Shown here: piece by piece, positions 1 through 64,000 of the stretch | Layout: each line of letters begins with the position of its first letter | Position numbering within the stretch: the first letter of the stretch is position 1 | Source: Rhizobium sp. NFR03 | GTDB taxonomy: Bacteria > Pseudomonadota > Alphaproteobacteria > Rhizobiales > Rhizobiaceae | Direction: 5' to 3' | Length of the DNA stretch: 64,000 nt | NCBI RefSeq assembly: GCF_900111275.1 | Contig: NZ_FOGR01000003.1 | Coordinates: forward strand, 310,001-374,000 | Notes under the pieces: generated by a model | The model's database searches: none | What the model was told of the DNA's origin: nothing | What the model saw: the letters and a program-made list of their open reading frames with translations, nothing else | Program-made: the position numbers and the translations under genes

Positions 1-270
1 CATCGTGCTGACGATTTTCCGCCGTATATCGTCGTCACGATCGTCGGCCATCTGGTGCTCGGAGGCTTCATGATGACGGAAATGCTGGTAACGCTGTCGA
101 ACTGGCAGCACCTCGCCATCTGGGTGCCGATCACGATTGCCGGCTCGATAGCCCTCATGCAGCCGGTCAAGGGCGGCGTCGTCGGGCTGCAATGGGCCTT
201 GCGCATGCATGGCTTCGGCGGGCACGAGGACCGACCGGAAGACGAATTGCCGTCGCAGGACCGCGCCTGA
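1..270 (+). CDS. DUF983 family membrane protein, C-terminal part
   Basis: The reading frame is open from the first base, so the gene starts outside the window; 89 codons and a TGA stop are seen. The visible protein opens with an ADDFPPYIVV segment, followed by two hydrophobic stretches and a short acidic tail. This matches the C-terminal half of DUF983 proteins, small membrane proteins whose N-terminal part, not visible here, carries a CxxC zinc-ribbon-like pair. The function is unknown. The stop codon overlaps the ATG of the next gene (ATGA), so the two are probably translationally coupled. Confidence 0.8.
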   Translation, partial: HRADDFPPYIVVTIVGHLVLGGFMMTEMLVTLSNWQHLAIWVPITIAGSIALMQPVKGGVVGLQWALRMHGFGGHEDRPEDELPSQDRA

Positions 271-986
271 TGCGCATCGACAATGCTGCGAGCATCGGCG
301 CATCTAAGGCCGTCATCGCACCGGAGAAGGCTCTGCGCCCGCGCCTTGCCGCCTCCATTCTTCTTCTCGACCGCAGCGGCGGTAGCGTGCGCGTTCTCGT
401 CGGCCGACGCAGCAAGAAGCATGTCTTCATGCCGGACGTCCACGTCTTCCCCGGCGGGCGGCGAGACCCCGGCGATCACCGGATCGCCTTTGCAAGCGAC
501 CTCCCGGCCGCTCTGCTCGACCGCCTCGTCGGCATCTATCGCGGGCGCCTGTCGGTTTCCGCCGTACGTGCGCTGGCGCTTGCCGCCATGCGGGAATTGC
601 ATGAGGAGACGAGCCTGATTGTGGGACCGCCCTGCAAGCCTCGTTTTCCAGCCGGCCTTCCGTTCCGTCCCCAACTCGACCGCCTGCGCTACGTTGCCCG
701 CGCACTGACGCCGCCCGGGCATGTCAGGCGATTCGACACCCATTTTTTCGCGCTATTCACAGACGAGGTCGACCTCGACCTTTCCGGATTGCAGGACAGC
801 CGGGAGCTTGAGGACCTGCGCTGGGTCCCCGTGAAGGATCCTTCCGAGGTCTCCATCCCCGATATCACCGCGCGTATTCTCGAAGCCTTGCACACGAGGC
901 TTGACGCCGACCCTCTGCTCGGCTTTGACGGCACCGTGCCGTATTTCCACGTCCGGAATGGACGCCCCATCCGCGATCTTCTGTGA
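270..986 (+). CDS. NUDIX hydrolase
   Basis: A protein of 238 residues. The ATG at 270 was chosen because it overlaps the preceding stop codon (ATGA); a longer frame from 192 would run far into the upstream gene. An FPGG motif at residues 60-63 and the REXXEE core (residues 108-113) identify a NUDIX fold, which hydrolyses nucleoside diphosphates linked to another moiety using a divalent metal. The first half of the NUDIX box is separated from REXXEE by an insertion of about 45 residues, as in CoA-pyrophosphatase-like and other divergent NUDIX proteins. The substrate cannot be told. It lies in a (+) cluster with DUF983 and the MFS gene. Confidence 0.85.
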   Translation: MRIDNAASIGASKAVIAPEKALRPRLAASILLLDRSGGSVRVLVGRRSKKHVFMPDVHVFPGGRRDPGDHRIAFASDLPAALLDRLVGIYRGRLSVSAVRALALAAMRELHEETSLIVGPPCKPRFPAGLPFRPQLDRLRYVARALTPPGHVRRFDTHFFALFTDEVDLDLSGLQDSRELEDLRWVPVKDPSEVSIPDITARILEALHTRLDADPLLGFDGTVPYFHVRNGRPIRDLL

Positions 987-995
987 GGACACCGA

Positions 996-2180
996 ATGTC
1001 TCAGACGACCCCTGGCTCGTCTCGGCCGGTTGAGGATATCCATTGGCTGTCGCTGATCGCGGCGCTTGCTGCCGTCACCACGGTCGGCATCGCCATCGGC
1101 CTCGGCGTGCCTCTTCTCAGCTTCATCATGGAGCGCCGCGGCGTCTCCTCGACGCTGATCGGCCTCAACTCCACCGTGGCCGGCCTCGCCTCCATGGTCG
1201 CAGCCTCGTTCACCACAAGGCTCGCCCACAAATTCGGCGTGGCGCAGGTCATGGTGTTTGCCGTTCTGCTGGCCGCCGCTCCGGCACTGGGCTTTTACTT
1301 CGTCGAGAATTTCTGGCTCTGGTTCCCGCTGCGGATCGTCTTTCAAAGCGGCATCACGATTCTCTTCGTGCTCTCCGAGTTCTGGATCAACGCCACGGCA
1401 CCCTCTCACCGCCGTGGGCTGGTATTCGGTATCTACGGCACGGTCCTGTCGCTCGGCTTTGCCGCCGGGCCCCTGCTCTTCTCCCTGCTTGGCAGCGAAG
1501 GCATCCTGCCCTTCGCAGTCGGCGCCGGAATCATTCTGCTCGGTGCGATCCCGATCATCATAGCCCGCAAGGAAAGCCCCGATATCGACGAGATGCCGGA
1601 GATGCACTTCCTGCGCTACGTCTACATGGTCCCCATGGCGACGGCCGCCGTCTTCGTGTTCGGCGCGGTCGAATATGGCGGTCTGTCGCTCTTCCCGGTT
1701 TACGGCACGCGCGTCGGGTTCTCCGAATCGCAGGCAGCGCTCCTGCTCACCATCATGGGCGTCGGCAATCTCATCTTCCAGATCCCGCTCGGTCTCCTTT
1801 CGGACCGCATGAAGGACCGCCGCAAGCTTCTCGTAGCGCTCACCGTCATCGGCTTTGCAGGTGCGCTCAGCCTACCCGCCTTGTCGACCAACTGGTACGC
1901 GCTGGCGACGATCCTGCTTCTCTGGGGCGGCATCATCTCCGGCCTCTATACGATCGGCCTCAGCCATCTCGGCTCGCGCCTTCACGGGCCGGAGCTCGCC
2001 GCCGCCAATGCGGCCTTCGTCTTCTGCTACGCGCTCGGCACCGTCGCAGGGCCGCAGGTCATCGGTGCTTCGATGGATGTGTTCGGCAATCACGGCTTCG
2101 CGTGGTCGATCGCCGGATTCTTCGGGCTTTACATCGTGCTTTCCCTGGTTCGCCTGGTTTATAACCCGAAACAGGGTTGA
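996..2180 (+). CDS. MFS transporter (YcaD-like)
   Basis: A protein of 394 residues with about twelve hydrophobic segments and no signal peptide, the architecture of a major facilitator superfamily permease in the inner membrane. The SFTTRLAHKFG stretch between segments 2 and 3 and LLSDRMKDRRK in the second half correspond to the conserved basic MFS loop motifs. Overall it resembles the YcaD-like drug/metabolite exporters; the substrate is not known. It begins 9 bases after the NUDIX stop and is probably co-transcribed. The promoter of rpmG overlaps its stop codon. Confidence 0.85.
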   Translation: MSQTTPGSSRPVEDIHWLSLIAALAAVTTVGIAIGLGVPLLSFIMERRGVSSTLIGLNSTVAGLASMVAASFTTRLAHKFGVAQVMVFAVLLAAAPALGFYFVENFWLWFPLRIVFQSGITILFVLSEFWINATAPSHRRGLVFGIYGTVLSLGFAAGPLLFSLLGSEGILPFAVGAGIILLGAIPIIIARKESPDIDEMPEMHFLRYVYMVPMATAAVFVFGAVEYGGLSLFPVYGTRVGFSESQAALLLTIMGVGNLIFQIPLGLLSDRMKDRRKLLVALTVIGFAGALSLPALSTNWYALATILLLWGGIISGLYTIGLSHLGSRLHGPELAAANAAFVFCYALGTVAGPQVIGASMDVFGNHGFAWSIAGFFGLYIVLSLVRLVYNPKQG

Positions 2181-2204
2181 CTTTTCGGGCGCGATTTGTA
2201 GTTT
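2177..2204 (+). promoter_or_regulatory. putative sigma-70 promoter of rpmG
   Basis: TTGACT at 2177-2182 and TAGTTT at 2199-2204 are separated by 16 bases and precede rpmG by about 65 bases. The -35 hexamer overlaps the stop codon of the MFS gene. Assigned by pattern only. Confidence 0.45.
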
Positions 2205-2268
2205 CGCGCCAAGCTCGCCGGGACCTTCTTCGAAGTCCGGCTTTGTTATTTAAGAAGGCAGGACGACC

Positions 2269-2436
2269 ATGGCGAAAGCTGCAAAAATCAAGATCAAGCT
2301 GCTGTCGACGGCCGACACAGGTTTCTTCTACGTGACCTCGAAGAACAGCCGCACGAAGACAGACAAGTTCAGCATGACGAAGTACGATCCGGTCGTGCGC
2401 AAGCACGTCGAGTTCAAGGAAACCAAGATCAAGTAA
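2269..2436 (+). CDS. rpmG: 50S ribosomal protein L33
   Basis: A 55-residue basic protein starting [19 protein letters not shown] and ending KETKIK. This is the typical proteobacterial L33 of the large ribosomal subunit, of the type without zinc-binding cysteines. The length equals the family norm. A purine-rich GGCAGGA lies upstream of the ATG. It is a stand-alone gene with its own promoter and a strong intrinsic terminator directly behind it. In rhizobia rpmG often lies near pleD/divK, as here. Confidence 0.95.
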
Positions 2437-2455
2437 GATCTTGCTTTCATCGTGT

Positions 2456-2491
2456 AAAAAGGCGCCGACGACTTCGTCAGGCGCCTTTTTT
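2456..2491 (+). terminator. intrinsic terminator of rpmG
   Basis: AAAAAGGCGCC and GGCGCCTTTTTT form a perfect stem around a 13-base loop that itself contains GACGA/CGTC. A run of T follows the stem. It starts 20 bases after the rpmG stop. Confidence 0.9.
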
Positions 2492-2980
2492 GCGTCTGCG
2501 GGATTCTGCCGTGGTTGCGGCCTCCCGCTGTGCAGCAGCGGAGGTCGGGACAAACGAAAAACGCCGCTCCTGGAACAGAAGCGGCGTTGAAAGGATGCCG
2601 GCCGGCACGCAGAGCGGCACGAGGAACCACTGATACGTACCGGCCGACGACCCCACGACCCAGGAGATGCGGCGGACCTGACATCATGGGGTAACTGATC
2701 GGCTTGGGAGCTTGACACTTCCCCTGCATAAGAACATCGGCGAGATACAGAAGAAAATCAATGAAATCTTAAAGCTTGGTTCGCTTTGATACAGTCATGG
2801 TTAACAAGATCCATGACGTGCAGGCCGATTCGGGAGAAATTGCGGCGTTTTTCCACCACAGGTCGCCGGAATTGCCAACGCGCCGCACAACTGCGTGATG
2901 ACGCGCTGGCGTAGCATTACATATCCGGATGTCAGTAACGCGACGGTCGTCTGTCTCGCGACCGATTCGCAAACTTTCGC
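2492..2980. other. intergenic region between rpmG and pleD, no convincing gene
   Basis: About 490 bases. Frames through here lack good starts and ribosome sites. One minus-strand stretch around 2570-2690 reads like a membrane protein tail (WFLVPLCVPAGILSTPLLF) but has no plausible start and a stop just before it, so it may be a gene remnant. A minus-strand terminator-like hairpin lies at 2560-2588. Confidence 0.5.
2560..2588 (-). terminator. intrinsic terminator-like hairpin, minus strand
   Basis: On the minus strand AACGCCGCT, an 11-base loop and AGCGGCGTT form a stem followed by TTTCG. It probably ends transcripts arriving from pleD, about 390 bases upstream, or from a lost gene. Confidence 0.55.
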
Positions 2981-4348
2981 TCAGGCCGCTGCTCCGACAA
3001 CTTGGTTCCGCCCGTTGCGCTTTGCCTGATACAGCGCGGTATCCGCACGCTTGAGGAAACTGTCCGGCGTTTCACCAGCCGGGTCGAGCACCGCGATCCC
3101 CATGGATGCCGTGATCGTCAGTTCCTTGCTATGATCCTGCACCAGGAACGGCGTCGTCTCGACGCTTGCGCGGAGGCGCTCGGCAATGGCGCTTGCCGTA
3201 GGCGCATCCGTGTCCGGCATGATCAGCACGAACTCCTCACCGCCGAATCGGCAGGCGAGATCGGCACCGCGAACGGTGCTGCGCAGGCGCCGGGCAAATT
3301 CGCGCAGAACCTCGTCTCCCGCGTCATGCCCATGCGTGTCGTTGACGACCTTGAAGCGGTCGATATCCGTGACGCAGATCGACAGGCTGCGGCCGCGCTT
3401 CGTGGCGCGCTCGATCATAAGCTTGAGATGGTTGTCGAGATAGCGACGGTTGTGAAGCCCCGTCAGTCCATCCGTGATGGCCAGTTCGATGGTCTGATGG
3501 ACGCTGAGCCTGAGGCGGTCGTTACACTGCTTGCGACGGATCTGTGTCAGCGACCGCGCGATCAGTTCGTTCGGGTCGATCGGCCGCATGATGTAATCGG
3601 TAACGCCGAGGTCGAGGGCGCGCACCACGAGATCTTCAGCGCCCTGCTCGGCCACAAGAAGAATCGGGATGTAGCGTGTGCGCTCCAGCGAGCGAAGCTG
3701 CGAGCAGAGCCGCAGCGGGTCGTAGTCGTCGAAATTCGCATTGACGATGACGAGGTCGAATGACTGTTCCGCCGCTTCGAAGAGAGCCGCCTGCGGGTCG
3801 CTCATGATCGTGAGGCCGGCAACCGGCTTCAGGGCTCGGGCAATGCGATCCTGAGAGCTGGCACGGGCATCCACGAGGAGGATATTGCCCGGCTCGTCGG
3901 GGCGCTCTGCGTTTGAAAGATCCTCGAAGCCGACGCTCTTTGCCGTCTCGGCGCGAAGGCGCAATTCATCGCTCACATTCTTCAGGCGAACGAGGCTCTT
4001 TACCCGCGACATCAGCTGCAGATCGTTGACAGGCTTGGTCAGAAAATCGTCCGCGCCGGCCTTCAGGCCTCGCACCCGGTCGGATGGCTGGTCGAGCGCA
4101 GTCACCATGACGACGGGAATATGCGCCGTCTTCGGGTTCGCCTTCAGCCGTTCGCAAACTTCGAAACCGTCGATGCCAGGCATCATGATGTCGAGAAGAA
4201 TGATGTCGACCGGGCGGCTGTCGCATATGGCAAGCGCCTGATAGCCATCGGCGGCCGTGAGGACGTCGAAATACTCCGCGACAAGCCTCGCCTCCAGCAA
4301 CTTGACGTTTGCCGGGATGTCGTCGACGACGAGAATGCGTGCGGTCAT
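2981..4348 (-). CDS. pleD: PleD-type response regulator diguanylate cyclase
   Basis: A 455-residue protein with the order REC, REC-like, GGDEF. The first receiver has the phosphoacceptor Asp53 (ILLDIMMPG), the same position as in Caulobacter PleD. The second receiver lacks the Asp at the equivalent place (VIVNANFDD) and is an adaptor. The C-terminal cyclase has an intact GGEEF active site (369-373) and the inhibitory c-di-GMP site RGAD (360-363). It makes cyclic di-GMP on phosphorylation and in Caulobacter controls the swarmer-to-stalked transition. It lies 121 bases downstream of divK on the same strand, so the two probably form one unit. Confidence 0.96.
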   Translation of the reverse strand: MTARILVVDDIPANVKLLEARLVAEYFDVLTAADGYQALAICDSRPVDIILLDIMMPGIDGFEVCERLKANPKTAHIPVVMVTALDQPSDRVRGLKAGADDFLTKPVNDLQLMSRVKSLVRLKNVSDELRLRAETAKSVGFEDLSNAERPDEPGNILLVDARASSQDRIARALKPVAGLTIMSDPQAALFEAAEQSFDLVIVNANFDDYDPLRLCSQLRSLERTRYIPILLVAEQGAEDLVVRALDLGVTDYIMRPIDPNELIARSLTQIRRKQCNDRLRLSVHQTIELAITDGLTGLHNRRYLDNHLKLMIERATKRGRSLSICVTDIDRFKVVNDTHGHDAGDEVLREFARRLRSTVRGADLACRFGGEEFVLIMPDTDAPTASAIAERLRASVETTPFLVQDHSKELTITASMGIAVLDPAGETPDSFLKRADTALYQAKRNGRNQVVGAAA

Positions 4349-4370
4349 GCGGTCGGTCCTATCCTATCGC

Positions 4371-4409
4371 CCCTCGTCCCGTTCGGCCCGAACGGGCCGA
4401 TGCGAGGGG
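4371..4409 (-). other. inverted repeat between divK and pleD
   Basis: CCCCTCG and CGAGGGG enclose an inner perfect stem CCCGTTCG-GCC-CGAACGGG (4378-4396). There is no T tract, so an mRNA processing or attenuation hairpin is more likely than a full terminator. Confidence 0.5.
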
Positions 4410-4469
4410 TTACATGATCACTCAAGCGCACCATCATGGCGGCGTCGTTGCGGCAGTCTCAGCTCTCGG

Positions 4470-4841
4470 TCAACCATCGCCCAGATAGGTCTTGATGGTT
4501 TCGATGAATTTCGGCACCGAAATCGGCTTCGAGACGTAGGCCTCGCAGCCTCCTTGCCTGATCCGTTCCTCATCGCCCTTCATGGCGAAGGCCGTGACGG
4601 CGATGACGGGAATGACGTGGAGCTCGTCGTCTTCCTTCAGCCACTTGGTGACCTCGAGGCCGGAAACCTCCGGCAACTGGATGTCCATGAGGATGAGGTC
4701 AGGCCGGTGCTTGCGCGCGAGGTCGAGCGCCTCCAGTCCATTCCGGGTCTGGATGGTCGTGTAGCCCGATGCCTCGATCAGGTCGCGGAAGAGCTTCATG
4801 TTCAGCTCATTGTCCTCTACGATCATTACCTGTTTCGGCAT
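4470..4841 (-). CDS. divK: single-domain response regulator DivK
   Basis: 123 residues forming only a receiver domain. The acidic pair E9/D10, the phosphoacceptor Asp53 (LILMDIQLP) and the conserved Lys in SKPIS are present. In Caulobacter and rhizobia DivK is phosphorylated by DivJ and dephosphorylated by PleC, and it blocks the CckA-ChpT-CtrA phosphorelay through DivL. The product resembles DivK along its whole length, and pleD lies immediately downstream, the usual order in alphaproteobacteria. The 150-base space to the divergent DUF3572 gene should hold its promoter; I saw no clear CtrA box or GANTC methylation site there. Confidence 0.96.
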
Positions 4842-4991
4842 ATCAGAACCTTCCCGCGTCTACGGCCGTGGCCGGGGGTCATTTCGCCAGCTGCAAGACG
4901 AGCATTCGCGCATGACTGGTGAAGAGTTAGGCCTATTTGGTTGAAAAAGAGGTAATCATGGGTCAGAAAAGCCAACGTGTTTCGGAATAGG

Positions 4992-5276
4992 GTGAAAACA
5001 GTGTCGACAGCCGATGAGACCGCCATTGCCGTGCTCGGCTGGCTTGCAGGCGAGCCCGAGCTTCTAAGCCGCTTTCTGGCACTGACGGGCACCGACCCGA
5101 CCAGCCTGCGCGGCGCCGTGGGCGACCCCGGTTTCATGGCGGGGCTCCTCGATTTCCTCATGGATCACGAACCGACGCTGCTGCAATTCTGCGAAGCCAC
5201 GGGAACGAAGCCGGAAACGGTGGCGCGCGCGCATGCTGCGCTCTCGGGCTTCCGCGGCGATACGGGCAGCGCATGA
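4992..5276 (+). CDS. DUF3572 family protein
   Basis: A small, mainly helical, acidic protein of 94 residues if it starts at the GTG at 4992. GTG codons at 4977 and 5001 are alternatives and no strong ribosome site decides among them. Phrases such as AIAVLGWLAGEPELLSRF and FLALTG are typical of DUF3572, a family of unknown function found next to divK in Hyphomicrobiales. It is transcribed divergently from divK. Its TGA overlaps the ATG of the next gene (ATGA), indicating a two-gene operon. Confidence 0.8.
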   Translation: MKTVSTADETAIAVLGWLAGEPELLSRFLALTGTDPTSLRGAVGDPGFMAGLLDFLMDHEPTLLQFCEATGTKPETVARAHAALSGFRGDTGSA

Positions 5277-5938
5277 CCATCGAGACGATCGATCCAAACA
5301 CGCCACTCTGCTTCGATCACATCGCGTTGACCGACCGCCCGTTGATCGTCTGCGATATCGATGAGGTGGTCCTCGAATTCGTGACGCCCTTTCAGAACTT
5401 TCTGAAATCCGGTGGGCGAGACCTGTTGCCCCGGTCGTTTCGCTTACATGGCAACATCGTGCACATGGAGAGTGGCGAACCCGTGCCGGACGCCATGGTG
5501 CCCACGCTGCTGGAGGACTTCTTCCTGTCGCAGGACGATTGGCAGACACCCGCTGAGCAGGTGACCGAAACGCTTGCGGACCTCTCCGGCGAGGCAGACA
5601 TCGTCTTCCTGACCGCCATGCCACCCCGCCACACGGACGTGCGCCGCAGGCTGCTCGACCGCCACGGGCTCTCGGCCTATCCTTTGCTGGCGACCGAAGC
5701 GCCCAAGGGGCCCGTCGTGAAGCGGCTTCACGATGCGCGCGATGTTCCCGTGGCCTTCATCGACGACATTCTGCGCAATCTGGAATCCGTGCGCGAGCAT
5801 GCGCCCGATTGTCTGCTGATCCGCCTGATGGCCAATGTGGAGTTTCTGGCGATGGCGCCCGTGCCAAGCCAGGGCATCGAGAGCGCCGCGAACTGGAACG
5901 ACGCCGCGCGGATCATCCGACAGCATTTCCTGCGCTGA
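5273..5938 (+). CDS. HAD-like hydrolase family protein
   Basis: 221 residues. A DxD motif (VCDIDEVVL, near residue 28) fits HAD motif I. LTAMP fits the motif II Thr, a Lys follows in TEAPKGPVV, and FIDD fits motif IV. This is the order expected of a HAD-superfamily phosphatase or nucleotidase, but the Thr/Val after the second Asp and the substrate cap are atypical. The start overlaps the DUF3572 stop by four bases. The pair DUF3572 plus this protein is seen beside divK in rhizobia; the cellular role is not known. Confidence 0.75.
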   Translation: MTIETIDPNTPLCFDHIALTDRPLIVCDIDEVVLEFVTPFQNFLKSGGRDLLPRSFRLHGNIVHMESGEPVPDAMVPTLLEDFFLSQDDWQTPAEQVTETLADLSGEADIVFLTAMPPRHTDVRRRLLDRHGLSAYPLLATEAPKGPVVKRLHDARDVPVAFIDDILRNLESVREHAPDCLLIRLMANVEFLAMAPVPSQGIESAANWNDAARIIRQHFLR

Positions 5939-6061
5939 CGCCTGTTCACGTTCGAGAACAGCGGAACAGACGGACTTTGATTGTCCGGTGATCTCACCAT
6001 TTGGTGATGGGGATAGCGCTTTTCGTGTGTCTTTTTGCGCCAGACGGCAAAGCTTCCTTAA

Positions 6062-7342
6062 ATGTCTTACCGTAGCCTTCAGCCGGTTCGAATGATCCGG
6101 ATGGTGTCGATGGTTTTGCGTTCTACTCTCGGTCTCGGGCTCCTGTTGCTCGCTCTCGCCAGCACGGCGACATATGCTGCCGACGGACAGGCACCGCTGC
6201 AGGTTGTCGTTTCTAAGGACAAGCAGTCGTTGGTCGTCTACGATGGCGACACGGTTGTTGCGACCTCGAAGGTCTCCTCCGGCAAGCGCGGACATGAGAC
6301 GCCGACCGGCATCTTCTCCATACTTGAAAAACGCCGCTATCACGAATCCAATATCTATTCGAACGCGCCCATGCCCTTCATGCAGCGGCTGACATGGTCG
6401 GGCATCGCGCTTCACGCGTCCAACAGCGTCCCCTCCTATCCGGCCTCACATGGCTGCGTGCGCTTGCCGAATGCCTTTGCGAAGTCGCTTTACAAGATGA
6501 CCGGACGCGGGCTGCATGTCGTGATCTCCGATCGCCAGATCGCGCCACAGCCGGTCTCCCACAGCTTTCTCTTCCAGCCGTCCGAGCCCGAGCCGCAACT
6601 CTTGTCGGATGCTACGCTGCGTCCTGCCATGTCGCAGATACCGAGCGGTAATGTCGAAGTGGCGATGAGCGAGCCAGCCGTCGCGGCACCCGCTGCCCAC
6701 GCCGAGGACAATCGCGCACCGATTCGCATCCTCATTACCCGCCGGGGCGAGCGCGAACGCAATCTTGATGTCCAGGCGGCGTTGAACAGCCTCGGATATG
6801 ACGCCGGCGTGCCGGATGGCGCACTGGGCACGCGGTCCACCACCGCCATCCGCGCATTCGAACTTGCGGAAGGCCGTGAGCCGAAAGGTCGCGTGACGCC
6901 GGAGCTGGTGGACGCGCTCTTCAAGAAGGCCAACCTGCCGCCGCCCGCCAACGGGCAGCTTCTGGTTCGCCGCGATTTCACGCCACTCTTCGAAGCGCCG
7001 GTGACGATCACGGAGCCGGAGATCGCTCTCGGCGCGCATTTCTACCAGTTTCAGGATATCGATGCGACGACGGGCAAGGGCAACTGGTTCTCGCTGTCCC
7101 TCGACAACGTCATCCCCAAGGCCATGAAATCGCGGCTGGGGATAACCGTTGATGACGATGCGCTCGCCTATAACGCGGCCACCCGCGTGCTCGACCGTAT
7201 CCAGATGACGGCAGAGCTCCGCGAACAGGTCGAGGACGTCCTTGCTCCCGGCTCATCCCTTACCATCTCCGATATGGGCCTCGGCCCGGAAACCGGCCGC
7301 GGCACGGACTTCGTGACGATCACGCATCCGTCGAAGGGCTGA
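6062..7342 (+). CDS. L,D-transpeptidase with peptidoglycan-binding domain
   Basis: A 426-residue exported protein. A basic N-terminus and a hydrophobic core ending near TATYA-A (residues 38-40) form a signal peptide. The YkuD domain (about 47-158) has the catalytic signature HAS...ASHGCVRLPN with His118, His130 and Cys132. Residues about 250-312 form a PG_binding_1 repeat (DVQAALNSLGYDAG). The C-terminal 120 residues are unassigned. It should form 3-3 crosslinks in peptidoglycan or anchor proteins in the periplasm, a process prominent in polar-growing Hyphomicrobiales. ATG 6092 is an alternative start within the signal peptide. It converges with dnaE, with only 24 bases between stops. Confidence 0.88.
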   Translation: MSYRSLQPVRMIRMVSMVLRSTLGLGLLLLALASTATYAADGQAPLQVVVSKDKQSLVVYDGDTVVATSKVSSGKRGHETPTGIFSILEKRRYHESNIYSNAPMPFMQRLTWSGIALHASNSVPSYPASHGCVRLPNAFAKSLYKMTGRGLHVVISDRQIAPQPVSHSFLFQPSEPEPQLLSDATLRPAMSQIPSGNVEVAMSEPAVAAPAAHAEDNRAPIRILITRRGERERNLDVQAALNSLGYDAGVPDGALGTRSTTAIRAFELAEGREPKGRVTPELVDALFKKANLPPPANGQLLVRRDFTPLFEAPVTITEPEIALGAHFYQFQDIDATTGKGNWFSLSLDNVIPKAMKSRLGITVDDDALAYNAATRVLDRIQMTAELREQVEDVLAPGSSLTISDMGLGPETGRGTDFVTITHPSKG

Positions 7343-7366
7343 TCTCACACGGGCATACAGCCAGGC

Positions 7367-10300
7367 TCAAGAGATCAGCTCGACGTCGATCACCCCGGGG
7401 GCTGTTTTCAGAGCAGCGGCGATCTCGGCGGAGATCCGATATTTGTCGCCCAGTTCCACCTCGATCTCGCGCTGACCGTTGTCCTTCACGATGATGAACG
7501 ACACCTGCCCGTCACCCCTCGTGTTCAGATGGGTAGCAACGGAGCGGAGCGGTCCACTGTCGCGGACATAGACACGGAGCGCCTTCTGCATCTGGAACGA
7601 GCGCTCCTCCAGCGATTGCAGCGTCTGGATTCGCAGGCCGATCCCTTCCGGACGTTCCTCCGCCTGCACGGTCAGCACGAGTGATTTCCCCGGCTCCAGC
7701 AGGTCGCGATATTGCTGCAGCATTTCCGAAAACAGCACGGCCTCGAACTGTCCGGACGAATCCGAGAAGGTGACGATGCCCATCTTGTTGCCGGTGCGGG
7801 TCTTGCGCTCCTGCTTGGAGGTGACGGTGCCTGCCAGACGTCCCGCCGTATTGCCCTTCTTCACCGACAGAGCGAAGTCGGCAAAGGTCTGGCACCGGAT
7901 CTTTGCGAGCAGGTCGTTATAGGTATCCAGCGGATGGGCCGAGAGGTAGAAACCGAGCACCTGGAACTCGCGTTGCAGCTTTTCCGACGCGAGCCATGGC
8001 GTAAAATCCGGGAGGCTGATCTTCTCCGGACCTGTCGCGGCTCCAGCGCCGAACATGTCGCTCTGGCCGCTGACTTTGTCGGTGAGCGCGCGTTGCGCGA
8101 AACCGAGGATCCGGTCGAGACCGCCGCTGAGTTGCGCCCGGTCGTAGCCGAAGCCGTCAAAGGCGCCGGCGAAGATGAGGCTTTCGAACACGCGGCGGTT
8201 CAAGAGCTTCGGGTCGATACGCAGGCAGAAATCCTCAAGGCTCTTGAACGGGGTCTCGCCTCGCACAGCCACGATATGATCGACGGCCGCCTCACCCACG
8301 CCCTTGATCGCCGAGAGCGAGTAGAAGATGCGATTGTCACCTGTCTCGAAGCGACGGAACGACGTCTGCACGGAGGGGGGAACCACGGTGATGCCGAGCC
8401 GACCGGCATCCTGCCGGAAATCGACCAGCTTTTCCGTGTTCCCCATGTCGAGCGTCATGGACGCTGCGAGGAACTCGACCGGATAGTGCGCCTTGAGATA
8501 AGCCGTCTGATAGGAAACGATGGCGTAGGCCGCCGCGTGGCTCTTGTTGAAGCCGTAATTGGCAAATTTCGCGAGCAGATCGAAGATCAAATCGGCCTGA
8601 GGCTTCGACACGCCGTTCTTCACGGCGCCATCCACGAAGCGCGCCCGCTGCATGTCCATCTCGGCCTTGATCTTCTTGCCCATGGCACGCCGCAGAAGAT
8701 CGGCCTCGCCGAGCGAATAGCCGGACAGGACCTGGGCGATCTGCATCACCTGTTCCTGATAGACGATGACGCCCTGCGTCTCCTTCAGCAGATAGTCGAT
8801 GGTGGGATGGATCGATTCGATCTCTTCCTCGCCATGCTTTCGAGCATTGTAGACGGGGATGTTTTCCATGGGGCCGGGGCGGTAGAGAGCGACAAGCGCG
8901 ATGATATCCTCGATGCAGTCCGGCCGCATGCCGATCAGCGCCTTGCGCATGCCGGCACTTTCCACCTGGAACACGCCGACCGTATCGCCCTTCGACAGCA
9001 TCTCGTAGGTCTTGGCGTCGTCCAGCGGCAGCGCTTCAAGAGCGACATGGATGTCGCGCTTCGCGATGAAATCGACCGCCGTCTTCAGCACCGTCAGTGT
9101 CTTCAGTCCGAGGAAGTCGAACTTCACGAGGCCGGCCTGCTCGACCCACTTCATGTTGAATTGCGTCACCGGCATATCGGAACGCGGATCGCGATACATG
9201 GGTACCAGCTTCGACAGCGGACGGTCGCCGATGACGATGCCTGCAGCGTGGGTGGATGCGTGGCGGTAAAGGCCTTCGATCTTCTGGGCGATATCGAGCA
9301 GGCGGCCGATGACCGGTTCCTTGTCGACCTCTTCCTGAAAGCGCGGCTCGTCCTCGATCGCCTTGGCGAGCGTGACGGGGTTGGCCGGGTTGTTCGGCAC
9401 CATCTTACAGATCTTGTCGACCTGCCCGTAGGGCATTTCCAGCACACGACCGACGTCGCGAAGAGCGGCGCGTGCCTGTAGCGATCCGAACGTGATGATC
9501 TGCGCCACCTGCTCGCGGCCATACTTGGCCTGAACGTACCGGATGACCTCTTCGCGCCGGTCCTGGCAAAAATCGATATCGAAGTCGGGCATCGACACGC
9601 GTTCCGGATTGAGGAACCGTTCGAAGAGCAGCGAGAAGCGCAAGGGATCGACGTCGGTGATCGTCAGCGCATAGGCGACGAGCGATCCCGCGCCCGAGCC
9701 GCGGCCCGGACCGACCGGAATATCCTGCAGCTTCGCCCACTTGATGAAGTCGGCAACGATGAGGAAGTAGCCCGGAAACTTCATCCGTTCGATGACGCCG
9801 AGTTCGAAATCCAGCCGCTCGCGATAGTCCGTCTCGCTATAGCCGGGCGACAGGCCGAGCTTCTGCATCCGCTCTTCCAGACCTTCTATGGCCTGACGGC
9901 GCAGTTCGAGCGATTCCGCCCGTTCGGCCTCCGCCGGATCGTCGGACACACCGGTGAAGCGCGGCAGGATCGGTGCGCGGGTCTTCAGCACGAAGGTGCA
10001 TCGCCGCGCGACCTCGATCGTGTTGTCGAGCGCTTCCGGCAGATCGGCGAACAGCTTCGCCATCTCCTGCCGGCTCTTGAGGTAGTGGTCGGGCGTCAGG
10101 CGGAAGCGGGTATCGTCAGACACCATCGCGTTATGTGCAACCGCCATCAGCGCGTCATGAGCATCATAGTCGCCAGGCGTGGGGAAGAAGGGTTCGTTGG
10201 TCGCCACCAGCGGCAGTTCCAGCCGGTAGGCAAGATCGATCATCCGGTTCTCATGCCGCTTGTCGTAGCGCCCGTGGCGCTGCAACTCGATATAAAGTCG

Positions 10301-10876
10301 ATCATCGAAAAGCTCCATTAGGCAACGCGCCCTCGCCTCGGCAAGCGCTGCATGGCCGGAACGGATGGCGATATCGATCGGCCCGCCGGATGCGCCCGTC
10401 AAAGCAATGAGCCCGTCTGTGCCGATCTCCTTCAGCCAGGACAGGCAAATCCGGACACTTTGGTTGCCCTCCCCGCCGAGGTAGGCACGGCTGACGAGGT
10501 CCACGAGATTGACGTAGCCGGCATCCGTCGCCGCAATAAGAACGATGGCCGGAAGCTTGGCAAGGTGCTGCGCATGCCCGCGCTTCTCGCCCTCGACCTC
10601 ATCCTCCATATCGATCGATAACTGGCAGCCGATCAGCGGCTGGATGCCGTCATCCATACATTTCAGTGAAAATTCAAGCGCCGCGAACAGATTGTTCGTG
10701 TCGGCGATCCCGATGGCCGGCTGCGCGTCGGCAACGGCCTTGCCAATGATCTTCTTGATCGGCAAAGCGCCTTCGAGAAGCGAGAAAGCCGAATGGGTTC
10801 TTAAGTGGACGAACTGCGGCGCAGGCTTGTCACCACTGCCCGTCCCGCCCGCAAAGCTTCCACCTGCATCCGCCAT
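7367..10876 (-). CDS. dnaE: DNA polymerase III alpha subunit
   Basis: 1169 residues, the normal size of DnaE1, the replicative C-family polymerase. Domains in order are PHP (HLRTHSAFS from residue 24), palm and thumb with the catalytic triad in DFDIDF (Asp431, Asp433, Asp435), fingers, a helix-hairpin-helix region, and the OB-fold plus C-terminal tau-binding part. A GGAG lies before the ATG. It is the main polymerase rather than the error-prone DnaE2, because no imuA/imuB neighbours are present and the length fits DnaE1. The small SOS-boxed membrane protein gene lies 111 bases upstream on the same strand with no obvious terminator between, so read-through from that promoter is possible. Confidence 0.97.
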   Translation of the reverse strand: MADAGGSFAGGTGSGDKPAPQFVHLRTHSAFSLLEGALPIKKIIGKAVADAQPAIGIADTNNLFAALEFSLKCMDDGIQPLIGCQLSIDMEDEVEGEKRGHAQHLAKLPAIVLIAATDAGYVNLVDLVSRAYLGGEGNQSVRICLSWLKEIGTDGLIALTGASGGPIDIAIRSGHAALAEARARCLMELFDDRLYIELQRHGRYDKRHENRMIDLAYRLELPLVATNEPFFPTPGDYDAHDALMAVAHNAMVSDDTRFRLTPDHYLKSRQEMAKLFADLPEALDNTIEVARRCTFVLKTRAPILPRFTGVSDDPAEAERAESLELRRQAIEGLEERMQKLGLSPGYSETDYRERLDFELGVIERMKFPGYFLIVADFIKWAKLQDIPVGPGRGSGAGSLVAYALTITDVDPLRFSLLFERFLNPERVSMPDFDIDFCQDRREEVIRYVQAKYGREQVAQIITFGSLQARAALRDVGRVLEMPYGQVDKICKMVPNNPANPVTLAKAIEDEPRFQEEVDKEPVIGRLLDIAQKIEGLYRHASTHAAGIVIGDRPLSKLVPMYRDPRSDMPVTQFNMKWVEQAGLVKFDFLGLKTLTVLKTAVDFIAKRDIHVALEALPLDDAKTYEMLSKGDTVGVFQVESAGMRKALIGMRPDCIEDIIALVALYRPGPMENIPVYNARKHGEEEIESIHPTIDYLLKETQGVIVYQEQVMQIAQVLSGYSLGEADLLRRAMGKKIKAEMDMQRARFVDGAVKNGVSKPQADLIFDLLAKFANYGFNKSHAAAYAIVSYQTAYLKAHYPVEFLAASMTLDMGNTEKLVDFRQDAGRLGITVVPPSVQTSFRRFETGDNRIFYSLSAIKGVGEAAVDHIVAVRGETPFKSLEDFCLRIDPKLLNRRVFESLIFAGAFDGFGYDRAQLSGGLDRILGFAQRALTDKVSGQSDMFGAGAATGPEKISLPDFTPWLASEKLQREFQVLGFYLSAHPLDTYNDLLAKIRCQTFADFALSVKKGNTAGRLAGTVTSKQERKTRTGNKMGIVTFSDSSGQFEAVLFSEMLQQYRDLLEPGKSLVLTVQAEERPEGIGLRIQTLQSLEERSFQMQKALRVYVRDSGPLRSVATHLNTRGDGQVSFIIVKDNGQREIEVELGDKYRISAEIAAALKTAPGVIDVELIS

Positions 10877-10987
10877 AGGTCACTCCGACTCTTGCATGAG
10901 ATGAAAGCATACGCTCTTCGGCCATGCGAAGCGACAACGGCGTGGTGTTCTCCCCCGGAACTTCCGGGATTCCAGACCGGCGTTGTC

Positions 10988-11074
10988 CTAGAGGCCGAGG
11001 AGAAGGATAGAGAAGCTGGCAACGAACATGGCGATGGAGGTCAGTGCGGCGAGATCACGAAGGAAGTCGGACAT
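10988..11074 (-). CDS. 28-aa single-pass membrane protein, likely SOS-induced
   Basis: A very short gene with a strong ribosome site (AAAGGAG at 11081-11087, 6 bases before the ATG) and a TAG stop. The peptide starts MSDFLRDLAALTS and is hydrophobic from about residue 9 to its last residue, one transmembrane helix with a short charged cytoplasmic head. Three LexA half-sites cover the promoter just upstream. The Caulobacter SOS-induced division inhibitor SidA is a 29-residue inner-membrane peptide under LexA control; this gene shares size, topology and control, but I could not compare sequences, so homology is not claimed. dnaE follows downstream. Coding status rests on the ribosome site, the hydrophobic pattern and the promoter. 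Confidence 0.75.
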   Translation of the reverse strand: MSDFLRDLAALTSIAMFVASFSILLLGL

Positions 11075-11094
11075 GGCGTGCTCCTTTTGGTTAT

Positions 11095-11120
11095 GTTCAT
11101 CTTATGTTCTATTTCTGTTC
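11095..11120. promoter_or_regulatory. triple LexA half-site (SOS operator)
   Basis: GTTC at 11095-11098, 11106-11109 and 11117-11120 are each separated by exactly seven bases, giving two overlapping copies of the alphaproteobacterial SOS box GTTC-N7-GTTC (GAAC-N7-GAAC when read on the minus strand). They overlap the promoter of the 28-aa membrane protein gene. Confidence 0.85.
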
Positions 11121-11129
11121 GCGTTTCAA
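11100..11129 (-). promoter_or_regulatory. promoter of the 28-aa protein gene
   Basis: On the minus strand TTGAAA (11129-11124) and CATAAG or ATAAGA (11106-11100) are 17 or 18 bases apart. Two LexA half-sites lie in the spacer and one just past the -10 element, so bound LexA would block polymerase. The transcript leader would be only about 20 bases. Confidence 0.6.
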
Positions 11130-11256
11130 GTTCTGAATCTTATGGATGGTTAACAATTTTCGATGGGATTTTGGAGAGTTTGGGCCAGCGTCCGCTGTGC
11201 GAGAGCCGCCCGGGATGTTTGCCTGGGAATGCGGCGTGCGGGTCTCGGTACGCACG

Positions 11257-11275
11257 CACCGGCGTCGCGCCGGTG
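11257..11275. other. hairpin downstream of lolD
   Basis: CACCGGCG-TCG-CGCCGGTG, within a larger imperfect pairing of GCACGCA and TGCGTGC (about 11252-11285). It lies behind the lolD stop and has no T tract. It may protect or end the proS-lolC-lolD transcript. I see no gene in the rest of 11130-11330. Confidence 0.4.
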
Positions 11276-11330
11276 CCATGCGTGCCCTTCTTTCAGGACG
11301 AGGATCAGAAGGAGGCGATGACGCCAAGCA

Positions 11331-12020
11331 TCAGGCGAGTTCGACGACCTTGCCGTCCTGAAGCGTGATGCGACGGTCCATCTTGGAAGCCAGATCGTAA
11401 TTGTGCGTCGCGATCATCGCGGCCAGGCCGGATTGCTTGACGAGGGCCTTCAGCGCCTCGAAGACATAACCGGCCGTCTCGGGATCGAGGTTGCCGGTCG
11501 GCTCGTCGGCCAGGAGCACGAAAGGCGCATTGGCGACCGCCCGGGCGATCGCCACGCGCTGCTGCTCACCACCCGACAGCTCCGACGGACGATGATCGGC
11601 GCGGTGACCGATGCGCATATAATCGAGCAACGCCGAGGCGCGTTCGCGCGCCTCCTTCTTCGAGAGGCCGGCGATGAGCTGCGGCATCATGATGTTTTCC
11701 ACGGCTGTGAATTCCGGCAGCAGATGGTGGAACTGGTAGACGAAGCCGATCTCGTTCCGGCGGATGGCTGTTCGCTCGGGATCACTGAGCGAGCCGCATG
11801 CCCGACCGTTGATCGAGACCTCACCGGCATCCGGGCGCTCCAACAGGCCGGCCAGATGCAGAAGAGTCGATTTGCCGGTGCCCGATGGCGCGACGAGTGC
11901 GACCGTCTGCCCGCCGAGAAGACGGAAGTCGGCGCCCTTCAGGATCGAGAGCGCCTGTTCGCCCTGACTGTAGTGGCGCTCGACGCCGGAAAGCTCTAGT
12001 GCCACGCGAGGGGCCATCAT
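11331..12020 (-). CDS. lolD: lipoprotein-releasing ABC transporter ATPase LolD
   Basis: A 229-residue ABC ATPase with Walker [10 protein letters not shown] (44-52), signature [14 protein letters not shown] and Walker [12 protein letters not shown]. The Gly-to-Ala change at the start of the P-loop (APSG) is tolerated in the family. The MacB/LolD-type Q-loop region ([15 protein letters not shown]) points to LolD. It powers extraction of outer-membrane-directed lipoproteins from the inner membrane for LolA. It begins 10 bases after the permease gene, so the operon is proS-lolC-lolD. Confidence 0.93.
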
Positions 12021-12030
12021 ATCGTTCCTG

Positions 12031-13419
12031 TCACTCGTAACGCAGCGCCTGGACGGGATCCAGTCGGGAGGCCCGCCATGCGGGGAAGATGGTTGCCAGG
12101 AACGACAGTCCGATGGCCATGCCGACGACCGCGACGGTCTCGCCGAGATTCATATCGGCGGGCAGCTGGCTGAGGAAATAGAGCTCCGGGTTGAAGATCG
12201 TCGTGCCCGAGATCCATGAGAAGAACTGGCGGATCGATTCGATATTCAGGCACACGACAACACCCAGCCCCACACCCGCCAGCGTGCCGACGATGCCGAT
12301 GGCCGCACCCGTCATGAAGAAGATGCGCATGACCGCGCCGGAGGACGCGCCCATGGTGCGTAGAATGGCGATGTCGCTGCCCTTGTCCTTCACCAGCATG
12401 ATCAGGCCCGACACGATATTCAGCGCCGCAACCAGAACGATCAGGGTCAGGATCATGAACATGACGTTGCGCTCGACCTGAAGCGCCGAGAAGAAGGTCT
12501 TGTTGCGGTCTCGCCAGTCGCTGATCAGCACCTGCCTCTGGGCGGCGTCTTCCACAGGCTGGCGCAGGCTGTCGACGAGATCCGGCTTCTCCACGAAGAG
12601 CTCGATCGACTGCGCGATGCCCTCGGCATTGAAGTAGAGCTGCGCCTCCTCCAGCGGCATGAAGATGATCGACGCGTCATATTCCGACATGCCGATCTCG
12701 AAGATCGCGGACACGGTATAGGACTTCACGCGCGGATTGACGCCCATGGGCGTCACATCGCCTTCCGGCGCCACCAGCGTGATCGTGCTGCCGGCCTGGA
12801 GGCCGAGCTGGTCGGCCATGCGCGAGCCGATGGCGACGCCGCCGCCCGTCGCATAACCGGTCAGATCGCCTGATTTCAGGTGATCGGAGATCGACTTCAT
12901 CTTCACGAGATCATCGGCGCGCACGCCGCGCACGAGCGCGCCGGTGCCCGCCCCGCCGGGACCGGAAGCCAGCGTCTGCCCCTCGATCATCGGGATCGCC
13001 ATGGTGACGCCCTTGATGCCGGAGAAGCGCGTCGCCAGATCGGCGTAGTTGTCGAGCGGGCCATCCAGCGGCTGCACGATCATGTGGCCGTTGATGCCCA
13101 GAATACGGGAGATGAGTTCCGTCCGGAACCCGTTCATCACCGCCATGACGATGATGAGCGTGGCGACACCGAGCATGATGCCGATGAAGGAGAAACCGGC
13201 AATGACGGAGATGAACGCTTCCTTGCGGCGCGAGCGCAGATAGCGCCATGCGACCAGCCGCTCGAAGGTCGAAAACGGACGGCTGGAAGCAGCCTTCGAC
13301 GGCTTTTCACCGGACGGCGTTTCCTTCGGCGGTGCGCCCTTCGAGGCTGTCTTCAGTCCGGCCTTGGGCGGCGTCGCCGATGCCTTTGCCGGTTTCGGGT
13401 CCGTGGAAGGGGCGCTCAT
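12031..13419 (-). CDS. lolC: lipoprotein-releasing ABC permease (LolC/LolE family)
   Basis: 462 residues. An unusual Ala/Lys/Pro-rich, low-complexity tail of about 48 residues precedes the first membrane helix ([21 protein letters not shown]). A large periplasmic domain follows, then three C-terminal helices, the LolC/LolE/FtsX layout. It binds LolD. Only one permease gene is present here, so the complex is probably LolDF-like with a homodimeric permease, as in many bacteria outside the enterics; a second gene elsewhere cannot be excluded. The start is 9 bases from the proS stop. Confidence 0.9.
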
Positions 13420-13428
13420 GCCTTGTCC

Positions 13429-14757
13429 TTATTTCGCAGCGGTCAGCTTGTTGATCGCAGCTTCGATGGTCATGGTCTCGCGCGCACCGGTCTTGCGGTC
13501 CTTCAGCTCGACCTCGCCAGCCGCAACTGCGCGGGGCCCGGCGATGATCTGCGTGGGCACGCCGATGAGATCAGCCGTTGCGAACTTGGTGCCTGCGCGG
13601 TCGTCGGTATCGTCGTAGAGCGTATCGATACCCGCCTTTGAAAGCGCGGCGTAGATCGTCTCGCAGGCAGCATCGCAGGCGGCGTCGCCAGCCTTCATAT
13701 TGATGATGACAGCATCGAATGGCGCAACGGAAGCCGGCCAGATAATGCCGTTCTCGTCATGCGACGCTTCGATGATCGCAGGCACGAGGCGCGTCGGCCC
13801 GATACCGTAGGAACCCATGTGAACCAGATGTTCCTTGCCGTCGGGGCCCTGGACCTTGGCGCCCATCGGCTCGGAGTATTTCGTACCGAAATAGAAGATG
13901 TGACCGACCTCGATGCCGCGAGCCGACAGGCGCTCGCCTTCGGGGATCGCGTCAAACGCCGCCTCGTCATGCATTTCCGATGTCGCGGCGTAAACAGACG
14001 TCCACTGGTCGAAGACGGCCTGCAGAGCGGCGACGTCATCGAAATCCGTCGTTTCAGGGGGAATATCGAAGTTTACGAAATCACGGTGACTGAACACTTC
14101 GGACTCGCCTGTATCGGCAAGAATGATGAACTCATGGCTGAGATCGCCACCGATCGGACCGGTATCGGCACGCATGGGAATGGCACGCAGGCCGAGCCGC
14201 GAAAAGGTGCGCAGATAGGCGGTGAACATCTTGCGATAGGAATGCTCGGCACCTTCCTTCGTCAGGTCGAAGGAGTAGGCGTCCTTCATGAGGAACTCGC
14301 GCGAGCGCATGGTGCCGAAGCGCGGACGGATCTCGTCACGGAACTTCAGCTGGATATGATAGAGGTTCAGCGGCAGGTTCTTGTAAGACTTGACCGAGGA
14401 GCGGAAGATGTCGGTGATCATCTCCTCGTTGGTCGGGCCATAGAGCATGGGGCGCTCCTGGCGGTCCTTGATGCGCAGCATTTCCTTGCCGTAGTCGTCG
14501 TAGCGCCCGCTTTCCTGCCACAGCTCCGCCGACTGCAGCGTCGGCATGGACAGTTCGATGGCGCCGGCGCGGTTTTGCTCCTGGCGAATGATACCATTGA
14601 CCTTGTCGAGCACGCGCTTGCCGAGCGGCAACCAGGAATAGATGCCCTGGCTCTGCTGGCGGATCATGCCCGCGCGCAACATCAGGCGATGCGAAACGAT
14701 CTCCGCTTCCTTGGGGTTTTCCTTCAGGATCGGCATGAAATAGCGGGACAGACGCAT
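13429..14757 (-). CDS. proS: prolyl-tRNA synthetase, short type without editing insert
   Basis: 442 residues with the start [15 protein letters not shown] chosen because it matches the family N-terminus; an upstream in-frame codon at 14793 would add 12 non-conserved residues. Class II motifs are present: motif 2 at [17 protein letters not shown] and motif 3 near the [11 protein letters not shown] stretch, with the C-terminal anticodon-binding domain from about residue 340. The bacterial INS editing domain between motifs 2 and 3 is missing, as expected for the alphaproteobacterial type. It attaches proline to tRNA-Pro in the cytoplasm. It is the first gene of proS-lolC-lolD, with a leader of about 258 bases. 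Confidence 0.95.
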
Positions 14758-15021
14758 GAACAGGTTCCGGAGTGGCGCCTTCCGTCTAAGCACGGATTCG
14801 GGCGAAATGAGGTTTGCTTACGGCTTCTGCCTTGCGCGGAGCCGTATGGACGAACGGCGGGCGAGGCGATCCGATCTCTCGAATCCAGCAACACCCACGC
14901 TGGAGGTCTTAAACGCTTCGAGACGGGATGAAAACCCATGCGGGTCGCGGTGTATCATGAGCCTGCGCCATCACCACCAGCCTTGCTTCTGCGACAGATC
15001 GAAGCAGGAAAAGGGAGCGTG

Positions 15022-15050
15022 AGTAACGGCAAATGACCTCTTCGTGTCAA
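15022..15050 (-). promoter_or_regulatory. putative sigma-70 promoter of proS
   Basis: On the minus strand TTGACA (15050-15045) and GTTACT (15027-15022) are 17 bases apart. The inferred leader before proS is about 258 bases. Confidence 0.55.
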
Positions 15051-15248
15051 TGAATATTTTTTGCTCGACTGTAGCATAAATGCAAAAAAAGCTGATGACA
15101 CTTGCGTCGATTTGGGTTAGTTTCAGCCCACAAAACAGGCAGGAAGATTAAATTCTTGTCGACGTCGCGGAAAAAGTCTTGGGAGGATCAGATCTTAGGC
15201 GCGGTCATACGCAGCCACCGGCAACGGTTACGGGTCACGCGATTGCTT

Positions 15249-15280
15249 AAAAAACAAGGCTTCCAGCCTTGTTTTTTTTT
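15249..15280. terminator. strong bidirectional intrinsic terminator
   Basis: AAAAAACAAGGC-TTCCA-GCCTTGTTTTTT forms a perfect 12-bp arm pair, with T runs in both directions (ten T on the plus strand). No protein gene ends nearby: the DUF1467 stop is about 240 bases upstream on the minus strand, and no plus-strand gene is seen. Confidence 0.85.
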
Positions 15281-15522
15281 GGCTTTTCGCGATCAACTCC
15301 GCGGAGGAAATGGTCAGGCATCACGCGCTTGCCGATGCAAGCTGCCCGCTTATGCACACGACTAAGCATTTGCCAGTCTACTGAGCAATTGCCTTCCAGC
15401 TTAATGTATAGTGCTGATCGCATAAGCAGACTTCTGCTTCGGATCTCCCGCCCCCAAATCTCCCTCTCACACATCTCTCGTGAAACAGGGACTCGAGCTT
15501 TGATCGAAAATGGCGGCCTGCT

Positions 15523-15792
15523 TCAGTAAAATTTTGGAGCAAATTGCGGGATGGCATCAATCCCGTATCCGTAGCGAACAGAGAGGACATACCAGATGAC
15601 GTGGATCACGGCTGCGAGGATCGTGGTCAGGCCGAAAATCCGCAATGCACGAAAACGAGCCGGTGCGCTTTCTACACTTCCCGGCACCACGTTGCTTTCC
15701 TCCGCCTGCGTCCGCAAGCCGATCGGCAGAACGATGAAGAGCGTCATCCACCAGATGATGAAGTAGATGGCAAAGACGGAAAAGAGCGGCAT
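15523..15792 (-). CDS. DUF1467 family membrane protein
   Basis: 89 residues with two membrane helices: one near the start with the typical FIIWWMTLFIVLPIGLRTQ phrase, one near FGLTTILAAVIHVIWYV. This is the DUF1467 signature of small alphaproteobacterial inner-membrane proteins of unknown function. Family length and sequence match well. It lies downstream of rnj behind a terminator and upstream of proS, its common neighbourhood in Rhizobiaceae. Confidence 0.88.
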   Translation of the reverse strand: MPLFSVFAIYFIIWWMTLFIVLPIGLRTQAEESNVVPGSVESAPARFRALRIFGLTTILAAVIHVIWYVLSVRYGYGIDAIPQFAPKFY

Positions 15793-15864
15793 GACGACAT
15801 CCCGGTTGAGGAGCTGTCCGCCTTATACGCTGTGGCGCGGCCGGCTGAAAGCCGGATGCAGATG

Positions 15865-15899
15865 AAAAGGCCTCCGGCGCTGCTGCGACGGAGGCCTTT
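15865..15899 (-). terminator. intrinsic terminator after rnj
   Basis: On the minus strand AAAGGCCTCCG, a 12-base loop and CGGAGGCCTTTT form a strong stem with a short T tail. It starts 27 bases after the rnj stop and probably ends the nuo-birA-rnj transcript. Confidence 0.8.
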
Positions 15900-15925
15900 G
15901 TGCGTTTACGCAAGGAAGCGTGGCG

Positions 15926-17596
15926 TCAGGACATACGGTTGATGAAGACGGTGACGACGGGCTTCTTGCCCCAGACATCGTTTGCCGTCCCACGAATGGC
16001 CCGGCGCACGGCCTCCTGCACCATGGCGAGGTCCTTCCGGCGCGCACGCGGAATGCTCTCGACCGCACCGAGAACCGCATCATAGAGCGTGTCGTTCATG
16101 TCCTCGCCCTCGTCGTCGAACTCGGGCAGACCGATTGGAACGACGATCGGATCGGATGCGAAGTCGTAGCGCGCATCGAGCACGACGTTGACAGAGACGT
16201 GACCGGCGAAGGATAGCTTGCGGCGGTCGCCGATGCCCATTTCCTGGAAGTCGCCGATCAGGCCGCCATCCTTGAAGATGCGGCCATGCGGCGCCTCACC
16301 GATCACCTGTGCCATACCGGGCGCAAGCCGCAGGATATCGCCGTTGCGAACACGCGGCACGTTCGGGATGCCCGACTGAAGACCAAGCTCCATCTGTCCG
16401 ACGAGATGCGCCGCCTCCCCGTGCACCGGGACCAGCAGCTTCGGACGAATCCACTGATACATCTGCTTCAGTTCGTTGCGGCGGGGGTGGCCTGAAACAT
16501 GCACGAGCGCATCGCTGTCCGTGACGATCAGGATGCCCTGCTCGATCAGACCGTTCTTGATCTCGTTGATGGCCTTCTCGTTACCGGGAATGGCCCGCGA
16601 CGAGAAGACGACCGTATCGCCGGCCGAAAAGGCCACGTTGCGCATTTCGTCACGCGCGATCTTGGCCAACGCAGCACGCGGCTCGCCTTGACTGCCGGTC
16701 AGGATGACCACGACGCGATCACGCGGGATGAAGCCGAACTCGTCTTCGCTGATGAAGGGAGGGATGCCTTCCATAAGCCCGACATCGCGGGCAACCTGCA
16801 CGACCCGCTTCATGGACGAGCCCATGAGCAGAACTTCGCGCCCGGCACCTGCGGCAGCCTTTGCAATCGAACGGATACGCCCGACGTTCGACGAGAAGGT
16901 GGTGATCGCAACGCGGCCTTCCGCAGCGCGAATGACCTTTTCGAGGCTGGCGGACACTTCCTCCTCGGACGGCGAAACGCCATCCCGCAGAGCATTGGTG
17001 GAATCGCACATCAGCGCCAGCACGCCCTCGTCACCAACGGCGGTAAAGCGGTCGCCATCCGTCAACGGTCCAAGCGACGGAGCGTGGTCGATCTTCCAGT
17101 CGCCCGTATGCACGAGATTACCGAGCGGTGTCCGAATAACGAGCGACATCGGCTCCGGGATCGAGTGGTTGACGCCGACGGCCTCGACCTCGAACGGACC
17201 GATCTGCACGCGGTCGCCCTGCTTGAAGATGGTGATCGGCACTTCGTTGCGGCTGCGCTCGTACTGGCGCTTCGCCTCCAGCATGCCGGCCGTGAAGGGC
17301 GAGGCATAGACCGGCACATTCAGGCCCGGCCAGAGGTCGGACAGCGCCCCGTAGTGATCTTCATGCGCATGCGTGATGACGATGCCCTTGAGGTTCTTCC
17401 GCTGATCCGCAAGGAAGCGGATATCGGGAAGCACGAGGTCGACACCCGGCAGATCCGGCCCGGGAAAAGTTACGCCGCAATCGACCATGATCCACTCGCG
17501 GTTGGCGGCGGGGCCGTAACCATAAAGCGCCAGGTTCATGCCGATTTCGCCGACGCCGCCAAGCGGCAGGAAAACCAGTTCGTTTTTCTCAGTCAT
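15926..17596 (-). CDS. rnj: ribonuclease J
   Basis: 556 residues from the start MTEKNELVFLPLGGVGEIGM; an in-frame start 13 codons upstream overlaps birA and is less likely. The metallo-beta-lactamase zinc signature HxHxDH is THAHEDH with His76, His78, Asp80 and His81. Beta-CASP motifs follow, such as SGHPRRNELKQMYQWIRP. In alphaproteobacteria RNase J is a 5'-3' exonuclease and endonuclease for mRNA decay and 23S rRNA 5'-end maturation. It lies 19 bases after birA at the end of the nuo transcription unit. Confidence 0.94.
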   Translation of the reverse strand: MTEKNELVFLPLGGVGEIGMNLALYGYGPAANREWIMVDCGVTFPGPDLPGVDLVLPDIRFLADQRKNLKGIVITHAHEDHYGALSDLWPGLNVPVYASPFTAGMLEAKRQYERSRNEVPITIFKQGDRVQIGPFEVEAVGVNHSIPEPMSLVIRTPLGNLVHTGDWKIDHAPSLGPLTDGDRFTAVGDEGVLALMCDSTNALRDGVSPSEEEVSASLEKVIRAAEGRVAITTFSSNVGRIRSIAKAAAGAGREVLLMGSSMKRVVQVARDVGLMEGIPPFISEDEFGFIPRDRVVVILTGSQGEPRAALAKIARDEMRNVAFSAGDTVVFSSRAIPGNEKAINEIKNGLIEQGILIVTDSDALVHVSGHPRRNELKQMYQWIRPKLLVPVHGEAAHLVGQMELGLQSGIPNVPRVRNGDILRLAPGMAQVIGEAPHGRIFKDGGLIGDFQEMGIGDRRKLSFAGHVSVNVVLDARYDFASDPIVVPIGLPEFDDEGEDMNDTLYDAVLGAVESIPRARRKDLAMVQEAVRRAIRGTANDVWGKKPVVTVFINRMS

Positions 17597-17615
17597 CAGA
17601 GAATTATGCCTTGTA

Positions 17616-18356
17616 TCATCCGAAAAAGACATCACCGGCGGCTATGTGCCGGCGCATGCCGTTTTCATCCGTGAGAATTAATCGGCCTGAGCCGTCGATA
17701 TCGTCAAAACGTCCATGAAGGGACCGATCGGGAAGGTTGACCGTAATGGGACGACCGATGCCGACAGCATGTTGCCGCCAGCGCGCGATGATGTCGCCGA
17801 TTCCGAGGCCGCCATTCCAGATGCCGAGTGTTTCGGCCATGGTCATGAAAAGATGTGCGAACAGTTCCTCCGGCGACGCCGAAGAGCCTTCGGCCCGCAA
17901 ATTGGTCAGAGGGTAAAGCCCGTGGTCCGGCGCGCTCACCACGTTGATTCCGCAGCCGATGACGAGGGCATATCGTCCATCGGCAAGCCGCTCTCCTTCG
18001 AGCAGGATCCCGCAGGTCTTCTGGCCGCCGATCAGGATATCGTTCGGCCACTTGATCTCGGCCTGCCTGGCGCCTGCCGGCAGGACAGCCTGCATCGCAT
18101 CGCGAACCGCAACGGCTACAGCGAGAGGCAACGACTGGATCATCTCCAGCGGCGCGGGGTCGATCAGAAGAAGCGATGAATAGAGGTTTCCGCCCTCGGA
18201 ACTCCAGGAACGACCGCGCCGGCCGCGACCATCGGTCTGCCGGCCGGCTGTTATCCAGAGATTTCCCGGATCGCCTGCGCGCGCTCGCGCGAGGCATTCG
18301 GTGTTGGTGGAGCCCACCTCGTCCAGCGCGACGTGGCGGAAATCGTCAACGGACAT
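17616..18356 (-). CDS. birA: biotin--[acetyl-CoA-carboxylase] ligase
   Basis: 246 residues from ATG 18356; an upstream TTG at 18383 would overlap the nuoN stop. The ligase core motifs are GRGRRGRSWSSEGGNLY, the biotinyl-AMP loop, and KWPNDILIGGQKTCGILLE. The N-terminal DNA-binding domain of E. coli BirA is absent, so it is a catalytic-only class I ligase that attaches biotin to carboxyl carrier proteins. It begins 23 bases after nuoN. The nuoN-birA-rnj order is common in rhizobia. Confidence 0.93.
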   Translation of the reverse strand: MSVDDFRHVALDEVGSTNTECLARARAGDPGNLWITAGRQTDGRGRRGRSWSSEGGNLYSSLLLIDPAPLEMIQSLPLAVAVAVRDAMQAVLPAGARQAEIKWPNDILIGGQKTCGILLEGERLADGRYALVIGCGINVVSAPDHGLYPLTNLRAEGSSASPEELFAHLFMTMAETLGIWNGGLGIGDIIARWRQHAVGIGRPITVNLPDRSLHGRFDDIDGSGRLILTDENGMRRHIAAGDVFFG

Positions 18357-18379
18357 GCGGGTGAGCCGGCTCGGGCCGC

Positions 18380-19819
18380 TCAAAAGAACGTCCGGGCAGC
18401 AGCCTCGGCCGCAGCACCGATCGGCCCGCCGACAATGACGTATCCGACGATGAAGAGACCGGAGAGACCGTAGACCAGTTTCAACGAACCCGATGGACGG
18501 GCGAACTCGCCAGCCGGCTCATCGAACCACATCAGCTTGATGACGCGCAGGTAGTAGTAGGCACCGACGACCGACGCGAGAACGCCGATGACGGCCAGCG
18601 CGTACAGCTTTGCTTCGATCGCCGCCATGAACACGAAGTATTTGGCGAAGAAACCGGCCAGCGGCGGGATGCCAGCAAGCGAGAACATCAGGATCGTCAG
18701 CACGACGGCCATGAAGGGGTTGGTCTGCGACAGGCCTGCGAGGTCGTCCACCTGCTCGACGTGATGACCTTCCTTGCGACGCATTGCGAGGATGCACGCA
18801 AAGGTGCCGAGCGTCATGACCATATAGATCAGCATGTAGAGCACGACGCCCCGCACACCAGCCATCGAACCTGCGGAGAGGCCGACCAGAGCATAGCCCA
18901 TATGGCCGATGGACGAATAGGCCATCAGACGCTTCAGATTCTTCTGTCCGATCGCGGCGAACGAGCCGAGCACCATAGAGGCGATGGAGATAAAGACGAT
19001 GATCTGCTGCCAATCGAGCTGGATGGGTTCGAATGCCGTCACGACGACACGGACCAGCATGGCGATGGCAGCGATCTTGGGAGCGCCGGCGAAGAACGCG
19101 GTAACCGGCGTCGGTGCACCCTCGTAGACGTCCGGGGTCCACATGTGGAACGGGACTGCCGAAATCTTGAAGGCGACACCAGCGAGCACGAAGACGAGGC
19201 CGAAGACCAGACCGAGCGAGCGACCGTCGGCCGACAAAGCCGCGGCGATTTCCACGAAGCCCGTATGGCCGGTGAAGCCATAGACCAGCGACATGCCGTA
19301 GAGCAGCATGCCGGAGGAAAGCGCACCGAGAACGAAGTATTTCAGGCCGGCTTCCGTCGAACGCAAATCGTCACGGTTCATCGCGGCGACGACGTAGGCT
19401 GCGAGCGACTGAAGTTCCAGGGCCATATAGAGCGACATCATGTCGTTGGCCGAGATCATCAGCAGCATGCCCAAGGTCGCGAGAACCACGAGCACCGGAT
19501 ACTCGAACCGGTCCAGACCGAAGATCTTCGCCTGTCCTGCCGACAGGAAGAGCGCGACGATGGATGCAAACAGCGTCAGCATCTTCATGAAGCGGGCGAA
19601 GGGATCGGCGACGAAGGCGCCGTTATAGGCGACCCCGTCCCCCGTGTTGCTCAGCAGAACGCCCGCAACCACCAGCACCGCGATCGCCAGCCACGTAACG
19701 AGGCCGGAGGATCGTTCGCCCGTGAACACGCCGATCATCAGCAGCGCGAGCGCACCGATGGCCAGCGTTACTTCGGGAAGCGACAGATGGAGACTAGCGA
19801 CCAGAATATCAGCGTTCAT
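18380..19819 (-). CDS. nuoN: NADH-quinone oxidoreductase subunit N
   Basis: 479 residues with about 14 membrane helices, an antiporter-like subunit of the complex I membrane arm. It has the proton-channel motifs of the family, with conserved Lys/Glu in the middle helices and [19 protein letters not shown]. It translocates protons driven by quinone reduction. It begins 18 bases after nuoM and is the last nuo gene. Confidence 0.96.
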
Positions 19820-19837
19820 GTTTTTCTCGCCCCGTCG

Positions 19838-21349
19838 TCAGTTTGCCGAGAGCGCAAGGGACTGCGCTGCCTGAACGGCGGTCGTGTAGTTATTGACCAG
19901 CACATCGACGGAAGCCGCCGTGGCATCGAAGACCGGCGCCGGATAGACGCCGAAGAAGATGGTGAGCACCGCGAGGGGATAGAGGATCACCTTTTCACGC
20001 GGCGACAGGTCGAGCAGAGCCTTCAGCTTCTCCTTCTCCAGCGCACCGAACATGACGCGGCGATAGAGCCAGAGCGCGTAGCAGGCCGAAAGAATGACGC
20101 CGGTCGTGGCGAAGAAGGCCACCCATGTATTGGCGCGGAAGGCGCCGAGCAGTGTCGTGATTTCCCCGACGAAGCCGGACGTACCGGGAAGACCGACGTT
20201 CGCCATCGTGAAGATCATGAAGATCACAGCGTATTTCGGCATATTGTTGACGAGACCACCATAGGCGGAGATCTCGCGGGTGTGAAGGCGATCGTAAACC
20301 ACGCCGACGCAGAGGAAGAGCGCCGAGGAGACGATGCCGTGCGAGAGCATCTGGAAGATCGCGCCCTGCACGCCCTGCACGTTCGCAGCGAAGATACCCA
20401 TGGTGACGTAACCCATGTGGGCGACGGACGAGTAGGCGATCAGCTTCTTGATGTCCTGCTGCATCATGGCGACCAGCGACGTGTAGATGATGGCGACAAC
20501 GGACAGGGTGAAGACGAGCGGTGCGAACTGGTCGGAGGCCAGCGGGAACATGCCGAGAGAGATGCGGATCATGCCATAGCCACCGAGCTTCAGCATGACG
20601 CCGGCGAGGATAACGGACCCCGCCGTCGGCGCCTGAACGTGCGCATCCGGAAGCCAGGTGTGGACGGGCCACATTGGCATCTTGACCGCGAAGGCTGCGA
20701 AGCAGGCGAGCCAGAGCCAGGTCTGCATGCCGGCGGGGAAGCCGGCTTTGAGAAGCTCGACCATGTCGGTCGTACCGGTCTGCCAATACATCGCCATGAT
20801 GGCGAGCATCATGAGGACCGAACCGAACAGCGTGTAGAGGAAGAACTTGTAGCTCGCATAGACGCGCTCCTTGCCACCCCAGACACCGATGATAACGAAC
20901 ATCGGAATCAGGGTCGCTTCGAAGAACACGTAGAAGAGCACGATATCGAGCGAGACGAACACGCCGGTCATGACCACCTGCAGCAGCAGGAAGGCGATCA
21001 TGTAGGACTTGATGCGTTTTTCCACCGAGTGCCAGCTGGCCAGGACGCAGAAGGGCATCAGGAATGTCGTCAGGATGACGAACAGCATGGAGATGCCGTC
21101 CACGCCCAGATGATAGGATATGCCAGTGCCCAGCCAAGCGTGGCGCTCGACCATCTGGAAGCCCGGGTTCGCATTGTCGAACCCGGCCCAGATGAACAGA
21201 GACAGCAGGAAGGTGACAACCGTCGTCGCCAGCGAGATGTTGAGCACGTTGCGACGACCGGCGGCGCTGTCGTCACGCATCAGAAGCAGAAGCACAACGC
21301 CGACCAGCGGCAGGAAGGTGACCGCCGAGAGAATAGGCCAATCGGTCAT
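19838..21349 (-). CDS. nuoM: NADH-quinone oxidoreductase subunit M
   Basis: 503 residues, about 14 helices, of the Mrp-antiporter-like type. Key phrases are [21 protein letters not shown] and [15 protein letters not shown], which hold the conserved channel Lys and His residues. Its ATG overlaps the nuoL stop by one base, so translation is coupled. It is part of the distal proton-pumping arm. Confidence 0.97.
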
Positions 21350-23346
21350 CAGAAGGAGCTCCCGAGCATCATCCAGGTAACGAGCGCAGCGATGCCGATG
21401 AGCATCACGAACGCATAGTGATAAAGGTAACCGGTCTGCAGGCGAACCACGCCGCGCGTGACGTCCATAACCCGGGCCGCAACCCCGTTCGGACCGAAGC
21501 CGTCGATGACCCGACCGTCACCTTCCTTCCAGAGGAAGGTACCAAGGCGCTTGGCTGTACGCACGAACAGGAAGTCGTAAAGCTCGTCGAAGTACCACTT
21601 GTTCAAGAGGAACTGATACAGGCCGCGATGCTGGCGCGCCAGCGCCTTCGGCGTTTCCGGCGACTTGATGTAGAAATACCAGGCGGTCACGAAGCCGAGC
21701 ACCATGGCGATGAACGGGCTGAGCGCGACGAGAGCCGGAACGTGATGGAATTCCTCCAGCAGCTCGTTCTCGGCGGATGTGAACAGTGCGCCCTGCCAGA
21801 ACTCCGCATATTCGTGGCCGTAGAAGTAGCCTTCACCGAGAAAGCCGGCAACGACCGCGCCGAAGCCGAGAACGAACAGCGGCAGCAGCATGACCATCGG
21901 CGATTCATGCACATGATGCATGACCTCGTGGCTCGCGCGCGGCTTGCCGAAGAAGGTCAGGAACATCAGGCGCCACGAGTAGAAACTCGTGAACAGAGCG
22001 GCGATGACCAGCAGCGTGAAGGCGAAGCCCGAGAGAGGCGAATGCGATGCATAGGTCGCCTCAATGATCACGTCCTTGGAGAAGAAGCCAGCAAACCCGA
22101 CCGGCGTGAAGGGAATGCCAACGCCGGTGATGGCCAGCGTTCCGATGAGCATCATCGCGAAGGTAATCTTGATGTGTGGACGCAGGCCGCCCATGTGGCG
22201 CATGTCCTGCTCGCCATCGACGGCATGGATGACCGACCCGGCGCACAGGAACAGAAGCGCCTTGAAGAAGGCGTGCGTGAAGAGGTGGAACACGGCTGCG
22301 CCATAGGCACCGACGCCGAGCGCGACGAACATGTAGCCAAGCTGCGAACATGTCGAATAGGCGATGACGCGCTTGATGTCGTTCTGGACAAGACCGACGG
22401 TTGCCGCGAAGAAGGCGGTGATCGCTCCGATCAGCGTTACGACCGTCAGGGCCGTCGGCGACAGTTCGAACACCGGCGACATGCGGGCAACGAGAAAGAC
22501 GCCGGCCGTCACCATCGTCGCGGCATGGATGAGCGCCGAAACAGGGGTCGGGCCTTCCATGGCGTCGGGCAGCCACGTGTGCAGCAGAAACTGCGCCGAC
22601 TTGCCCATGGCCCCCATGAAGAGCAGCAGCGCGACACCGGTGACCGCGTCCGCGCGATCGAGATGCATGCCGAACAGGGTAATGACCGGCTCGGCTGCAT
22701 TCGCCGCACCTTCTGCCGGAAGGTAAGTCGCGGCAGTTGCAAAGATGGTTTCGAACGAGATCGAACCGAAGAGAACGAAGACACCGAAGATGCCGAGCGC
22801 GAAGCCGAAGTCACCGACGCGGTTGACGATGAACGCCTTCATGGCCGCAGCACTGGCCGACGGCTTCTTGTACCAGAAGCCGATGAGCAGATAGGACGCA
22901 AGACCCACGCCTTCCCAGCCGAAGAACATCTGCAGCAGGTTATCGGACGTCACCAGCATCAGCATGGCGAAGGTGAAGAGCGAGAGATAGGCGAAGAAGC
23001 GCGGGCGATGCGGATCGTGGTGCATGTATCCGATCGAATAGAGATGCACCAGGAACGACACGGTGTTGACGACGACGAACATGACAGCCGTCAGCGTATC
23101 GACGCGGAAGGCCCATTCGGTGTCGAAGTTACCGGACTGGATCCAGCGCATGACGGAGACCTTGATCATCTCCGTTTCGCCGAGACCGACATGGAAGAAC
23201 ACCACCCAGGACAGGACGGCGACGACGGCCATGAGGCCGGTCGTGACATATTCGGACGCCTTGGCGCCGATCTTCGCACCGAAGAGGCCCGCGATCAGGA
23301 AGCCGATGAGCGGCAGGAAGACGACGGCTTTGATGATGGTATCCAT
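21349..23346 (-). CDS. nuoL: NADH-quinone oxidoreductase subunit L
   Basis: 665 residues, the largest membrane subunit. The [20 protein letters not shown] motif and [18 protein letters not shown] are diagnostic. The extended C-terminal part should form the long lateral helix that lies along the membrane arm. It begins 6 bases after nuoK. Confidence 0.97.
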
Positions 23347-23352
23347 GGCCGA

Positions 23353-23661
23353 TCAGCCCTTCATCATGTTGACGTCTTCGACCGCGATGGAGCCGCGGTT
23401 ACGATAGAAGACGACGAGAATTGCAAGACCGATGGCAGCTTCCGCCGCGGCGACCGTCAGAATGAACAGCGCGAACACCTGGCCGGTGATGTCGTTGAGG
23501 AACGACGAGAAGGCGACCATGTTGATGTTGACCGCGAGCAGGATGAGTTCCACCGACATCAGGATGACGATGATGTTCTTGCGGTTGAGGAAGATGCCGA
23601 AGACGCCCAGCGTGAACAGGATGGCGCTGACGGTCAGATAGTGGGAAATACCGATTTCCAT
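23353..23661 (-). CDS. nuoK: NADH-quinone oxidoreductase subunit K
   Basis: 102 residues with three helices. Membrane-embedded glutamates in the second and third helices ([10 protein letters not shown], and [11 protein letters not shown]) are the conserved E-channel residues of NuoK. The length is normal. It lies 29 bases after nuoJ and 6 before nuoL. Confidence 0.96.
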
Positions 23662-23690
23662 GATGTGTGTCCTTGACCTTCAGTACCGGC

Positions 23691-24305
23691 TCAGAGCCCC
23701 TGCCCCGGCTTGACCTTGACCACCTCGACGGCGGTGGCGGGAACGCGGGCGACCTGCTGGGAGATGTTCTGGCGCTTGATGTTGGGGCGATGGCGCAGCG
23801 TGAGCACGATCGCGCCGATCATGGCGACGAACAGCACGAGGCCGGCAATCTGGAAGTAGTAGATGTAATGGGTGTAGATGACGTCGCCGAGGGCGGCGGT
23901 ATTGGTTCGGTCGGTCACGGCCGGGATAGGCATCGACACGGTCTTTGCAATCTCCGGAGAAAAGGTGCTGCCGGCAACGACGATGATCAACTCGGCGGCG
24001 AGGATCAAACCGACCAGAGCGCCCACCGGCGCATAGTCGAGCACGCCCGAACGAAGCTGCTTGAAGTCGATGTCGAGCATCATCACGACGAAGAGGAAGA
24101 GAACCGCAACGGCGCCGATATAGACGACGAGCAGGATCATTGCGAGGAATTCGGCCCCCGTCAGCAGGAACAGACCCGCCGAGTTGAAGAAGCACAGGAT
24201 GAGGAACAGGACCGAGTAAACCGGGTTCCTGGCCGAGATCACCATGAACGCCGATGCGACGGCGATGAAGGCGAAGAGATAGAAGAATAGAGTCTGCAGA
24301 CCCAT
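23691..24305 (-). CDS. nuoJ: NADH-quinone oxidoreductase subunit J
   Basis: 204 residues from MGLQTLFFYLFAF, the family N-terminus; a longer frame adds 29 hydrophilic residues and is rejected. Five helices, with the conserved YIGAVAVLFLFVVMML helix that contains the pi-bulge rotating during turnover. A basic, hydrophilic C-terminal tail of about 30 residues follows. The 143-base space after nuoI is one of the larger gaps in the operon. Confidence 0.95.
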   Translation of the reverse strand: MGLQTLFFYLFAFIAVASAFMVISARNPVYSVLFLILCFFNSAGLFLLTGAEFLAMILLVVYIGAVAVLFLFVVMMLDIDFKQLRSGVLDYAPVGALVGLILAAELIIVVAGSTFSPEIAKTVSMPIPAVTDRTNTAALGDVIYTHYIYYFQIAGLVLFVAMIGAIVLTLRHRPNIKRQNISQQVARVPATAVEVVKVKPGQGL

Positions 24306-24448
24306 GACCGGTGCCTTTTTCGTCTTCCCCGGAACGATGTGCCTTTGCGCAGACCGTTCCTGGCCGACCGGAGAGGTCCGGTCGGCACCCAAATTTCCAG
24401 TTTATCGCCGCCCGGGCGGGCGACACTTCGCCGAGAGGCGCCGTAACC

Positions 24449-24943
24449 TCAGCGGTACGGCGAGTCCATACCGATGTTGCGGGCGATTTCGCGCTCCCAG
24501 CGATCGCCGTTCGAAAGAAGGCGTTCCTTATCGTAGTAAAGCTCTTCGCGCGTCTCGGTGGCGAATTCGAAATTCGGCCCCTCGACGATGGCATCGACTG
24601 GGCAGGCCTCCTGGCAGAAGCCGCAATAGATGCACTTCACCATGTCGATGTCGTAACGCACCGTACGGCGCGTGCCGTCGTTACGGCGCGGGCCGGCTTC
24701 GATGGTGATGGCCTGGGCGGGACAGATCGCCTCGCACAGCTTGCAGGCGATGCAGCGCTCTTCCCCGTTCGGGTAGCGACGCAGCGCATGCTCCCCACGG
24801 AAACGCGGGCTGATCGGGCCTTTTTCGAACGGGTAGTTCAGTGTCGCCTTCGGTGCGAAGAAATAGCGCATCGACAGGAAGAACGCGCCGACGAACTCCT
24901 TGAGGAACAGCGATCTGACGGCTTGCGAAATGGCGGCCATCAT
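24449..24943 (-). CDS. nuoI: NADH-quinone oxidoreductase subunit I
   Basis: 164 residues with two complete 4Fe-4S motifs, Cys64/67/70/74 ([12 protein letters not shown]) and Cys104/107/110/114 ([12 protein letters not shown]), which hold clusters N6a and N6b passing electrons towards NuoB. The N-terminal amphipathic helix contacts the membrane arm. The second Met is an equally good start. The gene lies 61 bases after nuoH. Confidence 0.96.
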
Positions 24944-25004
24944 TTACCTCCGAATGAGCTGGCCTGGGAGACGCCAGCGACTGTCACGAAGCTCCGGACG
25001 GGCA

Positions 25005-26048
25005 TCAGGCCCATCCACCGAGCTTCAGCGTGATTGCAACGATAAAGACCATGACGAGCGACAGCGGAAGAAAAACCTTCCAGCCAAGACGCATCAGCTG
25101 GTCGTAGCGATAACGCGGCACGAATGCCTTGACCATCGCGAACATGAAGAACACCAGCGAAGCCTTCAGCACGAACCAGATGATACCGGGAACCCAGTTG
25201 AGGAACCAGACGTCAACCGGAGGCAACCAGCCACCGAGGAAGAGGATCGTGGTGAGCGCGCACATCAGGCAGATGGCAGCGTACTCGCCGAGCATGAACA
25301 TCATATACGGGGTCGAACCATATTCGACCATGAAGCCGGCCACGAGTTCGGATTCGGCTTCGACAAGATCGAAGGGCGGCCGGTTCGTTTCGGCAAGCGC
25401 CGAGATGAAGAAGACGATGAACATCGGGAACAGCGGCAGCCAGTACCAGTCGAGGAACGAGCCTGGAAGACCCATCATCGTGCCGAGGCCGTCACGCTGC
25501 GAATTGACGATATCCGTCAGGTTCAGCGAGCCGACGCAGAGCAGCACGGTGACGATGACGAAACCGATTGACACTTCATAGGACACCATCTGCGCGGCGG
25601 AGCGCAGGGCAGACAGGAACGGGTACTTTGAATTCGACGCCCAGCCGCCCATGATGACGCCATAGACTTCGAGCGAAGAGATGGCGAGCACGTAGAGAAT
25701 GCCGACATTGATATTTGCCATGACCCAGTTGTCGTTCAGCGGAACGACGGCCCAGGCCGCGAGCGCCAGCGTCACCGACACCAGCGGGGCAAGCAGGAAG
25801 AGAACCTTGTTCGCGCCGGCGGGAATGACCGGCTCCTTGACGACGAACTTCAAAAGGTCGGCGAAGGACTGGAAAAGTCCGAAGGGGCCCACCACGTTGG
25901 GTCCACGGCGCATCTGCACTGCCGCCCAGATCTTGCGGTCTGCCAGCAGGATATAGGCGATGAAGATCAGGAGGGCGACCAGCAGCAGAAGCGACTGGCC
26001 GATCATGATGGCCGCCGGCCAGACGTAGGTCGAAAGAAAACCGTCCAT
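25005..26048 (-). CDS. nuoH: NADH-quinone oxidoreductase subunit H
   Basis: 347 residues with eight to nine helices. The segment [18 protein letters not shown] and the acidic loop [20 protein letters not shown] are the signatures of NuoH, which forms most of the quinone-binding chamber together with NuoB and NuoD. It begins 20 bases after nuoG. Confidence 0.97.
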
Positions 26049-26068
26049 GGTGCCTTATTCTCCCGCGC

Positions 26069-28150
26069 TTATTCCGCTGCCGCTTTGAAGTTGCTGCGTG
26101 CCAGCGCCGAACATTCGGCCATGACCGCGGAAGCGCGCGCTATCGGGTTCGTCAAATAGAAGTCTTTCACCGGAGACGCAAACACGGATTTGGTCATCTC
26201 ACCGGCTTTTTGTGCAAGTGCGGCAATTTCGCCGTCAACTGCCTCGGCGATCATGTCGACATCGCCGAAATGAGGGAATTCCGCCACCAGATTGCGCCGG
26301 AGATCGGTCAGCGAATCGAAGGGCAGCTTCTTGCCGAGGACGTCGGACAAGGCCCGCAGGATGGCCCAGTCCTCGCGGGCTTCGCCCGGCGCGAAGCCGG
26401 CACGATTGCCCATCTGGACGCGGCCTTCGGTGTTGACCCAAATGCCGGACTTCTCGGTGTAGGTCGCACCGGGAAGAATGACATCTGCACCATGCGCGCC
26501 ATTGTCGCCATGCGAGCCGATATAAACCGTGAAGCCGCTCATGCGGGTTGCCAGATCGATCTCGTCGGCACCCAGCAGGAACAGCACGTCCGTGCCCGTC
26601 ACCATCTCGTGCGCCGTCTTGCCATTCGCACCCGGCACGAAGCCGAGGTCGAGGCCGCCGACACGTGCTGCCGCCGTATGAAGCACGGCAAAGCCGTTCC
26701 AGCCTTCGGAAACAGCACCGATCGCGCCCGCAAGCTTAGCAGCGGAAGCGAGAACAGACGCGCCACCTTCGCCGATAAGTGCGCCCTGCCCGATGATGAT
26801 CATCGGACGCTCGGCCTTCGTCAGCACCTCATAGAAGCTTCCACGGCCGGCGAGCAGTTCGCCGAGCGAGTCCGTGCCTGCGCCGAGGTAGTCATAGGAA
26901 TAGCGCAGTTCGGCCGCTTCGCCGATGACGCCAATCGGGAATTTTCCCATCCGGAAGCGCTTGCGGATACGGGCGTTCAGCACAGACGCTTCGAACCGGG
27001 GATTTGCACCGATGATCAGCAGCGCGTCAGCGTTTTCAATGCCCTGGATCGTGGGATTGAAGAGATAGCTTGAACGGCCGAGCGAGGGATCGAGCGCTGC
27101 GCCATCCTGGCGGCAGTCGATATTTGCGGAACCGAGCGCCGTCATCAGGCTCTTCAGCGCGTACATCTCCTCGACGGATGCGAGATCGCCCGCAATCGCG
27201 CCGATTCGCTCGCCGCTCGTTCCCGCCACCGCAGCCTTGATGGCCGCGAACGCCTCACCCCAGCTGGCGGGCTGCAGACGGCCGTCTTTCTTCACATAGG
27301 GGCGATCGAGCCGCTGGGTCTTCAGGCCATCCCAGATGAAGCGGGTCTTGTCGGAGATCCACTCCTCGTTGATCTCTTCGTTGATGCGCGGCATCACGCG
27401 CATGACTTCGCGACCGCGCGTATCCACACGGATAGCCGAACCAACGGCGTCCATGACGTCGATCGACTCGGTCTTGCCGAGTTCCCACGGACGAGCGTTG
27501 AACGCGTAGGGCTTGGACGTCAGCGCGCCGACCGGGCACAGATCGACAACATTGCCCTGAAGTTCCGACGTCATCGCCTGCTCGAGATAGGTCGTGATCT
27601 CGGCATCTTCACCGCGACCGATGAGGCCCAGTTCCGCAATGCCGGCGACCTCGGTCGTGAAGCGAACGCAACGCGTGCAGTGAATGCAGCGGTTCATGAC
27701 CGTCTTCACAAGCGGACCGATATACTTGTCCTCGACCGCACGCTTGTTCTCGTTGTAGCGAGTCGAATCGACGCCGAAGGCCATCGCCTGGTCCTGCAGG
27801 TCGCATTCGCCGCCCTGATCGCAGATCGGGCAGTCCAGCGGATGGTTGATCAGCAGGAATTCCATGACGCCTTCGCGGGCCTTCTTGACCATCGGGGTGT
27901 TCGTGAAGACTTCCGGCGTTTCTCCATTCGGGCCGGGGCGCAGGTCACGCACGCCCATGGCGCAGGAGGCAGCCGGCTTTGGCGGCCCCCCCTTCACCTC
28001 GATCAGACACATGCGACAATTGCCGGCAACCGACAGCCGCTCGTGGAAACAGAAGCGCGGAACCTCGGCGCCGGCTTCCTCGCATGCCTGAAGCAGCGTG
28101 AAATGATCCGGGACTTCGATCTCTTTTCCGTCGACTTTCAGCTTTGCCAT
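26069..28150 (-). CDS. nuoG: NADH-quinone oxidoreductase subunit G
   Basis: 693 residues from MAKLKVDGKEIEV; an upstream in-frame start would add 19 residues without match to the family. The N-terminal ferredoxin-like part has Cys34/45/48/63 for the 2Fe-2S cluster (N1b). CPICDQGGECDLQD and CIHCTRCVRF provide N5 and N4 ligands. A molybdopterin-oxidoreductase-like domain without cofactor follows, as usual for the mitochondrial-type subunit. It conducts electrons from NuoF to NuoI. Confidence 0.96.
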   Translation of the reverse strand: MAKLKVDGKEIEVPDHFTLLQACEEAGAEVPRFCFHERLSVAGNCRMCLIEVKGGPPKPAASCAMGVRDLRPGPNGETPEVFTNTPMVKKAREGVMEFLLINHPLDCPICDQGGECDLQDQAMAFGVDSTRYNENKRAVEDKYIGPLVKTVMNRCIHCTRCVRFTTEVAGIAELGLIGRGEDAEITTYLEQAMTSELQGNVVDLCPVGALTSKPYAFNARPWELGKTESIDVMDAVGSAIRVDTRGREVMRVMPRINEEINEEWISDKTRFIWDGLKTQRLDRPYVKKDGRLQPASWGEAFAAIKAAVAGTSGERIGAIAGDLASVEEMYALKSLMTALGSANIDCRQDGAALDPSLGRSSYLFNPTIQGIENADALLIIGANPRFEASVLNARIRKRFRMGKFPIGVIGEAAELRYSYDYLGAGTDSLGELLAGRGSFYEVLTKAERPMIIIGQGALIGEGGASVLASAAKLAGAIGAVSEGWNGFAVLHTAAARVGGLDLGFVPGANGKTAHEMVTGTDVLFLLGADEIDLATRMSGFTVYIGSHGDNGAHGADVILPGATYTEKSGIWVNTEGRVQMGNRAGFAPGEAREDWAILRALSDVLGKKLPFDSLTDLRRNLVAEFPHFGDVDMIAEAVDGEIAALAQKAGEMTKSVFASPVKDFYLTNPIARASAVMAECSALARSNFKAAAE

Positions 28151-28339
28151 CTTCGCACTCAATCCTGTCTTCTTCCGCCGGTCTTCAAGCGACGGATCGA
28201 TCGTCAAAGGGCCTTAGCGGCCCAATCTGTCCCGAGGCCATCGGCCTCGATCATCCATGCGGGTCAGAGCCCTGATGCGCGACCGCTTGCAGAAGCTCCT
28301 GCTTCTATCTCAGGGTCACCCGCCGTCCGGCGTCCGTTC

Positions 28340-29074
28340 TCAACTCTTGGCGAGAACCTTGGCCTGTTCAACCCAGCGGTCCCTTACGATCCGACCACTC
28401 ACATTCAGTTCCCGGTCAAACCGGGCAATGTCGTTCTCGTCCCAAGCCGCGATCTCGCTGAACCGCGTGACCTCGAAACTCTTAAGGACCTGCTCGAGCT
28501 TCGGACCAATGCCCGAGATCTTCTTCAGGTCGTCAGCCACCTTGCCCCGCCGGACGCGTACCGGCTTTGCCGCCGGGCGCTTCTCGTTTGCGGTTCGCGG
28601 AGTTGTCTCGGCAACAGCCGCCGACGCACGTTCCATGACGGCAGCCGTCGCTTCAGCAGCGGCCGCATTGATCGATGTTACCGGCTCGACAGGAAGCCCA
28701 GCGTCCGTTTCCGGCGCAGCTTCATCGGCAATACCGGGCTCAACCGCTCTGCCCGGTGCGCCTTCCGCTTTTCCAGCAGATTCCGTCCCGTGCCCCGCCT
28801 GACGCTCTGCCTCGGCGGTGGCCGCTGCCTTCTGCGCTGCTTCCATGAAGCCCTGCATCGCACCGAGCATGAAGCCTGCAAAATGGCTTGCCATTCCAAA
28901 ACCCATCGCTGCTGCCGCTGCAACCGAAGCCGTCGGGTGCTGCATCAGCGGAGGCAAGGGCGGACCGCCCTCCTTTGTCCAGCCAGCAAATCCCGCAGGA
29001 TCGCCCTTAGACGACGAAGGGCTCTGCTCACATGCGGGTCCGGCCTGCTCATCGTCGTACGGCGACGTTGTCAT
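28340..29074 (-). CDS. helix-hairpin-helix protein encoded between nuoF and nuoG
   Basis: 244 residues. The N-terminal third is low complexity, with a hydrophobic Ala/Gly/Met stretch (about 50-75). The middle is an Ala/Glu-rich linker. The last 75 residues hold a helix-hairpin-helix-like domain with DDLKKISGIGPKLEQVLKS, similar to the C-terminal domain that many rhizobial NuoE proteins carry and to COG3743 proteins. It is not a known complex I subunit of E. coli or mitochondria, but its place (4 bases after nuoF, 189 before nuoG) suggests assembly or regulation of the complex. Function unknown. Confidence 0.8.
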   Translation of the reverse strand: MTTSPYDDEQAGPACEQSPSSSKGDPAGFAGWTKEGGPPLPPLMQHPTASVAAAAAMGFGMASHFAGFMLGAMQGFMEAAQKAAATAEAERQAGHGTESAGKAEGAPGRAVEPGIADEAAPETDAGLPVEPVTSINAAAAEATAAVMERASAAVAETTPRTANEKRPAAKPVRVRRGKVADDLKKISGIGPKLEQVLKSFEVTRFSEIAAWDENDIARFDRELNVSGRIVRDRWVEQAKVLAKS

Positions 29075-29078
29075 TCAT

Positions 29079-30383
29079 TTACTCCGCAGCTTGCAGAACG
29101 GCGCCATGCGAGGAGGCGTTGCGCGTGTATTCATCGATACGGGCTTCCATCTCGGGGCGGAAGTTACGGATCAGGCCCTGGATCGGCCATGCGGCCGCAT
29201 CGCCGAGTGCGCAGATCGTGTGCCCCTCGACCTGCTTCGTCACATCGAACAGCATGTCGATTTCCCGCTTCTGGGCGCGACCCTGAACCATGCGCTCCAT
29301 GACGCGCATCATCCAGCCCGTGCCTTCGCGGCAGGGCGTGCACTGGCCGCAGCTCTCGTGCTTGTAAAATGCTGCAAGGCGCCAGATAGCCTTGATGATA
29401 TCCGTCGAACGATCCATCACGATGATGGCGGCCGTTCCGAACGACGATTTCACGTCGCGCATCCCATCGAAGTCCATCGGAGCATCGATGATGTGTTCGG
29501 CCTTGACCACGGGACAGGACGAGCCGCCGGGAATAACGGCAAGAAGATTATCCCAGCCGCCGCGTACGCCGCCGCAATGCCGTTCGATCATCTCGCGGAA
29601 CGGCGTTCCCATCGCGTCTTCGAAGGTGCAGGGCTTGTTGACATGGCCGGAAACCATGAACAGCTTCGTACCGACATTGTTCGGGCGGCCGATCGACGAG
29701 AACCAGCCCGCGCCGCGACGAAGGATCGTCGGTGCGACAGCGATCGACTCGACGTTGTTCACCGTCGTCGGGCAGCCATAAAGGCCCATATTGGCCGGGA
29801 ACGGCGGCTTGAGGCGCGGCTGGCCCTTTTTGCCTTCCAGGCTTTCGAGCAGCGCAGTTTCCTCACCGCAGATATAGGCTCCGGCACCATGGTGGACGAA
29901 GATCTCCATGTCCCAGCCGAGCTTGTTGTTCGCGCCGAGAAGACCCGCATCATAGCATTCGTCGATGGCAGCCTGCAGAGCCTCGCGCTCGCGCATGTAC
30001 TCGCCGCGAACGTAGATATACGCCGCGTGCGCGCCCATGGCGAAGCTGGCGATAACGCAGCCTTCGATCAGCGTGTGCGGATCGTGACGCATGATGTCAC
30101 GGTCCTTGCAGGTGCCGGGTTCGGATTCGTCGGCATTCACGACGAGGTAGTGCGGGCGACCGTCACTCTCCTTCGGCATGAAGGACCACTTGAGGCCCGT
30201 CGGGAAGCCAGCGCCACCGCGACCGCGCAGACCGGACGCCTTCATCTCGTTGATGATCCAGTCGCGACCTTTTTCCAGGATCTGCTTGGTGCCGTCCCAG
30301 TGGCCGCGCGACATAGCGCCCTTCAGCGACTTGTCGTGAAGGCCGTAGAGATTGGTGAAGATGCGATCTTTATCGTCAAGCAT
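29079..30383 (-). CDS. nuoF: NADH-quinone oxidoreductase subunit F
   Basis: 434 residues. [13 protein letters not shown] marks the NADH/FMN site, [12 protein letters not shown] the FMN loop, and [15 protein letters not shown] the Cys ligands of 4Fe-4S cluster N3. It oxidises NADH and passes electrons through FMN to the Fe-S chain. The length is normal for the family. It begins 48 bases after the small ORF that follows nuoE. Confidence 0.97.
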
Positions 30384-30431
30384 GGCTCAGTCCGCCGATT
30401 CTTCGAGAATGTGGATCCGCCGTCAAGCGGG

Positions 30432-30581
30432 TCAGTCCTTGCGTCCATTCTTCGGGCTGCCGTCTTTGCCTCTTGGCACCGGTCGCCGGCGGCTGCCGAT
30501 CGTTCCGGTGTACAAGGCTTCGCAGCCCGTGGCCAGAGCAACCGTGCGCCGAAACGAGGCGCAACGGTGCCCGACCGTCAT
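30432..30581 (-). CDS. small basic protein encoded between nuoE and nuoF
   Basis: A 49-residue frame starting one base after the nuoE stop (TGA-T-ATG), with GAGGGA about 8 bases before its ATG. The peptide is strongly basic, has two cysteines in its first half and a Lys/Arg/Gly-rich end, and resembles nothing I recognise. It fills a gap of 200 bases in an otherwise tight operon. Coding status rests on spacing and ribosome site alone. Confidence 0.45.
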   Translation of the reverse strand: MTVGHRCASFRRTVALATGCEALYTGTIGSRRRPVPRGKDGSPKNGRKD

Positions 30582-30582
30582 A

Positions 30583-31470
30583 TCATTTTCCCTCAGGCGC
30601 CGGCTTCCCGGCACCAGCCGTCAGGTCGGTCTTTTCGCCGCCCTCCGGCGTATCGACCGTTGCGGCGTCCTTGGTCTCGCCGCCCTCCGTCTTCGCGTTC
30701 GCTGCGGCCTCGCCCTTGGCGGTCGCCGGCGTCTTCATGGTCGGATTGGTCTCGGCATCCGTGCTCTTCGGACGGCCGGCTTCCGACGGAGGAACCGAAG
30801 CTCCCTCTGCCGGCGCGGGCGGTGCCGGAGGCTCGGTAACCTGGTTGCGCTGCGCCGTGGGCTCTTCGGTCAGCGTCGTCAGACCGTCGATCGGCGCGGA
30901 GAAAATGCGGTCGATCTGCGGGCCCGGAACGATCTCGGCGCCACGACCGGCGTCGAAAGCGTCGATGATCTCTTCCAGCCGCTCGACCGTGAGGTCTTCA
31001 TAGCTGTCCTTGAAGATCATCACCATCGGCGCGTTGACGCAGGCGCCCTGACACTCGACCTCTTCCCACGAGAGCGTACCGCTCTCGTTCTGGGTCAGCG
31101 GCTGACCATGGATCTTGCGCTTGCAGAGTGCGATCAGCTCCTCCGAGCCGCGCAGCATGCAGGGTGTCGTACCGCAGACCTGGATGTGCGCCCGCGTACC
31201 GATCGGCTTCAGCTGGAACTGGGTATAGAAGGTCGCCACTTCGAGAACGCGGATGTATGGCATGTCGAGCATGTCGGCGATGCTCTCGATCGCGGCCTTG
31301 GTGACCCAGCCGTCCTGCTCCTGTGCCCGCATCAACAGCGGGATGACAGCGGACTGCTGGCGGCCTTCCGGATACTTCCGGATCGTGGTCTGAGCCCAGG
31401 CAGCATTTGCATCGCTGAACGCGAACTGCTGCGGCTGGACGGTTTCATCGGCTAGTCGACGAACGGACAT
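30583..31470 (-). CDS. nuoE: NADH-quinone oxidoreductase subunit E
   Basis: 295 residues. The thioredoxin-like domain (about 20-170) has the four 2Fe-2S ligands Cys99, Cys104, Cys140 and Cys144 (CGTTPC and CQGAC), cluster N1a. Residues about 190-295 form a Pro/Ala/Glu-rich tail without fold, longer than in E. coli. In several rhizobia this tail ends in a helix-hairpin-helix domain; here such a domain is found instead in a separate gene between nuoF and nuoG. It forms the NADH-dehydrogenase module with NuoF. Confidence 0.95.
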   Translation of the reverse strand: MSVRRLADETVQPQQFAFSDANAAWAQTTIRKYPEGRQQSAVIPLLMRAQEQDGWVTKAAIESIADMLDMPYIRVLEVATFYTQFQLKPIGTRAHIQVCGTTPCMLRGSEELIALCKRKIHGQPLTQNESGTLSWEEVECQGACVNAPMVMIFKDSYEDLTVERLEEIIDAFDAGRGAEIVPGPQIDRIFSAPIDGLTTLTEEPTAQRNQVTEPPAPPAPAEGASVPPSEAGRPKSTDAETNPTMKTPATAKGEAAANAKTEGGETKDAATVDTPEGGEKTDLTAGAGKPAPEGK

Positions 31471-31487
31471 GTTTACCGCACCCTATT

Positions 31488-31658
31488 TCAGTTTCTCGAT
31501 CCGGCGAACATGCTGGTGAACAGCGGCTCGGACCCGGATGAATTTTGTTCGCGGCGATCGGCCGCGGCGGAAGACTGCCCGTTCTTGGCCGACTGGGCCA
31601 GAAGGCGGTCGAGCGTCTGGATGACGAAACGGCGGGCGGCGACGGAACGGTCGAGCAT
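31488..31658 (-). CDS. small protein encoded between nuoD and nuoE
   Basis: A 56-residue frame whose ATG overlaps the nuoD stop (TGATG), after a GGAGG inside the nuoD end; nuoE follows 17 bases later. The sequence begins [20 protein letters not shown], an amphipathic helix, and continues with a Ser/Ala/Asn-rich part ending FAGSRN. I know of small unnamed ORFs at this spot in rhizobia. No known domain. It could be a lineage-specific complex I accessory peptide. Confidence 0.6.
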   Translation of the reverse strand: MLDRSVAARRFVIQTLDRLLAQSAKNGQSSAAADRREQNSSGSEPLFTSMFAGSRN

Positions 31659-32848
31659 CAGCGATCGACCTCCCCGAACACGATATCCAGCGAGCCGAGA
31701 ATGGCCGAGACGTCGGCAAGCTGGTGGCCACGACAGATGTAATCCATCGCCTGGAGATGGGCGTAGCCTGGCGCACGGATCTTGCAGCGATACGGCTTGT
31801 TGGTGCCGTCCGACACGAGATAGACGCCGAATTCGCCCTTCGGCGCCTCGACCGCGGCGTAAACTTCGCCGGCCGGCACGTGGTAGCCTTCCGTGTAGAG
31901 CTTGAAGTGGTGAATCAGAGCTTCCATCGACCGCTTCATCTCGCCCCGCTTCGGGGGCACGACCTTGCCGTCGAGCGAGGAGACCGGGCCGACCTTTGCG
32001 TCGCCCAGAAGACGATCCACGCACTGGCGCATGATCTTGGCCGACTCACGCATTTCGATCATGCGGATCAGGTAACGATCGTAGCAGTCGCCGTTCTTGC
32101 CGATCGGAATATCGAAATCCATGTCAGCGTAGCATTCGTAGGGCTGCGACTTGCGCAGATCCCACGCAGCACCCGAACCGCGAACCATGACGCCCGAAAA
32201 GCCCCAGGCCCAGCAATCTTCAAGGCTGACGACGCCAATGTCGACGTTGCGCTGCTTGAAAATGCGGTTTCCGGTGAGAAGGTCGTCGATATCGTCGACC
32301 GTCTTCAGGAACGGATCGATCCACTTGCCGATATCCTCGACCAGCTCGTGCGGAAGATCCTGGTGAACGCCGCCCGGACGGAAGTAGGCGGCGTGCATGC
32401 GCGAGCCGGAGGCACGCTCGTAGAACACCATCAGCTTTTCGCGCTCTTCGAAGCCCCAGAGAGGCGGCGTCAGCGCGCCGACGTCCATTGCCTGCGTGGT
32501 AACGTTCAGCAGATGCGACAGGATGCGGCTGATTTCGGAATAAAGCACGCGGATCAGCTGACCGCGGATCGGGACGACCGTGCCGGTCAACTTCTCGACT
32601 GCGAGCGAAAAGCCATGCTCCTGGTTCATCGGCGCGACGTAGTCGAGACGGTCGAAATACGGCAGAGCCTGCAGATAGGTCTTCGCCTCGATCAGCTTCT
32701 CGGTGCCGCGATGCAAGAGGCCGATATGCGGATCGACCCGCTCGACGATTTCCCCGTCAAGCTCCAGCACGAGGCGAAGAACGCCGTGTGCGGCCGGATG
32801 CTGCGGCCCGAAATTGATATTGAAGTTGCGGATATTATGTTCGTTCAT
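31658..32848 (-). CDS. nuoD: NADH-quinone oxidoreductase subunit D
   Basis: 396 residues, homologous to the large subunit of NiFe hydrogenases but without the metal cysteines. The [20 protein letters not shown] motif near the start bears the quinone-site His, and the C-terminal [19 protein letters not shown] is conserved. It builds the quinone pocket with NuoB and NuoH. A GGAG lies before the ATG. A 484-base insertion-like spacer with a dead gene separates it from nuoC. Confidence 0.97.
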
Positions 32849-32868
32849 GTGCGTGCTCCGAAGCGGAA

Positions 32869-32897
32869 GCGAATAGCGAATAGCGAATAGTTTTCGA
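32869..32897. repeat. left terminal repeat with three GCGAATA heptamers
   Basis: GCGAATA occurs three times in tandem (32869-32889). TAGCGAATAGTTTTCGA (32881-32897) is the inverse of TCGAAAAGCTATTCGCTA at 33307-33324 apart from one inserted base. Together they bracket the dead four-helix-bundle gene. Confidence 0.75.
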
Positions 32898-32918
32898 GGC
32901 GCGCGGGCTTATCCGTCT

Positions 32919-33281
32919 TCATCGTGAGGATCCTTGCAGACTCCTGATCAGAGCCCGTACCATTTTTCCGATGTCATTGCATCGTCCATCCAGATGTTCG
33001 GCCTCACCAACCGGCAAGAGCCCAACGCGTCGAGCAATCAACAAATGCGTTTCCAGTTCCTTGAGAGAGCCTTGGGAAATACGCAGGAACTGAATGAAGC
33101 TTCCTGCACTCTCTCGACCATGACCTTCCGCGATGTTCGCCGCAATCTATGTCGCCGAACGTCTTATCTGACCCGTTAGACCAAACATCTCCTGTTTGGG
33201 AAAGCCTGATGTGCATTGATAGCAGCTTACGGCCAACTCGACCGCCTGCTGCCAGACTTTCAGGTCTTTGTAGGGGTCTAT
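32919..33281 (-). pseudogene. four-helix-bundle (23S rRNA intervening-sequence type) protein, broken
   Basis: Read on the minus strand, the frame YKDLKVWQQAVELA continues through FPKQEMFGLTGQIRRSAT, a stop, then IAANIAEGHGRESAGSFIQF and RISQGSLKELETHLLIARR to a TGA. This is the full four-helix-bundle protein family (TIGR02436/PF05635 type), about 120 codons. Two lesions are seen: the codon where ATG is expected, behind a good GGGGAGG ribosome site, is ATA (33279-33281), and a TAG replaces the Ser codon in the conserved SATSIAANIAEG motif. The gene lies between nuoC and nuoD and is flanked by terminal inverted repeats. Confidence 0.85.
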
Positions 33282-33306
33282 CGATCGCCTCCCCGTCTGT
33301 CGTTAT

Positions 33307-33324
33307 TCGAAAAGCTATTCGCTA
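33307..33324. repeat. right terminal repeat of the nuoC-nuoD insertion
   Basis: TCGAAAAGCTATTCGCTA is inverted relative to 32881-32897, with a single-base indel. It ends 8 bases before the nuoC stop codon. Confidence 0.7.
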
Positions 33325-33332
33325 CTCACTGA

Positions 33333-33932
33333 TCACTTCGCCTTCTCGTCACCGGGCAGAACGTAGTCCGTCCCCTCCCAAGGCGACAAGAAGTCGAAGT
33401 TTCGGAATTCCTGTTTCAGCTCGACCGGTTCATACACCACGCGCTTCGCTTCGTCGTTATATCGAACCTCGACATAACCCGTGAGCGGAAAATCCTTGCG
33501 CAGCGGGTAGCCCTCGAAGCCGTAGTCGGTGAGGATGCGGCGGAGGTCCGGGTGACCGGTGAAAAGGATGCCGTACATATCGTAGGCTTCGCGCTCGAAC
33601 CAATCGGCCCCGGGGAAGACGCTGCAGATCGACGGGACGGGCTCTTCTTCCGACGTCGCGACCTTGACGCGGATACGCTGGTTCTGCTTCGGCGACAGGA
33701 GGTGGTAGACCACATCGAAGCGCTCTGCACGGGATGGGTAGTCCACGCCGCACACGTCGATAATGTTCACGAAACCGCAGCGGGCATCGTCGCGCAGGAA
33801 CGTGAGGAGCGCGACGATATTCTCGCCGGTCGTCGTCAGCGTCAGATCTCCGAAAGCGATGTTCGCTTCGGCGAAAAGGGCGCCACTGGTTTCCCGAAGA
33901 TAGGTCGCGAGGCTGTTCAGAGCTTCACTCAT
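33333..33932 (-). CDS. nuoC: NADH-quinone oxidoreductase subunit C
   Basis: 199 residues, the 30-kDa subunit, separate from NuoD unlike the fused E. coli NuoCD. The signature [22 protein letters not shown] and the following [16 protein letters not shown] are complete. It is a structural part of the peripheral arm next to the quinone site. It begins 77 bases after nuoB. Confidence 0.96.
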
Positions 33933-34009
33933 TGCATGTCCTTATCCGGATGATCATCGGGACTGAGACCCATGCGGCCTGAAATCCCCTGATCGAAGAC
34001 CCCGAGGGC

Positions 34010-34588
34010 CTAGCGTTCGATCGTGCCCGTGCGGCGGATCTTCTTCTGCAGCAGGAGCACGCCGTAAAGCAGCGCTTCTGCCGTGGGAGGACAGCCCGGC
34101 ACATAGATATCGACAGGCACGACGCGATCGCATCCGCGCACCACCGAGTAGGAATAATGATAGTAGCCGCCACCATTCGCGCAGGAACCCATCGAGATCA
34201 CGTAACGCGGCTCCGGCATCTGGTCATAGACCTTGCGGAGCGCCGGCGCCATCTTGTTGGTCAGCGTTCCCGCAACGATCATCACGTCGGACTGGCGCGG
34301 CGAGGCGCGCGGCGCGAAACCGAAACGCTCGGCGTCGTAGCGCGGCATCGACATCTGCATCATTTCGACCGCGCAACAGGCCAGACCGAAGGTCATCCAC
34401 ATCAGCGAGCCGGTGCGGGCCCAGTTGATCAGTTCGTCGGTCGAGGTGACGAGGAAACCTTTGTCGGCAAGCTCATTGTTGATCTCACCGAAAAACGGAT
34501 CGTTCGCGCCGACAGGCTTGCCGGTCGAGGGGTCGATGATGCCCTTGGGGGACTGCGCCACCATAGGGTTCGTGGTTGCTACTCCCAT
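34010..34588 (-). CDS. nuoB: NADH-quinone oxidoreductase subunit B
   Basis: 192 residues from [12 protein letters not shown]; an in-frame start 7 codons upstream lies deeper in nuoA. The N2 cluster ligands are the adjacent cysteines in ACCAVEMM, the Cys in [16 protein letters not shown] and the Cys in [15 protein letters not shown]2 is the last cluster before ubiquinone. The start overlaps the end of nuoA by 10 bases. Confidence 0.97.
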
Positions 34589-34944
34589 TCGAGTGCTCCC
34601 TTCTTCCATTCATAGATGAAGCCGATGGTCAGCACGCCGAGGAACGCCATCATGGACCAGAAACCGAACCAGCCCATACCCTTGAAGGCGACAGCCCAGG
34701 GAAAGAGGAAGGCAACTTCCAGATCGAAGATGATGAACAGGATCGAGACGAGATAGAACCGGATGTCGAACTTCATGCGCGCGTCATCGAACGCGTTGAA
34801 GCCGCACTCGTAGGCCGAAAGCTTTTCGTCGTCCGGCGCCTTGAAGGCGACTGCGAACGGCGCGGCAAGAAGTGCCAGCCCGATGACCAGCGAGATGCCG
34901 ATGAAGATGGCGATCGGGATATAAGAACCGAGAAGGTCTGTCAT
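34579..34944 (-). CDS. nuoA: NADH-quinone oxidoreductase subunit A
   Basis: 121 residues with three helices. The loop between helices 1 and 2 contains [22 protein letters not shown], the NuoA signature with its redox-state-exposed Cys. It is the first gene of the operon. A ribosome site is weakly defined (CAGGGACAAAATA before the ATG). Confidence 0.96.
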
Positions 34945-35287
34945 TATTTTGTCCCTGCCCGCGGCCGCGCCGGTAAGGCGCGATTGGCGTCTGCCTGCAG
35001 GCCGAAAAATGTTGCAACGCCAAAGTCGTTAGCCCAGCCCGCGCCGTGGCGCAAGCCTCGCATTCCGTTTTCATCCGCTCGTTCAAGCGAATGAAGATTC
35101 TGCATATTCGGTGGTTCCATCCCAGCCGCACGGATCACGCCCGAAGCAGGACTGGGTTGTAAACTACATAGGTGTTTCTGTGAAAATTACCACGCTTCAG
35201 AAGACATGAAAGTGTGGAGGGGCAAAATGTCGCGGTCCTCTTTCGAGGACCGCTGATCGACATTTTCATTTTACTCTGAGAGTAAAA
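34945..35287. other. spacer between nuoA and tRNA-Asp
   Basis: 343 bases that must hold the nuo promoter (minus strand). I did not find a clear sigma-70 hexamer pair. The tRNA-side end holds two hairpins (35224-35266 and 35268-35288). No gene seen. Confidence 0.5.
35224..35266 (-). terminator. long hairpin downstream of tRNA-Asp
   Basis: AAAATGTCG and CGACATTTT enclose a strong GCGGTCCTC-GAAA-GAGGACCGC stem (minus strand), ending in a short T run. It is the likely terminator of the tRNA-Asp transcript. Confidence 0.65.
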
Positions 35288-35288
35288 T
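35268..35288 (-). other. hairpin abutting the tRNA-Asp 3' end
   Basis: ATTTTACTC-TGA-GAGTAAAAT, nine base pairs starting at the CCA end of the tRNA; a 3'-trailer processing hairpin or a first terminator. Confidence 0.5.
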
Positions 35289-35364
35289 GGCGCGAGTGAC
35301 GGGGCTCGAACCCGCGACCTCCGGCGTGACAGGCCGGCACTCTAACCAACTGAGCTACACCCGC
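35288..35364 (-). tRNA. tRNA-Asp(GTC)
   Basis: 77 bases. On the minus strand the acceptor arm GCGGGTG pairs with CACTCGC (one G-U pair), the D arm has AGCTCAGTTGGTTAGAG, the anticodon loop is CTGTCAC with anticodon GTC, the T arm is GCGGGTTCGAGCCCCGT, and CCA is encoded. The discriminator base is G, as for tRNA-Asp. Confidence 0.97.
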
Positions 35365-35437
35365 GCATTGTTTGGAAAACCGTTCTTTTCAGCCCGTCTT
35401 CCGTGACCGTTCGGCGTTGCGCCGTTCGATGAGCGGC

Positions 35438-35466
35438 TGTTTACGGGGGGTTTCAGGGAGTGTCAA
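35438..35466 (-). promoter_or_regulatory. promoter of tRNA-Asp
   Basis: On the minus strand TTGACA (35466-35461), a 17-base spacer and TAAACA (35443-35438). The start of transcription would lie about 67 bases before the tRNA. Confidence 0.65.
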
Positions 35467-35760
35467 GCGCGTTGAAATACAAAATCATGACAAATTGAAT
35501 TTTCTTGCGAGCGACGTTCCCGCTCCCGCTCTTGCAGTGCTTGGGAAACCCTTGCTCTTCAGGGCTTGGCGCCAAAAAACCTCTCATTTTCCGCGTCTTA
35601 GAAAATGACGCGTTTTTTCCACAAGGCCGCTCTCCTCTCGTAAACACCGGCACAGAGACGTGAAAACGGCCGGTTTCGTCTCTGAAAATACCCGAAACCT
35701 TCAAAAATAACGAGATTTGCGATAGCCGGCAAAAAAGTTGGAAAAACCGCTCAAGCGGCC

Positions 35761-35789
35761 TTGCGGTTTGCAGCAGATCCGAATACATC
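35761..35789 (+). promoter_or_regulatory. putative promoter of tRNA-Val
   Basis: TTGCGG (35761-35766), 17 bases, TACATC (35784-35789), about 18 bases before the tRNA 5' end. Confidence 0.45.
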
Positions 35790-35806
35790 ACGGCCACCAA
35801 CGCGGC

Positions 35807-35882
35807 GGGCGATTAGCTCAGTTGGTAGAGCGCCTCGTTTACACCGAGGATGTCGGCGGTTCGAGTCCGTCATCGCCCACCA
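35807..35882 (+). tRNA. tRNA-Val(TAC)
   Basis: 76 bases. The acceptor arm GGGCGAT pairs with ATCGCCC, the D arm has AGCTCAGTTGGTAGAGC, the anticodon loop is TTTACAC with anticodon TAC, the T arm is GGCGGTTCGAGTCCGTC, and ACCA ends the gene with CCA encoded. Confidence 0.97.
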
Positions 35883-36019
35883 TTCTTCCCCGCCTTGTTT
35901 TCACCGTCTATAAAACATAGCCTATGTGCGGTTCGCTGTTTCACACGCGCCCGCTGGGCTTGGTCCATATTTGGCTCGTTAAGCCGACACGCATCGAGGC
36001 GTGCCGGCTCTGTCCGTCG

Positions 36020-37621
36020 TCAGGCCGTGTAGGCAGCGCTGAGGAGTGTCTGCGTGTAGGCCTGTCGTGGTGCAGCGAACAGGGCGTCTGTCTCCCCCTC
36101 CTCCACGATCTCCCCATCCTTCATGACGATGACATAGTCTGCCATGGCCCTGATGACGGCGAGGTCGTGGCTGATGAAGACGTAGGAAAGGCCATGAGCG
36201 TCCTGCAGGCTGCGCAGGAGGTCGATCACCTGCCCCTGTACCGAACGATCGAGCGCAGATGTCGGCTCGTCGAGGATGACGAGACGGGGTTTGAGAATCA
36301 TCGCACGGGCGATGGCGATGCGCTGTCGCTGACCGCCGGAAAACTCATGCGGATAGCGGTTGCGCGCTTGCGGATCGAGACCGACCTCCTTCAGAGCCGC
36401 GATCGCGCGCTTGTCGCGATCAGCGCGACTTAGCTCCGGTTCGTGGACATAGAGACCTTCGGTGATGATCTCGCCGACTGTCTGACGAGGCGAGAGCGAG
36501 CCGAACGGGTCCTGGAAGACCAGCTGCATCTCCCGCCGCAGCGGGCGCATCGCCTTCCTGTCGAAGCCGGAAATATCCTGACCGTCAAAGCGGATAATGC
36601 CGGAGGCGGGAACCAGCTGTAGCAGCGCCCGCCCGAGCGTCGATTTTCCCGAACCCGATTCGCCGACGATACCGATCGTCTGCCCCTCCCGCAGGCGGAT
36701 GCTGACATTGTCGACCGCGCGGAATGTTCCGGAGCGTTTGGAAAAGAGGCCGCCGCCCGTCGCGTAGTCCACGGAAACACGCTGCCCCTCAAGAAGAATG
36801 GGCGCAGACGCCGGCACCGGCTGCTTCTCGCCACGCGGCTCCGCGTCGAGCAGCATCTTTGTATAAAGCGCCTGCGGGCGCTCGAAGATGTCCGCCGTCA
36901 GCCCTTGCTCCACCACTTCACCCCGTCGCATCACGACGACGCGTTCGGCAACATGGCGCACGACGCCCAGATCGTGCGTGATGAGAACGACCGCCATGCC
37001 GAATCGCGTTTGCAGCGACTGGAGAAGATCGAGGATCTGGGCCTGGATCGTTACATCGAGGGCCGTCGTCGGTTCGTCAGCAATGAGGATGTCGGGGTCG
37101 TTTGCCAGCGCCATTGCGATCATGACGCGCTGACGCTGGCCGCCGGAGAGCTCGTGGGGGTAGCTGTCGATGCGCCGCTGCGGGTCGGGAATGCCGACGA
37201 GTTCGAGGAGTTCGAGAACGCGCGTCCGTGCCTGTCGGAAGCTGCCGCCGCGATGGTGGACGATCGGCTCGGAGATCTGACGGCCGATGGTGTAGAGCGG
37301 ATCGAGCGAACTCATCGGCTCCTGGAAAATCATGGTGATCTTCGCGCCGCGCACCGCGTTCAGCGCCTTCACCGGCAGGCCGATCAGGTCTTGCCCGCGA
37401 TAGGCCGCCCTGCCCGTCACGCGGCCGTTTGCGGCCAGCAGCCCCATGATACCCATCATCGTCTGGCTTTTGCCGGAACCGCTTTCGCCGACGACAGCAA
37501 GCGTCTCCCCGGCGCGAACGTCGAGATCGATGCCCTTCACCGCCTCGACAGGCCCGTCCGGCGTATCGAACGTCACCTTCAGGTCGCGAACGTCGAGAAT
37601 GATCTCGTTTTCTTGCCTCAT
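36020..37621 (-). CDS. oppDF: oligopeptide ABC transporter, fused dual ATPase (OppD-OppF)
   Basis: 533 residues with two complete ABC ATPase domains in one chain. The first (1-270) has Walker A GESGSGKSQT, signature LSGGQRQRVMIAMAL and Walker B ILIADEPTTALD. The second (285-533) has GESGSGKSTLGR, FSGGQRQRIAIARAM and LVILDEPTSALD. This is the DppD-DppF/YejF architecture frequent in rhizobia. It energises peptide uptake with the OppB/OppC homologues encoded just upstream; one base separates it from oppC. The substrate is inferred from the neighbours only. Confidence 0.9.
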   Translation of the reverse strand: MRQENEIILDVRDLKVTFDTPDGPVEAVKGIDLDVRAGETLAVVGESGSGKSQTMMGIMGLLAANGRVTGRAAYRGQDLIGLPVKALNAVRGAKITMIFQEPMSSLDPLYTIGRQISEPIVHHRGGSFRQARTRVLELLELVGIPDPQRRIDSYPHELSGGQRQRVMIAMALANDPDILIADEPTTALDVTIQAQILDLLQSLQTRFGMAVVLITHDLGVVRHVAERVVVMRRGEVVEQGLTADIFERPQALYTKMLLDAEPRGEKQPVPASAPILLEGQRVSVDYATGGGLFSKRSGTFRAVDNVSIRLREGQTIGIVGESGSGKSTLGRALLQLVPASGIIRFDGQDISGFDRKAMRPLRREMQLVFQDPFGSLSPRQTVGEIITEGLYVHEPELSRADRDKRAIAALKEVGLDPQARNRYPHEFSGGQRQRIAIARAMILKPRLVILDEPTSALDRSVQGQVIDLLRSLQDAHGLSYVFISHDLAVIRAMADYVIVMKDGEIVEEGETDALFAAPRQAYTQTLLSAAYTA

Positions 37622-37622
37622 G

Positions 37623-38753
37623 TCAACGGTCCCTCGGATCGAGTGCGTCGCGCAGCCCGTCTCCGACGAAGTTCAGCGAGAACAGCGTGAGGACGAAGAA
37701 GATGGCGGGGAAGATGAGCAGCCAGGGAGCCGACTGGATGTTGTTCGCGCCTTCCGAGATCAAGGCGCCCCAGCTCGTCAGCGGTGCCTGAACGCCAAGG
37801 CCGAGGAAGGAGAGAAAGCTTTCGAGCAGGATCACCTTGGGAACGACGACGGTGACGAAGACGACCACAGGCCCGATGGTATTGGGTATCACGTGCCGAC
37901 GGATGATCTGCCAGTCGGTCAACCCCAGCGCCTGTGCGGCCGCCACGAACTCCCGACGCTTCAGTGCCAGGGTCTGACCGCGCACGATTCGCGCCATATC
38001 GAGCCACTCCACCGCGCCGATGACGAGGAAGATGAGAATGAAGGACCGGCCGAAGAAGACCACCAGCACGACGACGAGGAACACGAATGGTAGCGAATAG
38101 AGGATCTCCACGAACCGCATCATGATGTTGTCGACCCGGCCGCCGAGATAGCCCGACGTCGCCCCATAGAGAACGCCGATGCCGAGCGAGACGAGGCTGG
38201 CGAGGAGGCCCACCGCAAGCGAGATCTGCCCGCCCAGCATGACGCGTGCCACGAGGTCGCGACCGTTCGAATCTGTGCCGAACAGAAAGTATTCCCTCGA
38301 TACCCGCCCCTCGACCACGATCGTACGACCGTCGTCGCGGGTTTCCGTAACCTTGGTATCGTCGAATTCGTTGGCACGGTCGATATAGCGGGTGGTGCGC
38401 GGATCGATGGCCGCTTCGGATGTGAAGGTCGCGGTGAAAGTCTGGCCGTCCACCTCGAAGGCCTGAAGGGTCACGCGCGCACGCGCCGCCGCTGAAGAGA
38501 TGGCGCCTTGCAAGCTGTCGGCACCCGGTCGCGGCTCCAGACTTGGCGGCACCGAGACGTAGGACGGAAAGACCTGATCGTAACTGTGGCTGATGAACAG
38601 CGGCCCAAGGAACGAAAACAAGGCGACCAACAGCAACACGACGCTACCTGCCATGGCTGCACGGTTGCGCCGGAAGCGCGTTGCCGCGAGCTGGAACAGG
38701 CTGCGGCTGGCCGCTTCCGGCAAAACCGCGGGCAGCTGGGCAAGATCACTCAT
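37623..38753 (-). CDS. oppC: oligopeptide ABC transporter permease OppC
   Basis: 376 residues from MSDLAQLPAVLPEAAS; an in-frame start 15 codons upstream overlaps oppB far more. The C-terminal part (SFLSFLGLGVQAPLTSWGAL to LNFVGDGLRDALDPRDR) matches OppC closely, with the EAA loop EFVAAAQALGLTDWQIIRRHV. Between helix 1 and helix 2 lies a periplasmic insert of about 110 residues rich in Thr/Asp/Arg, much longer than in E. coli OppC. The start overlaps the oppB stop by 8 bases. Confidence 0.9.
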   Translation of the reverse strand: MSDLAQLPAVLPEAASRSLFQLAATRFRRNRAAMAGSVVLLLVALFSFLGPLFISHSYDQVFPSYVSVPPSLEPRPGADSLQGAISSAAARARVTLQAFEVDGQTFTATFTSEAAIDPRTTRYIDRANEFDDTKVTETRDDGRTIVVEGRVSREYFLFGTDSNGRDLVARVMLGGQISLAVGLLASLVSLGIGVLYGATSGYLGGRVDNIMMRFVEILYSLPFVFLVVVLVVFFGRSFILIFLVIGAVEWLDMARIVRGQTLALKRREFVAAAQALGLTDWQIIRRHVIPNTIGPVVVFVTVVVPKVILLESFLSFLGLGVQAPLTSWGALISEGANNIQSAPWLLIFPAIFFVLTLFSLNFVGDGLRDALDPRDR

Positions 38754-39669
38754 GGCGAACCCTCGGATCGAGAAGGCCGTAGAGAATATCGACCACAAGG
38801 TTGAAGACGATGACGAAGACGGCGATCAGCACGACCGTGCCCATGACCAGCGTGTAATCGCGGTTGATGGCGCCGAGCACGAAGAAGCGGCCGACTCCCG
38901 GAATCGTGAACAATGTCTCGATGACAGCCGAACCGGTGAGGAGCGCTGCGGCGCAGGGTGCAAGATAGGAGACGACCGGCAGCATGGCGGCGCGCATCGC
39001 ATGTGTCACCACCACCGTTCGCGCCGGAAGGCCGTAGGCGCGTGCGGTGCGGATATGGTCCGTGTGCAGCGCCTCGATCATCGCGCCGCGGGTCAGCCGG
39101 GCGAAGACGGCCAGCTGGGGAAGCGCCAGCGCGATCATCGGCAGAATCAGATATCGCAGCGAGCCATCGCCCCAGCCGCCCGCAGGCAACCAGGAGAGCG
39201 TGACAGCGAAGACCAGCGTCAGCACGGGGCCAACGACGAAGTTCGGCACCGTCACGCCCACCGTCGAGAGCGTCATGATGGCGACATCGAGAAAGCTGTT
39301 CTGCCGCAGGGCCGCAAAGGTGCCGGCAGCGACACCGCCCACCAGCGCAACACCGAGCGCCCAGAGGCCGAGCTCGATCGAATAGGGCAGCCCCATGCCG
39401 ATCAGCTGATCGACCGTGTTGTCGCGGTAGATGTAGCTCGGGCCGAAATCGCCGCGCACGACGTTGCCGAGATAGCGCAGATACTGCTGCCACAGCGGCA
39501 GATCCAGCCCATACGCCTTGTTGATATTGGCCATGGTCTGCGGCGAGAGCGGTCGTTCGAGATTGAACGGGCCGCCGGGCGCAAAGCGCATGAGAAAGAA
39601 CGAGATCGTGACGACGATGAACAGCGTCGGCACGGCGCTCGCCAGGCGGCGGAGAACGAAGGTTAACAT
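38746..39669 (-). CDS. oppB: oligopeptide ABC transporter permease OppB
   Basis: 307 residues from MLTFVLRRLASAVPTLFIVV; the start four codons upstream is an alternative. It aligns with E. coli OppB by eye along its length (RFAPGGPFNLER, MANINKAYGLDLPLWQQY, WLPAGGWGDGSL, EALHTDHIRTARAYGLP) and has six helices. It forms the inner-membrane channel with OppC. The gene order oppA-oppB-oppC-oppDF supports the assignment. Confidence 0.92.
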   Translation of the reverse strand: MLTFVLRRLASAVPTLFIVVTISFFLMRFAPGGPFNLERPLSPQTMANINKAYGLDLPLWQQYLRYLGNVVRGDFGPSYIYRDNTVDQLIGMGLPYSIELGLWALGVALVGGVAAGTFAALRQNSFLDVAIMTLSTVGVTVPNFVVGPVLTLVFAVTLSWLPAGGWGDGSLRYLILPMIALALPQLAVFARLTRGAMIEALHTDHIRTARAYGLPARTVVVTHAMRAAMLPVVSYLAPCAAALLTGSAVIETLFTIPGVGRFFVLGAINRDYTLVMGTVVLIAVFVIVFNLVVDILYGLLDPRVRHE

Positions 39670-39783
39670 GGCCATCTCCATGGGAGGGCGGAGGCACGAT
39701 AGCTTTTTGCGAGACGGGCGACGAGCGCCCTTGCGACGACGGGCAGAGCCCTAAATCGGCTCAGAGCCAAAAGAAAGACAGTC

Positions 39784-39807
39784 CGCAAGGCCGGTCAAGG
39801 CCTTGCG
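39784..39807 (-). other. intercistronic hairpin between oppA and oppB
   Basis: CGCAAGGCC-GGTCAA-GGCCTTGCG, a nine-base-pair stem without T tract in the 202-base gap. Such hairpins after binding-protein genes protect the upstream mRNA and raise its expression relative to the permeases. Confidence 0.5.
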
Positions 39808-39871
39808 ATCGTCAGGCTCCAGCGCGGGGCGTTCGGCGCGTTGCATCGTCCGACGTCCCTGCCTTCGCACA

Positions 39872-41482
39872 TCACTCGGCGATGCTGAGGAAGCGGCTCG
39901 GGTGCTCGTTATTGGCATTGTCCACCCAACCTTTGACCTTGTTGGACACGAGCCACAATTCGTTCTGGTAGAGCAGCGGCGCGATGGGCTGCTCCTTCAT
40001 GAGGATCGCCTCGGCCTCGTGCAGAATCTTTGCGCGGGCAGCAGGGTCCTTCTCGTCGTAGGATTTCGCCATCAGTGCATCGTAGTCGGCATTGCTCCAC
40101 TTGGCGTAGTTGAAGGTGACATTGCTCGTCGTATTCATGGCGAGGAAGTTCTCCGGATCGCCATAGTCCGCCGTCCAGCCAGCGCGGGCGACGGAGAATT
40201 TGCCGCCTTCCTGCAAGTAGGCGTAGTGCGAGGAGACGTCGAGATTGACCATCGTCACCTTGGCGTTGAACGCCGTCTTCCACATATCCGCGACGGCGGT
40301 CGCAACACGCTCGTGGTTCGGGTTGGTGTTGTAGCGGATCTCGATCTCGAGCGGCTTGCCCCCCTCGCCGTAGCCGGCGTCCTTGAGGAGCGCGAGCGCA
40401 TCGTCCTCGCGGTCGAGCTGGCTTTTCGTTGCGTAGTCGGCAAGGGATGGCTCGCCGTAATCCGGCAGGCCCGGGGGAACGAAGCCATAGGCCGGCTGCT
40501 GCGAGCCGCTGTAAATTTCCTTGGCCAGGAAGTCGCGATCGATCCCCATGGAAAGCGCGCGACGTACGCGGACATCGTCCATCGGCGCGGTGCGGGTGTC
40601 GAACACGTAGTAATAGGTCGCGAGCGCCGGCGAGATGTGAACCTGATCGCTGAATTGCGTCTTCAGCCGTTCGATCTGGTCAGCGGAAAAATTATAGTTC
40701 ACATGCAGTTCGCCCGCTTCATAACGGCGTACGGCAGCGGCCTGATCCTCAAGCGGATAGAAGACCACTTTGTCCAGCTTGATATTCGCAGCATCCCAGT
40801 GCTGGTCGTTTTTCGCCAGTGTCAGGTGATCGTTGGCGACGTGCTCGGCCAGCTTGAAGCCGCCGTTCGACACCATGATGCCCGGCTTGACGAAGTCCGT
40901 GCCGTTCTTCTCAAAACTTGCCTTGGAAACCGGCAGGGCCGTCTGGTGGGCGAGCAGCTCAAGGAAGTAGGGCGTCGCGCGTTCGAGTGTGATTTCAAGG
41001 GTCTTCGCGTCGATGGCTTTCACGCCCAGCTGATCAAGAGCCAGGCCGCTCTTGTTGATCTTTTCGGCATTCTTGATCGGGTAGAGGATATTGGCGTAGC
41101 CGGCTGCGGTTTTCGGATCCTCGATGCGCGACAACGAGAACACGAAGTCTTCCGCCGTGACCGGCGACCCATCCGACCACTTGCCATTCTCGCGCAGCTT
41201 GAAGGTGTAGACCGTGCCGTCGTCCGAAACGGTCCAGCTCTCCGCCGCGCCCGGCACGATCTCGCCCTTCGCGTCGTGGATCGTCAAGCCTTCGTAGAGG
41301 TCCTTGAGAATAAACGCCTCGATGTTGATCGATGTATGCGCCTGATCGAGCGTCTGCGGCTCGCCGGCATTGCCACGGTTCAGCACGACTTCGGCAAGCG
41401 CAGGGCTCGCGCCAAGCAGCAGCGAGCCGACAAGAGCGGCACGTCGCATGCTTCGTGTCATGGCAGTCAGGGGTGCGGTCAT
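39872..41482 (-). CDS. oppA: oligopeptide-binding protein of the Opp transporter
   Basis: 536 residues. A signal peptide (MRRAALVGSLLLGASPALA) precedes the mature start AEVVLNRGNAGEPQTLDQAH. The fold is SBP_bac_5, with the signature phrases SWTVSDDGTVYTFKLRENGKW and RVRRALSMGIDRDFLAK. It binds peptides in the periplasm and delivers them to OppBC. ATG codons at positions 8 and 12 are alternative starts. It is the first gene of the operon; 202 bases with a hairpin separate it from oppB. Confidence 0.92.
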   Translation of the reverse strand: MTAPLTAMTRSMRRAALVGSLLLGASPALAEVVLNRGNAGEPQTLDQAHTSINIEAFILKDLYEGLTIHDAKGEIVPGAAESWTVSDDGTVYTFKLRENGKWSDGSPVTAEDFVFSLSRIEDPKTAAGYANILYPIKNAEKINKSGLALDQLGVKAIDAKTLEITLERATPYFLELLAHQTALPVSKASFEKNGTDFVKPGIMVSNGGFKLAEHVANDHLTLAKNDQHWDAANIKLDKVVFYPLEDQAAAVRRYEAGELHVNYNFSADQIERLKTQFSDQVHISPALATYYYVFDTRTAPMDDVRVRRALSMGIDRDFLAKEIYSGSQQPAYGFVPPGLPDYGEPSLADYATKSQLDREDDALALLKDAGYGEGGKPLEIEIRYNTNPNHERVATAVADMWKTAFNAKVTMVNLDVSSHYAYLQEGGKFSVARAGWTADYGDPENFLAMNTTSNVTFNYAKWSNADYDALMAKSYDEKDPAARAKILHEAEAILMKEQPIAPLLYQNELWLVSNKVKGWVDNANNEHPSRFLSIAE

Positions 41483-41862
41483 CGGTCATCTCCTTGCCCG
41501 TTCGCGCCATTGCAGAGGGCGCCAAAGCGGCAGCAAAGGCGAAAAGCGCGTGAAACGCAACCCCGTCCGAGAACCGGACTTCTAATACTGCACAGGACGA
41601 GGAAAGAGAAAATTACGGTCCCAAGGGTTGCAGGAAAGGTATTCCGTCTCAGGTTCGCCAGCGCTCCCCGGAACAACGCAGTCAGTGGCATCTTACGTCA
41701 AAGGCAACTTGGATAGGGACCGCTTTCTCAACATGGCACTTCAAATGACGATGATCCAGCACACAATGTGAAAGCTCTTGGTTGCCGTCGCACGCGTTTT
41801 TCATTCCGCTTCGCCCCTGACAGTCGCGCAAGAAAACTGTGCGGAATGTCTAACCCGGAAAA
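41483..41862. other. intergenic region upstream of oppA
   Basis: 380 bases between oppA and the proline-rich peptide gene, both minus strand. It should contain the opp promoter. I saw no clear operator, terminator or gene. Confidence 0.45.
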
Positions 41863-42021
41863 TTACACCGAAAGCGGGGGAGCGTCGTTCTCGTCCGGAT
41901 TGGGATTGGGCGTCTCATCGGGAAGCCTATCCGGTTCAGGCTCCGTGATCGGGGGCATAGGTGTGGGAACCGGTGGGTTGCCTGGGATCGGGGTCGGGAT
42001 GGGATCGGGTACAGTCGACAT
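41863..42021 (-). CDS. 52-aa proline-rich acidic protein
   Basis: A short gene with a good ribosome site (CAGGAG, 6-7 bases before ATG). It encodes MSTVPDPIPTPIPGNPPVP followed by further Pro/Asp/Glu/Asn repeats and the end DENDAPPLSV. About one third of the residues are proline. It has no signal peptide and no predicted fold. It is the last of three minus-strand genes, 47 bases after the DUF4174 gene, and may share their stress-type promoter. Function unknown. Confidence 0.7.
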   Translation of the reverse strand: MSTVPDPIPTPIPGNPPVPTPMPPITEPEPDRLPDETPNPNPDENDAPPLSV

Positions 42022-42068
42022 GATGGCTCCTGACAGGAATGGGGATTTTCCGTGTTATGCGAGAGAGG

Positions 42069-42494
42069 CTACCGATGGATTTCGGCCTGTCGCATCGGCA
42101 TGCTGTCGATCTCCGCGAACAGGACATCGGGATCGACAAAATCGTTGAAGCGACTTTTCACGTGACCATCCTTGCCGACGAGCACAAGGGCGAAGGTGCC
42201 GGGAACACATCCCAGTTCCTTCCGTAGCGTATGAGCCTGCGGCACCACGTCCGAGCCGAATTCCGGACGGACATCATTGCCATCCACCGTGAAGATGGCC
42301 AGGTCTCGCTGGCGAAGTGCATCCTTATCCGCTTTGAAAGCCTGAAGCTGTCTTTCAGACTTGCTGCCAGCGGGATCCGCAAAGATGACGATCACGCGCT
42401 TTTCCCACTGCAGATCGTGGAGGTTTCCGGACGTTTCCTCCGGATGAGGGCCGACGCCGAAGATCTCGGTCATCAGGGATTTCAGCATGGTCAT
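42069..42494 (-). CDS. DUF4174 domain protein
   Basis: 141 residues. The core WEKRVIVIFADPAGSKSERQLQAF and RDLAIFTVDGNDV fit the DUF4174 family, which looks like a thioredoxin-fold protein without the CxxC pair. Unlike many DUF4174 proteins it has no signal peptide here. It is 18 bases downstream of the 92-aa gene and 47 upstream of the proline-rich gene. The function is unknown; neighbours and promoter type suggest stress response. Confidence 0.75.
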   Translation of the reverse strand: MTMLKSLMTEIFGVGPHPEETSGNLHDLQWEKRVIVIFADPAGSKSERQLQAFKADKDALRQRDLAIFTVDGNDVRPEFGSDVVPQAHTLRKELGCVPGTFALVLVGKDGHVKSRFNDFVDPDVLFAEIDSMPMRQAEIHR

Positions 42495-42512
42495 CTCCTT
42501 GTCTCTCCCTTG

Positions 42513-42791
42513 TCAGTCGAAGGATGCGCCTTGGGCACCGAGCAATTCGCGCGCCAATGTACGGACGGCCTCTTCCGCCACGTCGCGATGCCAGCCTGAC
42601 GCTTCGGCCTGTTTGATAAGTTCCTGAAGCTCGCTCGGGATCTCGGCACCGGCAGCCGAACCCATACTCACCTCGCCGTTCTCGGTGACGCATCGGAAGG
42701 CATCTGCAAGGGCTGCCTTACAGGCATCGACATCCTTGTTACCTTCCATTGTTCCATGCCCGAACGTCCTCGGTTCGACATTGCTGCTCAT
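42513..42791 (-). CDS. hypothetical protein, 92 aa
   Basis: I do not recognise this family. The protein is soluble, acidic and mostly helical, with two Cys in the first half (CKAALADAFRC) and a C-terminal stretch HRDVAEEAVRTLARELLG. It is the first gene of a three-gene minus-strand cluster behind a GGAAC-type promoter (42847-42872). Confidence 0.7.
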   Translation of the reverse strand: MSSNVEPRTFGHGTMEGNKDVDACKAALADAFRCVTENGEVSMGSAAGAEIPSELQELIKQAEASGWHRDVAEEAVRTLARELLGAQGASFD

Positions 42792-42846
42792 GACATCCGT
42801 CCTCCCGCACGCATGGGCGCACCTCTTGCGTCAGCGTTGTCTTATC

Positions 42847-42872
42847 AACACCCTAATCGTGGGGATTGTTCC
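42847..42872 (-). promoter_or_regulatory. putative EcfG/RpoE2-type (general stress) promoter
   Basis: On the minus strand GGAAC (42872-42868), 19 bases, TT (42848-42847), matching the GGAAC-N18/19-TT pattern reported for rhizobial RpoE2. It lies about 56 bases before the first gene of the cluster and 130-150 bases from the divergent HWE kinase gene. Confidence 0.5.
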
Positions 42873-43002
42873 GGATGCGCGAAGAGTTGTCATGAACGCA
42901 TCTTGCCAGATGAAGTGACATTGCTATTTCGTCATACCAATGAGACGCGCGCCGCTGCTGCCGCCGTCTCACCGACAGACGGACTGAAAAACGGTGGTGG
43001 GA

Positions 43003-44544
43003 ATGGCCGAGAACAACCGGGCCGAAGGGGCTTTTGCCACAGGCGGGACGGACGGAGCCGAAGACGCATTCGCTTTCCTTGGAAAAGGCGGCGAAATCAG
43101 GCGGCTGATCCGTGAATTCGATTGGGGCTCCACGCCGCTCGGGCGGGTCGAGACATGGCCCGGCAGCCTCCGCACCGCGACGGCCCTTCTTCTTCAGTCA
43201 CCCGTCCCGATCGTCATGCTCTGGGGCGAGCATGGCATCATGATCTATAACGATGCCTATTCCGGCTTTGCAGGCAAGCGGCATCCGCAGCTTCTGGGAT
43301 CCCGCGTGCGGGAGGGCTGGGCCGAGATTGCCGACTTCAACGACAATGTGATGAGGGTCGGGCTCTCGGGGGGAACGCTTGCCTATCGCGATCAGGAACT
43401 GACGCTGCATCGTCGCGGCGTGCCGGAACAGGTCTGGATGAACCTCGATTATTCCCCGGTGCTCGACGAGACCGGCACGCCGGCAGGCGTCATCGCCATC
43501 GTCGTGGAGACGACGAGCGAGGTTCTGGCCCGTCAGCGGATCGCGCGGGAGCACGAGCGACTGCTGCAACTCTTCGCACAGGCACCGACCTTCATGGCCA
43601 TGTTGCGCGGCGAGAACCATGTGTTCGAGCTCGTCAACCCCAACTACCAGACGCTGATCGGCGAGCGCGACGTGATCGGCAAGCCGGTCAAAGAGGCATT
43701 GCCGGAGCTTGCCGATCAAGGCTTCGGCGCGCTCCTCGATCAGGCCTATCGGTCCGGCGAGCCCATCAGCCGCTGGTCCGAGCGCCTCATTCTTGTCCGC
43801 TCGAAGGAGGCGGGACCAGAGGAACGCTTCGTCGATTTCGTCTACCAGCCGATTACCGCCGACAGCGGCGAGGTGACGCATATCTTCGTGCAGGGCTCTG
43901 ACGTCACGGAGCGGGTCATCGCCGAGCATCGGCAACGTTTGCTGGTCAACGAGCTCAATCACCGGGTAAAGAACACGCTCGCCTCGGTGCAGGCGATCAC
44001 GTCGCAGACCCTTCGCGGCGCCATGTCGCTGAAGGAGGCCTCCGATTCGATCAACGGCCGCATTCTCGCGCTGTCGCGGGCCCACAACATGCTGACCGCG
44101 CAGAACTGGACGGGTGCCGATCTGAACGAGGTGCTGGAGACGGCGCTTTCCACACATGACGATCCGGACCGCCCCCAGCTCGATGTCTCCTCCCCGCCCC
44201 TGCGCCTTGAGCCGCACGCAGCTCTGTCCATCGCGCTCGCGCTCCACGAGCTCGCCATCAACGCCGCGAAGTTCGGCGCTCTTTCGCGCGCGGAGGGCCG
44301 CGTCGAGATCGTGTGCGAGACAACTGTCGTAGAGGATCGGGAGATCTTCCGAATGACATGGCGCGAGATCGGCGGCCCCCCGGTGCAGACGCCGCAGCGG
44401 CGCGGCTTCGGTTCCCATCTTCTCGAGCGCGCCCTGCCTGCGGAGCTTTCTGGTCAGGTCCGCATCCACCACAGGCCGGATGGTCTCGTCTTCGAACTCG
44501 CCGCTCCGCTTTCCGCCGTCCGCGAAGGCGTCGGCCTTGAATAA
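43003..44544 (+). CDS. PAS-domain HWE-family sensor histidine kinase
   Basis: 513 residues from MAENNRAEGAF (an ATG three codons upstream is possible). No membrane segment. An N-terminal sensory PAS/GAF-like part (about 30-170), a second PAS (about 180-300), then the kinase: phosphoacceptor H-box NELNHRVKNTLASVQAI, N-box with ALHELAINAAKFGALS, and the W-x-E in MTWREIGGP that defines the HWE family. Cytoplasmic HWE kinases in Rhizobiaceae feed the general stress response or single-domain receivers such as the one encoded next. The receiver's start overlaps its stop codon. Confidence 0.9.
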   Translation: MAENNRAEGAFATGGTDGAEDAFAFLGKGGEIRRLIREFDWGSTPLGRVETWPGSLRTATALLLQSPVPIVMLWGEHGIMIYNDAYSGFAGKRHPQLLGSRVREGWAEIADFNDNVMRVGLSGGTLAYRDQELTLHRRGVPEQVWMNLDYSPVLDETGTPAGVIAIVVETTSEVLARQRIAREHERLLQLFAQAPTFMAMLRGENHVFELVNPNYQTLIGERDVIGKPVKEALPELADQGFGALLDQAYRSGEPISRWSERLILVRSKEAGPEERFVDFVYQPITADSGEVTHIFVQGSDVTERVIAEHRQRLLVNELNHRVKNTLASVQAITSQTLRGAMSLKEASDSINGRILALSRAHNMLTAQNWTGADLNEVLETALSTHDDPDRPQLDVSSPPLRLEPHAALSIALALHELAINAAKFGALSRAEGRVEIVCETTVVEDREIFRMTWREIGGPPVQTPQRRGFGSHLLERALPAELSGQVRIHHRPDGLVFELAAPLSAVREGVGLE

Positions 44545-44893
44545 GCTTGCCGGGAAACGCGTGCTGATCGTTGAGGACGAGATGCTGGTCGCGCTCCTCA
44601 TCGAGGACTTCATTCTTCAGATCGGCTGCGAGATCGCCGGAATGGCCATGCGACTTGAGCCGGCCCTTGATCTTGCCCGGACCATCGATATCGATGTGGC
44701 AATCCTCGACATCAACCTTGCGGGAAAACCATCCTTCCCGGTCGCGGAAATGCTGCGAGAGCGCGGCATACCATTCGTTTTTGCCAGCGGTTATGGTGTT
44801 GCAGGCCTCGAAGGCTCCGGCATTTCGGCGCCGGTCTTGCAGAAGCCGTTCGATGTGAGCGATGTGAGGCGGCTTCTCGCAGGTGTGGTCTGA
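44537..44893 (+). CDS. single-domain response regulator
   Basis: 118 residues with a TTG start (44537) overlapping the kinase stop; a longer frame would start at 44480 inside the kinase. The receiver has acidic residues in VLIVEDEMLV, the phosphoacceptor Asp in VAILDINLAG, the Ser/Thr in VFASGYG and the Lys in VLQKPFD. There is no output domain. This type is commonly paired with HWE kinases and may act as phosphate sink or protein-protein switch. Confidence 0.85.
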   Translation: MNKLAGKRVLIVEDEMLVALLIEDFILQIGCEIAGMAMRLEPALDLARTIDIDVAILDINLAGKPSFPVAEMLRERGIPFVFASGYGVAGLEGSGISAPVLQKPFDVSDVRRLLAGVV

Positions 44894-45098
44894 AGACCGT
44901 CACCTCACGCTCCGGCGATGTCACGAAACGGTCATTTCAACGTCATCGGGCTCGCGTAGTATCTTTCCAGATGTAGAATTCTTCAGAGCGCTTCGGAAAT
45001 TTCACCGGCTCTACGATGATTGATAGGCCAGATCTGGTAATCGCCAGTTTCGCTCTGTCCTGTACAATCGCACGTCAGTCAAACCCGTGGAGATCATC

Positions 45099-45329
45099 AT
45101 GCCCACAAGGGATTTCGGCCGTGTCGCCGATGGATGCCTGAATGCACGGCACGCCCCTCGCGGCGGCCATGCGCTGGAGCGCGTCTTCGAGGACCATTGC
45201 ACGGCAGGCGCCGAGACCGGCGACGTTGCGGCTGCCCGCCGGATCCACGTCTTCCAGTGCGGCATGATCAGCGAAGCCGCGCTGCAGGACCTTCTGCAGG
45301 ACAGCAACCGCCGCGGCGGCGAACGCTGA
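45099..45329 (+). CDS. hypothetical protein, 76 aa
   Basis: ATG 45099 follows GTGGAG at about 7 bases. The peptide starts MPTRDFGRVADGCLNARH and continues with charged, Ala/Gly-rich sequence with three Cys. No family recognised. It stands alone, convergent with the next gene. Alternative frames on the minus strand over the same bases look less protein-like. Whether it is real cannot be decided here. Confidence 0.45.
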   Translation: MPTRDFGRVADGCLNARHAPRGGHALERVFEDHCTAGAETGDVAAARRIHVFQCGMISEAALQDLLQDSNRRGGER

Positions 45330-45404
45330 ACACATTCCGTCGAAGCGGGCGCGCGCTGCTGCGTCATATGGCCGTATCGACGCAGGAACCCGTTAGCGCG
45401 GGTG

Positions 45405-45785
45405 TCAGGTATCCACCTTTTCCTTTTCCCGCTTCGGGGCGGCGCGCTTTGGCTCTTCGGGCGCCGGCGGCGAATAGGGCTTTTCCCCCTTTGGCGTCGG
45501 GGCCAGCAGGTTCTTCAGCGTCGAGAGGCGATCCTTCAGGAGAGGACGGAACCGCGTCGCGCGATAGGGCATATCGGCAGCGCCATAGCCCTCGGGGCCA
45601 TCGTCATTGCCGCGATGAATTTCCTCGAGCTTCACGCCGATGAACTCGCCGTCGATGTAGTGGCTGTACGGCCCCACCCAGCGGATCGTGTAGATCTCGC
45701 CCTTGCGGATCAGCTGGTCGATCGAGACGTTCTTGAACTTGTCGTCGATGCAGACGACCTTCTGGCCGACGTGGAAATTGTTCAT
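45405..45785 (-). CDS. hypothetical protein with SH3-like N-terminus
   Basis: 126 residues from MNNFHVGQKVVCIDDKF; a longer frame from 45845 adds 20 residues that do not fit. The first 70 residues form short beta-strand-like stretches (GQKVVCIDD, KGEIYTIRWVG, YIDGEFIGVKLEEI), the pattern of small proteins with an SH3-like barrel annotated as hypothetical in rhizobia and phages. The C-terminal 40 residues are Lys/Pro/Glu-rich and disordered. Function unknown. Confidence 0.7.
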   Translation of the reverse strand: MNNFHVGQKVVCIDDKFKNVSIDQLIRKGEIYTIRWVGPYSHYIDGEFIGVKLEEIHRGNDDGPEGYGAADMPYRATRFRPLLKDRLSTLKNLLAPTPKGEKPYSPPAPEEPKRAAPKREKEKVDT

Positions 45786-46026
45786 CGCTGCCTCCGGCCG
45801 AATGGCCACGCCTGGATAAGCAAAGCCTGTCACGCGAGCGTGCACCGACTTTCTGTCGCGATCTCCGTCCCGACGCCGTCATCTAAAGCGATGGGCGTCG
45901 AAGCTCGAAGATTGCCCGTGGCCGCCATGGTGAGAAAGGCTGACACGCTACATCCCTATAGTGCCTGATGCCATCGGCCTGCAAGAGCGGCGCAGGACGT
46001 ATGGTTGCCATCGGCTCCGCAACGCC

Positions 46027-49000
46027 TCATAGCCGGTGCAGCACCACATCCGGGCAGGCTTTGCGCGCGATCTCGCACAGGTGTTCATGGTGGGTCAGAT
46101 AGATCACCTGCCCCACACCCGCCATGTCGGCCATCAGCCGGAAGGCGTGGAAGGCGCGGGCGTCGTCGAAGGTTTCCATGATATCGTCAGCGATGAACGG
46201 CAAAGCTTCACGCTGGGCACTGATTTCGTGGAAGCCGGCCATGCGCAGCGCGAGGTAGAGCTGGAAGCGCGTTCCTTTCGAGAGATCCTTCGCAAGCTTC
46301 GTCGCGCCCGAAGCGGAACGGACCAGCAGGAACTCCGCACCCTTCTCCATCTCGGTCGAAAGACCCTCATATTCCCCGCCGCTGATGGTGGCGAAAGCTG
46401 TGGATGCCCTCTGCATCATGGCGCTGCGGTGCCGCTCCCGATAGAGGCGCAGCGCCATATCGGCGGCAAGCAAGCCGGAACGCAGTCGGAGATAGGCCAG
46501 CGCCTGCTCCTCGATATCGGCAAGCACCGTGCGGCGGCGCTCCTCGATATGGGCGGCTGCATCGTCGCCGGCCGCCTTCTCAAGTCCGCGCACCGCATCG
46601 CGCAGTTCGGCATGGCGGTCCTGCACCATCCGGTCGGCTTCATCGTGACGCGCGGCGAGTTCAGCCTCCTCGCGGCGAAGCCCGTCCTCGTCCAGAGCGA
46701 CGAGAACCATCTCCGCCTCCTCTGCCGAGCCAACGCGCAAACGTCCGGCAAGGTCGGCCTCGGCTTCGACAATGCGCTCCCGCAGCCGCGTCCGGGCTTT
46801 CGCGGTTTCGAGGTGGGCGGCGACATCACCGAGTTCCGTGCAGCCGAAGAAGGCGAGCATATCGCGCTTGCCGGCCTCGTGCCGCTCCTGCTTTTCGGCC
46901 AGCGCCTGCGCCTCGCGCTCGCGCTCCTCCAGCTCGGTCGATAGCCGGTCGAACAGCGTTTCCACATGCTCGGCATCGGCCACCCTCTGCTGCAACGCCG
47001 TGAAGACCGCCAGGGGATCGTCGCCGGCCGGCAGATCCAGCCGCGTACAACAGCCGGAAATGACATTCGCGAAGGCTGTCTGGTCGCGGCCCATCGCCTC
47101 GATGCGATGGTCGAAATCGTTGCGCCGCTGCACCAGGCGATCGATCTCGGCGAGAACCGCCAGCGTCGGCATCACTTCGACCGGGCTCGGCACCACGCCA
47201 TCGCGTGCCAGCCAGAGGCCCGAGAGACCTTCGCTCCATGCATCCGCCCATGCGGCCATCGCGGCATCGGCCGCGTCCGCATCGCCACGGCGCGATGCGA
47301 GGGCCGATGCCGTCCGATTCAGGTTTTCGGACAGCGTCCGCCCCTCGGCTGCCTCGGCCTGCGCCGCCATGAGAAGACGCTCGCCGAAGGCCAGCGCCGT
47401 CTCGAAATCGTCGGGCAGGGAAACGTCATTGCCGAAAGCCACGGCAAGCCGCGCCATGGCCCGTGCCTCATCGGCATCCGCCTGGGCCAGCTTCTGACGT
47501 ATCGCGCGCAATGCGGTGCGTGTCTCCAGCGCCTTCAGCCGGCGTTGTAGCCACTCCTCCAGCCGTGCCAGCGACAGATCAGCGGGAAGATTGCAGGCGG
47601 TGGCCGCGGCAGCGATGGCGGCATCCAGCACGCTCCGCTCTGCGATCAGTTCCGCGCGCTGCTGGTCGTACGCCGTCTGCCGTGCAGTGAGGTCGGCAAT
47701 GGTCACCGCCAGAGCACGGCTGCGGGCGATATGCTCGGTCTGGGTCAGCCGCAGGGCGCTCGCCTGATCGTCCTTGTCGAGCGCGGCTTCGAACTGATCG
47801 GCCGTGTCGGGCGTCAGCGCGTGCCGATGAGCCTGCCACGCCGCACTGCGCGCGAGACGCAGTGCGGCAACACGCGCATCGTCAGCAAATTCCGCCTGAA
47901 CGAGAAGCGTCTCCCGCTCCGCCTGCGCGGCGGCCCGTTGCAGCGCAATGTCCGCGCGTCGCTCGTCGAGCCGGCGCAGGCGGTCGCTCGACGTCTCGTT
48001 CCTGAAAGACCAGTCGGCAAGATCACCTTCCGCCGGAACCGGTGCGAGCGCAAGGCTTTCGGCATCGTGACGGCCCGGCAGCGCCGCCAGCTGGTCGGCC
48101 AGAAGGTCCTCCAGCCGCGCCGCTTCCTCGCTCGCAGCCTTCTGCCGGAGCGGAAAATCCTCGCGCCGCAACGCTCGCAGCAGATCGGACAGAACCTGTG
48201 GATCGCTGGTCGTCGTCAACGCGGAGGCCTGTCCGGCCGGCTTGTCGCCAGCCGCCTCGACCCGTTCGGCCGCCTCGCGATGGGCGGCCTCAGCCATTCC
48301 AAATTCCCGACGTGCCGCCTCCTGCCGCTCCGACAGGCGTGCGTGCGTCTCGGCGAGCGCACGCAGCTTGCCGATGGTTGCTGCCGGAATGAGGAGCGTC
48401 GCCGGGTTTTCATCCACGCCAAGGCCGAGTTGCAGCAGCCGCGCGGCGAGTTCGGCGGAAACCGCCGCCCTGTCCTGCCTGCGCGATGGCATGTCCTGCG
48501 CCGCCGTGCGGTAGCGGGCCTCCAGCCCCGAGCTTTCCAGATGGCGCAGGTCGGCGCGCAGGGCGAGTACAGTCTCGTCGCGCGCGAGGAGGTCGCGCTC
48601 CTGCGTGCGGCGAGCGATGTCCGCAGCGATCTGCGTCAGGCGCGTGCCGATCTCGGTTTCCGCCCGCATCAGCTCCGGCAGCATCTGGTGCCAGACGGCC
48701 GGCGGGTCCGGCAGGTCGCTGAGCGTCGCCAGTTCGCTGCGCAGCGCCCGAAGACGCAAGAGCAGCGGCAGGCCGTCGAGCTTCGCCTTCACGCCATCCC
48801 ACTGAACGCGCAGCCCGGCGCGCGCGGCAAGCGCCGCCTCGTGCCGCTCGATTGCAAGATCGCGCGTCTTGCGCAACGCCGAATATTCCCGCTGGCTGAC
48901 ATCGATGGCCGCCCGCTCGTCCTTCAGCGCATCCAGTTCCGCCTTCAGCTCGGCCAGCCGGTGCTTGCGCGCCTGCGGGCGATAGAAGGCGTCCGTGCGG

Positions 49001-49506
49001 CCCTTCAGGTCGGCCATGACGCCCGTCAGGTCCGGCAGGCCCGAACTGGCGGAGAACAGCAGAGAGCCAAGCTCGCCCTCGCTCCGCAGAATGCTTTCGC
49101 CGCCCTTTTCGATGCTGTCATCGTCGAGCGAGAACATGAGCTGATAGGTTGCACGATCCACCGTGCCGAAGGCGTTGGCGAGAAGCCCTTCGGGCAGCGG
49201 CTGCTCGCTCCCGTCTATCAGCGTGTTCTGCTGACGCTTCACACGAAACAGGGACTGGCTGCGCCCGCCGGTCTCCACCGTCGCACCAATGCGCATGGCG
49301 GGGTACGGATGCAGGAAATTGTAGGGGCTGCGGCCTTCGATACCGAAGAACAGATCGAGCACGGCCGAAAACAGCGTGGATTTTCCTGCCTCGTTCGGCC
49401 CGTAGACCAGATGCAGGTCGGGCTTGCCCGCCCGGGTCGGGCCGAAATCAAGCTGCTTGCCGGTAAACTTGCCGTAGCGGACAAGATCGAGTGCTGAAAG
49501 GCGCAT
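46027..49506 (-). CDS. yhaN: SbcC/YhaN-type coiled-coil ATPase
   Basis: 1159 residues. An N-terminal ABC/SMC-type half with Walker A YGPNEAGKST (near residue 35), long Arg/Ala/Glu-rich coiled-coil arms over about 170-1000, and a C-terminal half with DLSKGTRFQLYLALRMA (signature) and the Walker B FIADDIMETFD. The layout is that of YhaN, a Rad50/SbcC relative. With YhaO (metallophosphoesterase, one-base overlap upstream) it probably forms a Mre11-Rad50-like nuclease for DNA end processing. Confidence 0.88.
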   Translation of the reverse strand: MRLSALDLVRYGKFTGKQLDFGPTRAGKPDLHLVYGPNEAGKSTLFSAVLDLFFGIEGRSPYNFLHPYPAMRIGATVETGGRSQSLFRVKRQQNTLIDGSEQPLPEGLLANAFGTVDRATYQLMFSLDDDSIEKGGESILRSEGELGSLLFSASSGLPDLTGVMADLKGRTDAFYRPQARKHRLAELKAELDALKDERAAIDVSQREYSALRKTRDLAIERHEAALAARAGLRVQWDGVKAKLDGLPLLLRLRALRSELATLSDLPDPPAVWHQMLPELMRAETEIGTRLTQIAADIARRTQERDLLARDETVLALRADLRHLESSGLEARYRTAAQDMPSRRQDRAAVSAELAARLLQLGLGVDENPATLLIPAATIGKLRALAETHARLSERQEAARREFGMAEAAHREAAERVEAAGDKPAGQASALTTTSDPQVLSDLLRALRREDFPLRQKAASEEAARLEDLLADQLAALPGRHDAESLALAPVPAEGDLADWSFRNETSSDRLRRLDERRADIALQRAAAQAERETLLVQAEFADDARVAALRLARSAAWQAHRHALTPDTADQFEAALDKDDQASALRLTQTEHIARSRALAVTIADLTARQTAYDQQRAELIAERSVLDAAIAAAATACNLPADLSLARLEEWLQRRLKALETRTALRAIRQKLAQADADEARAMARLAVAFGNDVSLPDDFETALAFGERLLMAAQAEAAEGRTLSENLNRTASALASRRGDADAADAAMAAWADAWSEGLSGLWLARDGVVPSPVEVMPTLAVLAEIDRLVQRRNDFDHRIEAMGRDQTAFANVISGCCTRLDLPAGDDPLAVFTALQQRVADAEHVETLFDRLSTELEEREREAQALAEKQERHEAGKRDMLAFFGCTELGDVAAHLETAKARTRLRERIVEAEADLAGRLRVGSAEEAEMVLVALDEDGLRREEAELAARHDEADRMVQDRHAELRDAVRGLEKAAGDDAAAHIEERRRTVLADIEEQALAYLRLRSGLLAADMALRLYRERHRSAMMQRASTAFATISGGEYEGLSTEMEKGAEFLLVRSASGATKLAKDLSKGTRFQLYLALRMAGFHEISAQREALPFIADDIMETFDDARAFHAFRLMADMAGVGQVIYLTHHEHLCEIARKACPDVVLHRL

Positions 49507-50786
49507 TAGCGATCTCCCTCACCCGCCCGCACATGCGCCAGCACCTCGTCGCTGCCGTCTCGCGCAATCTCGGCGAGGAGAGCTTCGACGGTCGCCTCGT
49601 CCGTCCCGAAGGTCTCCCGGAGTTCCCGCGGTAGCTGGCCGAGAAGCTCCGTCATCAGGTCGGCCGCCTGCTGGCGGAACCCGTGCGACACAAGGACATC
49701 GCTATGGATCAGCGCCGACAGTTCGGCGGCGGGATCGAGCCCCGTATCCGTTCCGCCTGCCGCCGCCGTTTCCGGAGCATGGCAGTCGATCTCGACCTTC
49801 TCCACCCAGCAGCCGGGCAAGGCATTGGCAAGACCTGTCACCTCGTCCATCAGAAAGGCGGGGTCGCGCTTCAGACGGAAGGCGAGCGACGTGGCGCCCG
49901 TCAGATGCAGCCGCAGGATCAGGTGTTGGGCACCGGCCGCTGTCACGCGGCGCGCAAGATCGTCACCGACGCGGACAAGAAGTTCGCGCCATTCCGTGAC
50001 ACCGGTGAGATCTATGATCGCCCGCTCGAAAACGGCGCCGCCAATGCGGCGCTCGTCATGATGGATTGCGCCGCCAGCCTCGATCGTCACGAGCGTCACG
50101 CTCTTCGCCCCGGCCTCGTTGATATCGCGGCCTTGCGGCATGCCGGGCATGACGATCAGCGGCGTTTCGCTGTGGACGAGCCGATGGTGGACATGGCCGA
50201 GCGCCCAATAATCGAAGCCATGAGACGCCAGGTCCGCCACGCTGCAAGGCGCATAGAGATCGTGTCCCGGCGCACCGGCAAGGCTCGTGTGCAGCATGCC
50301 GATATTCACCGCATCGGCCTGCGGAACCGGGAAGGATGGCAACAGACTGTCCGGCGCGTGCGGCTGGTCGAAGCCGATGCCATGAATATAGACCCCGCGC
50401 CCGTCGGCAAGCGTTGCCGCCTTGACCGATTTCGCGCGATTGGAAAACACATGCACATTATCGGGAAAGGTCAGCTCGCGGCGGATGGCGGACTGGTTGT
50501 CGTGATTGCCGCGAATGACGAAGACGCGCACCCCGGCCGCTTCCAGCCGGCGCATCTCGCCCATCAGAAACAGCGCCGTGTTCATCGAGGTCTGCGAGCC
50601 ATCATAGAGATCGCCGGCAATCAGCAGGGCATCGACCGCCTCTGCGATGCAGAGATCGACGATAGCCGTCAACGCCGCGCGGGTTGCGCCACGGACATGC
50701 TCGGCGAGCTCACCATTGCGGAGCGCCAGACTGCGGAGGGGAGAATCGAGGTGAAGATCTGCGGTGTGAACGAAGCGGAAAGCCAT
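49506..50786 (-). CDS. yhaO: SbcD/YhaO-type metallophosphoesterase
   Basis: 426 residues from MAFRFVHTADLHLDS; an in-frame ATG 8 codons upstream is possible. The calcineurin-like motifs are complete: DxH (Asp10, His12), GDLYDGS, RGNHDNQ and GHVHH. It is the Mre11/SbcD homologue of the YhaO group and would act with YhaN as an exo/endonuclease at DNA ends. The stop overlaps the yhaN start by one base. A MarR regulator is encoded divergently 206 bases upstream. Confidence 0.9.
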   Translation of the reverse strand: MAFRFVHTADLHLDSPLRSLALRNGELAEHVRGATRAALTAIVDLCIAEAVDALLIAGDLYDGSQTSMNTALFLMGEMRRLEAAGVRVFVIRGNHDNQSAIRRELTFPDNVHVFSNRAKSVKAATLADGRGVYIHGIGFDQPHAPDSLLPSFPVPQADAVNIGMLHTSLAGAPGHDLYAPCSVADLASHGFDYWALGHVHHRLVHSETPLIVMPGMPQGRDINEAGAKSVTLVTIEAGGAIHHDERRIGGAVFERAIIDLTGVTEWRELLVRVGDDLARRVTAAGAQHLILRLHLTGATSLAFRLKRDPAFLMDEVTGLANALPGCWVEKVEIDCHAPETAAAGGTDTGLDPAAELSALIHSDVLVSHGFRQQAADLMTELLGQLPRELRETFGTDEATVEALLAEIARDGSDEVLAHVRAGEGDR

Positions 50787-50992
50787 GCCCGACCATGGCC
50801 CCGCCGACATATGAACGTCAATCGTTTCGGTCCGGGAGGTCTCGTCTTTCCACCGGACCGTGCAGCAGCGCGACGTTCGGCAGTGTGATACAGGAACCGC
50901 GGAGATGGGCTCCGTCCGGCGGCTGTGGCACTGCCGACACCGCCGCCGGGTTTCGGGTGCCCTGCCTTGACATCGCCGTGAAGGCATTTGAC

Positions 50993-51502
50993 ATGGACCC
51001 TCATAACGTCCATTTCCAGTCTATGAAAACGACCTTCGACGTCTCCGACAAGCTGTTCGAGCTCTATCACCGCGTTCATCGGCTCATCAACCAGTCAATG
51101 ACGGAAGAAGGCGTGTCGCTGGCCCGCAGCAAATTTCTGTTCTTCCTGAACAAGCTTGGCCCATGCCGCTCGACAGATATTGCCTGCGCGCTCAACTTTG
51201 CTCCACGCACCGTAACCGAGGCAATCGACGGGCTGGAGCGGGACAAGCTTGTGGTACGCCAGCCGGATCCCGAGGATCGTCGCGCGAAGATCGTTTCCAT
51301 CACCGATGTCGGACGTATCGCGCTGGAGGCTGCCGAGCACCCGCGCAAGCAGCTGATCGAAGAGATCTTCTCGGCCCTCGATGACGAACAGCTGGACCAG
51401 TTGCACGAGATCGTCAGCAAGCTTGTGCGCCGCACGGATGAGATCCGCGAGCGGCGGGAGCAAGAGGAGGCCGTAGGGCCTGCGGCGGCTCGAGAGGCCT
51501 GA
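50993..51502 (+). CDS. MarR family transcriptional regulator
   Basis: 169 residues (ATG 50993; ATG 51023 is an alternative). A winged helix is predicted from SLARSKFLFFLNKLGPCRSTDIACALNF through RTVTEAIDGLERDKLVVRQPDPEDRRAKIVSIT, the classic MarR recognition helix and DxRxx wing. It is a homodimeric DNA-binding protein that usually represses a neighbouring gene. It is divergent from yhaO, which makes yhaO-yhaN a possible target. Confidence 0.9.
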   Translation: MDPHNVHFQSMKTTFDVSDKLFELYHRVHRLINQSMTEEGVSLARSKFLFFLNKLGPCRSTDIACALNFAPRTVTEAIDGLERDKLVVRQPDPEDRRAKIVSITDVGRIALEAAEHPRKQLIEEIFSALDDEQLDQLHEIVSKLVRRTDEIRERREQEEAVGPAAAREA

Positions 51503-51549
51503 GGCCAAAGCGCCAAGGCCAACGCGACATCGTCCCGGTCTCGCACCGA

Positions 51550-51573
51550 CCGGGCCCGCAAGTGCAGGCCCGG
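51550..51573. terminator. hairpin between convergent genes
   Basis: CCGGGCC-CGCAAGTGCA-GGCCCGG lies between the stops of the MarR and esterase genes. A second stem, CCGGTC/GACCGG, lies beside it. No T run, so the terminator call is weak. Confidence 0.35.
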
Positions 51574-51608
51574 CATTATCATCCCCGGCACGACCGCGGC
51601 GCTCGTCA

Positions 51609-53801
51609 TTACATCGCGTCGATCTTGCCGATGCTCCAGAACATCGTCTCGCCCGAGCTATCGTCCACACCGTCATTGTCGGTCACGACGAAGCCGGTTC
51701 CGGCTTCATCGATCGTAAAGCCCTCGACCTTATCGAGAACATAGCCGTTGAGCTTCTTCAGGTCAGGAAGCAGATCGCGAAACTCTTCCTTGGCGACGAC
51801 CGGCAGCGGGCCGCCGATTTTGGCGGGCTTCAACGCGCTCAGCGCCACGCGATAGATTTTCTTCAGCTTTGCAGCCTGACCCACGAGGTTGTCGCGCTCG
51901 ATGACATAGGCGTAGTTGCCGTGAATGGTGATTTCGGAGAGACCGACCCAGCCATCACCCTTCTTCTCCAGCGGATAGCGCACCGCGCCCCATTCCTCGG
52001 ACTTCGGATTGTAGGAGACAAGCTTGACGAAGCCCTTCTCGTCGTCCTTCCATTCGCGCTGCACGGCCATCCACAGCGTGGTGTCGTCGCCCTCGCCCGC
52101 CACGGTGATGCCTTCGAAGCCGTAGCGTGTCTCGGATGCACGCAAGGCTTCCGGCAACGCGATTTCCTTCTTGATCTGGCCCTTCGCGTTTACCTGATAC
52201 AGCGCATGCGGCACCAGCTTGTCGGAATTTCCCTCCGACGCGAGCCAGAAGCCGTCGGCCGTTGCGACGATACCCTCGATATCGAGCTTCTGTGCGGGTG
52301 CGCCGTCGCGGGTGATCGTCAGCGCATCCGTGATCTCGGCCGGGGTCTTTGTCGTGTCGATGGTGAAGATGCGCGGTTCGGCGCCATAGACGGAGTCGCT
52401 GACGGCATAGAGCTTGCCCGGCTGGCCGGGAACCGCGGACAGGCCGGACAGTGCGCCGAAGCCGATCGGCACGCCGTCCTTCTCTACGGAACGGATCTGC
52501 GGATAGGCCGGCTGGCCCTCCTTGCGCTCGTAGATCATGACATGCGAGCGCGCCGCACCGTCCTCGACAAGATCCGCCTCATTGGCGGTCACCAGCAGGT
52601 TGCGGGCGGGAATGGCAACGCCGCCTTCCGGCGAGATGCCCGAGGGGAGCAGCTGCAGCAGTTCAGGTTCAGCGCCCGTATCCTTGTAGACGCCGACGAG
52701 CGATGCCCGTTCCGCCAGCACGAAGAACAGCCGGTCTTGCCCGAACGTCGCGGCTTCCAGGCCCTCCGGCTCGATGCCCTTGGCAGCGGAGCGCTTCTCC
52801 GGGTAATGCCCGATGGCAGCGGCGGCATGCTCGAGGCTTGCTGCGGCCTCGTAAAGCACCTTGCCGCTCGTGTCGAAGATGGTGAAGCTGCGCGAGCCAC
52901 CCTTCCAGTCGCCCTCGTTGGCAACGACCAGCCTGTCGTCATCGAGCCACTTCACCGCGTCCGGCTCCCGCGCCACACCCTTCAGCGATCCTGTGAAGGA
53001 GAGCTTGCCGTCGCGCTTCGTATCGACCTTGTCCAGATCCACGGTGCCGGCCGAGAAATGCGAAACGACGTCACCCGAGCGACCGTCGAGAATGACGATA
53101 TGGTTGTTCTCCTGCAAGGTCAGCGCGATCTGATCCTTGCCGTTGAAGGACACGAATTCCGGCTCCGGATCGTCACCGCCGACCGCGGCAAGACCGGTTA
53201 GCGAGACGTGGCGGATCGTCGCGCAATCCGGCGTGCCATCGGCGAGCTTCACGATGACGAGGTCGCCCGCCGGCATCTGCGGCAGCGCTCCGTCGTTCAC
53301 CTTCTCGTCGCGCTCGTTCTCGATGGCGATGGCGGCAATCGTGCGGTCCTTGTTCACCGCGACCGAATCGGGCTGGCCGCCAAGTTCGCAGCTTGAGGTA
53401 ACCTTGCGGCCGGCAATATCGACCGCGGCGAGAACGCCCGACGGGTTGGCGTGGTCGGGGCTCGTGTTGACGGCGACGAGCGCCTTCGTTCCGGCGACGG
53501 TGACCGATGTCGGCTCGCCATCGAAGGAGACGATGCCGCCGGCCTTCGGTGCGGATGCATCCGTGATATCGATGAAGCCAATGGCCTTCAGCGGGCTATC
53601 GGAATAGATCAGCGTGTTGCCGTCTTCCGTGGCGGTCACGATCTCGGCCGACGTCACGGTCTTGCGGTCGGTCCCGGCCGGCAGATTGTCCGCGACAGCA
53701 AAGGACGAGATGCGGTTGAAGACAGGTTCGGCAAAAGCACTGCCGGCAACCGAGGTCGCAAGCAGGGCCGCAAGTGCAGCGGTGACAGATACGGTTTTCA
53801 T
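51609..53801 (-). CDS. secreted esterase-like / phytase-like beta-propeller protein
   Basis: 730 residues. A signal peptide (to about residue 24, SAFA-EP) sends it to the periplasm. The N-terminal 330 residues repeat beta-propeller-like blades (VTVAGTKALVAVNTS, VSFNGKDQIALTLQENNHIV). The C-terminal half (about 360-720) fits the esterase-like activity of phytase domain (PF13449 type), with GIEPEGLEAATFG and FTIDEAGTGFVVTDNDG. Together they suggest a phosphoesterase for organic phosphate. A perfect Pho box 94 bases upstream supports induction under phosphate starvation by PhoB. Enzyme specificity is not visible. Confidence 0.85.
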   Translation of the reverse strand: MKTVSVTAALAALLATSVAGSAFAEPVFNRISSFAVADNLPAGTDRKTVTSAEIVTATEDGNTLIYSDSPLKAIGFIDITDASAPKAGGIVSFDGEPTSVTVAGTKALVAVNTSPDHANPSGVLAAVDIAGRKVTSSCELGGQPDSVAVNKDRTIAAIAIENERDEKVNDGALPQMPAGDLVIVKLADGTPDCATIRHVSLTGLAAVGGDDPEPEFVSFNGKDQIALTLQENNHIVILDGRSGDVVSHFSAGTVDLDKVDTKRDGKLSFTGSLKGVAREPDAVKWLDDDRLVVANEGDWKGGSRSFTIFDTSGKVLYEAAASLEHAAAAIGHYPEKRSAAKGIEPEGLEAATFGQDRLFFVLAERASLVGVYKDTGAEPELLQLLPSGISPEGGVAIPARNLLVTANEADLVEDGAARSHVMIYERKEGQPAYPQIRSVEKDGVPIGFGALSGLSAVPGQPGKLYAVSDSVYGAEPRIFTIDTTKTPAEITDALTITRDGAPAQKLDIEGIVATADGFWLASEGNSDKLVPHALYQVNAKGQIKKEIALPEALRASETRYGFEGITVAGEGDDTTLWMAVQREWKDDEKGFVKLVSYNPKSEEWGAVRYPLEKKGDGWVGLSEITIHGNYAYVIERDNLVGQAAKLKKIYRVALSALKPAKIGGPLPVVAKEEFRDLLPDLKKLNGYVLDKVEGFTIDEAGTGFVVTDNDGVDDSSGETMFWSIGKIDAM

Positions 53802-53894
53802 GAGACATCCCCTCGGCGTTCAAGCGGCGGTTCAAGCCGCGTAGCCGCTTGCATCCTTGCGCGCGGCACATGCCGAGGTTTCTGGAGCGCCCGC

Positions 53895-53912
53895 ATGACA
53901 GGGGAATGACAG
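53895..53912 (-). promoter_or_regulatory. Pho box (PhoB binding site)
   Basis: On the minus strand CTGTCAT-TCCC-CTGTCAT, two exact copies of the heptamer separated by four bases, the rhizobial and enterobacterial Pho box. It lies 94 bases upstream of the phytase-like gene and points towards it. Confidence 0.85.
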
Positions 53913-53915
53913 AGA

Positions 53916-53944
53916 CGAAAAAGGCCCGGGAAAACCCGGGCCTG
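53916..53944 (-). terminator. intrinsic terminator of the HU gene
   Basis: On the minus strand AGGCCCGGG-TTTT-CCCGGGCCT followed by TTTTCG. It lies about 120 bases behind the HU gene and just before the Pho box, isolating the two units. Confidence 0.75.
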
Positions 53945-54062
53945 AAGAGAGGGGCGCTGTATGAGAAGCCTCCCCGGCCAGGCCATACAATACAGGGACA
54001 GACCCGTGATTGCGTAGCCCGGCGATAAAGAGGGCGAAGCGATCGGCTTCGCCCGAAAATGC

Positions 54063-54338
54063 TCAGGAGTTCACAGCGTCCTTGAGGCCCTTGCCGGCCG
54101 CAAACTTCGGAACGTTGCGAGCAGGGATATCGACTTCCGCACCGGTGGAGGGGTTGCGGCCCTTGGAGGCTTCGCGGCGGCTCACGGTGAAGTTGCCGAA
54201 GCCGACGAGGCGAACGTCGCCGCCGTTCTTCAGTTCACCCTGGATCACGTCGAACAGAGCTTCGACAGACGCTGCTGCCTCTTTGTTCGTGATGCCGGCC
54301 TTTTCGGCAACAGCCGATACGAGCTCATTCTTGTTCAT
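54063..54338 (-). CDS. hupB: HU family DNA-binding protein
   Basis: 91 residues, starting MNKNELVSAVAEKAGITNKE, with the DNA-binding arm containing GRNPSTGAEVDIPAR and the C-terminal KFAAGKGLKDAVN. This is the typical HU nucleoid protein; no IHF-specific features. It compacts DNA as a dimer. Like in many alphaproteobacteria it follows lon on the same strand, but a terminator between them makes it an independent unit. Confidence 0.96.
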   Translation of the reverse strand: MNKNELVSAVAEKAGITNKEAAASVEALFDVIQGELKNGGDVRLVGFGNFTVSRREASKGRNPSTGAEVDIPARNVPKFAAGKGLKDAVNS

Positions 54339-54465
54339 GTTTCCACCCTTTCAACTTGGTCCGAAACCACTTGTTTTCGGGCGGCCGCGCCAGTGTCGCA
54401 GCGGTCGCCTTGGCAACCCAATCGCGCCGAATGCCCGGAAATGCAAGGCTTTGCGGTGCATTTTA

Positions 54466-54496
54466 CGAAAAAAGACCGGCGCGAGGGCCGGTCTTC
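54466..54496 (-). terminator. intrinsic terminator downstream of lon
   Basis: On the minus strand AAGACCGGCC-CTCGC-GCCGGTCTTTTTTCG: a strong stem with six T. It ends the lon transcript about 120 bases after the stop. Confidence 0.85.
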
Positions 54497-54575
54497 CACT
54501 GTTTAAGCGATGAATGACGGTGCGAGCACGCTCTCATGACACCTTTGAATCGGCCCCGCCGCCAGCGACAGGCCT

Positions 54576-54606
54576 CCCGGAGAGACAGCGAAGCCGCCTC
54601 TCCGGG
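54576..54606 (-). other. hairpin directly behind lon
   Basis: CCCGGAGAG and CTCTCCGGG around a 13-base loop, 10 bases after the lon stop, without T run; probably an mRNA-stabilising structure ahead of the true terminator. Confidence 0.4.
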
Positions 54607-54615
54607 TGATGTCAC

Positions 54616-57036
54616 TCAGTGAGCAAAGCCCGTCGTGGTTTCGTCCGTATCGGCCGCAACCTTGACCGGGGTGACGTTCTTCGCCGGATCCCATTCGATG
54701 GCTTCCGGCATGCGGACCAGAGCGTGCTTCAAAACTTCGCCGATCAGCGACACGGGGATGATCTCCATGTTGTTCTTCACATTGTCCGGAATCTCCGCCA
54801 GATCCTTGGCGTTCTCTTCCGGAATGAGCACCTTCTTGATCCCCCCACGAAGAGCTGCAAGCAGCTTTTCCTTGAGGCCGCCGATCGGCAGAACCCGGCC
54901 GCGCAAGGTGATCTCACCCGTCATGGCCACGTTCTTGTCGACCGGAATGCCCGTCATGATCGAGACGATGGCGGTTGCCATCGCGACGCCTGCCGATGGG
55001 CCGTCCTTCGGGGTTGCCCCTTCGGGAACGTGGACGTGGATGTCGCTCGTGTCGAAACGCGGCGGCTCGATGCCGAAGTCGATCGCACGCGAGCGGACAT
55101 AGGACGCCGCTGCCGAAATCGATTCCTTCATCACGTCCTTCAGGTTGCCCGTCACCGTCATGCGGCCCTTGCCGGGCATCATCACGCCTTCGATCGTCAG
55201 CAGTTCGCCGCCGACCTCGGTCCAGGCCAGACCCGTGACCACGCCCACCTGGTCAGTGCGCTCGGCTTCGCCATGGCGGAAGCGCGGAACGCCCAGATAG
55301 TCGTTGATATTCTCGGCCGTCACCTGAATGCTCGTGGCCTTGCCCTTGAGGATTTCGGTCACTGCCTTGCGGGCGAGCTTCATAAGCTCGCGCTCGAAGG
55401 AGCGAACGCCCGCCTCGCGGGTATAGGTCTGGATCACCGCCATCAGCGCGCCGTCCGTCACCGAGAATTCGGCAGGCTTCAGGGCGTGATCGGCGATGGC
55501 CTTCGGCAGGAGGTGCCGCTTGGCGATCTCCAGCTTTTCCTCTTCCGTGTAGCCGGCAATACGGATGACTTCCATACGGTCCATCAAGGGCGCAGGGATG
55601 TTCAGCGTGTTCGCCGTCGTGATGAACATCACGTTCGAAAGGTCGTATTCGACCTCCAGATAGTGGTCCATGAACGTTGCGTTCTGTTCCGGATCGAGCA
55701 CCTCGAGAAGCGCCGACGACGGATCGCCACGGAAGTCCTGACCCATCTTGTCGATTTCATCGAGCAGGAACAGCGGGTTGGACTTCTTGGCCTTCTTCAT
55801 CGACTGGATGACCTTGCCGGGCATCGAGCCGATATAGGTGCGGCGGTGACCGCGGATTTCCGCCTCGTCCCGAACGCCACCGAGTGCCATGCGGATGTAT
55901 TCACGGCCTGTAGCCTTGGCGATGGAGCGGGCAAGCGAGGTCTTGCCGACGCCCGGAGGACCGACGAGGCACAGGATCGGCCCCTTGATCTTCTGCGAAC
56001 GCGCCTGCACGGCCAGATACTCGACGATCCGTTCCTTGACCTTGTCGAGGCCGAAGTGATCGAGCTCAAGCACCTTTTCGGCGGCATTGAGGTCGGTCTT
56101 GACCTTCGACTTCTTGTTCCACGGAATGCCCGTCAGCCAGTCCAGATAATTGCGCACGACGGTGGCTTCCGCCGACATCGGGCTCATCTGGCGCAGCTTC
56201 TTCATCTCGGCGTCGGCTTTTTCCCGCGCTTCCTTGGAGAGCTTGGCCTTGTTGATCTTGTCTTCCAGTTCGGCCATCTCGTCGCGGCCTTCCTCGCCGT
56301 CGCCGAGTTCCTTCTGGATCGCCTTCATCTGTTCGTTGAGGTAGTATTCGCGCTGGGTCTTCTCCATCTGGCGCTTGACGCGCGAGCGGATGCGCTTCTC
56401 GACCTGAAGAACGGAGATCTCGCCTTCCATGAAGCCGAGCGCCTTTTCAAGGCGTCCCTTCACGCTCGTCGTTTCCAGCATTTCCTGCTTCTCGACGATC
56501 TTGATGGAGAGATGCGAGGCGACCGTATCGGCCAGCTTCGAGTAGTCCTCGATCTGGCTGGCAGCACCGACAACCTCGGGCGAAATCTTCTTGTTGAGCT
56601 TCACGTAGCTCTCGAACTCGGAGACAACGGAGCGCGACAGCGCCTCGATCTCGACCGGGTCCTCGGCAGGTTCGGCCAGCGGATGCGCCATCGCCTCGTA
56701 GAATTCCTCACGGCGCGTATAGCCGTCGATTTCCGCGCGCGAGCGGCCCTCGACCAGCACCTTTACGGTGCCGTCAGGCAGCTTCAAGAGTTGAAGCACG
56801 TTGGCGATGGTGCCGATCTGGTAGATCGCAGAGGGCTCCGGATCGTCATCGCCGGCGTTGATCTGGGTGGCAAGCATGATCTGCTTGTCGGTGCCCATGA
56901 CCTCTTCCAAGGCACGGATCGACTTTTCGCGACCCACGAAGAGGGGCACGATCATATGGGGGAACACCACGATGTCACGCAGGGGAAGGACTGGGAAGGT
57001 CCCGCTCTCGGCTGCCGGAGACGTTTTGTTCGTCAT
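54616..57036 (-). CDS. lon: ATP-dependent protease Lon
   Basis: 806 residues from MTNKTSPAAESGTFPVLPLRD; a longer frame would add 26 residues over the ribosome site (GGAAAGGAAATGAC). N-terminal LAN domain, coiled-coil region, AAA+ module with Walker A GPPGVGKTS and Walker B FLLDEIDKM, and protease with the Ser681-Lys724 dyad (PKDGPSAGVAMATA and GGLKEKL). It degrades misfolded proteins and cell-cycle regulators such as CcrM and DnaA in alphaproteobacteria. It follows clpX/clpP in the usual order, here interrupted by the AraC and YbhB genes. Confidence 0.97.
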   Translation of the reverse strand: MTNKTSPAAESGTFPVLPLRDIVVFPHMIVPLFVGREKSIRALEEVMGTDKQIMLATQINAGDDDPEPSAIYQIGTIANVLQLLKLPDGTVKVLVEGRSRAEIDGYTRREEFYEAMAHPLAEPAEDPVEIEALSRSVVSEFESYVKLNKKISPEVVGAASQIEDYSKLADTVASHLSIKIVEKQEMLETTSVKGRLEKALGFMEGEISVLQVEKRIRSRVKRQMEKTQREYYLNEQMKAIQKELGDGEEGRDEMAELEDKINKAKLSKEAREKADAEMKKLRQMSPMSAEATVVRNYLDWLTGIPWNKKSKVKTDLNAAEKVLELDHFGLDKVKERIVEYLAVQARSQKIKGPILCLVGPPGVGKTSLARSIAKATGREYIRMALGGVRDEAEIRGHRRTYIGSMPGKVIQSMKKAKKSNPLFLLDEIDKMGQDFRGDPSSALLEVLDPEQNATFMDHYLEVEYDLSNVMFITTANTLNIPAPLMDRMEVIRIAGYTEEEKLEIAKRHLLPKAIADHALKPAEFSVTDGALMAVIQTYTREAGVRSFERELMKLARKAVTEILKGKATSIQVTAENINDYLGVPRFRHGEAERTDQVGVVTGLAWTEVGGELLTIEGVMMPGKGRMTVTGNLKDVMKESISAAASYVRSRAIDFGIEPPRFDTSDIHVHVPEGATPKDGPSAGVAMATAIVSIMTGIPVDKNVAMTGEITLRGRVLPIGGLKEKLLAALRGGIKKVLIPEENAKDLAEIPDNVKNNMEIIPVSLIGEVLKHALVRMPEAIEWDPAKNVTPVKVAADTDETTTGFAH

Positions 57037-57490
57037 GTCATTTCCTTTCCGTCCCGTTTCCGGGAGCGTTACCCGAAGCACTTCAAGGGTGCTTCCGGTC
57101 ATCACTTTTTCCACTGTCAGAAGTGGAGGTTGCGAGACCCGTTTTCAACCCTTCGACGGCCTGACCCAGCTGCAATCGAAGCGTATCGCACAGTAGAGGC
57201 TACGTTGCTGTCGCGGACCTTGCCGCGCATCTCGACGCCTCATGATTCGAACCTCCGGCACACGACACGAAACCGTCATATCATCGCGCTGCCGGGGTGA
57301 TTTAGCAATGCTGTTATCAGCAGCCGGGCATGGGAACGCACGGATGTCCGCAATTTGGGGAGTGAACGAACACCTTGTGCCTCCTTGCCCGATCTGCGAC
57401 CGTGCAATGCAGCGAACCTGATTGGCGGGACCTCCTTCGCCTCCATCAACTCTTCGATCCGGAGCCTGCGTGAACCTTCATTCCCGCCCT
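57037..57490. other. spacer between lon and the AraC regulator gene
   Basis: About 450 bases between divergent genes, which should carry both promoters. A small palindrome CCACT-GTCAGA-AGTGG lies at 57111-57126. I found no convincing sigma-32 or sigma-70 hexamer pair and no gene. Confidence 0.45.
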
Positions 57491-58288
57491 ATGGAAGAGG
57501 CCTCCGAAACAGGCGGCGTCATATTGCTGTCAATCAGCCAAGCCACGGCGGCAACCTTTCCGGATCTCTTTATCGGGCTCGCCTTCCTGTGCTTCATCGA
57601 GGTTGGCTCCAAGCGCGTGACATGCCCGGTCAACGGAGAGATTATCGGCTGCGAGGGAGACCTCCTCGTCTTTCCGCCCGGCTCCATCGTGACATTGGAG
57701 AATCGCCCGGTATTGAACGCCACCTACCGCGCCGAGGGCGTCTACTTCTCACAGGAGCTTCTCGACTCGGTCTTTCCCGAGCAGCATCCGCGGTCAGCCC
57801 CTTCCGGCATCCACATCATCCGGGCCGAACCGCATCGGCCGGGCGCCATTCTCGACATCATACGGGAAACACTGTCGGCAACGGGCCTGCCGCCCGCAAT
57901 CCGGCGTCATCGCCTGCTCGAACCTCTCATCTGGCTGCGGCATCAGGGCGTGCGTCTGCCCGCCCAAGCGGATCATCAGCCCATGATCCGCTTGCGCCAT
58001 CTGCTGGAGACGGATCTGAGCCATCCCTGGCGGGCATCCGAAGTCGCGGACCATTTTGCCATGAGCGAGGCGACCCTTCGTCGCTGGCTTGGGCGATCGG
58101 AACAGGGATTTTCAAAGATCCTGCAGAACACCCGGCTGGAGAAGGGGCTCGCGCTGGTCCAGACGACGGGACTGCCTGTCTCGCAGATCGCGCTCGAATG
58201 CGGCTTCAAAACGCAGTCCCACTTTTCCGATGCTTTCCGGAAGCGGTTCGGCATCCAGCCCCGCGCGATTCGTATCGCCAGCGATTGA
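57491..58288 (+). CDS. AraC family transcriptional regulator
   Basis: 265 residues from ATG 57491; GTG 57470 is an alternative with a few extra residues. The N-terminal part has cupin-like strands (GDLLVFPPGSIVTLENRPV). The C-terminal double helix-turn-helix is complete: WRASEVADHFAMSEATLRRWLGRSE and VSQIALECGFKTQSHFSDAFRKRFG. Its ligand is unknown. It is transcribed towards the YbhB gene 97 bases downstream, which may be its target. Confidence 0.88.
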   Translation: MEEASETGGVILLSISQATAATFPDLFIGLAFLCFIEVGSKRVTCPVNGEIIGCEGDLLVFPPGSIVTLENRPVLNATYRAEGVYFSQELLDSVFPEQHPRSAPSGIHIIRAEPHRPGAILDIIRETLSATGLPPAIRRHRLLEPLIWLRHQGVRLPAQADHQPMIRLRHLLETDLSHPWRASEVADHFAMSEATLRRWLGRSEQGFSKILQNTRLEKGLALVQTTGLPVSQIALECGFKTQSHFSDAFRKRFGIQPRAIRIASD

Positions 58289-58385
58289 GCGTTTTTCGAC
58301 AAATTTTGAAGGTCGGACGAAAGTGGCATCCGCTGCGGAAGGTTAGTCTGAGGTGTCTTGAACCATCTTCAGAAAGGACAGAAGC

Positions 58386-58967
58386 ATGTCTTCCGCATTT
58401 ATGAACCGCCGGTCGATCCTCATGGGGCTGGCCATGCTCGGGGCCATTTCCGTGCTCGGGGGTGCCGCCACGCGGGCCGAGGCGCAGGAGTTTCGGGTAA
58501 CGAGCACGTCCATGAGCGAGGGCAGCCAGCTCTCTTCCGCTCAGGTCTTCAAGGGATTTGGCTGCGACGGCGGCAACACGTCTCCGCAACTTGCCTGGTC
58601 GGGGGCGCCGGCGGGTACCAAGAGCTTCGCCATCACGGCCTATGATCCGGACGCGCCGACAGGATCGGGATGGTGGCACTGGAACATCGTCGATATCCCG
58701 GCAGCAGAGACCGAGGTTGCCGCTGGCGCAAGTAGCACGGAGGCTCTTCCCAAGGGCGCTGTCGAACTCAGGAACGACTATGGGATCGTCGGGTTTGGAG
58801 GCGCCTGCCCGCCTCCCGGTGCTGTCCATCGCTATATCTTCTCCGTGCACGCCCTCAATGTCGAAACACTGGATCTGCCGAAGGATGCCAGCAACGCCCT
58901 TGCAGGCTTCATGATCGGCAGCGCCACACTCGCCATCACGCGCCTGACGGCTGTTTACAACAGGTAG
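58386..58967 (+). CDS. secreted YbhB/YbcL (PEBP) family protein
   Basis: 193 residues. A twin-arginine-like start (NRRSILMGLAML) and hydrophobic core ending in AEA-QEF suggest an exported protein; the RR with S-I-L-M fits a Tat signal weakly. The mature part matches the Raf-kinase-inhibitor-like / PEBP fold, with SPQLAWSGAPAGTKSFAITAYDPDAP, the WWHWNIVDIPA motif and GACPPPGAVHRYIFSVHAL. The ligand is unknown. It has its own AGAAAGGACAGAAGC ribosome site and a strong bidirectional terminator behind it. Confidence 0.9.
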   Translation: MSSAFMNRRSILMGLAMLGAISVLGGAATRAEAQEFRVTSTSMSEGSQLSSAQVFKGFGCDGGNTSPQLAWSGAPAGTKSFAITAYDPDAPTGSGWWHWNIVDIPAAETEVAAGASSTEALPKGAVELRNDYGIVGFGGACPPPGAVHRYIFSVHALNVETLDLPKDASNALAGFMIGSATLAITRLTAVYNR

Positions 58968-58992
58968 GTCCCGCTCGACTTACCGACCCGGA

Positions 58993-59032
58993 AACGAAAA
59001 AGGGCCCGCATCGCTGCGAGCCCTTTTTCGTT
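58993..59032. terminator. bidirectional intrinsic terminator
   Basis: AACGAAAAAGGGC and GCCCTTTTTCGTT pair around a 14-base loop between the convergent YbhB and clpX genes, with T runs on both strands. Confidence 0.9.
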
Positions 59033-59045
59033 CGATAAATCCGGA

Positions 59046-60323
59046 TCAGGCCGAAACATTGGCCTTCTCGTCCGTGCGCTCCGAGTAGATGTAGAGCGGA
59101 CGGGCGGAACCCTTGACGACCTCGTCGGAGATGACGACTTCGCGAACGCCTTCGAGTGTCGGCAGTTCGAACATCGTGTCGAGCAGGATCTTCTCCATGA
59201 TCGAGCGAAGGCCGCGCGCGCCCGTCTTGCGGATGATGGCGCGCTTTGCGATTTCGCGCAGCGCATCCTCGTGGAACGTCAATTCCACATCTTCCATCTC
59301 GAACAGGCGCTGGTACTGCTTGATCAGCGCGTTCTTCGGCTCCGACAGGATCTGGATCAGCGCGTATTCATCGAGATCCTCCAGCGTCGCCAGCACGGGC
59401 AGACGGCCGATGAACTCCGGAATAAGGCCGAACTTCACCAGATCTTCCGGCTCCAGCTCGCGCAGGACTTCGCCGACGCGGCGATCTTCCGGCGCGCGGA
59501 CAGCAGCGCCGAAGCCGATCGAGGTCTTCTCGCCACGGGCGGAGATGATCTTGTCGAGGCCGGCAAAGGCACCGCCGCAGATGAACAGAATGTTCGTCGT
59601 ATCCACCTGCAGGAATTCCTGCTGGGGATGCTTGCGTCCGCCCTGCGGAGGAACCGAGGCCACGGTGCCTTCCATAATCTTCAGAAGCGCCTGCTGCACG
59701 CCCTCGCCCGAGACGTCCCTTGTGATCGAGGGATTGTCGGACTTGCGCGAGATCTTGTCGACTTCGTCGATGTAGACGATACCACGCTGGGCGCGCTCGA
59801 CATTGTAGTCGGCCGACTGAAGCAGCTTCAGGATGATGTTCTCGACGTCCTCGCCGACATAGCCGGCTTCGGTCAGCGTCGTCGCATCGGCCATCGTGAA
59901 AGGCACGTCGATGATGCGGGCGAGCGTCTGGGCGAGATAGGTCTTGCCGCAGCCGGTCGGGCCGACGAGCATGATGTTTGACTTGGCCAGCTCGATGTCG
60001 CTGCCCTTGGCGGAATGCGCCAGGCGCTTGTAATGGTTGTGGACGGCAACCGACAGGATGCGCTTGGCCTGCTGCTGGCCGATCACGTATTCGTCGAGAA
60101 CCTTGATGATTTCCTGCGGCGTGGGAACGCCATCGCGGGACTTCACCATCGAGGTCTTGTTTTCCTCGCGGATGATGTCCATGCACAGTTCGACGCATTC
60201 ATCGCAGATGAAAACGGTCGGTCCGGCAATCAGCTTCCGGACTTCGTGCTGGCTCTTGCCGCAGAAGGAACAATACAGGGTATTCTTAGAGTCACCGCCG
60301 TTGCTGCCGCTGACTTTGCTCAT
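59046..60323 (-). CDS. clpX: ATP-dependent Clp protease ATPase subunit ClpX
   Basis: 425 residues. The N-terminal zinc-binding domain has Cys18, Cys21, Cys40 and Cys43 (CSFC and CDEC). AAA+ core with Walker [13 protein letters not shown], Walker [10 protein letters not shown], the pore loop GYVGEDVEN and the IGF-type ClpP-docking loop region. It unfolds substrates for ClpP, including CtrA and other cell-cycle regulators in alphaproteobacteria. clpP lies upstream on the same strand after a 292-base spacer that likely has a separate promoter. Confidence 0.97.
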
Positions 60324-60615
60324 TTCACTTTCCTTCCAGCACGCCGCGCGTCCCGTACGGGACGCAACGAACCACTCAAACCGCTCCGCAGACTGGCGCG
60401 CCGTTCAGCGTCAGTGCATTGCTTCCGGGAGTACGAACCGGCCGCATTCTCACGCGGACCGGCGGCAACTTCTCTCCCACCGAAAACCGAATGCTAAAAC
60501 GCGAGAACTCAAGATAGCATTAACGGTCGATAGTAACGGCTTTGGTCTCGGGATAAAGACCCTTGAAAGTTACAATTGTGTCACAAATGCATCATTCGCG
60601 ACACAAAAGCCATGA
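60324..60615. other. spacer between clpP and clpX
   Basis: 292 bases, with no frame of interest. It presumably carries a clpX promoter on the minus strand; none was recognised with confidence. Confidence 0.4.
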
Positions 60616-61248
60616 TCAACTTTCGACGGCCGATTCCATTGCCTCGCGAGAGGTGATGACCTTGTCGATCACACCCCAGGCAAGAGCCTCGTCCGACGTC
60701 ATAAAGTGGTCACGATCGAGCGTCTGTTCAACCTCTTCGTAGGTCCGTCCGCAATGCTTGACGTAAACCTCGTTCAGGCGACGCTTCATCTTCAGGATGT
60801 CGCGCGCATGACGCTCGATGTCGGAGGCCTGCCCCTGGAAACCGCCGGAGGGCTGGTGAACCATGATGCGGGCATTCGGCGTGGAGAAGCGCATGTCCTT
60901 ATGGCCGGCGGCCAGCAGCAGCGAGCCCATGGACGCAGCCTGACCGATGCAGAGCGTCGATACGGCCGGCTTGATGAACTGCATCGTATCGTAGATCGCC
61001 ATGCCGGCGGTGACGACGCCGCCCGGCGAATTGATGTAGATCGCGATTTCCTTCTTCGGGTTTTCAGCCTCGAGGAAGAGAAGCTGGGCGCAGACCAGCG
61101 TTGCCATATGATCTTCCACAGGGCCGGTGAGGAAGATGATGCGCTCCTTCAGGAGGCGCGAAAAGATGTCGTAGGATCGTTCGCCACGGTTGGTCTGCTC
61201 GACGACCATCGGCACGAGCGCCATAGCGGTATCAACGGGATTTGTCAT
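60616..61248 (-). CDS. clpP: ATP-dependent Clp protease proteolytic subunit
   Basis: 210 residues from [20 protein letters not shown]; the frame continues 37 codons upstream, but the family start and the promoter place it here. The catalytic triad Ser106 (GQAASMGS), His131 (MVHQPSGG) and Asp180 is intact. It forms the barrel of the ClpXP/ClpAP protease. A promoter with TTGAAG and CTATGT lies 70-100 bases upstream. Confidence 0.97.
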
Positions 61249-61318
61249 GTCAGCCCTTCGTCTCATGAATGCGCGAACACTTCGCGTATCGGAATCATTC
61301 GAATATCTCTGCCCCTTT

Positions 61319-61348
61319 ACATAGAGTGTCAGAGGTAGGCACTTCAAG
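61319..61348 (-). promoter_or_regulatory. putative promoter of clpP
   Basis: On the minus strand CTTGAAG (61348-61342) and CTATGT (61324-61319) are 17 bases apart counted from TTGAAG. The extended -35 CTTGAA also fits the alphaproteobacterial heat-shock sigma-32 pattern. Confidence 0.5.
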
Positions 61349-61397
61349 TCGGCTGCCATCTATAACGTTAACGAGAGCCGCTTGCCCGAAAGTGGCG

Positions 61398-62954
61398 TCA
61401 GAGCTGGGATTCGATGGGAAGGTAGCCGATGATCGCGGCCGTCACCCGGCGCCAGAAACCGGCATCCGGCTCACGTTCGAGCATCCGCGAGCAGTGCTGC
61501 GCCTCGTCGTTCCAGCAGAGCTTGCCCTTTTCCAGCGAGAGCCTGAAACTCGTGCCGGGATGGGTTTCGAGCGCGAAGATCGCATCGACATCCGCCACCA
61601 GCGACGGGCAGGTGAAGAGCACGCCCATCTCGGTGTTGAGCGAGGCGGAACGCGGATCGAAATTCATGGAGCCGACGAAAGCGCCCTTGCCGTCGATGGT
61701 GAACGCCTTGGTGTGGAGGCTTGCTCCGCGCGACCCGAAAAGCGAGATACGCTGCGTTTCCGTCGCCTCCTGCACCGCCTTCAGCTCGTAGAGCGTGACG
61801 CCGGCGGCCACGAGCCTGCGGCGGTAGTTGGCATAGGCGCCGTGGACGGCGGCAACGTCCGTCGCGGCCAGCGAGTTGGTCAGGATCGCCACATCGACGC
61901 CTTTCTCCACCAGTCCGCACAGTTCCTTCACGCCATCGGCACCGGGAATGAAATAGGGCGAAATGATCTTCACGCTCTGGCCCGCCGCCGTGATATGCGG
62001 CAGCAGTTCCTGCATCAGCCAGTTCTGGCGGCGCTCCAGATGGGCCTTTTCCGGCGGATCGGCCTTGATGGTGATGTCGCCGGTGAACCGCAGTTCACCA
62101 TTGCCGTGAAACAGGCCGGGTTCGACTGCCGCCTGCTCCACATGACCGAGATAATGCCGACCGCCCTTGCCGCGCGCGAGTTTGGCGAGCTTGCGGCGCA
62201 GGCGCGGAAGGTAGTGGCGATGCGGGGTGCGCAGCGATCCGATCGGCAGCACCATGGAGCTGTTCCAGTAGTCGTCGAAGACGCTTGCCGCCTCCCGGGC
62301 GATAGGACCGAGCATCCACATGTCGAGATCCCGGAAATTCGCCTGCTCCGCCGCATCGAAATAGGCGTCGCCGATATTGCGGCCGCCGGCGATGACAACG
62401 CGACCGTCGGCGATCCAGGTCTTGTTGTGCATGCGTCGCGTCGCCCGCAGCGGCCGCAGCATCATTTCCAGCCCGCGGCGGAAGCGGTCGTTTCGCGCGC
62501 GGCTGGGGTTGAAGAGCCGCACCTGAATGTTCTCATGCGCGTCCAGCGCCAGGCAGAAGCGGTCGTGCAGCCCGGCATTGATGTCGTCCAGGAGCAGGCG
62601 GACCTTCACGCCCCTGTCTGCAGCGGCCAGCACTTCGCCTGCCAGAAGCCGTCCCGTGAGATCGCGACGCCAGTAGTAGTATTGCAGATCGAGACTGCGC
62701 CCCGCCTTGCGCGCCGAGATGGCCCGGACGGAGAAGGCGTCCATGTTGTCGGAAACGAGCGTGACCGCGCTCTGCCCGATCTTGTCCGCAAGCAGCGGCA
62801 CGCTCTCCCGGTCGATGTCCGTCTGCCCCTCTACCGGCTCGATCGCCTTTGCCGGCTGTCCGTAAAGATGCCGTCCGAAGCGACCGTAGATGTAGATCGT
62901 GCCGAGCGCCGCCAGAACGGCTAGCACGCCAAGGAAGATGATCAGCCATTTCAT
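61398..62954 (-). CDS. phospholipase D family protein (cardiolipin-synthase-like)
   Basis: 518 residues from MKWLIIFLGVLAVLAALG, one N-terminal membrane anchor. Two complete HKD motifs: HNKTWIAD with GGRNIGD, and HTKAFTID with GSMNFDPRS. This is the double-HKD PLD/cardiolipin synthase arrangement (YmdC/ClsC-like). It may make or remodel cardiolipin, or act as phospholipase in the periplasm-facing membrane. A gene for an endonuclease/exonuclease/phosphatase family protein lies 55 bases upstream in the same direction, a pairing known from other proteobacteria. Confidence 0.88.
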   Translation of the reverse strand: MKWLIIFLGVLAVLAALGTIYIYGRFGRHLYGQPAKAIEPVEGQTDIDRESVPLLADKIGQSAVTLVSDNMDAFSVRAISARKAGRSLDLQYYYWRRDLTGRLLAGEVLAAADRGVKVRLLLDDINAGLHDRFCLALDAHENIQVRLFNPSRARNDRFRRGLEMMLRPLRATRRMHNKTWIADGRVVIAGGRNIGDAYFDAAEQANFRDLDMWMLGPIAREAASVFDDYWNSSMVLPIGSLRTPHRHYLPRLRRKLAKLARGKGGRHYLGHVEQAAVEPGLFHGNGELRFTGDITIKADPPEKAHLERRQNWLMQELLPHITAAGQSVKIISPYFIPGADGVKELCGLVEKGVDVAILTNSLAATDVAAVHGAYANYRRRLVAAGVTLYELKAVQEATETQRISLFGSRGASLHTKAFTIDGKGAFVGSMNFDPRSASLNTEMGVLFTCPSLVADVDAIFALETHPGTSFRLSLEKGKLCWNDEAQHCSRMLEREPDAGFWRRVTAAIIGYLPIESQL

Positions 62955-63009
62955 GGAGAGGACGCAGGCCTTTGTGTGAGTCGGGCAAGCCGGGTTTCGC
63001 AGATGCCAC

Positions 63010-63930
63010 TTACACCGGCAATATCGTCCCCGTCGTGTCCGTCGTGATCGCCTCGGTCCGGGGGGCCGCACCTTCGCCAAGGTCCTTGCGGGTCGAGAGG
63101 GCTGCCTGAAGATCGATATGCGCCTTCAGTGGCAGATGGTCGGATGCGACACGCGAGAGGGTCGAATTGTGCACCTCGACATGCGTGACCAGCGTATGCG
63201 GGCTGCCCATCACCCGATCAAGCGCCAGCAGCGGGTAGCGCGACGGGAAGCTCGGAACCGCCGAAATCGAGTGGTCGAAGACGGGGCTGAGCAGAGACAG
63301 CGCAGAGCGCTTGCCGATCCGCCATTCGTTGAGGTCGCCGATCAGCAGCGTCGGCCGTTCCTCGGCCTCTTCGATCGCAGCAAGGATCGCACGCGCCTGT
63401 TGGCTCCGGGAATGCCTGAGCAAGCCGAAATGGGCAGCGATGATGCGCAGCGGCCCGTGCTTGAGGTCGAGGTCCACCACCAGCGCACCGCGCGGCTCGA
63501 CACCCGGCAGCTTCAGCTGGCTGACCTTGGCGACGGCCCCCTCGCGCACCAGCAGCAGATTTCCATGCCAGCCATGACCTTTTGGCGAGAAGGCTGCGAT
63601 CGGCACCGACAGGAGGTGACAATCCCGGTGCAGCCGCTCAAGATCCAGAAGCCCTGCCCGCTCCCCAAAGCGCTGGTCGGCCTCCTGAAGCGCAATAATA
63701 TCGGCATCGATCTCGCAGATCACATCCATGATGCGGCCCGGGTCGAAGCGTTTGTCGGTGCCGACGCATTTATGAATATTGTATGAGGCGACCACCGTAT
63801 CCCCACGCGCACCCCCGGACGCCTCCCGCCCGGGCAGCGGCACGCGACGCGCTCTCAGGGCCGCAAGCAACCCGCCGGCCGTCTTGCCGGCTTTCAGAAA
63901 CTTGACGGGCTTGGCTGGCTTTTGCGACAT
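63010..63930 (-). CDS. endonuclease/exonuclease/phosphatase family protein
   Basis: 306 residues from MSQKPAKPVKFLKAGKT. The N-terminal 45 residues are basic and disordered. The EEP fold follows: VVASYNIHKCVG, IIALQEAD (catalytic Glu), LLIGDLNEW (Asp and Asn) and ASDHLPLKAHI (catalytic Asp-His). The substrate may be nucleic acid or a phospholipid headgroup; the adjacent PLD gene makes lipid metabolism worth considering. The last 40 residues are variable. It is the first visible gene of the two-gene unit. Confidence 0.85.
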   Translation of the reverse strand: MSQKPAKPVKFLKAGKTAGGLLAALRARRVPLPGREASGGARGDTVVASYNIHKCVGTDKRFDPGRIMDVICEIDADIIALQEADQRFGERAGLLDLERLHRDCHLLSVPIAAFSPKGHGWHGNLLLVREGAVAKVSQLKLPGVEPRGALVVDLDLKHGPLRIIAAHFGLLRHSRSQQARAILAAIEEAEERPTLLIGDLNEWRIGKRSALSLLSPVFDHSISAVPSFPSRYPLLALDRVMGSPHTLVTHVEVHNSTLSRVASDHLPLKAHIDLQAALSTRKDLGEGAAPRTEAITTDTTGTILPV

Positions 63931-64000
63931 GGCAGGGCTCACCTTCGCTCTTGGATGCTTCGGGTCGGAATGGATGTCTCCATCGCTCTGGAGATAGCAA

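Follow-up and report, generated by a model that had tools for sequence, protein, structure and literature searches.

A short gene directly upstream of dnaE in Rhizobium sp. NFR03 is best explained as encoding a LexA-controlled membrane peptide of the SidA type, a reading that we consider very likely on the sequence evidence and under which the peptide would arrest cell division during the SOS response. The gene lies in a 64-kb window (the whole stretch of DNA that was analysed), where a minus-strand ORF at 10988..11074 starts with ATG, runs over 28 codons, and yields the product MSDFLRDLAALTSIAMFVASFSILLLGL. The features that an earlier note had read from the letters alone were borne out, namely, the 28 codons with a good ribosome site ahead of them, a single hydrophobic segment, and a GTTC half-site repeated three times at 7-base spacing. 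The locus is made up of the following elements.

7367..10876, minus strand: dnaE, DNA polymerase III alpha; same-strand downstream neighbour, separated from the peptide stop codon by 111 bases
10988..11074, minus strand: ORF of 28 codons, proposed as a sidA orthologue; its product is a predicted single-pass membrane peptide
11081..11088, minus strand: ribosome site AAAAGGAG, ending 6 nt 5' of the peptide ATG
11095..11120, no strand assigned: three LexA half-sites GAAC-N7-GAAC-N7-GAAC (GTTC on the plus strand) at 11117-11120, 11106-11109, and 11095-11098; a sequence pattern kept in relatives
11101..11106, minus strand: predicted -10 element CATAAG (by inspection), sharing one base with the middle half-site
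11124..11129, minus strand: predicted -35 element TTGAAA (by inspection)
11331..12020, minus strand: lolD, upstream neighbour; best NCBIfam match LolD at 258.6 bits, under the cut-off of 307.75
12031..13419, minus strand: lolC/E permease; conserved context

Judged by hydropathy only, the peptide contains one hydrophobic segment, which spans residues 8-26 and reaches a best 19-residue Kyte-Doolittle mean of 2.31. Searches of Pfam and PDB returned no match for it. Among 51 members scanned with Pfam, four families were hit by 1-2 members each, with a best E of 0.048, and we regard these hits as chance.

LexA half-sites and promoter

The predicted -35 and -10 elements are separated by a spacer of 17 nt, which by inspection contains most of the first LexA box. 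The triple pattern GTTC-N7-GTTC-N7-GTTC on the plus strand (11095-11120) is the sole match in the 64-kb window and did not occur in 100 dinucleotide shuffles; a single pair, GTTC-N7-GTTC, is unremarkable, with 4 occurrences in the window versus 2.37 expected. The 5.4-Mb genome as a whole contains 14 copies of GAACA-N6-GAACA, 2 of them at the peptide promoter, compared with 4 of the backwards-pattern control. Six of the 12 remaining sites lie near repair/SOS-type genes, that is, lexA (TIGR00498, PF01726) and the genes for a recQ-type helicase, a YifB/ComM-type ATPase, a UDG-linked radical-SAM protein, a UvrD-type helicase, and an ImuA-like protein (NCBIfam match under cut-off), while the other 6 are inside genes or near unknown genes. 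Given this genome-wide excess together with the repair/SOS neighbours, GAACA-N6-GAACA is most likely the LexA motif of the Rhizobium sp. NFR03 genome.

Two further LexA-type boxes of the same genome, L097 (G000:C13:34280-34295) and L109 (G000:C23:10533-10548), each stand 5' of a 79-residue ORF. Neither ORF has a match in Pfam or NCBIfam, and we list both as candidate SOS genes to which families assign no function.

Conservation of the gene and of its place before dnaE

A search with the single sequence gave matches in 25 of 61 genomes at E ≤ 10, a few of them chance, and a profile built from 17 relatives (E ≤ 0.1) matched 344 of 394 Rhizobiaceae genomes, with 99 of 109 genera represented; the weak matches in this tally may include chance ones. 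The coding sequence was compared among 80 named relatives, which are the best 80 of 133 loci from one scan (Rhizobium, Shinella, Pararhizobium, and others). In all of these best 80 of 133, the ATG and the 28 codons are kept, and 33 disjoint pairs formed from them give differences by codon position of 51/8/155 and a pN/pS of 0.13, a low value that is favoured by the fact that the named loci were picked by protein similarity. In the remaining two frames, the same 33 pairs give pN/pS values of 1.27 and 6.05. The 28-codon ORF is a real gene. Across 63 distinct Rhizobiaceae peptides, Met1, Asp7, Ser13, and Phe17 are invariant, and the conservation shows a helix periodicity that is suggestive only (p 0.057).

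The LexA box is retained along with the peptide. Even though the box played no part in the search, GAAC-N7-GAAC is exact in 77 of the 80 named relatives (best 80 of 133); TTGAC is found in 78 of these best 80 and begins 9 nt ahead of the box in 75 of the 77 with an exact box. The third half-site, [G/A]AAC, stands in register in 73 of 76 named promoters. We also compiled 76 distinct Rhizobiaceae loci, comprising 87 loci (L009-L095) minus identical repeats and minus L029, L031, L033, and L034, which score below 55. An exact box lies at most 90 nt off in 68 of them, and the other 8 have a one-mismatch form by inspection. Conservation in relatives, which the earlier note had named as a check on its reading, thus covers the length and frame of the ORF, the protein sequence, the LexA box, and the genomic position.

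In 5 of 6 same-genus relatives (L010, L011, L013, L014, and L015), the middle half-site reads GTAC, not GAAC, with the outer two intact; such an operator might be weaker or spaced in another way, and the variant counts against the SidA-type reading. The Rhizobiaceae genomes G171, G307, G080, G257, and G386 contain 3-4 peptide-profile matches each, for which paralogues or chance are both possible. LexA is still present in 16 of 20 Rhizobiaceae genomes without a peptide match, which likewise counts against the SidA-type reading. Several of these 20 genomes are reduced (1.1-2.0 Mb).

At the order level, a wider profile matched 99 of 397 genomes at E ≤ 0.1, 19 of them Rhizobiaceae. We looked at 51 loci from other Hyphomicrobiales families, 12 delivered with the search and 39 hand-picked from the match list, and 48 of them carry an ORF of at most 50 codons. 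An exact box lies within 110 nt of this short ORF in 38 of the 48 and a box with one mismatch in 8 more, compared with 46/10,000 in shuffled upstream DNA; many of the boxed loci had peptide E-values of only 0.001-0.07. At the class level, the wider profile matched 3 of 385 genomes, and with 32-residue members added, the number rose to 96 of 385 at E ≤ 0.5, mostly chance. Among the class loci checked, 9 of 29 carried both a short ORF and an exact box, 7 of these 9 coming from outside the order Hyphomicrobiales.

A search free of peptide similarity was performed with dnaE as the anchor, reading at most 1.3 kb ahead of the gene in 80 class genomes. The dnaE search matched 132 of 142 class genomes, from which the 80 were taken as the top 85 by E-value minus G779 and G773 (already analysed) and minus G777, G802, and G896; contig ends shortened 2 of the 80 upstream stretches. 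An exact box with a hydrophobic ORF of 29-38 aa just 5' of dnaE was found in 12 of the 80 genomes, against 1/1600 in shuffles and 0/80 on the opposite strand. Three more of the 80 have a one-mismatch box with such an ORF (16/1600 in shuffles allowing at most one mismatch). The remaining 65 genomes have no such locus 5' of dnaE, which again counts against the SidA-type reading. In the order of G833, selected for the 29-residue peptide of that genome, 40 of 100 genomes were covered, and the box was exact in 29, had one mismatch in 6, and was absent in 5; in the family labelled f115, the locus is present in 20 of 20 genomes, 16 with an exact box and 4 with one mismatch; the shuffle control covers the class search only. 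Short ORFs with such a box are found ahead of dnaE in further families and orders as well. A chance ORF or a chance box is ruled out by the conservation, the low pN/pS, and the shuffle and opposite-strand controls.

The neighbour downstream is equally constant. dnaE comes next at 80 of 80 named loci (best 80 of 133), at 32 of 40 cross-genus Rhizobiaceae loci, and at 19 of 20 other-family loci, including 6 of 7 from other orders; the 20th, L263, reaches a contig end. The Rhizobiaceae locus L209 has no dnaE. In named relatives, dnaE is on the same strand and starts ∼98-182 nt past the last codon of the peptide, an arrangement that would also suit a dnaE leader ORF, in which case the LexA promoter would mainly boost the supply of DNA polymerase III alpha in damaged cells, and translating the ORF would tune dnaE. 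The same reading could draw on sORF25 of Sinorhizobium meliloti 2011, a translated small ORF described in the 5'-UTR of dnaE1 (PMC10117765). However, selection acts on the amino acids, and 8 of 40 Rhizobiaceae loci (L063, L064, L066, L072, L079, L082, L084, and L085) keep the ORF and the exact box with no dnaE within 4 kb, and we hold a role as a leader ORF to be highly improbable.

In S. meliloti Ak57, a 28-codon relative lies between lolD and dnaE, preceded by triple LexA half-sites and unannotated in a gene table that is itself incomplete. We consider that sORF25 is probably the S. meliloti version of the window gene, published without an SOS link: the terms LexA, SOS, and DNA damage have 0 occurrences in the available main text on sORF25 (PMC10117765). 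The earlier suggestion that the gene may be undescribed therefore stands in part. No report of a rhizobial SidA was found in the open-licence literature, but a translated ORF before dnaE1 had already been published as sORF25.

Approximately 100 nt ahead of dnaE (about 10877-10960 in the window) are conserved in 6 of 7 same-genus genomes, including L010-L014, and perhaps represent dnaE's own promoter and leader. The fold of this stretch is not better than that of shuffles (z -0.93).

TisB is a tiny LexA-controlled membrane peptide of a type I toxin-antitoxin locus; TisB/DinQ loci have antisense RNA and long leaders, and toxin-antitoxin loci are typically patchy in distribution. The window peptide resembles TisB and DinQ of E. 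coli in that it is tiny, has one predicted membrane helix, and appears to be under LexA control, and taken by themselves, its size, hydrophobicity, and regulation would suit a toxin of this kind, which would lower the membrane potential and slow growth after damage while an antisense RNA checks it. The conserved ∼100 nt ahead of dnaE could house such an RNA, and E. coli DinQ, a toxic single-membrane peptide that is regulated by LexA and accompanied by antisense RNAs, is a described case (PMC3567139). Unlike those loci, however, the window locus has no apparent antisense-RNA partner or long leader, the predicted leader being merely ∼20-25 nt, and its context differs. Most of the Rhizobiaceae genomes listed hold a single match, in one place and under purifying selection, the stretch ahead of dnaE folds no better than shuffled sequence, and the peptide has a profile relation to SidA. 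Because of the predicted leader of 20-25 nt, the selection at the protein level, and the 8 of 40 loci without dnaE, both the toxin and the leader ORF are less likely than a SidA-type peptide, and a TisB/DinQ-type toxin seems improbable to us.

Relation to Caulobacter SidA

SidA of Caulobacter is induced by DNA damage through LexA, resides in the inner membrane, and blocks division via FtsW/FtsN (PMC4211646). Like SidA, with its 29 aa and one membrane segment, the window peptide has 28 residues and one hydrophobic segment (from 28 codons and hydropathy only), a GTTC-N7-GTTC LexA box at the promoter, present as a sequence pattern conserved in relatives, and a place directly upstream of dnaE, an adjacency that for Caulobacter itself we infer from locus numbers. 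In that organism, sidA is CCNA_02004 (PMC10769358) and CCNA_02005 is a nucleoside hydrolase (PMC3667746); dnaE and recN of C. crescentus are CC1926 and CC1983 (PMC1839093), and recN is also ccna_02062 (PMC12700426). Given the CC-to-CCNA offset of 79 at recN, CC1926 (dnaE) would hardly be other than the neighbour of sidA. Unlike SidA, the window peptide lacks Trp19, differs in its C-terminal half, comes from another bacterial order, and is missed by the curated SidA model.

This model, NCBIfam NF033228 (div_inhib_SidA, an equivalog with a cut-off of 35 bits), was run against 15 of the 21 peptides (29-31 residues) from family f115, which had been found by their place before dnaE, without peptide similarity. 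All 15 matched, and 9 clear the cut-off (44.3-72.4 bits), while the other 6, all of genus g306, fall under it (13.8-33.5 bits). Since only 9 of 15 pass, the cut-off also misses syntenic genes inside f115. NF033228 gave no match to the window peptide and matched 0 of 51 Rhizobiaceae members, which places the window peptide outside the curated equivalog; among 39 wider members, there was a single weak match (E 0.067).

A relation to SidA is nevertheless detectable when profiles are compared. The rhizobial and f115 profiles align without gaps over 19 columns (residues 1-19) with 37% identity, an E of 6.5e-6, and a probability of 84.8, and the shared residues in this alignment are Arg6, Asp/Glu7, Leu/Phe11, Ser13, and Phe17. 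When the rhizobial profile was applied to 14 f115 peptides, 9 scored above all 300 whole-sequence shuffles, 4 were equalled or beaten by 1-10 of the 300, and one failed (105 of 300); against block shuffles, just 6 of the 14 stood above all 300. Trp19, invariant in 15 f115 peptides, is missing from the window peptide, and in a hydrophobic helix of 28 residues, similarity can arise through convergence.

The neighbouring genes bear on the identity of f115. L378 (genus g522) shows the arrangement lolC, lolD, a nucleoside hydrolase gene (PF01156, 2.5e-78, opposite strand), the peptide, and dnaE. The hydrolase gene precedes the peptide in 4 of 6 g522 loci, in agreement with the Caulobacter numbers for sidA and CCNA_02005, and is absent in L375 and L377, which counts against the SidA-type reading; it was detected by Pfam and protein comparison, a strict motif search having missed it. 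lolD is found at 14 of 21 f115 loci. From the SidA model matches and these neighbour genes, we infer that f115 corresponds to the Caulobacteraceae. A published LexA-box word did not serve to single out Caulobacter, as it occurs in 10 of 32 genomes. The f115 matches to the SidA model and the ungapped profile alignment strengthen the case for an orthologue over a mere analogue, and the window gene is most likely a divergent sidA orthologue outside the present NF033228 model. The idea of a rhizobial SidA counterpart, which the earlier note had put forward as a functional analogy, is in this sense supported beyond analogy, by boxed peptides in the same place that match NF033228 and by profiles that align.

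A common origin with SidA would also agree with a LexA-regulated small membrane peptide acting on another envelope target, such as the Lol system encoded next to it. Of the named relatives (best 80 of 133), 76 of 80 have lolD as the upstream gene, and the C-terminal half of the peptide is unlike that of the f115 SidA peptides. On the other hand, most f115 peptides share the core of the peptide and its N-terminal half (Arg6, Asp/Glu7, Ser13, and Phe17), and 11 of 40 Rhizobiaceae loci retain the gene without an adjoining lolD; we regard another target as decidedly improbable.

Proposed role in the SOS response

Upon DNA damage, RecA triggers the self-cleavage of LexA. For a SidA-type division inhibitor at this locus, LexA bound to two or three direct-repeat half-sites would cover the promoter in the undamaged cell and keep it off, and after damage the RecA-triggered self-cleavage would allow the promoter to fire ∼20-25 nt ahead of the ATG. 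The peptide would then enter the inner membrane, with its N terminus (Arg6) predicted inside by the positive-inside rule, where its partner would be the late septal machinery FtsW/FtsN, the one described for Caulobacter SidA, with contact perhaps via the conserved Asp7, Ser13, Phe17, and Ser/Thr20. By orthology, septum synthesis would be held until repair is complete.

The proposed SOS-induced division stop is shared with YneA, SosA, DivS, and ChiZ, which are larger proteins of Gram-positive bacteria. YneA is SOS-induced and stops division through FtsW, and DivS and ChiZ are likewise described as SOS division inhibitors (PMC4211646). SulA (PF03846) was found in 0 of 41 genomes, including the window's own and 25 Rhizobiaceae, with a positive E. 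coli control, and no report of an SOS division inhibitor for the Rhizobiaceae was found in the open-licence literature. As a more speculative extension, which we think doubtful though worth stating, lolC-lolD-sidA-dnaE may form a checkpoint unit of ancient origin in the Alphaproteobacteria, and sidA would then be no speciality of Caulobacter. A single LexA promoter of this unit would stop division and, by read-through, raise the replicative polymerase, coupling septum arrest to replication capacity, and the rhizobial branch would supply the SOS division inhibitor that the Rhizobiaceae have seemed to lack.

If the SidA-type reading is true, most Rhizobiaceae genomes (344 of 394 matched) harbour an unannotated SOS division inhibitor, and SidA would be a far wider family than the curated model, which here recognised f115 peptides only. 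It would also offer a direct test of how polar-growing rhizobia restrain division under damage, 63 distinct natural variants with which to map the FtsW/FtsN-touching residues of a 28-residue peptide, and an improved annotation model for a class of genes that is usually missed.

A phage or plasmid origin of the gene was considered and rejected, there being no phage record and no confirmed viral contig among the matches. None of the additional dnaE copies carried by six alphaproteobacterial plasmids (L289-L294) has an exact box in the 1.2 kb upstream. Five plasmid-labelled records (3.5-4.6 Mb) match the peptide, and the one from S. meliloti has proS-lolC-lolD-dnaE at the locus. This record, CP090106.1 (L190; 3.7 Mb), is labelled plasmid pSymB, and since it bears proS, lolC, lolD, and dnaE, it resembles a main chromosome that has been wrongly labelled.
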